A DNA stretch of 43,924 nucleotides from Phycisphaeraceae bacterium (GTDB lineage: Bacteria > Planctomycetota > Phycisphaerae > Phycisphaerales > Phycisphaeraceae). The stretch spans positions 1 to 43,924 of the forward strand of contig JAJDCU010000044.1 of NCBI GenBank assembly GCA_029260655.1, given 5' to 3'. The position numbers and the translations under genes are program-made. A model generated the notes under the pieces. It searched no databases. It was given only the letters and a program-made list of their open reading frames with translations, and was not told the origin of the DNA. Below are positions 1-43,924 of this stretch, piece by piece (the first letter of the stretch is position 1; the number at the start of each line of letters is the position of its first letter).

Positions 1-265
1 CGCCTTTTGAGCGTGGCTTTTTGTGGGGGCAGCCCGCGAGTCCAGGTCCTTTTAATCTTTGGATGCTCAGGGGAGTCGGTTAACCGCCATCGTGAGGTTG
101 TCGGCAGACGCGATTCAAAAAGTCACGCCTCCACTAAGGGACGGAAAGTCGCGTTTGCGCGCACAGACCTGTCGCGTGGGGGTGCTTCAATCGTACGTAA
201 GTGGTGGTGCTGAATCGAAATGAAAATTTTTGATCGACGTCAACGATTTCGAGTCCGACAGTACC

Positions 266-283
266 GATCCGTGCGCACGGATC
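266..283. repeat. 18-bp perfect palindrome
   Basis: GATCCGTGCGCACGGATC reads the same on both strands and is not inside a credible gene. It could be a protein-binding site or the foot of a cruciform. Nothing else in the window repeats it that I could find. Confidence 0.5.
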
Positions 284-295
284 CGGTTTACGATG

Positions 296-478
296 AACCG
301 CGAAGGCGCGAAGAGCGCGAAGCTGGATCGGTGGTGGCGGCGTCAAAGTAGATCCTCACGAAGCGCCGCGACTTGTCGCGGCATCCCGCCCGAGGGATAG
401 GGCGAGGCAACCGCCAAGACGCGGAGGGCGCCAGGCAAGCCGGGGGGCGGGGGGGGGAGATCACGGAGGCGCGGAGGA
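296..478. repeat. Degenerate short intergenic repeats (GCGAAG/GCGGAG type)
   Basis: Three related purine-rich blocks occur: about 296-322 (AACCGCGAAGGCGCGAAG followed by a further GCGAAG unit), about 409-435 (AACCGCCAAGACGCGGAG and continuation) and about 462-478 (CACGGAGGCGCGGAGG). They share a period of roughly 8-9 bases. Similar 'aaccgcgaagacgcgaag' tracts are common between genes in environmental bacteria with large genomes. I treat this as a non-coding repeat family member, not a gene. Confidence 0.5.
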
Positions 479-639
479 GTTGAGGTACAGACCCGGTCTC
501 TTACTCTTCCCCGATCCCTTATCCTTCCCAAGTTCCCACGCACACGGAAACGGCCGGTTTTCCAGGGGCTCAAAGAGGTTTTCTAAACGTCATAACCGAT
601 ACCGTATTTCCCCGCGTATCTGCCTCGCCGCAAAAATCC

Positions 640-667
640 TTGACATTAGTCCGCGAGCGTGGATAAT
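640..667 (+). promoter_or_regulatory. Sigma-70 type promoter of first PEP-CTERM gene
   Basis: A perfect -35 box TTGACA (640-645) is followed after 16 bases by GATAAT (662-667). TAATCA at 664-669 with an 18-base spacer is an alternative -10. Transcription would begin near 674 and leave a leader of about 75 bases before the TTG start at 749. This is among the best promoter matches in the window. Confidence 0.65.
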
Positions 668-682
668 CATAAGAGGTTGAAA

Positions 683-726
683 TCCGCTTTGGTCTACTGA
701 AATGACCGACGCGGACTCTGTTTATT
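683..726 (+). promoter_or_regulatory. Leader hairpin plus ACTCTGTTTATT motif
   Basis: In the leader of the first PEP-CTERM gene, TCCGC (683-687) pairs with GCGGA (711-715). Inside it GGTC (691-694) pairs with GACC (704-707), giving a two-tier stem with a 9-base loop. It runs directly into ACTCTGTTTATT (715-726), close to ACTCTGTTATT in the leader of the gene at 13322. It may affect mRNA stability or translation. Confidence 0.4.
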
Positions 727-748
727 CGTTTTGGTGGGGAGGCCGTTT

Positions 749-1513
749 TTGAGAAGCTTCATATCACACTGTATCACACTCGCCGCGGCAATCGGGGTGT
801 GCGTACTCTTGACAGCACCGACCGCTAAGGCGGTTCCGGTCTCCTTCGCCGAGGGTTTCAGCGGTGCGGGGAGTTTGCCCAGTCCGTTCCTCGAGCAGTC
901 GACCGGCGGGACCGCGGCGACCTTCAACGGCGTCAACGCGGCGTTCCCCGGGGCCGGCTCCGGTGGCCGAAGCTATCTGCGGACCGTCGCCGATGATTAC
1001 AATACGGCCTCTTTCGTCGCCGACATCACGGTCACGCTATTATCCAATGGTGGTAACGGCGTCGCGTTCTTCGGCATGGGTACCGGTGAGCCGTTCCCCA
1101 GTTTCTTCAACGAACCTCGCATCGGACCGCACATCTACATGCGGCCCGGGCCCGACAATTTTCTTGGTGGGGCGATCAATTTTACAGACCAGGCCGTGGA
1201 GATTCCGTTTGGCGGCGACCTGGCCGGGACGGGCACGCACCGCTTGCGGATGGTGTGGGACGCAGTGCTCCAACAGATGACCTTCGCCATCGATCAGGAT
1301 TACACCGGCGGTGCGTTTAGCGCCACCAGCACCTTCGGCACGTTTGACGGGTCCAACAACGGATTCGGCATCACCAATTCCCGCATCTTCTTCGGCGGCA
1401 CCAGCGGCACAACCTTCGACGATCTGGTTGTCTCGGTTGTTCCCGAGCCGGCTTCACTGACGATGATGACGCTCGGCAGCCTGCTGTTACGTCGGGCCCG
1501 ACGCGCCGGGTAG
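749..1513 (+). CDS. PEP-CTERM sorting-domain protein
   Basis: Predicted exported surface protein of 254 residues and likely substrate of the exosortase encoded at 6660. An N-terminal signal peptide (basic RSF start, hydrophobic core, AKA-type cleavage near residue 23) precedes a Gly/Ser/Thr-rich beta-sandwich-like region with concanavalin/LamG flavour. The C-terminus has the full PEP-CTERM tripartite signal: VPEPAS, a hydrophobic stretch and a basic RRARRAG tail. I chose TTG at 749 because GGGGAGG (736-742) sits six bases upstream; TTG 731 or GTG 734 would add six or five residues and lack such a site. The gene has its own promoter (640-667) and a structured leader. The class is certain from the C-terminus. 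The binding function of the body is unknown. Confidence 0.85.
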   Translation: MRSFISHCITLAAAIGVCVLLTAPTAKAVPVSFAEGFSGAGSLPSPFLEQSTGGTAATFNGVNAAFPGAGSGGRSYLRTVADDYNTASFVADITVTLLSNGGNGVAFFGMGTGEPFPSFFNEPRIGPHIYMRPGPDNFLGGAINFTDQAVEIPFGGDLAGTGTHRLRMVWDAVLQQMTFAIDQDYTGGAFSATSTFGTFDGSNNGFGITNSRIFFGGTSGTTFDDLVVSVVPEPASLTMMTLGSLLLRRARRAG

Positions 1514-1532
1514 GGCATAGGCCAAGATCGAC

Positions 1533-1568
1533 TCCCGACCCCTTAGATCTTCCCGACCCCTTAGATCT
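1533..1568. repeat. Tandem 18-bp direct repeat
   Basis: TCCCGACCCCTTAGATCT occurs twice head to tail (1533-1550 and 1551-1568), followed by a partial third copy (TCCC). It lies between two PEP-CTERM genes, just after the stop of the first. Probably a slippage duplication. Confidence 0.8.
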
Positions 1569-1618
1569 TCCCAGAAATTGGAGCTGTCCACTGGATCATG
1601 CGGATAATCAGGCAACCA

Positions 1619-1647
1619 TAGACATACACGGGGCAATCTGCTAGAAT
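1619..1647 (+). promoter_or_regulatory. Candidate promoter of second PEP-CTERM gene
   Basis: TAGACA (1619-1624), 17 bases, TAGAAT (1642-1647). The -10 matches five of six consensus positions and the -35 four of six. The leader to ATG 1760 would be about 105 bases. It contains GGTTAC (1648-1653) facing GTAACC (1703-1708), an inner GGCC/GGCC pair (1677-1691), and GTGTC/GACAC arms around 1717-1742. Confidence 0.45.
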
Positions 1648-1759
1648 GGTTACGCTTTCGCAGAATGTTGCTTTCTGGCCTAATGATGGCCTCATGTTTT
1701 TTGTAACCGTTCAGTGTGTCTCTTTAATAACTTCGTGACACAAGAATTGGAACTCGAGG

Positions 1760-2485
1760 ATGGGAAGAAAATCAAGCATTGGAGCAGTTGTTTTATTTCT
1801 GATAGGGGTTCCATGCGGCGCTCAAGCTGCTGTGGTTACTTGGGACGCAACCTCCGGGTTGAAGCCGGACCAAATCGCCTCGCCGTACACGCTGTTCGAT
1901 TCGGCAAGTCCAGAAGATCCGGTTTTGGCGTCAAATATTCTGACGCTGACAACCGACGCGGACACCGAGCTGATGACGTATCAGATGGTCGGCGCCGCCC
2001 TCGATATGCCAGCTGCGCCGCTTATCGAATTTACCATGCAAGTGGTTTCACAGTCGACCTCTTTTCCATCGCTTCGAACGGGTGCCGCGGTGAGTATCAC
2101 AACTCAAAACAGCGTTGGCAATATCGTTTATATTGGCACAGACGAAGTGTTTTTTCTAACGGCCGGAGGAAATCGCGGCCCTGAAAACCTAACCATAGAC
2201 ACCGATACAACTTCTCATGCTTACCGAATCGAAGTTGCGGGATTGGGCGCAGGAAGCACGATTACCTTATTTCAGGACAACATTTCGGTACTCAACCATG
2301 TGCTCATCAACAATGCGCCGAATTTTGGTTCCGAAGCACGAATCTTTTTTGGAAACAACACAACGCTCGCACATGGTGTTTCTCAATGGTCCTTTTTCCA
2401 ACACAACGCCGGCGCTATACCTGAACCAACGACAGGCGCGATGCTATGCTTTCTGCTATGGGCGACCGGACGAAGGAAAAGCTAA
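1760..2485 (+). CDS. PEP-CTERM sorting-domain protein
   Basis: Predicted exported 241-residue surface protein. A short signal peptide (basic GRKS, hydrophobic AVVLFLIGV, cleavage after GAQA near residue 23) leads to a beta-rich, Thr/Asn-rich body. The body resembles LamG-like choice-of-anchor modules: alternating strands, an FFGNN segment, few Cys. The C-terminus is a PEP-CTERM signal of the IPEPTT variant, followed by a short hydrophobic stretch and GRRKS. The ATG follows CTCGAGG, a weak ribosome site. Base composition is less GC-rich than neighbouring housekeeping genes, as is usual for surface proteins. It is one of three likely exosortase substrates in the window. The ligand and function of the body are unknown. 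Confidence 0.82.
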   Translation: MGRKSSIGAVVLFLIGVPCGAQAAVVTWDATSGLKPDQIASPYTLFDSASPEDPVLASNILTLTTDADTELMTYQMVGAALDMPAAPLIEFTMQVVSQSTSFPSLRTGAAVSITTQNSVGNIVYIGTDEVFFLTAGGNRGPENLTIDTDTTSHAYRIEVAGLGAGSTITLFQDNISVLNHVLINNAPNFGSEARIFFGNNTTLAHGVSQWSFFQHNAGAIPEPTTGAMLCFLLWATGRRKS

Positions 2486-2724
2486 AAATCTAAGAAGGGG
2501 GAATGAAAAGGGGTCGGGAGTGAACGCCACGAACTTAAGCCGTAAGTCCGCGCCACGGCGCGCGTAACGTCGGGCTGGCGCGAATTAAAACCTCCTGCGA
2601 TGATGGTGGTGTTGGTGCCAGGAACCTATATCACGGGGTTAGCGTGTCAGGCGACTAGCTCAGTACCGTAACCTGATTCAATATACCAAATCGAACCCCG
2701 CAGATCGTCGATTGCCGCTTCCGC

Positions 2725-3297
2725 TTAACTCATCCCAACTGTCACCGGAACGGGCTGGGGTTTGACGGTGTGTGTCGGTTGGATGGCGATGTTCAGGGGT
2801 CGGCGTTTGCCGTCGGGGCCTTTGGGGGGGATGCCGTCTTGATCGATGATGCGCTGGATGGCCATGACGGCTTCGATGAGTGTTTCGGGGCGCGGGGGGC
2901 AGCCGGGGACGTAGACGTCTACGGGGACGAACTGGTCGACGCCCTGGACGACGGCGTAGGTGTCGAAGACCCCGCCGGTACTGGCGCAGGCGCCCATGGA
3001 GACGACCCATTTGGGTTCGGTCATCTGCTGGTAGATGCGCTGCAGGACGGGGAGCATTTTCACGCTGACCCGGCCGGCGACGATCATGAGGTCTGCCTGT
3101 CGGGGGCTGAAGCGCATGACTTCGGCGCCGAAGCGTGCGAGGTCGTAGCGGCTGGATGCGGTGGCCATGAGTTCGATGCCGCAGCAGGCGGTGGCGAAGG
3201 GCATGGGCCAGATGGCGGAGCGTCTTGACCAGTTGATCAGTTTGGTGATCTGCGTGGTGAGGATGTTGTCGGTGGGGAGCGCGGTTTCGATGCCCAT
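2725..3297 (-). CDS. nuoB: NADH-quinone oxidoreductase subunit B
   Basis: Subunit of respiratory complex I on the cytoplasmic peripheral arm, holding the terminal 4Fe-4S cluster N2 that passes electrons to quinone. The 190 residues include the four ligands expected for the family: adjacent Cys38-Cys39 in [10 protein letters not shown], Cys104 in GACASTGG and Cys133 in PGCPPRPE. The C-terminus is a Pro-rich tail. No other nuo gene is adjacent. The nearest is nuoH, about 16 kb away at 19616 on the other strand, so the operon is broken up here. The gene diverges from the exosortase-locus glycosyltransferase across an intergenic region with a G-tract element. The ATG has only a weak ribosome site. 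Confidence 0.95.
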
Positions 3298-3308
3298 GTC
3301 TTGATCCT

Positions 3309-3339
3309 GGGTCTGGGGTCTAGGGGCTTGGGTCTGGGG
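3309..3339 (+). repeat. G-tract element (potential G-quadruplex)
   Basis: Five G-runs sit on the plus strand within 31 bases: 3309-3311, 3315-3318, 3323-3326, 3330-3332 and 3336-3339, separated by TCT, TCTA, CTT and TCT. The element lies between divergent nuoB and the glycosyltransferase. Its spacing fits an intramolecular G-quadruplex. Confidence 0.5.
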
Positions 3340-3477
3340 ATTATCGGCAAGGCCGAGCTTCCCTATCCAAGCCTGTGGGTGAATCTTAGGCGAAAGGTGG
3401 GATGGCGTAAACGGACCTTACCCCGGGGAAGGCCGATCAGTTCAGCGGGGAGCGGGGTCTTGCCGATATCCAAGGCG

Positions 3478-4749
3478 ATGACCCCCGACGTATCCTCAAC
3501 GCCCGCAAAAGCCCAGCAGCCTGCCCGCCTGGTCGTTTTTTCCGACGACTTCGGCCGGCACCCATCCAGTTGCCAGCACCTGGTCCGTGAGGTGTTGGCG
3601 ATGAACCGGATGTGCTGCGGGGGCGTGTGTTGCAGTTGTCCGGCGAATCGGGTGCTCTGGGTCAACACGATCGGCACACGCACGCCGGAGCTATCACTTG
3701 CGGACCTGTCCCGGGCTGGGGGGAAGCTGCGGAGCTGGGCGGGCAGACTGGGGGCTGACGTAGGGCCGGGCCTGGCAGACTACCTGACGGTCATCAGCCC
3801 GACGATGTGGCCTGGCTTTAGGCGAAACTGGCAGCGAAAGTTCAACGCCCGCTCGGTCACACAGGCCGTACACCATGCCCTTGGGCCGCGTGTCCCGGGC
3901 GAAGAGCGTATCGCCATCACGACCCTGCCGATCACGGCCGACCTGGTGGGTAAGCTGGATGTCGACCGTTGGGTGTACTACTGCGTCGACGACTTTTCCG
4001 TCTGGCCGGGGCTCGATAGCTCGGTCATGCAGACGATGGAGCGGGAACTGGTCGGGCAGGTTGACGATCTAATCGCGGTGTCGCAGACGCTGCGCGAGCG
4101 CCTTGCCGGCATGGGTCGGGGGGCGTCGCTATTGACGCACGGGATCGATGTGGATCACTGGATGTCGGCGGCGGAGCGTGGTGAGAACGAAAAGCCCCGG
4201 GGTTGGCCGGCCATTGATGGGCCGGTGGTGTTGTTCTGGGGCCTGATCGATCGACGGCTTGATATCCACTGGTGCCGGGCGTTGTCCGAGGGGCTGACCC
4301 GGCGGGGGGGGACGCTGGTGCTTGCCGGCCCACAGCAGTCGCCGGACCCTGCGATTCATCAGCTTGCTAACACGGTCTTGCCCGGACCGGTTTCGTACGA
4401 CGACCTGCCTAGGTGGGCGGCGATGGCGGATGTGCTGGTGATGCCCTATGCCGATGCCCCGGTGACGCGGGCGATGCAGCCATTGAAGCTCAAGGAATAC
4501 CTGGCGACGGGCAGGCCGGTGGTGGTTCGTGATCTCCCATCGACCCGGCCCTGGTACGAGGCCGCCGATGTGGTCGACAACGCGGAGGCCTTCGTGGGTG
4601 CGGTGATGGCCCGTATCGAGACCGGGACCCCGGCCGGTCATACGCAGGCCCGCAGACGGCTGGCATCTGAAACCTGGTCCGAGAAGGCCCGGCAATTCGC
4701 GTCGATATGGATTGACACGCCGGATCACCCGATGAAACACGCCGCATGA
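3478..4749 (+). CDS. Glycosyltransferase of exosortase locus
   Basis: Predicted GT-B fold glycosyltransferase (423 residues), probably adding a sugar during exopolysaccharide assembly tied to the PEP-CTERM system. An N-terminal Rossmann-like segment (FSDDFGRHPSS, RVLWVNTIGTR) is followed by YYCVDDFSVWPG, and by a C-terminal donor-binding half with VLFWGLIDRRLD, TLVLAGPQ, the YDDLP turn, DVLVMPY and MQPLKLKEYLATGRPVV, typical of GT1/GT4-type enzymes. I chose ATG 3478, preceded by CAAGGCG; a longer frame from 3301 translates into unlikely sequence. A short Cys-rich segment (Cys46, 47, 51, 52, 54) lies just before the conserved RVLWVNT strand. The stop overlaps the next gene's start (ATGA). The donor and acceptor cannot be told. 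Confidence 0.8.
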   Translation: MTPDVSSTPAKAQQPARLVVFSDDFGRHPSSCQHLVREVLAMNRMCCGGVCCSCPANRVLWVNTIGTRTPELSLADLSRAGGKLRSWAGRLGADVGPGLADYLTVISPTMWPGFRRNWQRKFNARSVTQAVHHALGPRVPGEERIAITTLPITADLVGKLDVDRWVYYCVDDFSVWPGLDSSVMQTMERELVGQVDDLIAVSQTLRERLAGMGRGASLLTHGIDVDHWMSAAERGENEKPRGWPAIDGPVVLFWGLIDRRLDIHWCRALSEGLTRRGGTLVLAGPQQSPDPAIHQLANTVLPGPVSYDDLPRWAAMADVLVMPYADAPVTRAMQPLKLKEYLATGRPVVVRDLPSTRPWYEAADVVDNAEAFVGAVMARIETGTPAGHTQARRRLASETWSEKARQFASIWIDTPDHPMKHAA

Positions 4750-5429
4750 CGAAACTCAGCACACCATCGCGATCGATCTCCAGCCCGGCCGTACCTCGCC
4801 GGACGCGCACCTTCATGAAGACGATGGGGCGGACGGCGGGATTCGTTTTGGCTTTGCCGAGCCTGTTGGCCTACACGGCGGGTTCGGCGCTGCTTGGCCG
4901 GGAGCGCGCGTTTGCCTGCGCCAGCGAACGCCTGGCGATCCGTGGGGGACAGCTCGGCGTCTACACGAGGCAGGCGTTCTACCGCTACACCACCGGCGGG
5001 ATCGGCCGAGATGTGTGCTTCGGCTTTATGAGCGTCTTCAGCAAGCCCGAGGTGCGGATCGGTCAAAGGGTGTACATCGGCCGGTTCTGCACGGTCGGCT
5101 GGGCGGATATCGAAGACGATGTGATGCTGGCCGACGGTGTGCAGGTCTTGTCAGGCCGGCATCAGCACGGCTCAGACTCGCGGCAGGGCAAGCCCCTGAT
5201 CGACAACCCACAGGTCATCAGCAAGGTCACGATCGGCCGGGGCGCGTGGATCGGCGCCGGCGCGGTGGTGATGGCGGATGTCGGTGAATGCGCGGTGGTC
5301 GCCGCCGGGGCGGTGGTCGTCAGGCCCGTGGCGGATGGCGCCCGGGTCGGCGGCGTGCCCGCCAAACCGCTTACCCTTCAAGATGCCCAGGAGGCCCACG
5401 CCTCCCTTGTTGCTTCCTTCGCCGCCTGA
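4746..5429 (+). CDS. Hexapeptide-repeat acyltransferase
   Basis: Left-handed beta-helix (LbetaH) acyltransferase, 227 residues, of the WbbJ/NodL type that acetylates sugars, probably a polysaccharide building block. A hydrophobic stretch lies near residues 30-50, then hexapeptide repeats (VRIGQRVYIGRFCTVGWADIE; later VTIGRGAWIGAGAVVMADV, ecAVVAAGAVVV) and the usual ending GVPAKPL. The GRHQHG segment sits where a catalytic His is expected. Its ATG overlaps the stop of the glycosyltransferase by four bases, so the two are probably translationally coupled. Acetylation as the reaction is inference from the family. Confidence 0.8.
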   Translation: MTKLSTPSRSISSPAVPRRTRTFMKTMGRTAGFVLALPSLLAYTAGSALLGRERAFACASERLAIRGGQLGVYTRQAFYRYTTGGIGRDVCFGFMSVFSKPEVRIGQRVYIGRFCTVGWADIEDDVMLADGVQVLSGRHQHGSDSRQGKPLIDNPQVISKVTIGRGAWIGAGAVVMADVGECAVVAAGAVVVRPVADGARVGGVPAKPLTLQDAQEAHASLVASFAA

Positions 5430-5469
5430 CACCCCATCGTCGCACGTCCGATAGCCGGCGGGGATAGGG

Positions 5470-5499
5470 GGAGAATCTCCAAGTCCTGCTGTATTCTCC
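5470..5499. promoter_or_regulatory. Inverted repeat upstream of FemAB gene
   Basis: GGAGAAT (5470-5476) faces ATTCTCC (5493-5499) with a 16-base spacer, in the only sizeable gap inside the exosortase locus. It could be an operator or a weak transcript hairpin. There is no T-tract after it, so an intrinsic terminator is unlikely. Confidence 0.35.
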
Positions 5500-5577
5500 G
5501 ATAACGACTCTACGCCCCGTTGCGCGGTGATGGCTGAAACGATCACCAAAAGCAACCGGCGTGAGAAGCGGGTCTGT

Positions 5578-6663
5578 ATGGTCCATGTCCAGGTCATCTA
5601 CGCGATCGACGAAGCGCTTGCAGGGGAAGTCCGTCGTTTCCTCGCGGATGCGCCGCCTGAAACCGGCGCCTGCCACGAGCACGACCCGGGCTGGCTGACC
5701 ATCCTCAGCGAATCGATGGGGCACCTGACGATGGCGGTCGTCGCCCGCGAAGGCGGTGCGACCGGCAAGGGCGGGAAGATCGTCGGGTACCTTCCGCTGG
5801 CGCTGGTCAAGAGCCATTTGTTTGGGCGCTTCCTGGTCAGCCTGCCGTACCTCAACCGCGCAGGGATCGTCGCCGCCGATGCCACGGTTGGCCGGCTGCT
5901 GCTGGAATCCGCGGCGGGCCTTGCCGACCGGTTCGCCGTGCAGTACCTGGAGCTACGGCACCACAGCCGCGCGATCGACCACGCCAGCATCTCACACAAC
6001 CGCGGCGAAAAGGCGCGGATGGTGCTTGACCTGCCTGACGATGAGCAAGCGCTTTGGGATTCCTTGAACGCGAAGGTCCGCAACCAGGTCCGCAAGGGCG
6101 ACAAGGCCGGCCTGTCGATCCGTTTCGGCAAGGCGGCGCTGCTCGATGATTTTTACAGCGTGTTCTCGACGAACATGCGCGACCTGGGCACGCCGGTATA
6201 CCCGCGCAAGCTGTTCGGGTCGATCCTTTCAGCGTTTGACAGCGGCGCGGAGTTGGCGGTGGTCAGCCATGGGGGCCGGGCCGTGGCGGGGGCGTTGCTG
6301 GTCCACGGGCGGGCCGGGGGCTCGATCCAAACACAGGTCCCCTCCGCCAGCAGCCTGCGCAGCGCCAAGCACACCAACGCCAACATGTGGATGTACCACC
6401 GGTTGCTGCTGCGGGCGATACAGCGGAGTTCGGGATCGTTTGATTTTGGCCGGTCCAGCCCGGATTCGGGGACCTATCGTTTCAAGAAGCAGTGGGGGGC
6501 CCAAGCCCACCCGACGACTTGGCAGTACTATTTGCGGTACGGTGATGTCGGTGTGGTCAGGCCGGACAACCCACGGTACCAACGCCGCATCGCCGCGTGG
6601 CAGAAGTTGCCGGTCTGGGTGACCCGGCTGGTCGGCCCGAAAATCGTAAGAGGGATCCCTTGA
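5578..6663 (+). CDS. FemAB-like XrtA/PEP-CTERM-associated protein
   Basis: GNAT-fold FemAB-family protein (361 residues) like those found beside exosortases. Relatives transfer amino acids from aminoacyl-tRNA, and the role in PEP-CTERM systems is unproven. Visible features are the first GNAT half (GKIVGYLPLALVKS, SLPYLNRAGI, LELRHHS), the linker LNAKVRNQVRKGDKAGL typical of the family, and the second half with DFYSVFSTNMRDLGTPVYPRKLF and FDFGRSSPDSGTYRFKKQWGA. I start at ATG 5578, where family-like sequence begins and GAGAAGCGGG lies upstream; ATG 5530 or GTG 5527 would add 16-17 residues. The stop overlaps the exosortase start (TTGA), implying coupling. Confidence 0.8.
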   Translation: MVHVQVIYAIDEALAGEVRRFLADAPPETGACHEHDPGWLTILSESMGHLTMAVVAREGGATGKGGKIVGYLPLALVKSHLFGRFLVSLPYLNRAGIVAADATVGRLLLESAAGLADRFAVQYLELRHHSRAIDHASISHNRGEKARMVLDLPDDEQALWDSLNAKVRNQVRKGDKAGLSIRFGKAALLDDFYSVFSTNMRDLGTPVYPRKLFGSILSAFDSGAELAVVSHGGRAVAGALLVHGRAGGSIQTQVPSASSLRSAKHTNANMWMYHRLLLRAIQRSSGSFDFGRSSPDSGTYRFKKQWGAQAHPTTWQYYLRYGDVGVVRPDNPRYQRRIAAWQKLPVWVTRLVGPKIVRGIP

Positions 6664-8345
6664 GCGACGAACCCAAACCCAACACGCAAGCCTCGGTCGC
6701 GGCCGAAAGCGGGTTGCCGACACTCAGCCCGCGTCTGTGGCTGGGCGTGTTGTTGTCCGCCGGGCTGATGGCGCTGGCGTGGTACGGTACGTTCTCACGG
6801 ATCTGGATGCAGTGGTTCCCCGCGTGGTGGCAGCGCGACACGCCGCTGCTGGATCGGTTGACCGGGGGGGACTCGTACTACACCCACGGCCCGCTGGTCC
6901 CGGCGGTTTCGTTTGCGCTTGCGCTATTCATCTATACGCAGCTCGGCGCTCCGTCTGAACGGACACGCCGGTCAAGCACGCTGGGCTGGGCGGTCTTCGG
7001 CTTCTTTCTGCTCACGCACCTGCTGTTCACTTTCGCCAGCGTGACCTTCGCCTCGGGTTTCGCGCTGATCGGGGTGATGGTGGGGATCGTGCTGATCTGG
7101 GGCGGCTGGCCGCTTGCGCGTGCGTACGCCCTGCCGATCGCGCTGCTGCTGTTCATGGTGCCCCTGCCGCTTGCGTGGATCGACGGGATCAACTTCGAGT
7201 TGAAGCTGCTGGCCAGCAAGGCGGCGCTGTGGCTGGCCACCCACGCCTTCGGCGTCCCGGCGGTGGTCGATGGCAGCTACGTCCTATTAAGCCCCGACAG
7301 CGACGGGCTGCCCAAGACACTGGTAATCGAAAACGTCTGCGGTGGCCTGCGCAGCATCATCGCGCTGACTTACTTCGCCGCCCTGTTCGCGGCCCTATGC
7401 CGGGTGACGGGGCTTTGGCGTTGGCTGTTGCTGGTCTTGGCGCTGCCGGTGGCGATCGCCTGCAACATCGCGCGGATCACCGGGTTGATCGTCGCGGCGC
7501 ATCACCTGGGGATCCAGGCCGCCGGGGAGCACGGCTGGTTCCACGACCTGTCGGGGATCCTGGTCTTCGCGCTGGCGCTGGCGATGATGTTCGCCCTGGA
7601 AGCGGCGATCCTTCTGCTGGGCCGGCTACTTGAGCGCAGCTGGTCAGACGCCCGGCTGCTTGGTTACCTCAAGGGGATCCGATCCGAACCCGGGGCCCGA
7701 CCGCGGACGCTGTCCCCGGCCACGGTTTGCTGCCTGGTCGTCGCGGCGGGGCTTAGCGCCTACTGGGTCAACCGCCCCGAACCCAAACCCGTCAGCGCGC
7801 TGGCCCAGCAGGCGATCCCACAGACCGTCCAGATCGCAGACACCCACTACGACAGCGCCGAGCTGAACCTGCAGGACAAGGTGCTGGCGATCCTCGAGAC
7901 CGACGATTACATCTACCGCAGGTTCACCGCCGACCGCGGTGGGGCCGGTTTCGATCTGCTGATCGTGTTCAGCAAGAACAACCGCCGCGGCACGCACTCG
8001 CCGGAGCTTTGCATCCAGGGCAACGGCGAAAAGATCGTTTCCAAGGGGCAGGTCACGGTTGACGCCGCGCGGGAAACCCCGCTGGCGATGCGCGAAGTGG
8101 TCAGCCAGGCCGGCCGGCGGACGGTGTACTACCTCTATGTCTTCAAGTGCGGCGACACCTACACGACCAACTATACACTTCAGCAGGCGACGATACTGCT
8201 CAACGGGTTGCTCCACCGGGACGCCGGCGGGGCGCTGATACGCTTCACGGTCAACGTGCCCGGGCAGAACGTGGACGCGGCCCGGGAATTGGCGCAGCAG
8301 GCCGCCGCCAGGCTGATGCCCGTGATCGATCAGAAGCTGCCATGA
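6660..8345 (+). CDS. Exosortase fused to EpsI domain
   Basis: Integral-membrane transpeptidase thought to recognise PEP-CTERM signals, cleave them and transfer the protein to the cell surface. It has 561 residues. About eight hydrophobic spans cover residues 25-325. Candidate catalytic residues are Cys227 (ENVCGGLRS), Arg272 (NIARITG) and His295 (EHGWFHDLSG), which match the Cys/Arg/His pattern of exosortases. A further span near residue 350 precedes an EpsI-like periplasmic domain (about 370-561) with KNNRRGTHSPELC and QGNGEKIV. The start is TTG 6660, preceded by AGAGGG and overlapping the FemAB stop. The Cys motif reads VCGG rather than the common ACSG. The three PEP-CTERM proteins of the window are likely substrates. 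Confidence 0.9.
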   Translation: MSDEPKPNTQASVAAESGLPTLSPRLWLGVLLSAGLMALAWYGTFSRIWMQWFPAWWQRDTPLLDRLTGGDSYYTHGPLVPAVSFALALFIYTQLGAPSERTRRSSTLGWAVFGFFLLTHLLFTFASVTFASGFALIGVMVGIVLIWGGWPLARAYALPIALLLFMVPLPLAWIDGINFELKLLASKAALWLATHAFGVPAVVDGSYVLLSPDSDGLPKTLVIENVCGGLRSIIALTYFAALFAALCRVTGLWRWLLLVLALPVAIACNIARITGLIVAAHHLGIQAAGEHGWFHDLSGILVFALALAMMFALEAAILLLGRLLERSWSDARLLGYLKGIRSEPGARPRTLSPATVCCLVVAAGLSAYWVNRPEPKPVSALAQQAIPQTVQIADTHYDSAELNLQDKVLAILETDDYIYRRFTADRGGAGFDLLIVFSKNNRRGTHSPELCIQGNGEKIVSKGQVTVDAARETPLAMREVVSQAGRRTVYYLYVFKCGDTYTTNYTLQQATILLNGLLHRDAGGALIRFTVNVPGQNVDAARELAQQAAARLMPVIDQKLP

Positions 8346-8402
8346 ATCGCAGGACGATGCTAGCCGTGACCGGGCAGACCCCGGCACTTGTGGGAGACGA
8401 TG

Positions 8403-11400
8403 ATGACGACCGCGGATGTTAAAACCGATCGACGCCGAACCCGGTGGCTGCGCACCCTGTCAAGCGCGCTGGCTTTATGTCTGCTGCTGGCCGTCGGCTG
8501 TGGGGAGAGCCCTGAACTACGGATCGAGAAAGCGCAGATCGCGCTAGCCAACGGCAAGCCCAGCACCGCGCAGAGTATCATCGACACGGTCCTCGCCGAG
8601 GAGCCGGACAACCGTCAGGCCCTGCTGATCCAGGCGACGGCGCAGGTCGATCTGGGCCGTCTGAGACCGGCCAAGCTCACCCTCGACAGGCTTCAGAAAG
8701 ACCAGCCCGATGATCTGAGCATCGCCAGGGCCTTGCTTTCCTGGGCGCATCAGACCGTCGGGCTGACCCTGAACGACCCGACGTTCGCCGTCGACGCCCA
8801 GGCCCAGGAGCGATTCTCCCTGGCCCGGTCGGTCGCGGTGGCGCAGTTGAAGATACTCAAACAGCAACCGGACACCCACGTCGAGAGCCTCTTCGGCCGG
8901 GCCCTGCTGCATCAAAGCGATTCGCAACGGCTGCGCCTGCTTATCCAGCAGACCCGGCGATCGATCCAGGAACTCGGCCCGGACTCAGCCGCCGCCGGGC
9001 TTGAGCAGGACCCGCAGGAAGAGCCGGCCGACCCGCCGACCTACGCCCAACTGCTTGAGCAGCAACAGGACGCCTTGAACACAGGCCGGGAGAACCTTCT
9101 GACAGACCTGGAATCCGTGCTCGCAGAGGACCCCCGGCACACCGACGCGGCGCTGCTTTTTCTACGCACCGCCAAGGACGAACAGGCATGGGACCGGTTG
9201 ATCGCGCAGGCCCGGGAGCTAAGCGGCGTCACCGACCTGCCGCTGGTCACCGCCCACCGAACCATCAGCGCACTGCTTGGGATGCCCGAGGATGCCGCGG
9301 CGATTGATGAGCGCGTGCAACTGGGCTGGGACCTGTTGCGTGCGATCCCCGCCGACGAAAGCGAATCACCTGTCAAGCGGATCGCCAGCGCACGGCTACT
9401 GCTGGTCGAGGGAAAGATCGATCAGGCCCTGCCGATCCTCGAGACGCTCCGGGGGGACGGGTCGCTTAATTTTGACGCCCACTTCCTGCTGGCTCAGGCG
9501 CTGTTTTCCAGGGGCGACTACGAGCGCTGCCGCGAGGTGATGAGTCCGATGTTTCCCACGATGGCGTCGGTGGCACGGGTGCAGGCGCTGTATGGGCTGA
9601 CGCTGTGGAATCTTGGCGAGCTGGACCAGGCGCGCCTGGCGCTACGGACCGCCTGCGAGTTGGACCCGCAAGACCCCATGGCGCGGGACGCGTTTACGAC
9701 GATGATGACCCAGGAGGGCTTCATCGGCGCAAGCGGTGAAGACATCGAGGCGTACTACCGGTTGGACCCGACCAACCCCCGGGCGCTGCTGTTCAAGCTC
9801 CAACGTGCGATGGCCAGCGGCGACACCGACCAGGTGGCCCGGCTGCTGGACGGGATCGAGGCCGGCTCGGACCTGACCGACGACCAGGTCCGTATGCTGT
9901 TTTTCGGTTATGACTTTCTCGGCCGGACGAATGCCGCGCGCAAGTGGGCCGGGGAATGGGTCGGCAGGCAACCGGGGCAACTGGACGTGTGGATGAGACT
10001 GGCGACTGTCCTGCTCAAGCAGGGCGACGAGGCCGGGCTCGAAAACGTTTTGGCGCAGATCGCCAAGCGGTTCCCCGACGCGCCTGGGCCCGAGCAACTC
10101 ACCGGGGAGTTGTACTACAAGTCCAAACAGTACGAGCGCGCCGCCGCGGCCCTGGGGATGGCCGTTGAGAAGGCGCCTGACAACCACAGCGCTCGGTTGG
10201 CCCTGTCACGCTCGCTCGCGGCGATGGGCCGGTTCAAATCCGCGACCCAGCAGGTCCAGACCGTCCTGCAAGCCATGCCCAACGACATCGACGCGCTGGC
10301 GCTGGGCGCAAGGATCGCCAACGCCGCCGACCAGCCGGAGCAGGCGGATGAATACCTGTCCCGGATCGACGCGGATCAGGTCGATCCGGAAGTGGACCCG
10401 GCGCTGGCGGCCCGGCTGAAGCTGCGCGCCGGTGACCTGGACGCCGCGGCCGACATCTGCACCCAAGCCATCGCCTCTGGAAACCTCTCGCCGATGCTCC
10501 GACTGGTCCTGGCCGGGATCTATCAGGAGCAAGACCAGCCTAAGCGCGCCGAGGAACACCTCCTGGCGCTGGTCCGGTTGTACCCCAACAGCGCCGAGCC
10601 GTTCTCCTGGCTCAGCCAGTTCTATATCAGACAGGATCTGACCGACCAGGGGGTTAAACAACTCGAGGAGATGGAGGTCTACAACGAGGTGTTTGCGCGC
10701 CTGTCACAGGCCACGCTTCTGCGGGCGGCCGATCGAGGCGACGAGGCGGTCGCAGCGCTGAACCCGCTGCTGGATAAGTTGATCCGTCAGCGGGACCCGT
10801 CCGCGCCGATGGTCGCCGACGCAATCGCAAAACTGCACACGCTTCTCGGCGACGAGGACGCGGCCACGGATGTGTTCGACCGGCTGTACAACAACCAGTC
10901 GCAGGGCTCGGCGTCCCTGATCACACAGTTGCTGTCGAGTTGGGATCAGGACTCGCTAGAGAAACGCCTGGCAAACCTGGACGCCGCGTCTGCGCGCGTC
11001 TCGGCCGGTGATACCGCTTCAGTGACCGAATTGAGCCGGCGTTACGCCATGCTCGGCAGACCGGACCAGGCGCTGTCGGTGGTCCAGCGAGGCCTGACCC
11101 AGTCCCCCAAGAGCACGGCGCTGCTGGGGATCAAAGCCGGTCTGCTGGTGATGCTCGGGCGGACCGAGGAAGCGGTAGACGTTTACCGGTCGGTGATCGA
11201 ACTGGTCCCGCAAGACCGGGCTGTCCGCGTCCGTTACGCCAGGGCGCTGTCCGCCGACGGGCGTTACCCTCAGGCCGAGGAGGCGCTCTTAGACCTGATC
11301 CGCACCGCCGATTCCGATGACCAGTTGGCGCGTACGGCGCAGCTTGAGATCTATCAGACCCTTGGCCTTGAGCAGCGGGCCGCTTCGGTGGTCGATGCGG

Positions 11401-12953
11401 TACAGGATAAGACCCCCCCGGGGCAGGACGTCGGCCTGGATCATGCGATCGGACGGACACTGCTGACCATGGACCGATACGACGAGGCCTTGCACCGGCT
11501 CGCTGCGATCGGGCCTGGGTCGCCTTATTACGCTTCGGCGCAGGTGCTGTCGGCGAAGGGCGAGGTGGCCGCCGGGGATATGCAAGCCGCCGGCTCGCGG
11601 ATCGGCTCTCTGTACAGCGACCCGACAATCGCGCGTCAGGTTACCGCCCAGATGTTGAAACTAAGCCAGGGATCGGATCGGGATGCGGTTTTGCTTAGCT
11701 GGGCTGATAGCTCAATCGACCTGGATTCCCTGCCGCGCGAGTTAAGCGAGCCCTGGTTAGGTTTACGTCTGAAGCTGGCGGACCGGCAGGGCGACTGGGC
11801 CTTGGCGGGCGACACACTGGATAGACTTTCTGGGCTGGGGGCAGCGGATGACGGGCCGATCACCGCTTTACGGATCGTGTTGCTATATCAGGGCGGACAG
11901 CACGAGCAGGCTCGGCAGTTCCTGGCGGACGCCCCGCGTCTGGCGGGCACGGCGACCGGCTCGCTGTTGGCGTACGGCTTAGGGGTCGACCCGCCTTCGG
12001 CCGGTCGGCGACACCCGATGACGCAGATCGTCGAGGCGCTGGCGCAAGGCGACCGGGCCGGTGTCGATGAAGCGGCGCGGGGTTACCAGGCCGTGCGTAC
12101 GCTGTTCCCTGACGATCTGATTCCGGCGCTCGACCACGAAGGCAAGCCGGTGGTTAATGACCAGCCCCAGCAGGCCGGCTGTGATCTGGTGATGGCCACC
12201 GCTGCGCTGGAAGCCGGGATGTCGGGTCTGTCGTCAGAGCTGAGCGGATCAGCAATCAACCGGGCGCCGGGATACGTACCGGGATACGCATTGCTCGCCG
12301 CCGTGACGATCGGCTCAGGAAATGAAGTAACCGGGTTGTTGCAGCAAACGCAAAAGGTTGCCCCCGACAGTTCGCTTGTCCTGCTGTTGACAGCGGTCAA
12401 TCGGCGGTCGGCCGGCGACCACAGAGGCGCGGTCGAGCCGCTTAGAGAGCTGAGCGCACGCCACGGCGACGACCCGCATCTGGCCTATCAACTCGCGCAG
12501 CAACTCAACGAGGCGGCGATGCACCCGCAAGCCATCGAAGCGCTCAAGGCGATGGTGGCCGGTGACGGCCCTTACCGGCTGGTGGCGGCGAATGACCTGG
12601 CGTACCTGCTCGCCGAGCAGGGCCCCGAGCATTACGACGAAGCCGCCCGGCTTGCCCGGTCGGTGCTCGAAGCGATACCCGCCAGCCCCGCCGTATTGGA
12701 TACCGCCGGCTGGATCGAACACCGCCGGGGACATGACCAAGCCGCGCTGAAGCTGTTGAGCCATGCGATCCCCATGCTCAGCCAGATCCACGAAGCGCAC
12801 TACCACATCGGCGCGGTCTACCAGGCACTGGGCCAGGACCGTTGGGCGCGTTACCACCTCGAACATGCCGCGTCCGGCCCGGACGACGCCGGGGGGGTGG
12901 CGCAAGCCAGGGATCTGCTCAAGCAGATGGGCGACGCCACAGACTGGCCGTGA
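8403..12953 (+). CDS. Giant TPR lipoprotein of PEP-CTERM system (PrsT-like)
   Basis: A 1516-residue protein made almost wholly of tetratricopeptide-like helical repeats, of the kind called PEP-CTERM system TPR lipoprotein. It begins with an RRRTRWLR basic stretch, a hydrophobic core and a lipobox ending at Cys33 (LLAVGC), so it is probably anchored by lipid and exposed to the periplasm. Repeats recur every 34 or so residues (ALLIQATAQVDLGR, ARLALSRSLAAMGRF, ALLGIKAGLLVMLGR, HYHIGAVYQALGQ). The ATG at 8403 has GGGAG six bases upstream; 8400 and TTG 8388 are weaker. It follows the exosortase by 57 bases, so it is probably the last gene of the operon. It likely scaffolds export or polysaccharide assembly, by analogy. 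PrsT proteins are usually nearer 900 residues, so this one is long. Confidence 0.85.
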   Translation: MTTADVKTDRRRTRWLRTLSSALALCLLLAVGCGESPELRIEKAQIALANGKPSTAQSIIDTVLAEEPDNRQALLIQATAQVDLGRLRPAKLTLDRLQKDQPDDLSIARALLSWAHQTVGLTLNDPTFAVDAQAQERFSLARSVAVAQLKILKQQPDTHVESLFGRALLHQSDSQRLRLLIQQTRRSIQELGPDSAAAGLEQDPQEEPADPPTYAQLLEQQQDALNTGRENLLTDLESVLAEDPRHTDAALLFLRTAKDEQAWDRLIAQARELSGVTDLPLVTAHRTISALLGMPEDAAAIDERVQLGWDLLRAIPADESESPVKRIASARLLLVEGKIDQALPILETLRGDGSLNFDAHFLLAQALFSRGDYERCREVMSPMFPTMASVARVQALYGLTLWNLGELDQARLALRTACELDPQDPMARDAFTTMMTQEGFIGASGEDIEAYYRLDPTNPRALLFKLQRAMASGDTDQVARLLDGIEAGSDLTDDQVRMLFFGYDFLGRTNAARKWAGEWVGRQPGQLDVWMRLATVLLKQGDEAGLENVLAQIAKRFPDAPGPEQLTGELYYKSKQYERAAAALGMAVEKAPDNHSARLALSRSLAAMGRFKSATQQVQTVLQAMPNDIDALALGARIANAADQPEQADEYLSRIDADQVDPEVDPALAARLKLRAGDLDAAADICTQAIASGNLSPMLRLVLAGIYQEQDQPKRAEEHLLALVRLYPNSAEPFSWLSQFYIRQDLTDQGVKQLEEMEVYNEVFARLSQATLLRAADRGDEAVAALNPLLDKLIRQRDPSAPMVADAIAKLHTLLGDEDAATDVFDRLYNNQSQGSASLITQLLSSWDQDSLEKRLANLDAASARVSAGDTASVTELSRRYAMLGRPDQALSVVQRGLTQSPKSTALLGIKAGLLVMLGRTEEAVDVYRSVIELVPQDRAVRVRYARALSADGRYPQAEEALLDLIRTADSDDQLARTAQLEIYQTLGLEQRAASVVDAVQDKTPPGQDVGLDHAIGRTLLTMDRYDEALHRLAAIGPGSPYYASAQVLSAKGEVAAGDMQAAGSRIGSLYSDPTIARQVTAQMLKLSQGSDRDAVLLSWADSSIDLDSLPRELSEPWLGLRLKLADRQGDWALAGDTLDRLSGLGAADDGPITALRIVLLYQGGQHEQARQFLADAPRLAGTATGSLLAYGLGVDPPSAGRRHPMTQIVEALAQGDRAGVDEAARGYQAVRTLFPDDLIPALDHEGKPVVNDQPQQAGCDLVMATAALEAGMSGLSSELSGSAINRAPGYVPGYALLAAVTIGSGNEVTGLLQQTQKVAPDSSLVLLLTAVNRRSAGDHRGAVEPLRELSARHGDDPHLAYQLAQQLNEAAMHPQAIEALKAMVAGDGPYRLVAANDLAYLLAEQGPEHYDEAARLARSVLEAIPASPAVLDTAGWIEHRRGHDQAALKLLSHAIPMLSQIHEAHYHIGAVYQALGQDRWARYHLEHAASGPDDAGGVAQARDLLKQMGDATDWP

Positions 12954-13187
12954 TGTGCGTTTGATTCAACAGCGGCCACGCAGCACATGGCGGGCTCCCG
13001 TCGGCTGTTAGCGCGCTCTTAATCCACACAGCGACCATCGGTGTTACAGCCGGCGAGTCCGATATCTAAAAAAGAGGGCGGTGATCGAGGAGATTGGCTG
13101 AACCCAAAGGCGCCCGCCTGCTGGCATCACGGCTGTTAAACTGGGCAAGATGCTTGGTAGGCGTATCGAATTAATTACAAAATATGC

Positions 13188-13216
13188 TTGACGCGGTGTA
13201 GGATGCGATGTAATCT
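13188..13216 (+). promoter_or_regulatory. Sigma-70 type promoter of NxxGxxAF PEP-CTERM gene
   Basis: TTGACG (13188-13193), exactly 17 bases, TAATCT (13211-13216). The -35 matches five of six consensus bases and the upstream stretch is AT-rich (AATTAATTACAAAATA). The transcript would start near 13223, giving a leader of about 100 bases. Confidence 0.55.
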
Positions 13217-13262
13217 TGCTTTGCCTTTCTATGGCTGGGAATAGTTCCCCGGGGGGAGCGAG

Positions 13263-13307
13263 AGTTTTGCGGGGGCTCTGCAAAACTAGTCCGAGCACTC
13301 TGTTATT
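13263..13307 (+). promoter_or_regulatory. Leader hairpin plus ACTCTGTTATT motif
   Basis: AGTTTTGC (13263-13270) and GCAAAACT (13280-13287) form a perfect 8-base stem with loop GGGGGCTCT. Ten bases on lies ACTCTGTTATT (13297-13307), nearly the same as the motif after the leader hairpin at 683-726. Both sit shortly upstream of the ribosome site of a PEP-CTERM gene. Confidence 0.4.
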
Positions 13308-13321
13308 GAAAAGAGGAACCT

Positions 13322-14995
13322 ATGTCCGGGAAGCTGTTGAGGTTTTGCGCTGTCGGTATCGCTGTCACGGGGCTAACAACTTGGACCTCTATCGACGCTC
13401 ATGCGGCGGTTACATACAGAACGGTCGCCATGACCGGCCAGCAAGCGCCGGGTGCGGAACCGGGGGTGACATACCGCCTGTTTTTCAGTACTCAAATAGC
13501 GATGAATAATGCCGGAGAAGTCGCGTTCGGGGCCGCGCTGGGAGGCCCGGGCGTAGAAGTCAGTACGAACGGGATGGGCTTGTGGTGGGAGGGTTCGGGG
13601 TCATTGGGCTTGATTGCCCGTGCGGGTCAAGATGCGCCGGGCGCAGGGCCGGGGGTGGTGTACACCAGTCTAAGTGCCCCCCTCCTGAATAATACAGGCC
13701 AGTTCGCGTTTGTAGGCGGTCTCTCAGGTCCGGGTGTAGACAGCACGAATAGTGACGGTCTCTGGCGGGGGACTGCTGGTTCAAAAGAACTGGTCGTCCG
13801 CAATGGTGATCCTGCCCCGGGCGATCCGGGCGATCCAAGTATCTTCCCGCAGCGAGGTACGATCAGGGGACTTAGCTTCACTACTTTCAATGATACCGGG
13901 CAGATTGTGTTCGGTGACATTGTTCGCCTTCCAGCCAATTTAGGTGGTACGACTATTGATAGCCGGATCTGGTTGGAAGAATCAGGATCGTTCCAGTTGG
14001 TAGCTCAGCAAGGTGACCCCGTACCGGGGATGGGTCCGGGTGTTACCTTTCGCGGCGTGGGAGTCACGGCGATCAACGGGGCTGGGCAGGTCTTATTGTC
14101 GAGCGGTTTCGCAACCCCTGAAGGTCACGTCTTCCAAGGTATCTGGACGGGAGTGCCCGGTTCGCTGAACCTTGTAGCCCAGACTGGGGCACAAGCGGCT
14201 GGGGCCGCACCGGGGGTGGATTTTGATGTCCTCAACAGTCCCATATTTAACAATGCCGGGCAGACTGCCTTTTGGGCTAGACTCGTCGGACCTGGTGTGG
14301 ACGACACGAATGACGAAGGCCTCTGGTCGGAGGGTTCAGGATCATTGGGCCTCGTGGCTCGGGAGGGCGACCAAGCACCGGGCACTGGGCCTGGGGTGGT
14401 GTTCGGTGAAAAGTTCAGCTCCATCACTTTCTTCGGCCCCAGAATCAACACGGCGGGTCGGATCGCATTTATGGGGCTTCTCTCCGGCCCTAGCGTAGAA
14501 CTAACGAACAACCTGGGCCTCTGGTCGGACGGCTCGGGATCACTGAGACTGGTGGCGCGAGAGGGAGACCCCGCGCCGGGCGCGGCGGTGGGTGAAGTGT
14601 TCGCTAGTGTGGATTTCCCATCTATGAACGCCACCGGTCAGGTTGCCTTCAGGGGCCGGGTTTCCGGCCCGGGAGTGGACCACACAAATGAAGATGGGAT
14701 ATGGGCCACCGAACTCGATGGCACCCTCAGACTCATTGCCAGGGTGGGCGAAATGTTCGATGTCAATGACGATCCGTTGATCGACGATTTTCGCATGATC
14801 CAGTGGGTTGGCTTTCAAAACTTATCCGGTGGCGAGGATGGTTGGCGCAGAGGCTTTAACGACGCCGGCCAACTCGTATTCCAACTAAGCTTCACCGATG
14901 GCAGCGAAGGCATTTTCGTCGCGACGGTTCCTGAGCCGGGGACGGTGGCGGTGTTGGGGGTTGGGGTGGTGTGGGTCTTGCGCCGGCGCAGGTAG
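13322..14995 (+). CDS. PEP-CTERM protein with NxxGxxAF tandem repeats
   Basis: Predicted exported surface protein of 557 residues. After a signal peptide (cleavage near AHA at residue 28) come eight copies of a roughly 60-residue repeat. Each is centred on an NxxGxxAF-like core (NNAGEVAF, NNTGQFAF, NDTGQIVF, NGAGQVLL, NNAGQTAF, NTAGRIAF, NATGQVAF, NDAGQLVF) and accompanied by GPGVD-TN, GLW, GSLxLVAREGD and APGxxPGV blocks. This matches the choice-of-anchor NxxGxxAF repeat family and suggests a beta-propeller-like or solenoid fold, which is my inference. The C-terminus is VPEPGT, a hydrophobic stretch and RRRR, a standard PEP-CTERM signal. AGAGGA precedes the ATG by four bases. A strong terminator hairpin follows the stop. 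Ligand unknown. Confidence 0.88.
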   Translation: MSGKLLRFCAVGIAVTGLTTWTSIDAHAAVTYRTVAMTGQQAPGAEPGVTYRLFFSTQIAMNNAGEVAFGAALGGPGVEVSTNGMGLWWEGSGSLGLIARAGQDAPGAGPGVVYTSLSAPLLNNTGQFAFVGGLSGPGVDSTNSDGLWRGTAGSKELVVRNGDPAPGDPGDPSIFPQRGTIRGLSFTTFNDTGQIVFGDIVRLPANLGGTTIDSRIWLEESGSFQLVAQQGDPVPGMGPGVTFRGVGVTAINGAGQVLLSSGFATPEGHVFQGIWTGVPGSLNLVAQTGAQAAGAAPGVDFDVLNSPIFNNAGQTAFWARLVGPGVDDTNDEGLWSEGSGSLGLVAREGDQAPGTGPGVVFGEKFSSITFFGPRINTAGRIAFMGLLSGPSVELTNNLGLWSDGSGSLRLVAREGDPAPGAAVGEVFASVDFPSMNATGQVAFRGRVSGPGVDHTNEDGIWATELDGTLRLIARVGEMFDVNDDPLIDDFRMIQWVGFQNLSGGEDGWRRGFNDAGQLVFQLSFTDGSEGIFVATVPEPGTVAVLGVGVVWVLRRRR

Positions 14996-14997
14996 GT

Positions 14998-15023
14998 CCC
15001 ACGGCCTGGAGGCCGTGGGCTTT
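14998..15023. terminator. Intrinsic terminator between convergent genes
   Basis: CCCACGGCC (14998-15006), loop TGGA, GGCCGTGGG (15011-15019) make a perfect 9-base GC stem followed by CTTT. It begins three bases after the stop of the 13322 gene and could also end transcripts of the convergent histidine kinase gene. Confidence 0.7.
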
Positions 15024-15049
15024 GGGTGCAGGGTGACGTGAGTTGGGTG

Positions 15050-16699
15050 TTATCGAGGTGTGCGGGGGTTGCTGCTGGCGGCGACGTCGGGCATCAGGGG
15101 GGTGGTTTCTTCGGAAAGTGACAGCGGGATCGTCAGGCTGAAGGTTGCGCCTTTGCCGGGGGTGCTGTCCAGTTCGATCACGCCTTGTAACAGCTCCGCC
15201 AGTTCCAGGCTGATGGTCAGGCCCAGGCCGGTTCCGCCGTGCTCCTTGGTGACGCCGGGGTCGAGCTGAACGAACTTCTCGAAGATACGTTTCTGGTCGT
15301 CATCGTGGATGCCCGGGCCGGTGTCGCTGACGCTGATGCGTATGCGCTCTGCGCCGCCTTGCGCTTCGGCGGGGATCAACTCGGCGCGGGCGTTGACCTC
15401 ACCCTCGGGCGGGGTGAACTTGACCGCGTTGGCCAGGAAGTTGAACAGCACCTGCTGGAGCTTGCCCGCGTCGGTCTGGACCGTGGGGAGGTTGGGCTCT
15501 AGCTTCTGGTTGACCGTGATGTTGTGCTTCTCGGCCAGGGGCTTGATCAGGTTCAGCAGGCCCTCGACGGTGTCGGCGATGCTGACCGGGCCTACGCGCA
15601 TCTCCATCCGCCCGGCCTCGATCTTGGCAAGGTCCAAAAGGTCGTTGATCAGGTCCAGCAGACGCCGGCTTGAGGTGACGATGTTGGCCGCGTACCGCCG
15701 ACGTTTCTCGTCCTGGGGGTCGTCCCGGCCGGTCAGCGTCTCACCGAGGACCTCGGCGAACCCGGTGATCGAGTTCAACGGCGTCCTCAGTTCGTGCGAG
15801 ACGTTGGCCAGGAACTCACCCTTGATCTTGTTCGCTTCATACAGGGCGACGTTGGACTCGGCCAACTCGCCGAGCTTCAGGTCCAGGCTCTTGTTGATCG
15901 AGCGGAGCTGGTCCTCGTTGCTCTTGAGGTTTCCGAGCATGGTGTTGAACATGTCCGAGAGGTTCTGGAACTCGTCGCCGGTGTTGATATCCGAGCGGAT
16001 GTTCATGTCGCCCTGCGAGACCTTGGCGGCGTATCCGTGCAGGAGGCGCACCGGCGAGAGGATGATCCGCGTGGTGATGAACCAGAACGTGCCGATCGCC
16101 AGCAGGCCCGAGACGAGCCCGGCGGTGACCAGGTAGATCCGGTTGAGCATCAGTTGCTTGGGCGCGTCCTCGTCCCGCAGGTGGATCAGCAGCACCATCT
16201 GAAGGGGGTCCGCCAAGGCCGCTGATCCGACGGAGGGGCTGAACCCCCCGACCGCGCCGCCGCGGACCCGTTCGAGGTCTGACTTACGGATCGCGCGGGC
16301 ATACCGGTAGTAGGTCTGGTCCTGGGCGTCAGTAGCCGAGGCAAACAGCTCCCAGCTCGCCGGGCGTGTTTGAAACAACTCGACCGCTTCTGCCAGGAAA
16401 GGGTCGGCCTCGGCCTGGCGCTCGAGCTGATCGCCGGGGATAAGCGACACCGCCTTGGAGACCTCCGGCGGCAGCCCGTGTGCGTTGCGCTGGATCGGAT
16501 TAAGTTCGCCGCCGAAGCGGATCTCGTCCGCCAGCCACCACTGGGCCAAGTCCTGCGCCCGCTGATGGGGGCCGCGCTGGACCAGGGCCTGCATCCGAAG
16601 CGCCACGACCGCCAGCGCCGCGGTGAGGATCAGCACGACCGCCGCGCCGAACAGCAGTTGGCACTTGTTCGCCAGACTGATGCGTAAGCGCTTGGGCAT
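15050..16699 (-). CDS. Sensor histidine kinase with HAMP domain
   Basis: Membrane sensor kinase, 549 residues. Transmembrane helices lie at about 13-35 and 186-210 and enclose a periplasmic sensor of about 150 residues with no family I recognise (it includes QRNAHGLPPEVSKAV, as in heme-less DUF3365-like sensors). A HAMP linker (about 211-262) and a coiled coil (264-292) follow. HisKA has the phospho-acceptor His302 in ANVSHELRTPLN. The ATPase domain shows the N-box Asn424 (LANAVKF), DTGPGI (459-464) and GTGLGL (489-494). No response regulator is adjacent, so it is an orphan whose partner is elsewhere. No clear ribosome site precedes the ATG. Confidence 0.9.
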   Translation of the reverse strand: MPKRLRISLANKCQLLFGAAVVLILTAALAVVALRMQALVQRGPHQRAQDLAQWWLADEIRFGGELNPIQRNAHGLPPEVSKAVSLIPGDQLERQAEADPFLAEAVELFQTRPASWELFASATDAQDQTYYRYARAIRKSDLERVRGGAVGGFSPSVGSAALADPLQMVLLIHLRDEDAPKQLMLNRIYLVTAGLVSGLLAIGTFWFITTRIILSPVRLLHGYAAKVSQGDMNIRSDINTGDEFQNLSDMFNTMLGNLKSNEDQLRSINKSLDLKLGELAESNVALYEANKIKGEFLANVSHELRTPLNSITGFAEVLGETLTGRDDPQDEKRRRYAANIVTSSRRLLDLINDLLDLAKIEAGRMEMRVGPVSIADTVEGLLNLIKPLAEKHNITVNQKLEPNLPTVQTDAGKLQQVLFNFLANAVKFTPPEGEVNARAELIPAEAQGGAERIRISVSDTGPGIHDDDQKRIFEKFVQLDPGVTKEHGGTGLGLTISLELAELLQGVIELDSTPGKGATFSLTIPLSLSEETTPLMPDVAASSNPRTPR

Positions 16700-16829
16700 G
16701 GGCTTATTCTATCGTGGGCTACTAAAGAAACACGCCCCGGCCGCTTCGATCGACGCGCCGCAAAGGGAGGGGCCCATCCTTGTGAGCGGGGCGATCCAGA
16801 CCGGGTCAGATATCGGCTGATCTGATGGG

Positions 16830-17450
16830 TCAGCCCGGGGGCAGGTCGGCATCGTCGATCTGTGACTTGCGCGCGGACCCGGAGCCGGCGGCCTGGCCTC
16901 CGCGGCTGAGCGCTTGACGGCGGCCGGCAGGGGTGGCGTTGCCTCGGGGCATCGCGATCACACCCGTCCGCGCCAACTCCACGATCCCGTAGGGCTTGGC
17001 CAACTCGATGAACGCCTCGATCTTGTCCTCCGTGCCGGACAGCTCGACCATCAACTGGTCCTCGCTGACATCCACCACCCTTGCGCGGAAGACATTCGCC
17101 AACTCGATCAGCTCGTTGCGGTGGTGCCGGCTGCCGGGCGTCTTGCCTGCCGTCGTCACCTGCAGGAGCATCAGGTCACGTTCGACGAAATCGACGCTCG
17201 AGTAGTCCACGACCTTGACGACCGGGACGAGCTTCTGCAACTGCTTGCGGATCTGCTCCAGCACGGCATAGTCGCCGTTGACGACGATGGTCATCCGCGA
17301 CAACTCGGGGTTTTCGGTCCGGCCGACGACCAGCGAGTCGATGTTGAACCCGCGTGCGGCGAACATCCCGGCGACCTGTGCCAGCACGCCCGGCTCGTTG
17401 GTGACCAGGGCGGCGATGACGTTACGCATGATGGCGTTGTCTTGACTCAT
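16830..17450 (-). CDS. ilvN: Acetolactate synthase small (regulatory) subunit
   Basis: Regulatory subunit that binds the catalytic IlvB-type subunit and confers valine feedback in branched-chain amino-acid synthesis. Residues 8-85 are an ACT domain (VIAALVTNEPGVLAQVAGMF, ARGFNIDSLVVG, LSRMTIVV). The family's C-terminal domain follows (RDLMLLQVTT, RARVVDVSEDQLMVELSG, IEAFIELAKPYGIVELARTGVIAMPRG). The last 35 residues are a basic/Gly/Ser-rich tail longer than in most IlvH/IlvN proteins. The catalytic subunit is not in the window. The start could also be the ATG at codon 8 (17429). The ilvH name would be equally suitable. Confidence 0.92.
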   Translation of the reverse strand: MSQDNAIMRNVIAALVTNEPGVLAQVAGMFAARGFNIDSLVVGRTENPELSRMTIVVNGDYAVLEQIRKQLQKLVPVVKVVDYSSVDFVERDLMLLQVTTAGKTPGSRHHRNELIELANVFRARVVDVSEDQLMVELSGTEDKIEAFIELAKPYGIVELARTGVIAMPRGNATPAGRRQALSRGGQAAGSGSARKSQIDDADLPPG

Positions 17451-17844
17451 AAGCGGACATCATAGAGCCGGTTGCCCCATAGCCCAAATCCAATGGGCGT
17501 CTCCGCTTAGCAACCGGTTTGACGGACGCCCGAGCCAGGGCACCAAGATCGTTGTTTGTGGAAAACGTGTGGGTTATAGCGATTTGGGGCTCACCCGGAT
17601 CACGGACCCGATTCTCGAAAATGAGCTATGTTGGGTTAATCAGGCTAATTGGTGGCATCCAAATGCACTGTTAATACCAAGTTGGCAGTTGTTTAAGTAG
17701 CCCCGAGAGGTTAGGAGAAATATATGGAATGCCGCCTTCAGCGGGTCTGTTTCATGCGTGTAAATGGCAGTGTCTCGAAATGTGGAAAACCACTCACGAG
17801 AGCTTTAACTCTTAACAAACGTGGGCTTAAAGTTCAATCCGATT
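17451..17844. other. AT-richer intergenic region
   Basis: 394 bases between ilvN and the signal peptidase gene, visibly less GC-rich than the flanking genes. The only gene candidate is a small frame on plus (17724-17855) with a good ribosome site. The rest shows no RNA gene, terminator or repeat that I can support. Confidence 0.5.
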
Positions 17845-17855
17845 TCAGTGAATGA
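17724..17855 (+). CDS. Putative 43-residue Cys-containing small protein
   Basis: Short frame starting ATG with AGGAG (17713-17717) exactly six bases upstream, one of the best ribosome sites in the window. The product begins MECRLQRVCFMRVNG, is basic (many Arg/Lys) and has three Cys (3, 9, 20), with no signal peptide or membrane span. Its last 11 bases overlap the 3' end of the convergent signal peptidase gene. A weak promoter-like pair (TTGGTG 17649, TAATAC 17672) lies upstream. The length is easily reached by chance, so it may not be real. Confidence 0.3.
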   Translation: MECRLQRVCFMRVNGSVSKCGKPLTRALTLNKRGLKVQSDFSE

Positions 17856-19461
17856 AACGCATATCCGCGAAGTTGGGGATGATGCCCCCGGCGTTCTTGT
17901 CCCAGGGGAACGGGGCGGGGAAGTAGACAAAGAAGGCTCGGCCCATCATCAGTTTGCCCGGGACGATCCCGTCGCGCGTAGCGTCATCCAAGGCGCGGTC
18001 GAAGTAGCGCTGGCGGACCCACAGGGCGTGGGAGTTGATGTCCTTGTAGTTCAGGCCCGGGCTCCAGAAACGGCCGTCATCGCTGAGCGGGCTGTTGTCA
18101 CCGATGCAAAAGAACTCGTTGTCCTGGATGTCCATGGGCTGGACTCGATCACTGGTCAGCTCGATTTCGCCGTTGGTCTGGCGAAACAGCCCGCCCCGGG
18201 CGTAGTAATACGCAGATGGATGGGTGCTCCTGCTGGCGTAGTAGAGGTCGCGATCCAACTCGACCTGGTGGAACACCGCGGGGCCGCCGGAGACTTCGAT
18301 CGTGATGGTGGGGGTCATCTGCGGCGGGGGCCGGTTGATGAGTTGCTCGAAGCTCAATTCGCTGGCGTAGACATAACGCAGAGCACGCTTGCCATCTACC
18401 CAGACACAGATCTCCTGGTCGACGGCCCAGAGTTCGATTGAGGTGGTTCGGTCCTGGGCAAGCGGCTGGATTCGACCGGCCATCAACTCTTGCGTTTCAC
18501 CGGTTTGTGGATCGGTGGCGGTCAGGTGGATCGCCCCGTCGGGTTCGATCGTCGCGGTGACGGTTTGTGTATGGCCATCGCCGTCCAGGCGTGTCTGTGT
18601 GGACAGGCCGACCTTACACCCCGGGCCCTGCGGCTGGACCGTTGTGGCCAGGCGGATGTCTTCAATCTTGTCCCAGTAGCGGCTTGGGTTGTACTGGTTG
18701 TAGGGGTAGACCCCCTCGGGCCTGAGATGGCCGCCGAGGTGAAAGTCAAAACCGATCCGGCCGACGCCCTGGCCGTCGAAACGGTAGCTGCGGGTGTGCT
18801 CAAGGTCCCACTGGCCCTGCTGGGCAACCCACGGGACTTTCCAGCGATTGCCGGGGGTGCGGGTGCCCGGGCCCATCAGTGCGCCGCCGTCGCGAGGGAT
18901 GTACTGGCTGTAGTAAATCGGCTGCCAGACGGCCCGCTGGACCTTGGGTCGATCGCTCTTGCGCGCGATCCGCCAGGTGTCCTGGCCTTTGGGCTGGGTG
19001 TAGACGTTCCCGTCCAGCAGGTGGATCGATTCGTTAGGCAGGCCGACCAGCCGCTTGATGAAGTTGGTGTTGGGGTCGTGCGGGGCCTTGAAGACGACCA
19101 CATCCCACCGCCTGGGCTCGCTGATGCTGAAGACGTATTTGTGGACGAGGATCCGGTCGCCGGGCAGGGGACGCACGATCTGCGGCATGGAGATGTTGTA
19201 CCGGCACATCGTGCAGATGGCGTCGCCGCGGGCGTTGCCCGGGCTGTTGATGGTGAACCCGTAGCCGCACTGCGGGCAATGGACGCTGTAGTGGGCGCCC
19301 AGCAGGGTCGGGGCCATCGACCCGGTGGGGATCACGAAGGCCTCGACGACATAGGCCCGGAAAACGAACGCGAGGATGAAGGCGATGACGATCGACTCGA
19401 ACGTCTCCTTGATCGTCTCGTCGGGCGGCCGTTCGTGGGTCTGGTCGTTGGTTTGCTTCAC
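17845..19461 (-). CDS. lepB: Signal peptidase I with zinc ribbon and large insertion
   Basis: Membrane serine protease that removes signal peptides from exported proteins. It has 538 residues, about twice the usual length. A transmembrane helix lies at 22-42, then catalytic Ser48 in IPTGSMAPTLLG, GDRILVHKYVF (101-111), catalytic Lys136 in NFIKRLVGLP and the box E motif GDNSPLSDDGR (454-464). Between the Ser and Lys is a CxxC...CxxC zinc ribbon (Cys62, 65, 83, 86). Residues about 170-445 are a beta-rich insertion with a Trp-containing, concanavalin-like look (IELWAVDQEICVWVDGKRA). The start is GTG at 19461; the ribosome site is weak. It is likely the processing enzyme for the many exported proteins here. 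Confidence 0.92.
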   Translation of the reverse strand: MKQTNDQTHERPPDETIKETFESIVIAFILAFVFRAYVVEAFVIPTGSMAPTLLGAHYSVHCPQCGYGFTINSPGNARGDAICTMCRYNISMPQIVRPLPGDRILVHKYVFSISEPRRWDVVVFKAPHDPNTNFIKRLVGLPNESIHLLDGNVYTQPKGQDTWRIARKSDRPKVQRAVWQPIYYSQYIPRDGGALMGPGTRTPGNRWKVPWVAQQGQWDLEHTRSYRFDGQGVGRIGFDFHLGGHLRPEGVYPYNQYNPSRYWDKIEDIRLATTVQPQGPGCKVGLSTQTRLDGDGHTQTVTATIEPDGAIHLTATDPQTGETQELMAGRIQPLAQDRTTSIELWAVDQEICVWVDGKRALRYVYASELSFEQLINRPPPQMTPTITIEVSGGPAVFHQVELDRDLYYASRSTHPSAYYYARGGLFRQTNGEIELTSDRVQPMDIQDNEFFCIGDNSPLSDDGRFWSPGLNYKDINSHALWVRQRYFDRALDDATRDGIVPGKLMMGRAFFVYFPAPFPWDKNAGGIIPNFADMRFIH

Positions 19462-19615
19462 GGGTGGGCTGGCCCTACTCTTTTAAGCTTCTGCCGGGGT
19501 GTCCGGGGTTGACCGGGGGTCGGCGGATTGTAGCGGCATCCGCCGGGCGTTGCCGACGATGGGGCAGGCGGACACCGGCCCCGATGTGTTGACACCTACG
19601 AGCAGAAGCAGACAC

Positions 19616-20917
19616 ATGTTCACCGCACAGTTCTTCGTCAGCCTGATCATCATCCTCGTGCTCACCCACATGATCCTGGGCGCTTGCGCTTACCTTATCT
19701 TCCTGGAGCGGAAGGTTGCGGCGTGGACCCAGGACCGGATCGGGCCCAACCGCACCAACTTCTCCTTCGGCATCCTGCCTTTCAAGGGTTTCCATTTTGG
19801 TCTTGGCCAGGCTTTGGCCGACGGGCTGAAGCTGCTGGTCAAGGAGGACTACACCCCGCCGCACGTGGACCGGATGTTGTTCTGCCTGGCGCCGGTGATG
19901 GTCGTGGTCCCGGCGATGATCGGCTGGGCGGTCGTCCCCTGGGGCGGGCTCTACGACTTCCCTGGGCTGACGCTGCCGAACTTCCTGCCTTTCATCGGCG
20001 GGATGCTGCTCGCCGAGCCCGGCCGGGTCATGGTCGCGGTCGCTCCGATCAGTATCGGGGTCATCTTCATGCTCGCGGTATCTTCCCTTGGTGTGTACGG
20101 CGTGGTGGTCGGGGCGTATGCCTCGAACAACAAGTACGCCTTCCTCGGCGGGCTCCGCGCGACGGCGCAGATGATCAGCTACGAGATCCCGATGGGCGTG
20201 TGCGTGTTAGTCGCGATCCTTTGCTTTAAGACCAGCGACGCCGGGCTGATGGTCAACCTCCAAGCCGGGGGCGTGTGGGGCATCCTGATGCACCCGCTGC
20301 TGGCGGTGATCTTCTTCACCTGCACACTGGCCGAGACCAACCGCGCACCGTTCGACCTGGCCGAGGCGGAGCAGGAACTGGTCGGCGGGTTCCACACCGA
20401 ATACAGCTCGATGAAGTGGGCGCTGTTCTTCCTGGCCGAGTACATGCACATGATCGCCGGGTCGGCGTTCTTCTGCATCCTGTTCCTTGGCGGCTGGGAC
20501 ATCGCACCGCTGGTCACGACCATGACAGGCCTGCACATCCTCCCGGAAATCGCGGGCGGCGCCTGGTGGATGGGGCTGGGCGTCGTGCTGCTGAAGTTCA
20601 GCGTCTTCGCCGGGAAGATCACGCTGCTGCTGCTGATAATGATGTGGATCCGCTGGACGTTGCCGAGGTTCCGCTTCGACCAACTGATGAAGCTCGCCTG
20701 GCGGGGGCTGATCCCGATCACGATCGTGGTGCTGCTGACCAGCGGCGTGCTGGTGTATCTGAAGGTCGAGCCGATCCGGTACTGGTGGGTCTACACCCTG
20801 GCGAACGTCCTGATCGCGGTGGGCAGTGCAGCGATCGCGCCGCTGCTGCCGGGCCCGTCGGGCAACAAACGCATCCCCCTGTCCGGCTCACGCTTCAACC
20901 CGCCCCAGGCCGCCTGA
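19616..20917 (+). CDS. nuoH: NADH-quinone oxidoreductase subunit H
   Basis: Membrane subunit of complex I at the junction with the peripheral arm, forming part of the quinone chamber. The 433 residues have about eight to nine hydrophobic spans and family blocks: FLERKVAAWTQDRIGPNR near the N-terminus, FKGFHFGLGQALADGLKLLVKED, QMISYEIPMG, the acidic-residue-rich loop TLAETNRAPFDLAEAEQELVGG, and MMWIRWTLPRFRFDQLMKLAW near the end. I place the start at ATG 19616, which gives the usual N-terminus; a frame open from 19499 extends it with unlikely sequence. It stands alone, with nuoB 16 kb away and no nuoI or nuoK downstream. Confidence 0.95.
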   Translation: MFTAQFFVSLIIILVLTHMILGACAYLIFLERKVAAWTQDRIGPNRTNFSFGILPFKGFHFGLGQALADGLKLLVKEDYTPPHVDRMLFCLAPVMVVVPAMIGWAVVPWGGLYDFPGLTLPNFLPFIGGMLLAEPGRVMVAVAPISIGVIFMLAVSSLGVYGVVVGAYASNNKYAFLGGLRATAQMISYEIPMGVCVLVAILCFKTSDAGLMVNLQAGGVWGILMHPLLAVIFFTCTLAETNRAPFDLAEAEQELVGGFHTEYSSMKWALFFLAEYMHMIAGSAFFCILFLGGWDIAPLVTTMTGLHILPEIAGGAWWMGLGVVLLKFSVFAGKITLLLLIMMWIRWTLPRFRFDQLMKLAWRGLIPITIVVLLTSGVLVYLKVEPIRYWWVYTLANVLIAVGSAAIAPLLPGPSGNKRIPLSGSRFNPPQAA

Positions 20918-21139
20918 TCAGGGTCTGGCCGGTATCGGCTTAGGGTCCGACACCTTCAGGCGGCGACCGGCTGTATACAGATACCGACCCTTGAGGCGAC
21001 CGCTCCCTTGACGGGCGACCCTCCACGGGGACAATGTCTCACGCTTCACTTCTTTTTTTCAGGTCGGTGGCGCTACAGGCCGATCGGCCATCGAACGGGC
21101 GGATCTTTTTCAGCGGGAACCAATTCAAGGGGCACTACG

Positions 21140-21805
21140 ATGCGTAACGAACTGTCAGGCACTGTCATCAGGCACCCCCGTCACGCGGGGATGGCCGGGT
21201 TGGAGCTGATCGCCGGGTTGGCCGCGGCCGTGGTCGGCGGTGTGATCTGGGCGGCGATCGTTTTCTACACCGGCTACGAAGTCGGGTACGTGGCGATCGG
21301 TGTCGGGCTGCTTGTCGGCGGGGCGGTCGCCGCGGTGGTCAAGAACCCCAACGTGGGCCACGGCGTCTCCGCCGCGGGTCTGGTTGTCATCGGGCTGTTG
21401 CTGGGCAAGTTCCTGATCGTCCAGTGGGGCACCCAGGACTTCGCGATCAAAGACCCGGAGATCATGCTGGAGGCCTCGTGGTACGACATGATCGTCAATG
21501 ACCTGGTCGACGAAGAAGCCAAGGCGTGGTACCTCGACGACACGGCCACATTCGAAGACGCCTCCAATGATTTAACGATCAAGATCGAAGACACCACCGA
21601 GGCCGCCGAGCAGGCGCTGGTGGGTATGGACGAAGATCAGAAAAAAGCGATCGCCAAACAGTATGTGGATTACAGGATGGGAGACGTGAGTCTGACCGAC
21701 CGGATCAAGGAGGGGTTGTCGCCCTGGGATCTGTTATGGTTCGGCATCGCGATCTACTTTGCGTTCCAGGTCGCCTCGGGTAAAGGCCAAGCCGCCGAGG
21801 AGTAA
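21140..21805 (+). CDS. Hypothetical membrane protein
   Basis: Unrecognised protein of 221 residues. Three hydrophobic spans sit near residues 21-45, 50-66 and 75-95 (LELIAGLAAAVVGGVIWAAIVFY, YVAIGVGLLVGGAVAAVV, SAAGLVVIGLLLGKFLIV). An acidic soluble middle follows (about 100-190, Asp/Glu-rich with DLVDEEAKAWYLDD and TTEAAEQALVGMDEDQKK), and a last span is near 200-213 (SPWDLLWFGIAIYFAF). The start is ATG 21140. A possible promoter is TTGACG (21008) with GACAAT (21030) after 16 bases. It follows nuoH on the same strand after 222 bases but has no known link to complex I. Confidence 0.7.
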   Translation: MRNELSGTVIRHPRHAGMAGLELIAGLAAAVVGGVIWAAIVFYTGYEVGYVAIGVGLLVGGAVAAVVKNPNVGHGVSAAGLVVIGLLLGKFLIVQWGTQDFAIKDPEIMLEASWYDMIVNDLVDEEAKAWYLDDTATFEDASNDLTIKIEDTTEAAEQALVGMDEDQKKAIAKQYVDYRMGDVSLTDRIKEGLSPWDLLWFGIAIYFAFQVASGKGQAAEE

Positions 21806-21880
21806 ACGGGCTTGCCCAAGTACTGAGGAACACCCCGGCCCGGCTGCCTGATCGGTAGTCGGTTCGCCTGATCGGCTTGC

Positions 21881-22426
21881 CTATTCGCCTTCGTTCTTGT
21901 CCTGGCGGTACAGGTCCAGGTAGAACTCCAGCAGGTCTTTGCCGTGCATGCTGCGTGTCCGGGTGTGCTGGAAGCCAACGCTGTCGAACAGCCCGACCGC
22001 GGCGTCACGCTCGAAGCGGGTGTCCAGCCGGACCTTGAGGTACCCGTGGTGCTTGCAGTGGGAGATCGCCGTCTCCAGCAGCATCCCCGCAACGTCGGTC
22101 TGCTGGTACGCCTGCTCGACGCGGAGCCGGCGTATCTCGGCGGTGTGGGTCTCGTCGCTGGCTACCCCGATCATCGCGATCACCCGGCCGGCTAGCTCGG
22201 CGATCCAGAAGTGGTGGCGGTCGCTGTCGAAGTACGCTTCCCGCATGTTGTCGATGTCCGCGCCCGAGTCGTTGGGCGCGATCTGACCGGCCAGCAGGCC
22301 TTCGTTGTACAGCCGCGACACCGCCTGCTGGTCGTCCGGCTCGAACGACCGCAGGGTTAACCCCTGCAGTGTCTCATTTCCCTGCTCTTCGGTCATCGGT
22401 TGAGTCTCGTACATGCTGTCAGCCAT
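21881..22426 (-). CDS. GNAT family N-acetyltransferase
   Basis: Acetyl-CoA-dependent acetyltransferase fold, 181 residues. Visible parts are LTLRSFEPDDQQAVSRLYNEGL (strand 1 and helix 1), HFWIAELAGRVIAMIGV, IRRLRVEQAYQQTDVAGMLLETAISHCKHHG (the acetyl-CoA-binding strand 4 and helix 3, with QQTDVAGML in place of the usual R/QxxGxG/A loop) and VRLDTRFERDAAVGLFDSVGFQHTRTR. The C-terminus ends EFYLDLYRQ. I chose ATG 22426; codon 22450 is a possible earlier start. It lies 42 bases after the phosphoesterase gene on the same strand, probably one transcript. The substrate cannot be told. Confidence 0.82.
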   Translation of the reverse strand: MADSMYETQPMTEEQGNETLQGLTLRSFEPDDQQAVSRLYNEGLLAGQIAPNDSGADIDNMREAYFDSDRHHFWIAELAGRVIAMIGVASDETHTAEIRRLRVEQAYQQTDVAGMLLETAISHCKHHGYLKVRLDTRFERDAAVGLFDSVGFQHTRTRSMHGKDLLEFYLDLYRQDKNEGE

Positions 22427-22468
22427 ACATCTACCTATCACGATACCCATCTTAACATCTCACGCCGC

Positions 22469-22984
22469 TCAGCGTGGCCCCACGGGTAGGAATGTCAATC
22501 CGTCCGATCCCGTGTCCAGGACAGCGACCGTGTAGCGTTGCGTCCGGCACAGGGCGCCGGGGTTGATGATCCGGGTCGGGCCTTGGCGAGTGTCCGAGGC
22601 CAGGTGGGTGTGGCCGTGGCAGAGATACCGCACCCCGCGGGCCAGCGCCTCACGAAGTACCCGGGACTGGTGTCCGTGACAGAATACCAGCTCTCCCTCG
22701 TCCAGCCCGATCCGACCCGCGGGATGGTCGACGGCGATACCCAGGCCCCGGGCGTAGTCCCCCAGCGGGCCGGTGTCCCAGTCACTATTGCCAAAGACCA
22801 GCCGGGCGGGGATCGTCTGGTCGGTCCCGGGCTGCACAACGACCAGCTCGTCGATGACCTGGATAGACTCGAGGTCGCCTAAGTGGATCAGCATGTCCAC
22901 GCCGGCACCGACCAGGGCCGTAACAGCTTGCCGGGTCAGCTCGACGCGGCCGTGTGAGTCAGACAGCAGGCCTATCCGTGGCAA
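22469..22984 (-). CDS. YfcE/MJ0936-type metallophosphoesterase
   Basis: Small calcineurin-like phosphodiesterase, 171 residues, acting on phosphodiester bonds with two metal ions. The metal-binding blocks are in order: GLLSDSHG (Asp9, His11), HLGDLES, VFGNSDWD (in place of GNCD), FCHGHQ and CHGHTHLAS. I chose TTG 22984 because AAGGA lies seven bases upstream and the first strand PRIGLLSDSHG begins directly after it. The frame stays open 70 codons further upstream (to 23194), but that part reads as unlikely sequence. GTG at about 23014 is an alternative. Followed by the GNAT gene. Confidence 0.85.
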   Translation of the reverse strand: MPRIGLLSDSHGRVELTRQAVTALVGAGVDMLIHLGDLESIQVIDELVVVQPGTDQTIPARLVFGNSDWDTGPLGDYARGLGIAVDHPAGRIGLDEGELVFCHGHQSRVLREALARGVRYLCHGHTHLASDTRQGPTRIINPGALCRTQRYTVAVLDTGSDGLTFLPVGPR

Positions 22985-23188
22985 ATCGCGTTCCTTGATC
23001 GGTGAACGGTTCACAGGCTCTAAAGGGGAGTGTACCGCTGCGCCGCCGCCTGCGTAATCGTGGGCGGGAGATCCGGGCAGGCGATCCGGGGAGGTGATCC
23101 GGGGGGTGTTTCGGGGGAGGTGGCAGGCCGCGTTTTCACTTCGCCTATCAGCGGCTATGCTTTGACCACAATCAAGCGTCAGAAACAT

Positions 23189-23229
23189 CCCCAACCCCTA
23201 ACCCCCAACTCCCAACCCCTAACGCCCCC
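23189..23229 (-). repeat. Telomere-like G-tract element upstream of trpC
   Basis: Six C-runs on plus (23189-23192, 23195-23198, 23202-23206, 23211-23213, 23216-23219, 23225-23229) are separated by AA, TAA/CTAA and similar spacers. The minus strand thus carries GGGG-TT/TTA-GGGG repeats able to fold into a G-quadruplex. The element ends 11 bases before the trpC ATG, in the transcribed leader, where it is on the template strand. Confidence 0.6.
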
Positions 23230-23240
23230 GAGACCGATCC

Positions 23241-24047
23241 ATGCCGGACGTGCTGGCCCAAATCGTGGCGGACAAGAAGCAGCAAGTCGCCCAGTCCATA
23301 AGCCAGGTCCCCCTGGACACGCTCAAGGACCGCGCCAGCCAGGCCCAGCCGCCGCGCAACTTCTTCACCGCGGTGACCCGGCCCAACGGGCAACTACGTG
23401 TGATCGCCGAGGTCAAGAAGGCCAGCCCCTCTGCCGGGGTCATCCGCGAAGACTTCGACCCCGTCGCCATCGCCAAGGCTTACCACGAAGCCGGCGCCGC
23501 GGCGATCAGTTGCCTGACCGATGAGAAGTATTTCCAGGGTTCGCTTGATTACATCGGGCTGATCAAGGATGCCGTCCCGCTGCCCGTGCTCCGCAAGGAC
23601 TTCATCATCGACCCGTACCAGGTGTACGAATCCCGCGCCGCCGGGGCAGATGCGATCCTCCTGATCGCCGAGTGCCTGGGCGAACCGCAACTGATCGACC
23701 TGTTGATCCTGGCAACCGAGTTGAAGATGACCGTGCTGCTGGAGGTTCACGACTACGAGAGCCTGATCCAGGTCAAGTCCCACGTCGGTTTCCCCCACCC
23801 CGGCTACCAGCTCCTGGGCATCAACAACCGCGACCTCAAGACGATGACGACCGATCTTGGCCACACGCTGAAACTTCTCAAAGACGTGCCCGACCTGGGC
23901 ATCCTCGTCAGCGAATCAGGCATCAAGACCCCAGAAGATGTGAAACGCTTAGAGCAGGCCGGCGTCCACCGCATCCTCGTCGGCGAACACCTGATGCGGC
24001 AGGCGGATGTTGGCACCGCGCTGCGCGAGTTGATTGGGACGGATTGA
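23241..24047 (+). CDS. trpC: Indole-3-glycerol-phosphate synthase
   Basis: Converts carboxyphenylamino-deoxyribulose phosphate to indole-3-glycerol phosphate in tryptophan synthesis. The 268 residues form the expected TIM barrel. Substrate and catalytic residues are in place: Lys59 in EVKKASPSAG, Lys119 in LRKDFIIDPYQVYESRAAGAD, Glu168 in LLEVHD, plus INNRDLKT and VSESGI. The C-terminus has HRILVGEHLMRQ. No other trp gene is adjacent. The ATG at 23241 has a weak ribosome site and lies just after the G-tract element (23189-23229). Confidence 0.95.
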   Translation: MPDVLAQIVADKKQQVAQSISQVPLDTLKDRASQAQPPRNFFTAVTRPNGQLRVIAEVKKASPSAGVIREDFDPVAIAKAYHEAGAAAISCLTDEKYFQGSLDYIGLIKDAVPLPVLRKDFIIDPYQVYESRAAGADAILLIAECLGEPQLIDLLILATELKMTVLLEVHDYESLIQVKSHVGFPHPGYQLLGINNRDLKTMTTDLGHTLKLLKDVPDLGILVSESGIKTPEDVKRLEQAGVHRILVGEHLMRQADVGTALRELIGTD

Positions 24048-24070
24048 CTACACCCTCAATCTTCAATCAA

Positions 24071-24379
24071 TCAGATAGACTCCCATCGCTCTTCAGACAT
24101 TCCAATAACACCATTTGGGTCTATACCACGCTGCTTAATGACATCGTGCCAATACTCAGGATCGGTATGATAATCACTTACGTATGTAGTCATCATATCC
24201 AATCGCCTGTATAACATTATTACCGCTTGTTCTCTGATTAGGACGGGATACTGAAGGCAATTAATTAAATCATTCCAAGTAGCATCAGGATGTTTTATCA
24301 TGTTGCAGAAGGCCATTACTCTCGAAGCATCACTCTGTTTCAGGCAGATATTCGCTCGTAGTGTTGTAATTGTTTCCAT
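24071..24379 (-). CDS. AT-rich orphan small protein
   Basis: Unrecognised 102-residue protein, all-alpha in appearance, with no signal peptide or membrane span. The N-terminal half resembles a helical adaptor segment (LKQSDASRVMAFCNMIKHPDATWNDLINCLQ), the middle is REQAVIMLYRRLDMM, and it ends SEERWESI. The coding stretch is strikingly AT-rich for this genome: in 24181-24240 only 22 of 60 bases are G or C. ATG 24379 is preceded by GGTGAG; GTG 24388 and TTG 24391 are alternatives. It lies 36 bases after the metallo-hydrolase gene, same strand, and converges with trpC. The composition suggests recent acquisition. Confidence 0.65.
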   Translation of the reverse strand: METITTLRANICLKQSDASRVMAFCNMIKHPDATWNDLINCLQYPVLIREQAVIMLYRRLDMMTTYVSDYHTDPEYWHDVIKQRGIDPNGVIGMSEERWESI

Positions 24380-24415
24380 GCAGCTCACCAATAATGTGTT
24401 TATCTTCTTCTCTTA

Positions 24416-25231
24416 CTACTCCCTGACCTCCACCACCAACCCGTCATAAGATAGATGCACGCCCTTGGGCAACTTCGGCTCAAGCTCCGCGTATTTGACG
24501 TCGTGCGCCAGGTGCGTCAGGTACGCTTTGCCCGGCTTGATCTGCTCGATCTGTTCGAGCGCCTGATCAATGGTCAGGTGCGTGGGGTGATGCCGGTACC
24601 GCAGGCCGTCGATCACCAGCACGTCCAGGTTTTGCAGCAGGGGGTAGCTTTCCGGGGGGAACGCCGAGACGTCCGTGCAGTACGCCAGCGACTTACCGCC
24701 GTAGTCCACCCGGAAGCCCAGGATCGGTAGCCGCCCGTGCATCAGGCGGATCGGGGTCCACACCGCGCCGAACAGGTCCAGCGTCCTGCCCGGCTCAAGC
24801 TCGTGCGCGATCAGTGTCGGCACGAACGACGGGTTGACATTCTTCTCCGGCGTGAACACGTAGGGGAACATCTTCCTAAGCGACGCGAGCACCCTCGGCT
24901 CGGCGTGGATGTCCACGGCGGATTTCATCACCGCGTTGAACCGGCGCAGGTCATCGAGGCCGAAGATGTGGTCGGCGTGGCCGTGGGTGTACAGGACGCC
25001 GTCGATCCGCTTGATCCCGTGCCGGATCGCCTGTTGCCGCATCTCCGGGGCGGTGTCGATCAGGAACTGCCTGACCGGCTCAGGGTCCTGGCCGTCGTGA
25101 TACCGCACCAGCGCGCTGGGCCTGTCACGGCGGTCGCGCGGGTCGTCGGACGTGCAGACCTCGCAGTCGCACCCGATCATCGGCACCCCGGCGCTCGTGC
25201 CGGTGCCCAGAAAGATAAGCTCAAACACCAT
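24416..25231 (-). CDS. PhnP-like MBL-fold metallo-hydrolase
   Basis: Metallo-beta-lactamase fold hydrolase, 271 residues, closest in style to PhnP and RNase Z-like phosphodiesterases. Motifs: FLGTGTSAGVPMIGC, then Cys21, Cys23 and Cys26 (CDCEVC, a structural metal site of the PhnP group), the signature THGHADH (His83, His85, Asp87, His88), LMHGRLPILGFRVDYGG, AYCTDVSAFP and THLAHDVKY. PhnP acts on phosphoribosyl 1,2-cyclic phosphate, but no phn genes are near, so the substrate here may differ. It follows tsaD on the same strand with a gap of 69 bases. Confidence 0.85.
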   Translation of the reverse strand: MVFELIFLGTGTSAGVPMIGCDCEVCTSDDPRDRRDRPSALVRYHDGQDPEPVRQFLIDTAPEMRQQAIRHGIKRIDGVLYTHGHADHIFGLDDLRRFNAVMKSAVDIHAEPRVLASLRKMFPYVFTPEKNVNPSFVPTLIAHELEPGRTLDLFGAVWTPIRLMHGRLPILGFRVDYGGKSLAYCTDVSAFPPESYPLLQNLDVLVIDGLRYRHHPTHLTIDQALEQIEQIKPGKAYLTHLAHDVKYAELEPKLPKGVHLSYDGLVVEVRE

Positions 25232-25300
25232 GGGCTGATGATAGCATCCGTGCTCGACACGTTCTTGTGTCGGGGGCTGATACAGATGAGGCTGGCAACA

Positions 25301-26389
25301 TCACACCGACCCCGACGCGACGGCTGGGAGGTCCAGGTCGGCGAAGTCTTTGGCCTGGTAGTGGGTGTGCGCCAGGCCGGCGATCATGGCGGCGTTGTCC
25401 AGGCAGTACGCAAATGCCGGGATGCGGACGGCGATGTGCAGCCGCTCGCCAAGTTCGGCTACACGGGTGCGCAGCAGGGAGTTGGCGCTGACGCCGCCGC
25501 CGATGACCAGCGATCTGGGCGCATCACCTTGTTCGGTCATGTGTTTAACCGCCCGTTCGAGCTTCTTGATGACCGCGTCGACGGCGGCGGCCTGGAACGA
25601 GGCGGCGATGTCGGCCTGCTGCTTCTCCGTCAGGTCCTCGATGCTGCGCTCAAACCGCGCGTCGCTGCCCCGGCCCTTGGGGTGGCCTCGCACGGCGTAG
25701 AGCACGGCGGTCTTGAGCCCGCTGAATGAGAAGTCCAGGCTGTCTTTGCCGAGCATCGAGCGCGGCAGATCGTAGGCGGTGGGATCGCCTTGCTGGGCGA
25801 GTTTGTCGACCTTGGGCCCGCCTGGGTACCCGGCCTTGAGGATGACGGCGACCTTGTCGTAGGCCTCGCCGACCGCATCGTCGATCGTCTGGCCGATGGG
25901 GGTAAGGTCGGCGGGGGAGGTCATGCGGTACAAACTTGTGTGCCCGCCGGAGACGACCAACCCCAGCGCGGGAAACTCAAGTGGCCCGGGGTCGTCCTGG
26001 TCATGTCTGTTAGCAGCATCGACCAACGCCGCGGCGTGGAGGTGGGCGCGGACGTGGTCGATCCCGATCAGCGGTTTGCCGGCCGCCCACGAAAGGGTCT
26101 TGGCGGCGCTGACCCCGACCAGCAGCGACCCGATCAGCCCGGGGCGGTGCCCGACGGCGATGGCGTCGATTTTCTCCAGCGAGGTCCCGGCCTGCTCGAG
26201 CGCCTCCTGCACGACGGGGTTGATGCTTTGAAGGTGCGCCCGGCTGGCGATCTCGGGGACCACGCCGTGGTAGCGCTCGTGCAGTTCGTGCTGAGAGGCG
26301 ACGACGTTGGACATCACAAACCGCCCGTCACACACGACGGCCGCGGCGGTCTCGTCACAACTGGTCTCGAGGCCGAGGATCAAAGTCAC
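25301..26389 (-). CDS. tsaD: tRNA threonylcarbamoyladenosine transferase TsaD
   Basis: Catalyses transfer of the threonylcarbamoyl group to A37 of ANN-decoding tRNAs, with TsaB and TsaE. The 362 residues have the ASKHA fold: LGLETSCDETAAAVV, HRPGLIGSLLVG, metal-binding His112 and His116 (IDHVRAHLHA), LVVSGGHTSLY, GYPGGPKVD, FSFSGLKTAVL, GGVSANSLLR and CLDNAAMIAG. The start overlaps the stop of the upstream protease by four bases, so the two are coupled. tsaB and tsaE are not in the window. Confidence 0.95.
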   Translation of the reverse strand: MTLILGLETSCDETAAAVVCDGRFVMSNVVASQHELHERYHGVVPEIASRAHLQSINPVVQEALEQAGTSLEKIDAIAVGHRPGLIGSLLVGVSAAKTLSWAAGKPLIGIDHVRAHLHAAALVDAANRHDQDDPGPLEFPALGLVVSGGHTSLYRMTSPADLTPIGQTIDDAVGEAYDKVAVILKAGYPGGPKVDKLAQQGDPTAYDLPRSMLGKDSLDFSFSGLKTAVLYAVRGHPKGRGSDARFERSIEDLTEKQQADIAASFQAAAVDAVIKKLERAVKHMTEQGDAPRSLVIGGGVSANSLLRTRVAELGERLHIAVRIPAFAYCLDNAAMIAGLAHTHYQAKDFADLDLPAVASGSV

Positions 26390-28074
26390 GGCTGGGCTGC
26401 CGGCTCGGGCTGGGTTGCCGGTTCCTCAATGGGGTCCGCTTCAATATCAGGCACCAACTCCGGCTGGGATTCAGGAGTCGGCTGCTCACCCGGAGCATTT
26501 GTTTCCTCAGGCACTATTTCCGGGATTGCAAGCTGGTGTCCAGGCCCCTGGTCGGGGTCAAGCGAAGGCTCCCGCACGGCCGGCAACCGTATAGTTCCAG
26601 GTGCCGTAGCTTCGGCTTCGCTCTCGTCGCCGTCGGCGAGCTTGGCCTCGACTTTATGAAGCTCCTCCAGCAACAGGCTGCGGCGTCGTTCGAGCAGCTC
26701 GTGCTCACGCTGCTTGACCAGTTCCTGTGCGTTGGACTGCCCGACGGTCGGCCAATCGCCGGTGTCGAGCTTGCCCAGCACGGCCGTCAACGCCGCGGCG
26801 AGCTGGGGGTCTTTGAGTTGATCGTTGATCCAGTCAGGCGTCACCGCCGCGCCTTCGTTGTGCCCGTTCTCCGGACGGATCGTGTCGCTGTTGCGGCGGA
26901 CCTGGATCATCTGATCGTACTGCTTATACGTCATCGGGACGTACGCGCCTTCGTCGGGGTCGACGCCCCAGACCTCGGCGTCCGGTTTGCGGTGGATGTT
27001 CCGCCCGTTGGGCAGGTAGTAGTAGGCCCCGGTGAACTTAAGCGCGCCCGGGCCGGTGTCCAGCCCGCGGACCTGCTGGACGCTTCCCTTGCCGAACGTG
27101 CGTGTCCCGACGAACAGGGCCCGGCCGTTGTCCGACAGCGCGCCGGTCACGACCTCCGACGCCGAAGCGCTGCCCTCGTTGGCAAGCACGACCATCGGGA
27201 TGTCCGGCATCAGGGTCTGGTCGGTCGCGTCAAACACCTGCTCGGGCCAGGCCCGGCCCTTGGTCGAGACGATCCGTTGGCCGTCTTCAAGGAACATGTC
27301 GCTGATCTGCACAGCCGATTCCAGCAGCCCGCCGGGATCGAAACGCAGGTCCAGGATAAAACCCCTTGCGCCCTGCTCGTTGAGCTGCTCCAGGGCAGAG
27401 CGCAGCTCGCCGGCCGTGGGCTCGGTGAATTGCGTTACCCTCGCGTAGCCGATCTTGTTGACCGGATCGAGCATGTAGTCAAAGCTCTGATCGACCCGTC
27501 GCCGCGCGCCCCGGACGGTGTGCACGGTGATCTGCGCCCGGGTGATGGTGATATCCAACTCCTCGCCTGTCTCTCGTCGGACGGTGAGGGTGACATCCGT
27601 GCCGGCCTCGCCCTTGATCCGTTTGATGACCTGCATCAGGCTTTCATCGAGTGTGGTCTGGCCGTCGACCTTGAGGATCAGGTCCCCTGCCATGATCCCG
27701 GCCTTCCAGGCGGGCGAGCTTTCCAGGGGCGTGACGATCCGAGGCCGGCCATCCTGCACGTCGATCTCCGCCCCGATCCCCGTGAACGAGCCGGTCAGGC
27801 GGTCCTCGAACTGCTCGAGCTGCTCGGCGGGGACATACACCGTGTACGGGTCGCGCAGCGCATCGACCATCCCCTGCACCGCAGACTCGATCATCTTCGT
27901 CTGGTCCGGCTCATCGACATAGGCCTCGACCAGCTCGTGGCGCACCTCGGCCAGCAGGTCCATCTGGCTTAGCGCATCGGCCTGCCTGGCGGCCCAGACG
28001 TCGGTCAGGACCAACAACCCCGCGGTAAGGATTACGATCAGGGGCAGCCGCCACAGGGTGTGTTTGCTCATCAT
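26386..28074 (-). CDS. S41 carboxyl-terminal processing protease
   Basis: Periplasmic tail-specific protease of the CtpA type, 562 residues. A membrane anchor lies at about 10-28, a helical region to 75, a PDZ domain at about 90-180 (FTGIGAEIDV, SSPAWKAGIMAGDLILKVDG), and the S41 domain has FILDLRFDPGGLL, catalytic Ser304 in NEGSASASEV and Lys329 in RTFGKGSVQQ, the proper 25-residue spacing. From about 440 on there is a coiled coil (KQREHELLERRRSLLLEELHKVEAKL), and the last 75 residues are a low-complexity Pro/Glu tail. It is the first gene of a minus-strand group with tsaD and the metallo-hydrolase. Confidence 0.92.
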   Translation of the reverse strand: MMSKHTLWRLPLIVILTAGLLVLTDVWAARQADALSQMDLLAEVRHELVEAYVDEPDQTKMIESAVQGMVDALRDPYTVYVPAEQLEQFEDRLTGSFTGIGAEIDVQDGRPRIVTPLESSPAWKAGIMAGDLILKVDGQTTLDESLMQVIKRIKGEAGTDVTLTVRRETGEELDITITRAQITVHTVRGARRRVDQSFDYMLDPVNKIGYARVTQFTEPTAGELRSALEQLNEQGARGFILDLRFDPGGLLESAVQISDMFLEDGQRIVSTKGRAWPEQVFDATDQTLMPDIPMVVLANEGSASASEVVTGALSDNGRALFVGTRTFGKGSVQQVRGLDTGPGALKFTGAYYYLPNGRNIHRKPDAEVWGVDPDEGAYVPMTYKQYDQMIQVRRNSDTIRPENGHNEGAAVTPDWINDQLKDPQLAAALTAVLGKLDTGDWPTVGQSNAQELVKQREHELLERRRSLLLEELHKVEAKLADGDESEAEATAPGTIRLPAVREPSLDPDQGPGHQLAIPEIVPEETNAPGEQPTPESQPELVPDIEADPIEEPATQPEPAAQP

Positions 28075-28269
28075 TCGGGCTCGTGTGGGAGTTAGCGTTC
28101 TTGGTTTTTCCTAGCGTAGGCTGGGGATTGTAGGCGTGCCGTGGTAGCGCATCAAAGCGGAAGCGGGCGGGGGGCAGGTCGGTTGTGAGGTGGTTTGGGT
28201 TCATCCCGCCGGCTGAAGCCGGCTCGCAGGGGCTGGTCTGGACGCCGGGAAGGGCGTATCCTTCGGCCT

Positions 28270-29682
28270 ATGGCGAGAATCAGGGCCCAGTTCATCTGCA
28301 ACAGTTGCGGCGCGATCCACCCCAAGTGGATGGGCAAGTGCCAGGATTGCGGCGGCTGGGACACGCTTGAGCAGCATCAGGCCATCGGTGCGTCGGCCCA
28401 GATGGACCCGCATCGCGGTGCGGCATCGGCGCAGTCGCCGGTGGCGGCGCCGATCCAATCCATCGACCCCAGCGAATCAGGCATCGCCCGGCTGGCGACG
28501 GGGATCACTGAACTGGACCGGGTCCTGGGCGGCACGGTCAACGGCAACGGGTCGGCCAAACCGCAGGACTGCGGGTTCGTCCCCGGCAGTGTCGTCCTGA
28601 TCGGCGGCGACCCGGGGATCGGTAAGTCCACGCTCATGCTCCAGGCGGCACACAAACTGGCGCTAAGCGGCAAGCGTGTTCTATACGTCTCAAGTGAAGA
28701 ATCGGCACAGCAGCTTCGACTGCGTGCAAAAAGACTCGGCGCGGATGGTGACGGGTCGGATGAGCTGCTCGTCCTGGCCGACACCAACCTCGCGCGGATC
28801 GTCGAGCAGATACGCAAGACCGACCCGGCGGTGGTGGTCGTCGACTCGGTGCAGATGATCTACAAGGGCGACCTCCCCGCCGCGCCCGGCAGCGTCACGC
28901 AACTGCGCGCCTGCTGCCAGGAACTGGTCTACCTGGCCAAATCGATCGGGGTGGCGATGGCGCTGGTTGGGCATGTCACCAAGCAGGGCCAGATCGCCGG
29001 GCCCAGACTCTTAGAACACATGGTCGACGCGGTGCTCTACTTCGAGGGCGATCGCTACCACAGCCACCGGGTGATCCGCGCGATCAAGAACCGTTTCGGC
29101 ACGACCCTGGAGGTCGGGCTGTTCGAGATGACCGACCGGGGACTAAACCCCGTGACCAACGGCGCGGGCCTGCTTGCCAAGGAATATCAGCGCCGCCCCG
29201 GGAGCGTGGTCTGCCCGGTCCTTCAGGGCTCACGTTGCCTGCTGGTGGAGGTCCAGGCGCTCACGGCCACGGGTTTCCTGGGCTCGGCCAAGCGGAAGGT
29301 CAGCGGGGTCGATTCCAATCGGCTTGCGATGCTGATCGCGGTGCTTGAGAAGCGGGGGGGCTTGAGGCTGGCGGACCAGGATGTCTTTGTCAGCAGCGTC
29401 GGGGGCGTGAAGGTCGCCGAGCCCGCCGTGGATCTGGCGCTGGCGGTGGCGATCGCGGGCGCCCACTACAACCGGCAGACCGATGCCGGCACCTGCGCGG
29501 TCGGGGAGATCGGCCTGGGCGGGGAGGTCCGCCATGTCCAGCAGCTGGAACAGCGCATCACCGAGGCTGCCCGGCTTGGGTTTGGACGGATCATCTGCCC
29601 CCGCTCCGATGTCAAGCCGCCAAGCGGCGCTGAGTTGCTGCAGGTCAAGACGCTGGACGAAGCGGTCGGGTTGCTGAGTTAG
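28270..29682 (+). CDS. radA: DNA repair protein RadA
   Basis: RecA-like helicase that drives branch migration in recombination (Sms/RadA). The 470 residues contain all domains: a C4 zinc finger (Cys10, 13, 24, 27), Walker A GDPGIGKST (112-120), Walker B VVVVDSVQ (187-193), the RadA motif KNRFG (272-276), and a C-terminal Lon-like domain with GGVKVAEPAVDLALA and GEIGLGGEVR. ATG 28270 gives the standard FICNSCGAIHPKWMGKC N-terminus; the frame stays open upstream to 28195 but without family sequence. It stands alone, divergent from the protease gene. Confidence 0.96.
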   Translation: MARIRAQFICNSCGAIHPKWMGKCQDCGGWDTLEQHQAIGASAQMDPHRGAASAQSPVAAPIQSIDPSESGIARLATGITELDRVLGGTVNGNGSAKPQDCGFVPGSVVLIGGDPGIGKSTLMLQAAHKLALSGKRVLYVSSEESAQQLRLRAKRLGADGDGSDELLVLADTNLARIVEQIRKTDPAVVVVDSVQMIYKGDLPAAPGSVTQLRACCQELVYLAKSIGVAMALVGHVTKQGQIAGPRLLEHMVDAVLYFEGDRYHSHRVIRAIKNRFGTTLEVGLFEMTDRGLNPVTNGAGLLAKEYQRRPGSVVCPVLQGSRCLLVEVQALTATGFLGSAKRKVSGVDSNRLAMLIAVLEKRGGLRLADQDVFVSSVGGVKVAEPAVDLALAVAIAGAHYNRQTDAGTCAVGEIGLGGEVRHVQQLEQRITEAARLGFGRIICPRSDVKPPSGAELLQVKTLDEAVGLLS

Positions 29683-29688
29683 CAAGTC

Positions 29689-30984
29689 ATGAAAGGCGGA
29701 CAGGTGCTGCGATCAAGGATGATGCTTTCGGTGTGGTGTGTGTTAGCCGTGTGCTGCTCGGTCGGGGCCTGGGCGCAGATGCTCACCGGGCCTTGGGTCG
29801 AGCAGTCCCAGCAGCGCATCGACGAGGTGCGTAAGACCAGTCTGCGTGTGATCGTGATGGGCCGGGACGGCAAACCAGTTCCCGGCGCTAAGGTGCATAT
29901 CCAGCAGACCCGGCATGTATTTGACGTGGGGTTTGTCCTGCCGCAAGCCGGCTGGCCAGACGCCGAATCGGATGAAGTGTTTTGGCGGTGTTTTAACGCG
30001 GTGTCGATCCAGCGTCTGACATCCTGGCCGGCGTTACAGCCTGACCGGGACGCGCCGCTAAACGGCGAACAGGCCAGGCGGGTTGGGCAGGCGTTGTCGG
30101 TCGCCGATTCGCTGGATTTCACGGTCCGGTGGGGGGATCTGGTGTCGGCGGACCCGGGTCGGCTGCCGGATTGGGCGGTGGGGCTGGCCGGGCCTGAGTT
30201 GGCTAACGCCGTGCTGGGTTACCAGCGGGAAGTCCTGTCGCGCTTTGGCCGATCGGTGGATCAATTCGACGCGTACACGCAGACGTTGGCACACGATCAC
30301 GTGGATCGGCTGGCCGGGCTGGCTGTGGTCCGTCGGCTGTACGAGAGCATTCCGGCTGCGGCGGCGGATGCGGTGGCCTGCGCGCGCTTCGACGACGGGC
30401 TGACAATCGGCCGGGTCCAGAAGGTGCAGCGACGACTGACCACGATGCGCGAGGCGTTTATCCCGGTGGGTCTTGTCGCGATTGATCAGCGTTTTTCCGG
30501 GCCGCTGGAGCGACCGGCTCTGGAGCGAACGATCGGCCGGATCGATCAATTCAATCGTCCCGTGGTCATCAGCGGGCTGGAGGTCGGCGGAGACAGCCCC
30601 GTCAGCGCAGCGATCAACCTTGAAATGGTCCTGCGCACCTTGATGGAGCGCCCGAATCTACAAGGCATCTGGTTCACCGGTCTGACCGCCGAAGAGTTAA
30701 GCGAGCCCGGCGCTGCGCTGCTGGATGACGATGGGCAACCCACCGCCGCCGGACTGATGGTAGACAGCCTGTTCCACGGCCTGTGGTGGACCGACCTGGA
30801 TACACAAACCGACGAACTTGGCAACGTCCGTGTCAGGGCATTCCCCGGGGCGTTTCATCTGTCGGCGACGCTGCATGACGGCACCGTGCTGCGGACCGAG
30901 ATATGGCTCGTTAAATCCGACGACCCCCGCGTGGTACTGCTCGAACCGGTCAAGCAGGCAGGCAAGGTCGGTGGGCAAGACTGA
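29689..30984 (+). CDS. GH10-like secreted protein lacking catalytic Glu residues
   Basis: Predicted exported protein, 431 residues, resembling the planctomycete GH10-xylanase-like group. It has a signal peptide (cleavage near AWA, residue 29), a small beta domain (SLRVIVMGRDGKPVPGAKVHIQQTRHVFDVGFVL) that normally precedes GH10 barrels, and a barrel-like region with FNAVSIQRLTSWPALQP, RWGDLV, LPDWAVGL, VLSRFGRSVDQFDAY and a late VVISGLEVGG, then GIWFTGL and a beta tail. Where active GH10 enzymes have a Glu in the WDVxNE-type site I see FDAYTQ, and the TE of the nucleophile strand reads SG. If these alignments hold it is a binding or structural protein, not an enzyme. ATG 29719 or 29722 are alternative starts. 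It follows radA by six bases. Confidence 0.6.
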   Translation: MKGGQVLRSRMMLSVWCVLAVCCSVGAWAQMLTGPWVEQSQQRIDEVRKTSLRVIVMGRDGKPVPGAKVHIQQTRHVFDVGFVLPQAGWPDAESDEVFWRCFNAVSIQRLTSWPALQPDRDAPLNGEQARRVGQALSVADSLDFTVRWGDLVSADPGRLPDWAVGLAGPELANAVLGYQREVLSRFGRSVDQFDAYTQTLAHDHVDRLAGLAVVRRLYESIPAAAADAVACARFDDGLTIGRVQKVQRRLTTMREAFIPVGLVAIDQRFSGPLERPALERTIGRIDQFNRPVVISGLEVGGDSPVSAAINLEMVLRTLMERPNLQGIWFTGLTAEELSEPGAALLDDDGQPTAAGLMVDSLFHGLWWTDLDTQTDELGNVRVRAFPGAFHLSATLHDGTVLRTEIWLVKSDDPRVVLLEPVKQAGKVGGQD

Positions 30985-31023
30985 CACGTAAGTATGCAAC
31001 GTCAGGCGCGAGCCGGCCGCCGC

Positions 31024-33963
31024 TTAGTCTTCCGCCTTCAACACTTCGACCAGGTGTTTGGCTTGTACCCCGCATCCGTCCTTGACTTGGTGTCGGCAAC
31101 TGAAACCGCAGGCAACCACGTCGGTTTCGTCTGGCTTATCTCGCATGGCGGGGAACAGCCGCTGCTCGCCGATCTTCATCGAAAGGTCGTGGTGCTCGTA
31201 CCCAAACGACCCGGCCATCCCGCAGCAGCCCGCGTCCAGCTCCTGAACATTCACACCCGCTTGCTCAAGCAGTCGCTTGGTTGAATCTGTGCCGTACAGC
31301 GCTTTCTGGTGGCAATGGCCGTGCAATAAGACATCCTTGCTGCTGCTGATTAGTTTGCCCTGTAGCCGGCCGGCATCCAGTTCATCGGCGAGGAACGCAT
31401 CGATCAGTTTGACCTGTCCGGCGACACGCCCGCCCATCGCCGCGTCGTCGGCCAGGTCCGGCAGGTCATCGGTCAGGGCCGAGGCGCAGCTTGGTTCCAG
31501 CGCAATAATCGGCAGGCCCTGTTTCGCGAAGACATCGAGTTTCTTGAGTGTTTCCGTGCCGAAACGTTTGGCATCCTTCACCAGCCCCTTGGAGAGCCGG
31601 GGCCGCTGACAGCAGCCGGCGTTGGCGAGGGTCACCCGGTAGCCCAGGGATTCTAGTAACCGGACTGCCGAAAGGCCGATGTGCGGCTCGTAGTAGTTGG
31701 CGTAGGTATCGTTGAACAACACGACATGTCGATCGCCCGCGGAGGCGTCTTTCGCCTTGCCGGTGGAGACCCCGCGCGATTTCAAGAGGTCCGCCAGTGT
31801 CTTGCTTGCGAGCCTGGGTAACGGCCGACGCCGATCGATCCCCGTCAATTTCTCAAACACGACCTTGAATACCCCCAGCGACTGCGCCCAGTTAACCAAT
31901 GGCGCAATCGCCCCGGCTAATCGGCGCGCCATGTCGGGTGAACCGCCGATCAGTCTTGCTCCGATCGGCGTGCCGCACAGGTCGTGGCGCATCTGCAGGG
32001 CGTCGCTCTTGAGCTTGGCCATGTCCACGGCGTTGGGGCATTCGCTCTTGCAGGCCTTGCAGGACAGGCATAGTTCGAGCACCTCATGCACACGGTCCCC
32101 GGCCAGCGCCTCGGGCCCGAGTTGACCGCTCATCGCCAGGCGCAGGGCGTTGGCCCGGCCACGCGTGGTGTCCTGCTCGTCGCGCGTCGCCATGTAGCTC
32201 GGGCACATCGTCCCGGCCCCGGCCTTTCGGCAGGCGCCCAGGCCGTTGCACTGCTCGACCGCCATCGCGAACCCGTCCTGGCTTCGGTAATGGTAATTCG
32301 CCTTGACCTCAGCGATCCGCTGAGCGTAACCCGGCGAGCCGTAGCGCAGGTTCTCGGTCATCGGCGGGACGTCGATGATCTTCCCTGGGTTCAACAGGTT
32401 GTCGGGGTCGAATAGCGTCTTGACCTGCCGAAATGCGCTGTACAACTGATCGCCGAAGAAACGTTTGATAAACGCGCCGCGCACCAGCCCGTCGCCGTGC
32501 TCGCCGCACCAGGACCCGCCGTATTCTTTGACCATCTGAAAGGCGGCCTCGGCGATCGCGTGCATCTTCTGAACATCCCCGGGCTTGTGCAGGTCCAGCA
32601 GGGGCTTTGGGTGCAGCACGCCGACGGAGGCGTGTGCGCAGATCGAGACCGGGACATCGTGCTGTTTGCAGACGCCGATCAGTCTTTCGATGTATGTCGC
32701 GAGGTGCTGGACCGGGATCGCGGCGTCGTCGACAAAATCCATCGGCTTGGCGGCCCCCTTGATGTTCGACGCCAGCCCGACCCCGAGTTTGCGCAGCTCC
32801 CAGATATGGCCGATCATGACCGGGTCTGTTCGGACCACCTGCGCGTAACCGATGCCCTTGGCCTGCATGTCCTGGGCGAAAGCCCGGACGCGGTCCTCGG
32901 CTTGCCGAGATGACTCGCCCATGAATTCGACGATCTGTACCGCCTTGGGTTCGCCTTCGAAGAAACTTGCAAAGTGGGCGGATGAGGGATTTCTCCTTGC
33001 CTCGACGATGATCGTGTCGTCCAGCAGTTCGACGGTCGAAGGCTTGTGCTCGAGCATCGCCGGCACGTGACGCAGCGACTCGATCAGATCGTCGAAGTGG
33101 ACAACGCAGACCGCGGCGGCCTTGGGATTGGGCACGAGCTTGACCGTGGCTTCCAGCAAAATCGCCAGCGTGCCCTCACTCCCGACGACCAGGTGGCTTA
33201 GGTTCCAAGGCTCACCGCCTTTATGTGGCCCGCTTGATTCACCGCCGGCAAAGGCGTCGAGGTTGTAGCCCCCAACCCGGCGCATCACCTTGGGGAAGCG
33301 TTTGTCGATCTGGTTGCGGTTGGCGCGGATGACCTCGCCGACGCCGCGGTATAGCTGCGCCTCACGCCCGGAGCCGGCGCTTAGGTCCGACCAGCGTTCG
33401 GCGTCACAAGGCTCAAGCGACATCACCGTGCCGTCGGAAAGCAGGACTTTCAGCGCGATGACGTTGTCGAGGGTCTTGCCGTAGATGATCGAGCGTGTGC
33501 CTGAGCTGTTGTTGCCGATCATCCCCCCAACGGTCGCCCGGCTCGAGGTCGCCGGATCGGGCGCAAAGTGCAGGCCATGCGGCAACAGCTTTGCGTTGAG
33601 TTGATCCCGCACGACCCCCGGCTGGACACGCGCCCAGCGATGGTCGGGATTGACCTCCAGCACCTGGTCCATGTATTTCGAGCAGTCCAGGATCATCCCC
33701 GGCCCAAAGGTCTGCCCCGCCAGGCTGGTCCCTCCGCCGCGCAGGGTGATCGGCATCCGGTGTTGGCTGGCTATCCGGACGGCGGCGACCACATCGGTTT
33801 CATCTTTGGGCACGACCACACAGGCCGGCATCATTTGATAATGGCTTGCGTCGGTCGCGTGGATGCCGCAAGAGACCTTGTCGGCGTGGACTTCGCCTCG
33901 GATCTGCTCACGCAGTTGCCGGACCACGTCGGCCGCATCGGTCGTAGTCTGCACGCGGGTCAT
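31024..33963 (-). CDS. FAD-linked and Fe-S dehydrogenase (YdiJ/D-2-hydroxyacid type)
   Basis: Large fusion flavoprotein, 979 residues. Residues about 45-240 are the FAD-binding PCMH domain (RGGGTSLAGQ at 75-84, ATVGGMIGNNSSGTRSIIYGKT) and about 240-535 the FAD oxidase C-terminal domain (ends CGEHGDGLVRGAFI). An Fe-S part follows with Cys572, Cys578 and Cys587 (CNGLGACRK...MCPSYMAT) and a full CxxCxxCxxxCP set (Cys632, 635, 638, 642). The end is a CCG-type domain pair (NAGCCQRPRL, DAGCCGMAGSFGYE). It probably oxidises D-lactate or D-2-hydroxyglutarate and passes electrons to the quinone pool; which one cannot be decided here. It converges with the GH10-like gene. Confidence 0.92.
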   Translation of the reverse strand: MTRVQTTTDAADVVRQLREQIRGEVHADKVSCGIHATDASHYQMMPACVVVPKDETDVVAAVRIASQHRMPITLRGGGTSLAGQTFGPGMILDCSKYMDQVLEVNPDHRWARVQPGVVRDQLNAKLLPHGLHFAPDPATSSRATVGGMIGNNSSGTRSIIYGKTLDNVIALKVLLSDGTVMSLEPCDAERWSDLSAGSGREAQLYRGVGEVIRANRNQIDKRFPKVMRRVGGYNLDAFAGGESSGPHKGGEPWNLSHLVVGSEGTLAILLEATVKLVPNPKAAAVCVVHFDDLIESLRHVPAMLEHKPSTVELLDDTIIVEARRNPSSAHFASFFEGEPKAVQIVEFMGESSRQAEDRVRAFAQDMQAKGIGYAQVVRTDPVMIGHIWELRKLGVGLASNIKGAAKPMDFVDDAAIPVQHLATYIERLIGVCKQHDVPVSICAHASVGVLHPKPLLDLHKPGDVQKMHAIAEAAFQMVKEYGGSWCGEHGDGLVRGAFIKRFFGDQLYSAFRQVKTLFDPDNLLNPGKIIDVPPMTENLRYGSPGYAQRIAEVKANYHYRSQDGFAMAVEQCNGLGACRKAGAGTMCPSYMATRDEQDTTRGRANALRLAMSGQLGPEALAGDRVHEVLELCLSCKACKSECPNAVDMAKLKSDALQMRHDLCGTPIGARLIGGSPDMARRLAGAIAPLVNWAQSLGVFKVVFEKLTGIDRRRPLPRLASKTLADLLKSRGVSTGKAKDASAGDRHVVLFNDTYANYYEPHIGLSAVRLLESLGYRVTLANAGCCQRPRLSKGLVKDAKRFGTETLKKLDVFAKQGLPIIALEPSCASALTDDLPDLADDAAMGGRVAGQVKLIDAFLADELDAGRLQGKLISSSKDVLLHGHCHQKALYGTDSTKRLLEQAGVNVQELDAGCCGMAGSFGYEHHDLSMKIGEQRLFPAMRDKPDETDVVACGFSCRHQVKDGCGVQAKHLVEVLKAED

Positions 33964-34027
33964 AGGCCGATGATTCTAGCCGACCTGAGAATCGAGATGT
34001 GATGGCGGTATGAGCCGACCGATCGCG

Positions 34028-34402
34028 TCAGCGGACGATCTGACGGTGCTCGCTGCGGTAGGTCGTGCTGTTGAACTGATCGTGGACCCGGCCGTTGCTG
34101 TGGTACTGACGGTCACGGGTGTAGGTGACGCTGCTTTCGACGGTCGGCAGACGGTATCCGCCGTCGGCGACGGGCGTATGGTCGTTGCGGTCGGCGTACC
34201 AGGGCAGGCCATGGGCGGGATCTTGCCGGACCACCAGGTAGTTCAGCAGGGCCGAATCCATCGCGACGGAGCGCGGGTTGCCCGCCGTATCCAGTTGCGG
34301 CCCCAGGTCGACCGCCCGGGGGACTTCCTGGCAACCTACGACGGCCATCATCACGGCCACGCCGGCTGACCATAAGACAACTTGAACCGATTGGGCTTGC
34401 AT
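34028..34402 (-). CDS. Small putative lipoprotein
   Basis: Unrecognised 124-residue protein with a lipoprotein signal: MQAQSVQVVLWSAG, hydrophobic AVMMAVV and Cys24 in VVGCQEVP. After it comes a hydrophilic Tyr/Arg/His/Asp-rich domain (PWYADRNDHTP, YRLPTVESS, YTRDRQYHSNGRVHDQFNSTTYRSEHRQ) with no known motif. I chose ATG 34402, which puts the signal at the N-terminus; the frame is open to 34477. It sits alone upstream of the FAD dehydrogenase on the same strand, 64 bases away. A gene because of the clean signal peptide, though no homolog is recognised. Confidence 0.6.
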   Translation of the reverse strand: MQAQSVQVVLWSAGVAVMMAVVGCQEVPRAVDLGPQLDTAGNPRSVAMDSALLNYLVVRQDPAHGLPWYADRNDHTPVADGGYRLPTVESSVTYTRDRQYHSNGRVHDQFNSTTYRSEHRQIVR

Positions 34403-34733
34403 CGCCCTGATAGCTGCTAATGGGATACCACAGACGCCGATATCACTCACAAGAGGCGTTCTAAGGTTGTAAAACATTCCTATGGCAATAGTTACAATAT
34501 TGACCCATCACGGAGTGCCGGCTAATGAAATAGATGGGGTTCAGCCAGTTGTGGACTTGGGGAAACACCGGGTGTCTGACCTGCCCCTCAGCGCCTGATG
34601 CCATCGCTTAGACATTGACCCCCGAACCGGTCGTGGCTAGCTTGGGCCCGCCCATCGGGTCCCATGACCCAGCCCGGCACATGAGCGCCTGATCAGAGGC
34701 CTACCCAAAAGCAACAAGACCAAGGAGCCGACC
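34403..34733. other. Intergenic region upstream of aquaporin gene
   Basis: 331 bases between the divergent lipoprotein and aquaporin genes. I see no gene in it. A weak promoter pair for the aquaporin is TTGACC (34500-34505), 17 bases, TAATGA (34523-34528). A good ribosome site AAGGAG (34722-34727) lies six bases before the GTG start. Confidence 0.5.
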
Positions 34734-35429
34734 GTGAACGCAACCCTACGCAGCTACCTCGCAGAACTCATCGGTACATTCACCCTCGTATTCGTTGGCA
34801 CATCGGTTGCGACGCTGCAAGGGTTCATGAACCAGGGCCCCGCGGGCTGGCTGGGGATCAGCTTCGCTTTCGGGTTTACGCTCATGGTCCTCGTGCTGGT
34901 CATCGGCCCGGTCTCCGGCTGCCATGTCAACCCGGCGGTGACGATCCCGATGGCGGTCGCGGGCAAGCTGCCCTGGTCGCGCGTGCCGGGATACGTGATC
35001 GCCCAGTGCATCGGGGCTTTCGCAGCCAGCGCCCTGCTGCTGGCGCTGATGCGTGAGATGCCCGGCTACGTCCTGGCAGATCACGGCCTGGGCGCAAACG
35101 GCAACCCGACCGACATGGGCATCGCCGGCCTCTTGGGCTGGGAGCTGGTGATGACCGCCTTGTTCCTGCTCACCATCTTCAGCGCCACCCGCGCAGACGC
35201 GCCTCCGATCGCCGCGCCTCTGGCTATAGGCGGGTTCCTCTTCGTCGCTCACCTGATCGGTGCACCGCTTGGCGATTCGTCGCTGAACCCGGCGCGGAGC
35301 CTGGGCCCGGCCCTGCTGGTCAAGGGTGATGCGCTAAACGTCCTGTGGGTCTTCATCGCCGCGCCGATCGCCGGCGGGCTGATCGGCCTGGTGCTGTACC
35401 GGCTGGTGCATGCCGAGAAGACAAGCTAA
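34734..35429 (+). CDS. Aquaporin (MIP family, AqpZ-like)
   Basis: Water channel of the inner membrane, 231 residues, six transmembrane helices. Both half-helix signatures are present: NPA at 66-68 (SGCHVNPAVT) and at 185-187 (DSSLNPARS). The selectivity-filter positions read Phe46, His173, Ser182 and Arg188. A His and Arg with a small residue is the arrangement of water-specific aquaporins rather than glycerol facilitators. The start is GTG 34734 with AAGGAG six bases upstream. A short loop insert (ADHGLGANGNPTDMG) is near residue 115-130. Possibly used in osmotic response. Confidence 0.93.
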   Translation: MNATLRSYLAELIGTFTLVFVGTSVATLQGFMNQGPAGWLGISFAFGFTLMVLVLVIGPVSGCHVNPAVTIPMAVAGKLPWSRVPGYVIAQCIGAFAASALLLALMREMPGYVLADHGLGANGNPTDMGIAGLLGWELVMTALFLLTIFSATRADAPPIAAPLAIGGFLFVAHLIGAPLGDSSLNPARSLGPALLVKGDALNVLWVFIAAPIAGGLIGLVLYRLVHAEKTS

Positions 35430-35494
35430 GCGGGCTTCGTCTGGCGGGCCGATTCCTGCTAGAATAAGGGGCTCACCACAAGGATCTATTGATT

Positions 35495-38224
35495 ATGAGC
35501 CCTACTGACACCGCCGGACCGGACCCCTTCAAGGCACGCAAGACAATCACCACCCCGCTGGGTGAGCGGACGATCTATCAGCTCGACGCCCTGCGCGGGA
35601 TCGGCGAAGTCGCCAACTTGCCGTACTCGATCAAGGTCCTGCTCGAAGCCTGCCTGCGACACCACGACGGGTACGTCGTCACCGATGAGCACGTCAAAGC
35701 ATTGGCATCCTACGACGCGAAAAACGTCGGCGAGCAGGAGATCCCCTTCAACCCCGGGCGGGTCGTGCTGCAGGACTTCACCGGTGTCCCGGCCGTGGTC
35801 GATCTCGCCGCCATGCGCGCGGGGATCGTCCGGATGACCGGCGACGACGCCAACGCGACGAAGGTCAACCCGCTGGTCCCCTGCGACCTGGTCATCGACC
35901 ACTCCGTGCAGGTCGACGCCTTCGCCTCCGGGACCGCGCTGACAATCAACAGTGAAAAAGAGTTTGAACGCAACAACGAGCGCTACCAGTTCCTCAAGTG
36001 GGGCCAGCAGGCGTTTGATAACTTCCGCGTCGTTCCACCGGCGACGGGAATAGTCCACCAGGTCAACCTCGAATATCTCGCCAAGGGTGTGTGGGACAAC
36101 GGCGAGGCGCTGTACCCCGACTCGCTGGTCGGGACCGACTCGCACACGACGATGATCAACGGCTTAGGTGTCGTCGGCTGGGGCGTGGGCGGGATCGAGG
36201 CCGAGGCCGTGATGCTCGGGCAGCCGATCTACATGCTCATCCCCGAAGTCGTGGGCTTTAAGCTCACCGGCAAGCTGGCCGAGGGCTGCACCGCGACCGA
36301 TCTGGTCTTGCGCGTCACCGAGTTGCTGCGGGCGCACGGCGTGGTCGGCCGGTTCGTCGAGTTCTTCGGCGATGGGCTCGATCACATGCCGCTGGCTAAC
36401 CGCGCGACGATCGCCAACATGGCCCCCGAGTACGGCGCGACCATGGGCTTTTTCCCGGTCGACGAGCAGACCCTTGAGTACATGCGGCTGACCGGCCGCG
36501 ATGAAAAGCTGATCGCCACCGTCGAGCAGTACTGCAAGGCGCAGGGGCTTTGGCGGGACGACTCGCGCGACATCGTCTACACCGACGTGTTGGAGCTTGA
36601 TATGTCGACGGTCGAGCCGGCGCTTGCCGGGCCCAAACGGCCGCAGGACCGGATCAACCTCGGCGATATGAAAGAACAATGGGCCAAGACCCACAGCGGA
36701 TTCCAGCACGCCGCCACGACCGGGGCAGGCGGGACCAAGACGGAAACCCTCCCCGCAGCCGTCGTCAAAGAGCAGCAGGTGACGCTGGACGGCCAGACGT
36801 TCGCCCTCAAGGACGGCGCCGTCGTCATCGCCGCCATCACAAGCTGCACCAACACCAGTAACCCCGAGGTGATGATCGCCGCCGGCCTGCTCGCACGCAA
36901 AGCGCGGGCCAAGGGCCTGAGCCGTAAGCCCTGGGTCAAGACCTCGCTCGCCCCCGGCTCCAAGGTCGTCACCGAGTATTACAACAAGGCCAACCTCACC
37001 GAAGACCTCGAAGCGCTGGGTTTCCACACTGTGGGCTACGGCTGCACGACCTGCATCGGCAACTCCGGCCCGCTCCCTGATGCCGTAAGTAAGGCTATCA
37101 ACGAAGCCGACCTCGTCGCGACTTCCGTGCTGTCGGGCAACCGCAACTTCGAAGGCCGCATCAGCCCGGACGTCAAGGCCAACTACCTCGCAAGCCCGGC
37201 GCTGGTCGTCGCCTACGCGATCGCCGGCACGGTCGACGTCGACCTCGTGGCTGATCCACTGGGGCAGGACGCCGACGGCAAGGATGTCTATCTCAAAGAC
37301 ATCTGGCCGACGCAAAAAGAGGTCGCGGACACCGTCGCCACATGCGTCACCCGCGAGCAATTCACCAGTCAATACGCCGACGTCTTCAAGGGCTCGCAGG
37401 AATGGCAGGATGTGCAGTCTTCCACCGGCGCGCTGTATGAGTGGGATGAGAAGTCCACCTATGTGCAGGAGCCGCCGTTCTTCGTCGGGCTTAACGACCA
37501 GGTCAAGCCGATCGAACCGATCACCGGCGCGCGTTGCCTGGCCAAGCTCGGCGACTCGGTGACGACCGACCACATCAGCCCCGCCGGCGTGATCAAGGCC
37601 GACGCGCCCGCAGGGAAATACCTCACCGACAACAACGTCCCGCGCAGCCTGTTCAACAGCTACGGCTCACGCCGCGGCAACGACCGGGTCATGACCCGCG
37701 GCACCTTCGCCAATATCCGCGTGAAGAACCAGCTCGCCCCCGGCACCGAGGGCGGGTTCACCACCGACTTCACCACCGGCGAGGTCAGCACCATCTACGA
37801 CACCAGCCTGAACTACAAGCAGGCCGGCACGTCACTGATCGTCCTCGCCGGCAACGACTACGGCATGGGCTCTAGCCGCGACTGGGCCGCCAAGGGCACG
37901 TTCCTCCTGGGCGTCAAGGCCGTCATCGCCGCCAGCTACGAACGCATCCACCGATCCAACCTCGTCGGCATGGGCGTCCTCCCCCTGCAATTCAAAGACG
38001 GCGACACCCACGAGACGCTGGGCCTCACCGGCGAAGAGACCTTCGACATTAAGGTCGACGACAACGTCCAGCCCCGCCAGACCCTCAAGGTCACCGCCAT
38101 CAAGCCCGACGGCACGACGGTTGAGTTCGACACCACCTGCAGGATCGATACCCCCGTCGAAGTCGACTACTACCGCAACGGCGGGATACTGCATACGGTG
38201 CTGCGGAAGATGGCTTCAGATTGA
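35495..38224 (+). CDS. acnA: Aconitate hydratase A
   Basis: TCA-cycle enzyme interconverting citrate and isocitrate through a 4Fe-4S cluster, 909 residues, the length of the AcnA/IRP1 class. Cluster ligands are Cys451 (SCTNTSNP), Cys517 and Cys520 ([14 protein letters not shown]). Other blocks: [72 protein letters not shown] and [15 protein letters not shown]. The start could be ATG 35495 (AAGGA ten bases upstream) or TTG 35489 (AAGGA four bases upstream); I prefer ATG. The DinB-fold gene follows after nine bases, so the two may be cotranscribed. Confidence 0.96.
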
Positions 38225-38233
38225 TAAGGTAAC

Positions 38234-38746
38234 ATGGATTCGGACGCGCTTATCTCGTCGCTCGATCGATTTGGGCGCATCCTCCCGACGCTCCTCCGCG
38301 ATGTCTCAGACAGCGACGCAAGGTGGAAGCCCGATGATGGGGCATGGTCGATCCTCGAGATCGTCACGCACTTGGCGGATGAGGAGGTTGAGGACTTCCG
38401 CCGGAGGCTCGGACTCACACTGACCGACCCGGATGCGGACTGGCCGCCAATCGACCCGGTAGGCTGGGCGGTCGAACGACGATACAACGAGGGGGGCCTG
38501 GCCAAGACGGTCGGTCTGTTTGTAAGCAGGCGTCAGGAATCTGTCGTTTGGCTGCGTGGGCTGGACTCACCTGACTGGTCGATCACGAAGGTCCACCCGA
38601 AATTCGGGCCGCTCTTAGCCGGCGACCTGCTCACGGCCTGGGCCGCGCACGATATGCTCCACCTGAGACAGATATCCAAGCGAATGTACGAGGTCAACTG
38701 CGTCGCGGGCGACAAGTACTCCTCTCGGTATGCCGGTGAGTGGTAG
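38234..38746 (+). CDS. DinB-superfamily protein
   Basis: Four-helix-bundle protein of the DinB/YfiT superfamily, 170 residues, presumably metal-binding and perhaps a thiol-dependent transferase. The N-terminal helix (LISSLDRFGRILPTLLRDVSD) is followed by WKPDDGAWSILEIVTHLADEE, containing the first metal-ligand His, and the last helix has WAAHDMLHLRQISKRMYE with the second and third His in the usual HxxxH spacing. The start ATG is nine bases after the aconitase stop with AAGG four bases upstream, suggesting cotranscription. The substrate is unknown. Confidence 0.85.
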   Translation: MDSDALISSLDRFGRILPTLLRDVSDSDARWKPDDGAWSILEIVTHLADEEVEDFRRRLGLTLTDPDADWPPIDPVGWAVERRYNEGGLAKTVGLFVSRRQESVVWLRGLDSPDWSITKVHPKFGPLLAGDLLTAWAAHDMLHLRQISKRMYEVNCVAGDKYSSRYAGEW

Positions 38747-38765
38747 GATCCAGTCGCATACTTTC

Positions 38766-38784
38766 AATCATACGATGTATGATT
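38766..38784. promoter_or_regulatory. Perfect inverted repeat, likely operator
   Basis: AATCATAC (38766-38773), spacer GAT, GTATGATT (38777-38784): two perfect 8-base arms, AT-rich in a GC-rich genome. It ends 21 bases before the ATG of the P-loop gene and lies after the DinB-fold stop. The size and symmetry fit a dimeric repressor site; an RNA hairpin is possible but the 3-base loop is tight. Confidence 0.45.
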
Positions 38785-38805
38785 TCAACTTTAAGATCGC
38801 ACCCC

Positions 38806-39465
38806 ATGGGTAAAAAACTCTGCCCCAAGATCATCCTCGAAGGCACGCGACTCACTTGGAAGACGGAGATCGCGTTTGCGCTCAATGAACACCCGCGGGT
38901 CGTGGGGGCTCGCAAGTATCGGTATCACTCGCCGGTGATCTCCGGGGAGTGGTGCGGGTTTACGAATACGCCTTGGGGCAGGGGGCTGATCAACTTTAAT
39001 CCGGACGAAGAGGCTCAAGCGATCGAGACGTATGAGACATGGGCACGGATGTTCGAACTGCAGCGGTACTACTCCTGGATCGTCGATCGGTTCCACCTGT
39101 CGACCCGGGCGTACCAGCAGCGCGAACGGGGCACGGACTACGACTTCACATGGCTGGAGGATCGGCTTATCCCGTTGGGGTTCAGCCTGATCTTCTGCAC
39201 ACGCAGCGAAGACTCGTTCAAGGCGGCGCGGAAACGTCGGCTGAAGATCTCGGGCAACCCCGGGCAGTACGACGACCTTGGCCTGTTCGTCAAGGAGCAG
39301 AAGCAGATGCGCCGGCTGGTCAGCGAATCGAATCTGCCGACGCTGGAACTGGACGTTTCCGACGACGATGTGTCGGCCGCCACCGACCGGATCGCGGACT
39401 GGCTCGAAGAGACCGGCTGTCTCTATGCGCCGGTGGATGGAAAGCGCAAGCCGGGGGATGATTAA
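38806..39465 (+). CDS. P-loop kinase-like protein with atypical Walker A
   Basis: Resembles thymidylate-kinase-type P-loop proteins, 219 residues. Residues 8-20 (KIILEGTRLTWKT) stand where Walker A is expected: Gly13 starts the loop and Lys19-Thr20 end it, but the Gly just before the Lys is Trp18. Further family-like parts are WIVDRFHLSTRAYQ, matching the DRxxxS kinase motif, FSLIFCTRSEDSFKAARKRR (lid-like Arg-rich segment) and a C-terminal LELDVSDDDVSAATDRIADWLEE. I chose ATG 38806; GTG 38740 and ATG 38779 are in frame upstream. The stop overlaps that of the convergent phosphatase in TTAA. Whether it binds ATP is uncertain. Confidence 0.7.
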   Translation: MGKKLCPKIILEGTRLTWKTEIAFALNEHPRVVGARKYRYHSPVISGEWCGFTNTPWGRGLINFNPDEEAQAIETYETWARMFELQRYYSWIVDRFHLSTRAYQQRERGTDYDFTWLEDRLIPLGFSLIFCTRSEDSFKAARKRRLKISGNPGQYDDLGLFVKEQKQMRRLVSESNLPTLELDVSDDDVSAATDRIADWLEETGCLYAPVDGKRKPGDD

Positions 39466-40538
39466 TCCGGGGGCGTCAGTTCGGCCAGATTGGTGTGATG
39501 TTCGATACGCACATCCCCGCGCGGGTCGATGATCTGCATGGCGATGGCGGGGGGGCTTGACTCCCAATCGACGGTGATCAGGCCGAAGTTGGTCAGGTGG
39601 TAGCGGTTGCCGACGCGGTGGCGGTTGGGCTCGTCTTTTTCAAGCCCCGACTTGTTCAGGCCGCTGGAGGTCAGGTCGTAGATCGGGTAGGGGGCGTCAT
39701 CATCAAGCCGTGAGAATTCGGCGTGGTGGCGGTCGCCTGAGAGGAAGACGACGCCGTTGGCTTGGGTCTCTTGGATCAACTCGATCAACCGGGTGCGTTC
39801 GGCGGGGAACATCGCCCAGGTTTCCCAGCCGTGGTCCTCGGCGATGAACTGGATGCTCGAAACGATCAACCGCAGGTCGGCGGGCTTTGTGAGTTGCTCG
39901 CTTAGCCAAGCCCACTGCGCCTCGCCCAGCACCGTGACGGCCGGATCGGGGTTGGGCAGGTAACGGCCGGCGTAGCGTGAGCTGTCCCGCTCGGGCCTGC
40001 GCGTCAGGGGGCTTCGGTGGTAGCGTGTGTCCAGCAGGATGACCTGCACACGTCGGCCTTCCGGGCCGAAGACCTGGGCGCCGTAGACGCCTTCACGCGT
40101 ACGGCGGGGCGAGTCCTGGGGCACTTGCCAGAAGTCCATGAACGCGCGCTGCGAGCCGGCTTTGCCCGGGTGCTCGGCCCCGGAGTCGTTCAGGCCGTAG
40201 TCGTGATCGTCCCAGGTCGCCAGGATCGGGCACACGCTCTGGAGTCTGCGGAACGCGGGGTGCTTGCCGAGCACCTTGTATGTCCGGCGGATGCGGCGCT
40301 CCTTGACGGTGTCGGCGTAGACGTTGTCGCCGACGAAAATCATCAGGTCCGGCTTGTGGCGGATGATCGTGTCGAAGACAGGCAGCGGCTTGCGTGGGTC
40401 GGCGCAAGAGCCGAAAGCGATGCGCTGTAGCGCGGGTTCGGCGTCGGCGGGCTGTGTGTCGGGCTGTGCGTGTGCAAGGTGCGCGCCGGGCAAGAGGCAC
40501 ATCGCGATGATCCAAACGGTAATCCGTGTTCTACTCAT
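39462..40538 (-). CDS. PhoD-type alkaline phosphatase/phosphodiesterase
   Basis: Exported metallophosphatase of the PhoD family, 358 residues. A signal peptide (VWIIAMCLLPGAHLAHA, cleavage near residue 24) is followed by the metal-binding blocks FGSCADPRKPLPVF, DLMIFVGDNVYAD, ATWDDHDYGLND, VILLDTRYHR, FLSGDRHHAEFSR and YDLTSSGLN. The family acts on phosphate mono- and diesters with Fe/Ca centres, so it may release phosphate from organic esters in the periplasm. ATG 40538 is preferred to GTG 40544. Its stop TAA overlaps the convergent P-loop gene's TAA. Confidence 0.92.
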   Translation of the reverse strand: MSRTRITVWIIAMCLLPGAHLAHAQPDTQPADAEPALQRIAFGSCADPRKPLPVFDTIIRHKPDLMIFVGDNVYADTVKERRIRRTYKVLGKHPAFRRLQSVCPILATWDDHDYGLNDSGAEHPGKAGSQRAFMDFWQVPQDSPRRTREGVYGAQVFGPEGRRVQVILLDTRYHRSPLTRRPERDSSRYAGRYLPNPDPAVTVLGEAQWAWLSEQLTKPADLRLIVSSIQFIAEDHGWETWAMFPAERTRLIELIQETQANGVVFLSGDRHHAEFSRLDDDAPYPIYDLTSSGLNKSGLEKDEPNRHRVGNRYHLTNFGLITVDWESSPPAIAMQIIDPRGDVRIEHHTNLAELTPPD

Positions 40539-40580
40539 ACACACAGTATATCAGTGGCCTTGGAAGCAGCCGCGCGCATG

Positions 40581-40607
40581 AAAAAGCGGACCGTTGCCGA
40601 TCCGCTT
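40581..40607 (-). terminator. Intrinsic terminator of membrane-protein pair
   Basis: On minus, AAGCGGA (40607 down to 40601) pairs with TCCGCTT (40590 to 40584), 10-base loop, followed by a T-run (40585 to 40581). It lies about 55 bases after the stop of the gene at 40663-41409. Confidence 0.65.
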
Positions 40608-40662
40608 CACTGATTACTGATTACATATCAAGGCAGGGAGTACCAGCCCATATGCTGGTCGA

Positions 40663-41409
40663 TTAAGCGGCTTTGGCGGCCGCTGCGGGGGCGGCGGCTT
40701 GGTTGTCAGGCCAGGTCTCCTGGAGGATCAGCCCGATGACCGCCGGGACGAAGACCAGCAGGGGGATGACCAACTGGCTGGCGGTCAGGCCGGACTTGAT
40801 CGTTTCCGCCCAGGGGTCAAAACTCAGGAGAAGCGCCAGCCCGCCGAGCACGGCGATGGTTGCGCCGCTGACCGAAGTAAACAGCACGACCGACAGCTTG
40901 AAGAGGATAAACGCCAGCATCCCGAACAGCATCAGCCCGACCAGTGCGCCGACCCAGAAGGCGTCGACGGGGATGGTGGTGTCGGCTGCCCTATTCAGCG
41001 CGGAGGCGAACCCGGCCCAGAGGTTGGCGCCGACGAACGCGCCGCTGAGCCCGCCGAAGATCGCCACCGCGAACTTCATCAGGGGAAAAGCGATCGCTCC
41101 CAGCAGCAGCCCCAGACACCCGGCAACGACCATCGGGGCCTGGATCTGCTGGCCCAGCCAGTACCCGGCGAACAGGCCGATCATCAAGGCGATCGCGACC
41201 GTGGCCGTGCGATAGAACCGGTACCCGTTGAGCAGGCACAGCAACCCGACGATCAGGAAGACCACCGCCCAGACCACGCTCAGCGCCTGGAGGTGCTCGA
41301 CCAGCGATTCGGGCTGGGCCAGCGCATCGGGCCGGGAGAACATCGCCGTAACGGTCTCAAACAGGTTTTGCAGGGGCGTCTGCCCATCGACAGCAAGGAC
41401 TGACAACAT
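40663..41409 (-). CDS. Gly-rich multi-spanning membrane protein
   Basis: Unrecognised integral membrane protein, 248 residues. About seven hydrophobic spans, rich in Gly and Ala, form a TMEM198/DUF4203-like pattern (VVWAVVFLIVGLLCLLNGYRFYR, VAIALMIGLFAGYWLG, VVAGCLGLLLGAIAFPLMKFAVAIFGGLSGAFVGANLW, LVGLMLFGMLAFILFK, SGATIAVLGGLALLL). The N-terminal 50 residues are soluble and the end is a polar Ala tail. The start is ATG 41409 with AAGGAG seven bases upstream. It lies 78 bases after a second membrane gene of similar flavour on the same strand and ends before a terminator. Family resemblance is by pattern only. Confidence 0.75.
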   Translation of the reverse strand: MLSVLAVDGQTPLQNLFETVTAMFSRPDALAQPESLVEHLQALSVVWAVVFLIVGLLCLLNGYRFYRTATVAIALMIGLFAGYWLGQQIQAPMVVAGCLGLLLGAIAFPLMKFAVAIFGGLSGAFVGANLWAGFASALNRAADTTIPVDAFWVGALVGLMLFGMLAFILFKLSVVLFTSVSGATIAVLGGLALLLSFDPWAETIKSGLTASQLVIPLLVFVPAVIGLILQETWPDNQAAAPAAAAKAA

Positions 41410-41487
41410 CGCGGAACTCCTTACCTGGTGTAACACGGCTGGTCACGGCGTACATGCCGCGGACCGTACCGCCTCCAAGGCGTCGGC

Positions 41488-42456
41488 TTAATTATCGGTT
41501 TTCCGCCCGAAAAACGTCCACTGAAGGACCATCCCCAGGACGGTTATCAGACCCAGGCAGACCAGCACCCCCCGTGGCGTTGCGGGGAGCCAGCTAAGGT
41601 GATCGGGCATCAGTTGTGCGAGCAGGGAGAACGCGGAGAAGAGCATCAGAACCGATCCGGTCACCGCCGACTGGACCGACGCGGCCGTGTACGGGCCGAT
41701 CAACCCCAGGAGCAGCCCGACGACCGCCGCGGCGAGCCCGACGATCCAGACCGCTCCCTTGGCGCCAGTCCCGGCCGAATCCCACCAGGCGCTAAACTGC
41801 TGGCGGTAATACCCCGCCAGGCTGCGCAGGGCCTGGACGATCACCGAGCCGACTTCTGCCGCCACCTCGCGGTCAATCGCCAGGCGGTTGCCGGGTGCGG
41901 TGTCTGCGTTGTCTGTGGAGGTGGCGGCTTGGCCGATCGTTTCGCCGAGGTGATCAGTCGCCGCCGCGGTGAGGTCCTCGATTGCGCCGGCGATGACCTT
42001 GTCGGGGATCGTCATCCCGCTGGCGGGTTCCGCCGCCGCCCGTTCGCCCGCATCCTCGGCTTGCGTGCTTTGCAGGGCTGGGGGTGCGTCGCCCGGCATA
42101 AACTCATCAGCAGGCGCTTCCTGCCACAGCAAAACCGCCGCGGAGGCCGCCAATCCGAAGATCACCGCGCCGCTGATCGCCATCCAGACCCGAAACAGCA
42201 GCGCTGCAAGCAGGGCCCCGCCGATCGCCCCGCCGATGACCAGCGCCAGCATGAACCCGCCCTGGTCCACCATCGCCTCGCCGAGCACCAGACCGCCTAC
42301 GCCCCCAAGCACCAGTCCGCTGAGAGCACACGCGGGCCTGGCCAGTTTCCTGCCCAACAGCCAGAGCAACAGCCCCGCCGCCAGCGTCACGGCCGGCATC
42401 ATCACCCCGACCGATCCCAACTCCGATAGCATCTGTTGAAGTTGATCGTGCCCCAT
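41488..42456 (-). CDS. Multi-spanning membrane protein with acidic loop
   Basis: Unrecognised membrane protein, 322 residues. An N-terminal block of about four Gly-rich spans (VGVMMPAVTLAAGLLLWLLG, LSGLVLGGVGGLVLGEAM, LALVIGGAIGGALLAALLF, ISGAVIFGLAASAAVLLW) is followed by a soluble Ala/Glu/Asp-rich loop of about 110 residues, then three to four spans (GAVWIVGLAAAVVGLLLGLIGPY, SVLMLFSAFSLLAQLM, GVLVCLGLITVLGMVLQW). It ends FFGRKTDN. ATG 42456 has an AGGA site upstream; the frame is open to 42552. It forms a pair with the gene at 40663 and is divergent from pheA. The N-terminal Gly pattern is like that of its neighbour. Confidence 0.75.
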   Translation of the reverse strand: MGHDQLQQMLSELGSVGVMMPAVTLAAGLLLWLLGRKLARPACALSGLVLGGVGGLVLGEAMVDQGGFMLALVIGGAIGGALLAALLFRVWMAISGAVIFGLAASAAVLLWQEAPADEFMPGDAPPALQSTQAEDAGERAAAEPASGMTIPDKVIAGAIEDLTAAATDHLGETIGQAATSTDNADTAPGNRLAIDREVAAEVGSVIVQALRSLAGYYRQQFSAWWDSAGTGAKGAVWIVGLAAAVVGLLLGLIGPYTAASVQSAVTGSVLMLFSAFSLLAQLMPDHLSWLPATPRGVLVCLGLITVLGMVLQWTFFGRKTDN

Positions 42457-42572
42457 AATGGATCGTTCCTGTTCTCTGATGCAACCCAGGGGCCACCCGG
42501 TCAATAAGCTCTGAGCAAGCCCCGGCGGGCCGTACCCCATCGTATCGCCCAAAGGGCCCCGACGCCGTTACA

Positions 42573-43676
42573 ATGCCTGATCATATGAACCCCAAGAACC
42601 CCGACAAGCTACTGGCCCCCCTGCGGGAGCAGATCGACGCCCTGGACCAGCAGATCATCAAGCTGCTGAACGAGCGGGCAAAGGTCGTCGTCGAGGTCGG
42701 CAAGGTCAAGCAGGCCGGGGACAACCCGATCTATGTGCCGGAGCGCGAACGCCAGGTGCTCGACCAGGTCCGTGCCTACAACCAGGGCCCGTTGCCCGAC
42801 GCCTGCCTGGAAGCGATCTGGCGCGAGTTGCTGTCCGCAAGTTTCGCGCTGGAGCGGTCGCTTCGGGTCGGGTACCTCGGCCCGCAGGGGTCGTTCAGCC
42901 ACCTCGCGGCGCGGCGCAAGTTCGGCGCGTCGATTGAGTACGACGACCTGGACGATATCGCCGCGGTCTTCGAGGCTATCCACCGCGGGCATATCGACCT
43001 GGGCCTGGTCCCGATCGAGAACTCGTCGGTCGGCGGGATCGGCGAGACGCTGGACTGTTTCCTCGGGGCCGACGCCAGGGTCTGCGCCGAGGTCCTGATC
43101 AACATCCACCACAACCTCCTGGCTAACGACCCGCCCGAGAAGATCACGAAGATCTACTCCAAGCCCGTCGCGCTGGCACAGTGCAAGAAGTGGCTCGCCG
43201 GGCAGTTGTCGCATGCGGGGAAGGTCCCGACCGCCTCGACGTCCAAGGCCGCGGAGATCGCCGCAAGCGAACCCGGCGCCGCCGCCATCGGGTCCACGCT
43301 CGCCGGGGAGGTCTACGGCTTGAAGGTCCAGTTCGAGAACATCGAAGACAACCCCCAGAACACCACACGCTTCTTCGTCATCGGCAAGCACGCGCCCAAG
43401 CCCAGCGGCGACGACAAGACCAGCATCATGTTCACCACCGAGCACAAGGCCGGCGCACTGACCGAGGTCCTGGATATCTTCCGTGACTACGGGCTGAACC
43501 TCACCCACATCGACAAGCGCCCAAGCCAGCGCGCCAACTGGGAGTACATCTTCTTCGTCGACGTGGTCGGGCATATCAACGACAAGAATGTCGCCGAAGC
43601 GATCGACAAGGCCAAGAGCCACTGCCTGCAGATGACCGTCCTGGGCTCGTACCCGAGGGCGGCCGAGGTGTTGTGA
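42573..43676 (+). CDS. pheA: Bifunctional chorismate mutase/prephenate dehydratase
   Basis: Makes phenylpyruvate from chorismate through prephenate, for phenylalanine synthesis. The 367 residues hold three domains: chorismate mutase (about 15-95: REQIDALDQQIIKLLNERAKVVVEVGKVK, YVPERERQVLDQV), prephenate dehydratase (about 98-275: GYLGPQGSFSHLAA, VPIENSSVGGIGETLD, NTTRFFVIG) and a C-terminal ACT domain (about 285-360: EHKAGALTEVLDIFRDYGLNLTHIDKRPS). The ACT motif reads DKRP where many family members have ESRP, a Phe-contact site. The start may be ATG 42573 or ATG 42585; neither has a strong ribosome site. It is divergent from the membrane-protein pair. Confidence 0.95.
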   Translation: MPDHMNPKNPDKLLAPLREQIDALDQQIIKLLNERAKVVVEVGKVKQAGDNPIYVPERERQVLDQVRAYNQGPLPDACLEAIWRELLSASFALERSLRVGYLGPQGSFSHLAARRKFGASIEYDDLDDIAAVFEAIHRGHIDLGLVPIENSSVGGIGETLDCFLGADARVCAEVLINIHHNLLANDPPEKITKIYSKPVALAQCKKWLAGQLSHAGKVPTASTSKAAEIAASEPGAAAIGSTLAGEVYGLKVQFENIEDNPQNTTRFFVIGKHAPKPSGDDKTSIMFTTEHKAGALTEVLDIFRDYGLNLTHIDKRPSQRANWEYIFFVDVVGHINDKNVAEAIDKAKSHCLQMTVLGSYPRAAEVL

Positions 43677-43781
43677 TTCGGCGGTGAAGGGGCTCTTATA
43701 TGTGTGGATTGAGCAGGGTTAATTCTCGAACCCGGCTTGCCGTTGTAATCTAAACTTTCAACAACACACGGGAGGTTTCTG

Positions 43782-43924
43782 ATGATAAATCCTTTACTGT
43801 TCGGACACGCCGTATCATCCGGGGTCGGGTCGAGTACTAGCGCTGGTGACGCCGCACGTGCCAGTTCCACCGCAGGGTCTGCCAAACGCGACGTCACCCA
43901 CCTCGAGGACCGGGTTGAGCGCCT
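43782..43924 (+). CDS. Start of an unknown gene, cut by window end
   Basis: Forty-seven codons are visible, starting ATG with GGGAGG (43770-43775) six bases upstream, a strong ribosome site. The product begins MINPLLFGHAVSSGVG, continues with a Ser/Thr/Ala-rich stretch and then turns charged (KRDVTHLEDRVER), as if entering a coiled coil. I do not recognise the family. The frame is open to the last base. Confidence 0.6.
   Translation, partial: MINPLLFGHAVSSGVGSSTSAGDAARASSTAGSAKRDVTHLEDRVER

Follow-up and report, generated by a model that had tools for sequence, protein, structure and literature searches.

A putative four-cysteine ribbon and a concanavalin-like jelly-roll domain inserted into a type I signal peptidase of Planctomycetota

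Results

The signal peptidase gene and its catalytic core

The window, by which we mean the whole 43,924-nucleotide stretch of contig JAJDCU010000044.1 from a Phycisphaeraceae bacterium (assembly GCA_029260655.1), carries on its reverse strand a type I signal peptidase gene whose product contains a ribbon insert and a large beta-rich insertion (Table 1). An earlier sequence-only reading had described the product as a signal peptidase I with intact catalytic Ser48, Lys136 and GDN box, and the family searches agree: the protein scores 91.8 bits against Pfam Peptidase_S26 (PF10502; cut-off, 22.9) and 82 bits against NCBIfam sigpep_I_bact (TIGR02227; cut-off, 47), and both members of the Ser/Lys dyad are invariant in all 81 aligned proteins. 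The coordinates and residue numbers of that reading were also correct when set against the open reading frame and the motif and Cys positions. PTGSM begins at residue 45, KRLVG at 136, GDN at 454, and GRAF at 507; the Cys residues of the protein lie at 62, 65, 83, and 86, plus 282, 352, and 452. Invariance in the 81 rows extends to G454, D455, N456, S460, D462, and R464 around box E and to G507 and A509 near the C terminus.

An AF2 model built from the 81-row alignment (pLDDT, 84.7; pTM, 0.88) places the core on Escherichia coli LepB (3s04) with a Z score of 13.7, an rmsd of 4.0, and 31% identity over 176 aligned residues, the alignment spanning model residues 37 to 538. Foldseek likewise matched the core to 3iiq_B (E = 2.3e-07). 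Family membership strongly supports the prediction that the Ser/Lys dyad cleaves signal peptides. We take the membrane anchor to be oriented N-in, C-out, as in other signal peptidases with a single helix.

Table 1. Features of the signal peptidase gene in the window (residue numbers refer to the encoded protein)
Feature	Position	Strand	Basis
Type I signal peptidase gene	17845..19461	(-)	ORF call, GTG start, 538 aa; homologs in 59/61 near genomes
N-terminal helix, residues 13-37, predicted single membrane anchor	19351..19425	(-)	AF2 model helix H13-37
Catalytic Ser48, box B, IPTGSM	19318..19320	(-)	Invariant, 81/81
Putative ribbon insert, residues 56-100, with C62, C65, C83, C86	19162..19296	(-)	AF2 strands; Cys kept or lost jointly
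Box C, GDRILVHK, residues 101-108	19138..19161	(-)	phmmer alignment to E. coli LepB GDFILVEK
Catalytic Lys136, box D, IKRLVG	19054..19056	(-)	Invariant, 81/81
Large insertion, residues 158-444, box D to box E	18130..18990	(-)	AF2 model; LepB alignment resumes at about 445
Concanavalin-A-like jelly-roll domain, residues 177-408	18238..18933	(-)	VIA-align and Foldseek on the model
Box E region, residues 445-470, GDN 454-456	18052..18129	(-)	Alignment, 81 rows
C-terminal end of catalytic core, residues 499-538, GRAFFVYFP	17848..17967	(-)	Alignment, 81 rows

The surrounding genes gave no functional clue across 81 sources, comprising the window and 80 loci (L033-L112). With cluster exemplars named by Pfam, a NuoH cluster occurred in 5 sources (the window included), an ABC-transporter cluster in 31, and a PSP1 cluster in 17. 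In the window, a NuoH (NADHdh) gene at 19499-20917 (+) is divergent from the signal peptidase gene; its listed GTG start is probably too early, as an in-frame ATG lies at 19616. A DUF7453 protein encoded at 13322-14995 (+) ends in a C-terminal tail, VPEPGT ... RRRR, that to our eye resembles a PEP-CTERM sorting signal, and this protein is presumably a signal peptidase substrate.

A four-cysteine insert beside the substrate pockets

Because Ser48 corresponds to Ser90 of E. coli LepB, residues flanking the ribbon can be expressed in LepB numbering. A phmmer alignment of residues 34 to 58 with LepB pairs Leu53 with Leu95, and one of residues 99 to 117 pairs GDRILVHK with GDFILVEK, and Ile104 with Ile101; this second stretch scores 3.8 bits alone, with the motif plain. 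A modelling paper assigns Leu95 to the S1 subsite and Ile101 to the S3 subsite (PMC2259416). On those assignments, the insert of about 45 residues lies between two pocket-lining residues, one for position -1 and one for position -3 of the signal peptide, where the ribbon may touch the substrate.

C62, C65, C83, and C86 are kept in 54, 54, 54, and 53 of the 81 aligned rows, respectively, while the commonest residue at positions 282, 352, and 452 is one other than Cys. We rejected a chance occurrence of the Cys pairs in a single genome, given their retention in 53 to 54 of 81 rows. Among closer relatives, too, the Cys proved to be conserved: all 6 same-genus members have them, as do 24 of the 29 rows of the close alignment (4 have none and 1 is partial). 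We then counted Cys in 135 distinct proteins, reduced from 144 and excluding L002 and L003 (the ordinary paralog) and L030 (start motif out of frame). Both CxxC pairs were present in 82 and no Cys in the segment in 51, and 2 were partial, one of which reads CPMD, with three Cys and an Asp at the fourth place. The two pairs were concordant, both present or both absent, in 132 of 133 proteins, the sets of 133 rows having lost L051_b and L141_a, in which no box C was recognised. In a tree from which the ribbon columns had been excluded, the pairs changed 6 and 7 times. For 5 independent pairs taken from supported branches, which were concordant in nearly all pairings, a sign test gave a median p of 0.0625, and with so few pairs it cannot reach 0.05.

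In the 51 rows that lack the first CxxC pair, Ser (34) or Asp (9) most often takes its first position and Thr (34) or Ser (11) its second. The 37 of 51 with Asp at the third Cys position indicate no residue preference, as the search pattern required Asp there.

In the model, the two CxxC motifs occupy the turns of two hairpins (57-61/68-72 and 80-82/89-91), which is a zinc-ribbon topology. The Cys-less protein L050, folded from rows without the ribbon Cys, retains the hairpin strands (52-56/63-67 and 83-85/97-99), in a model whose pLDDT falls below 50 at residues 30 to 36 and 45 to 47, near the active-site Ser (residue 43). Pfam zinc-ribbon models found no match in the window protein at E values up to 1, which for so short an insert is a weak test. 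The sequence-only reading had placed a zinc ribbon between the catalytic Ser and Lys; a ribbon-like four-Cys module with hairpin topology is indeed found there, while the zinc itself is what we infer.

More than two CxxC pairs precede box C in some proteins (four in L067, L080, L142, L143, L154, and L171; three in L173), by a pattern count that includes overlapping pairs. Two extra pairs between box C and the Lys were seen in L142, L143, L150, L153, L154, and L155. By this pattern count, a single signal peptidase may hold up to three ribbon-like modules. Separately, a His nine residues after the catalytic Ser, His57 in the window protein, is shared by 155 of 167 proteins and is lacking in every protein with a short, ribbon-less loop.

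These observations lend moderate support to a model in which the ribbon binds a metal ion in a structural role and makes the edge of the substrate cleft more rigid. Since 51 of the 135 proteins have no Cys there, the metal would not be needed for general function, and the Cys-less ribbons most likely do the same job without it.

A jelly-roll domain between boxes D and E

The sequence-only reading had proposed a beta-rich insertion of about 270 residues with a LamG- or concanavalin-like fold. The beta-rich domain is there, and large, in an insertion somewhat longer than proposed, from about 158 to 444, with its folded core at about 177 to 408 of the AF2 model. Block-mean pLDDT is 83 to 98 in every ten-residue block of 261-410 and 94 to 97 at 211-240; it drops to 68 to 76 at 191-210, 67 to 69 at 241-260, and 48 to 60 at 411-440. 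With means of 83 to 98 over 261-410, a low-complexity loop was rejected as a description of the insertion, some loops within it being lower.

Structure prediction followed by a fold search supported the proposed fold. The best solved match is 4azz, the CBM66 of Bacillus subtilis (Z, 17.1; rmsd, 2.9; 151 aligned residues), followed by galactocerebrosidase residues 471 to 668 (5nxb; Z, 16.4) and ERGIC-53 (4ygb; Z, 15.8), at identities of about 10 to 13%. Foldseek matched the jelly roll to 4b1m_A (E = 6.3e-10), and the jelly roll of the second model, L050, matched ERGIC-53 (4ygb) with a Z of 14.7. Receptor-binding domains of botulinum neurotoxin B were also among the Foldseek matches; the jelly-roll fold is common, and we read nothing into that likeness.

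In profile comparisons, the insertion reached galectin 4hl0 (E = 0.0013). When 26 members were searched with Pfam, Laminin_G_3 was found in 1 (E = 0.0067) and Gal-bind_lectin in 2 (best E, 0.26), and Pfam lectin models gave no match in the insertion of the window protein. Insertion residues conserved in at least 80% of the 81 rows are P189, W211, W218, Y254, N255, D268, G309, D348, P384, R404, D405, and Y408, of which Y254 and D268 are invariant (81/81); we recognised no sugar-site signature among them. Going by its position, we would guess, with weak support, that the jelly roll serves as a docking face at the place of LepB domain II.

Relative age of the two insertions

The ribbon is missing in L164, L165, L166, L168, L169, and L172, in which box B leads almost directly into box C; these six proteins represent five further planctomycete families. 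In L167 the loop spans 31 residues and contains a single Cys. A loop survey of 167 proteins found the insert in 156, a short loop without a ribbon in 7 (one of which, L176, is an ordinary paralog), and no recognised box C in 4. L157_a, counted with one CxxC pair, is a pattern artefact, its sequence having two.

By hhalign, the insertion of the window group is homologous to that of L164-L169 (98.5%), to that of eight proteins of families f38, f56, f61, f64, and f31 (99.5%), and to that of 17 Planctomycetia-type loci (99.6%). Family f38 may, at a guess, represent anammox bacteria. As the ribbon is missing in some families and the jelly roll is homologous in every group compared, the jelly roll is likely the older of the two. 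We therefore suggest that it predates the ribbon in Planctomycetota, an order drawn from these sequence comparisons, and that the ribbon Cys likely disappeared afterwards on more than one occasion, L161 being one example.

Distribution and number of S26 proteins per genome

The large form was matched at E values up to 1e-5 in 59 of 61 near genomes, counting the window's own, and the two genomes without a match are 51 and 70% complete. A profile from a 25-row alignment matched 289 of 294 genomes drawn across Planctomycetota, with E values as high as about 5e-12 in some families; because such a match could be due to the S26 core by itself, we vouch for the insertions only in the loci that were read. 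This breadth led us to reject the notion of a rare oddity. Genome contigs searched with the window protein as a single query gave no match. A contig search with alignment A1 returned at least 574 relatives, and the titles of the best 80, which were retained, were Planctomycetota or unassigned.

PF10502 is present in at least 117 of 118 genomes across Planctomycetota that are at least 95% complete, some of which also have short S26 frames. Completeness reaches 95% or more in 38 of the 61 near genomes, one of which is the window's own. Re-searching the 23 of these with a single S26 open frame among the matches listed turned up a further weak match in one (G034), leaving 22 of 38 in which the large form is the sole PF10502 match found; the other 16, including the window's own genome, have one or more further S26 matches. 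In some genomes the sole S26 protein is a Cys-less form (for example, L114 in G025, L136 in G038, and L126 in G040). The window's genome encodes a second S26 protein, an ordinary form of 323 aa on contig C16 (G000:C16:23244-23726).

Since it is the sole Pfam S26 peptidase found in 22 of these 38 near genomes, the large form is most likely the general, or housekeeping, type I signal peptidase of the group. That argument does not apply directly to the window's species, because its genome has the second S26 protein; there the large form probably shares the field with its paralog.

Large signal peptidases also occur as adjacent or close pairs (L051, L076, L094, L101, L134, and L137; G010, G058, G293, and G312). 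In L147 and L148 (G091:C27 and G107:C97) and in G073:C301, the signal peptidase lies within open frames of 1072 to 1272 aa, and two such genes adjoin in G091 and in G073.

Discussion

We propose that the window encodes a housekeeping signal peptidase in which a LepB-like core would cleave Sec and Tat signal peptides at the outer face of the inner membrane. The four ribbon Cys would bind a structural zinc or similar ion, making of the ribbon a stiff hood beside the S1 and S3 pockets that may help to shape or hold the substrate. In Cys-less lineages, in which Ser, Thr, or Asp often replace Cys, the same hairpins would be held without metal. The concanavalin-like domain, at the place of LepB domain II, would offer a rigid docking face rather than a sugar-binding site, and the partner docked there could be a protein or the translocating mature chain.

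Each part of this proposal can be read differently. Instead of holding a metal, the four Cys might be paired in two disulfides, or act as a redox switch, beyond the membrane: the module is expected on the oxidising outer side, CxxC motifs can be redox active, and the Cys are evidently dispensable in the many lineages that lack them (51 of 135 proteins without any). Separate disulfides, however, could vanish singly, whereas the pairs are concordant in all but one of 133 proteins. The two-hairpin knuckle topology of the model, the protein with three Cys and an Asp at the fourth place, and the extra CxxC pairs in the segment and after box C, which look like a repeated ribbon, also speak for a metal site, so that we regard the disulfide alternative as rather unlikely. 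Carbohydrate binding, through which the jelly roll would tether the enzyme to wall, exopolysaccharide, or a substrate glycan, was the proposal of the sequence-only reading, and it draws on the CBM66 and ERGIC-53/VIP36 lectin domains among the best solved matches and on the reach of the insertion profile to galectins (E = 0.0013). Yet function cannot be read from a common fold, conservation across the 81 proteins is limited to a few residues in which we recognise no sugar site, and the Pfam lectin models hit weakly in 1 to 2 of 26 members, the window's not among them; we find a sugar-binding role quite improbable.

It might further be argued that both insertions are neutral ornaments with a role limited to folding, as the Cys have been lost repeatedly, the ribbon is missing in several families, and both parts vary in length. 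The homology of the concanavalin-like domain in all four alignment groups compared and the invariance of Y254 and D268 in 81 of 81 rows make this very unlikely. Turning to the enzyme as a whole, the large form could be a specialist that processes only some exported proteins and leaves most of the work to the ordinary S26 protein on C16. The presence of both forms in the window's genome, the second S26 open frame or further weak match in 16 of the 38 near genomes that reach 95% completeness, and the nearby large copies in some genomes speak for such a division of labour; against it stand the 22 of 38 in which the large form is the sole PF10502 match and its detection in 59 of 61 near genomes, and we judge specialisation to be unlikely. 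The combined proposal, a housekeeping signal peptidase with a metal-holding Cys4 ribbon and a jelly-roll docking face, thus seems to us probable, if well short of assured.

A bolder version, which we consider highly improbable, would make the ribbon a metal- or redox-responsive secretion gate and have the jelly roll couple cleavage to a planctomycete-specific partner. If it were true, ion occupancy by the S1 and S3 pockets would tune the choice of signal peptides cut, the coupling partner would be a translocon factor or an envelope glycan, and the Cys-less lineages would have lost the control and retained the enzyme.

Signal peptidase I is, to our knowledge, nearly universal. It is an antibiotic target, and arylomycin complexes are among the solved matches. 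The planctomycete enzyme is altered in two regions, next to the signal-peptide-reading pockets and at the site of LepB domain II. Unusual envelopes and membranes are a known trait of Planctomycetota, and a widespread change in their export protease therefore gives a concrete point from which to study what sets their secretion apart. Lineages that have repeatedly shed all four Cys together while retaining the hairpins offer a natural experiment on the metal dependence of a small fold.

We did not find either insertion described in the literature searched, beyond the reach of which lie most subscription journals. Chlamydial signal peptidases are also long; a literature search on a chlamydial LepB insertion brought up nothing on the subject. 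The enzyme class is a known one, and the variant form with both additions is apparently unreported in the literature searched.

Another planctomycete signal peptidase I is kuste3749 of Kuenenia stuttgartiensis, known here by description rather than by sequence: it is listed as the single type I signal peptidase of this anammox planctomycete, and a figure legend gives an AxA cleavage consensus for the signal peptides of the organism (PMC2881027). The passages that describe it make no mention of insertions. With E. coli LepB (MEROPS S26A; 1b12, 3s04), the window protein has in common the Ser/Lys dyad, boxes B to E, and the core fold. LepB has two N-terminal helices, whereas the window protein has one predicted helix, and the ribbon lies between its equivalents of Leu95 and Ile101. 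LepB domain II is an extra domain between box D and box E, the site of the jelly roll here, and in the window protein a concanavalin-like jelly roll fills that place. The jelly-roll fold is common to the insertion and to CBM66 of B. subtilis (4azz, 4b1m), ERGIC-53, and galectins; unlike CBM66 and concanavalin-A-like lectins, to which it is about 10% identical, the insertion is built into a protease, and no sugar site is recognised in it. Zinc ribbons and rubredoxin-type knuckles, with their CxxCGY ... CPxC motif, likewise consist of two hairpins with a CxxC in each turn, but the planctomycete ribbon belongs to a membrane protease, presumably to its ectodomain, and exists in many lineages in a Cys-less form.
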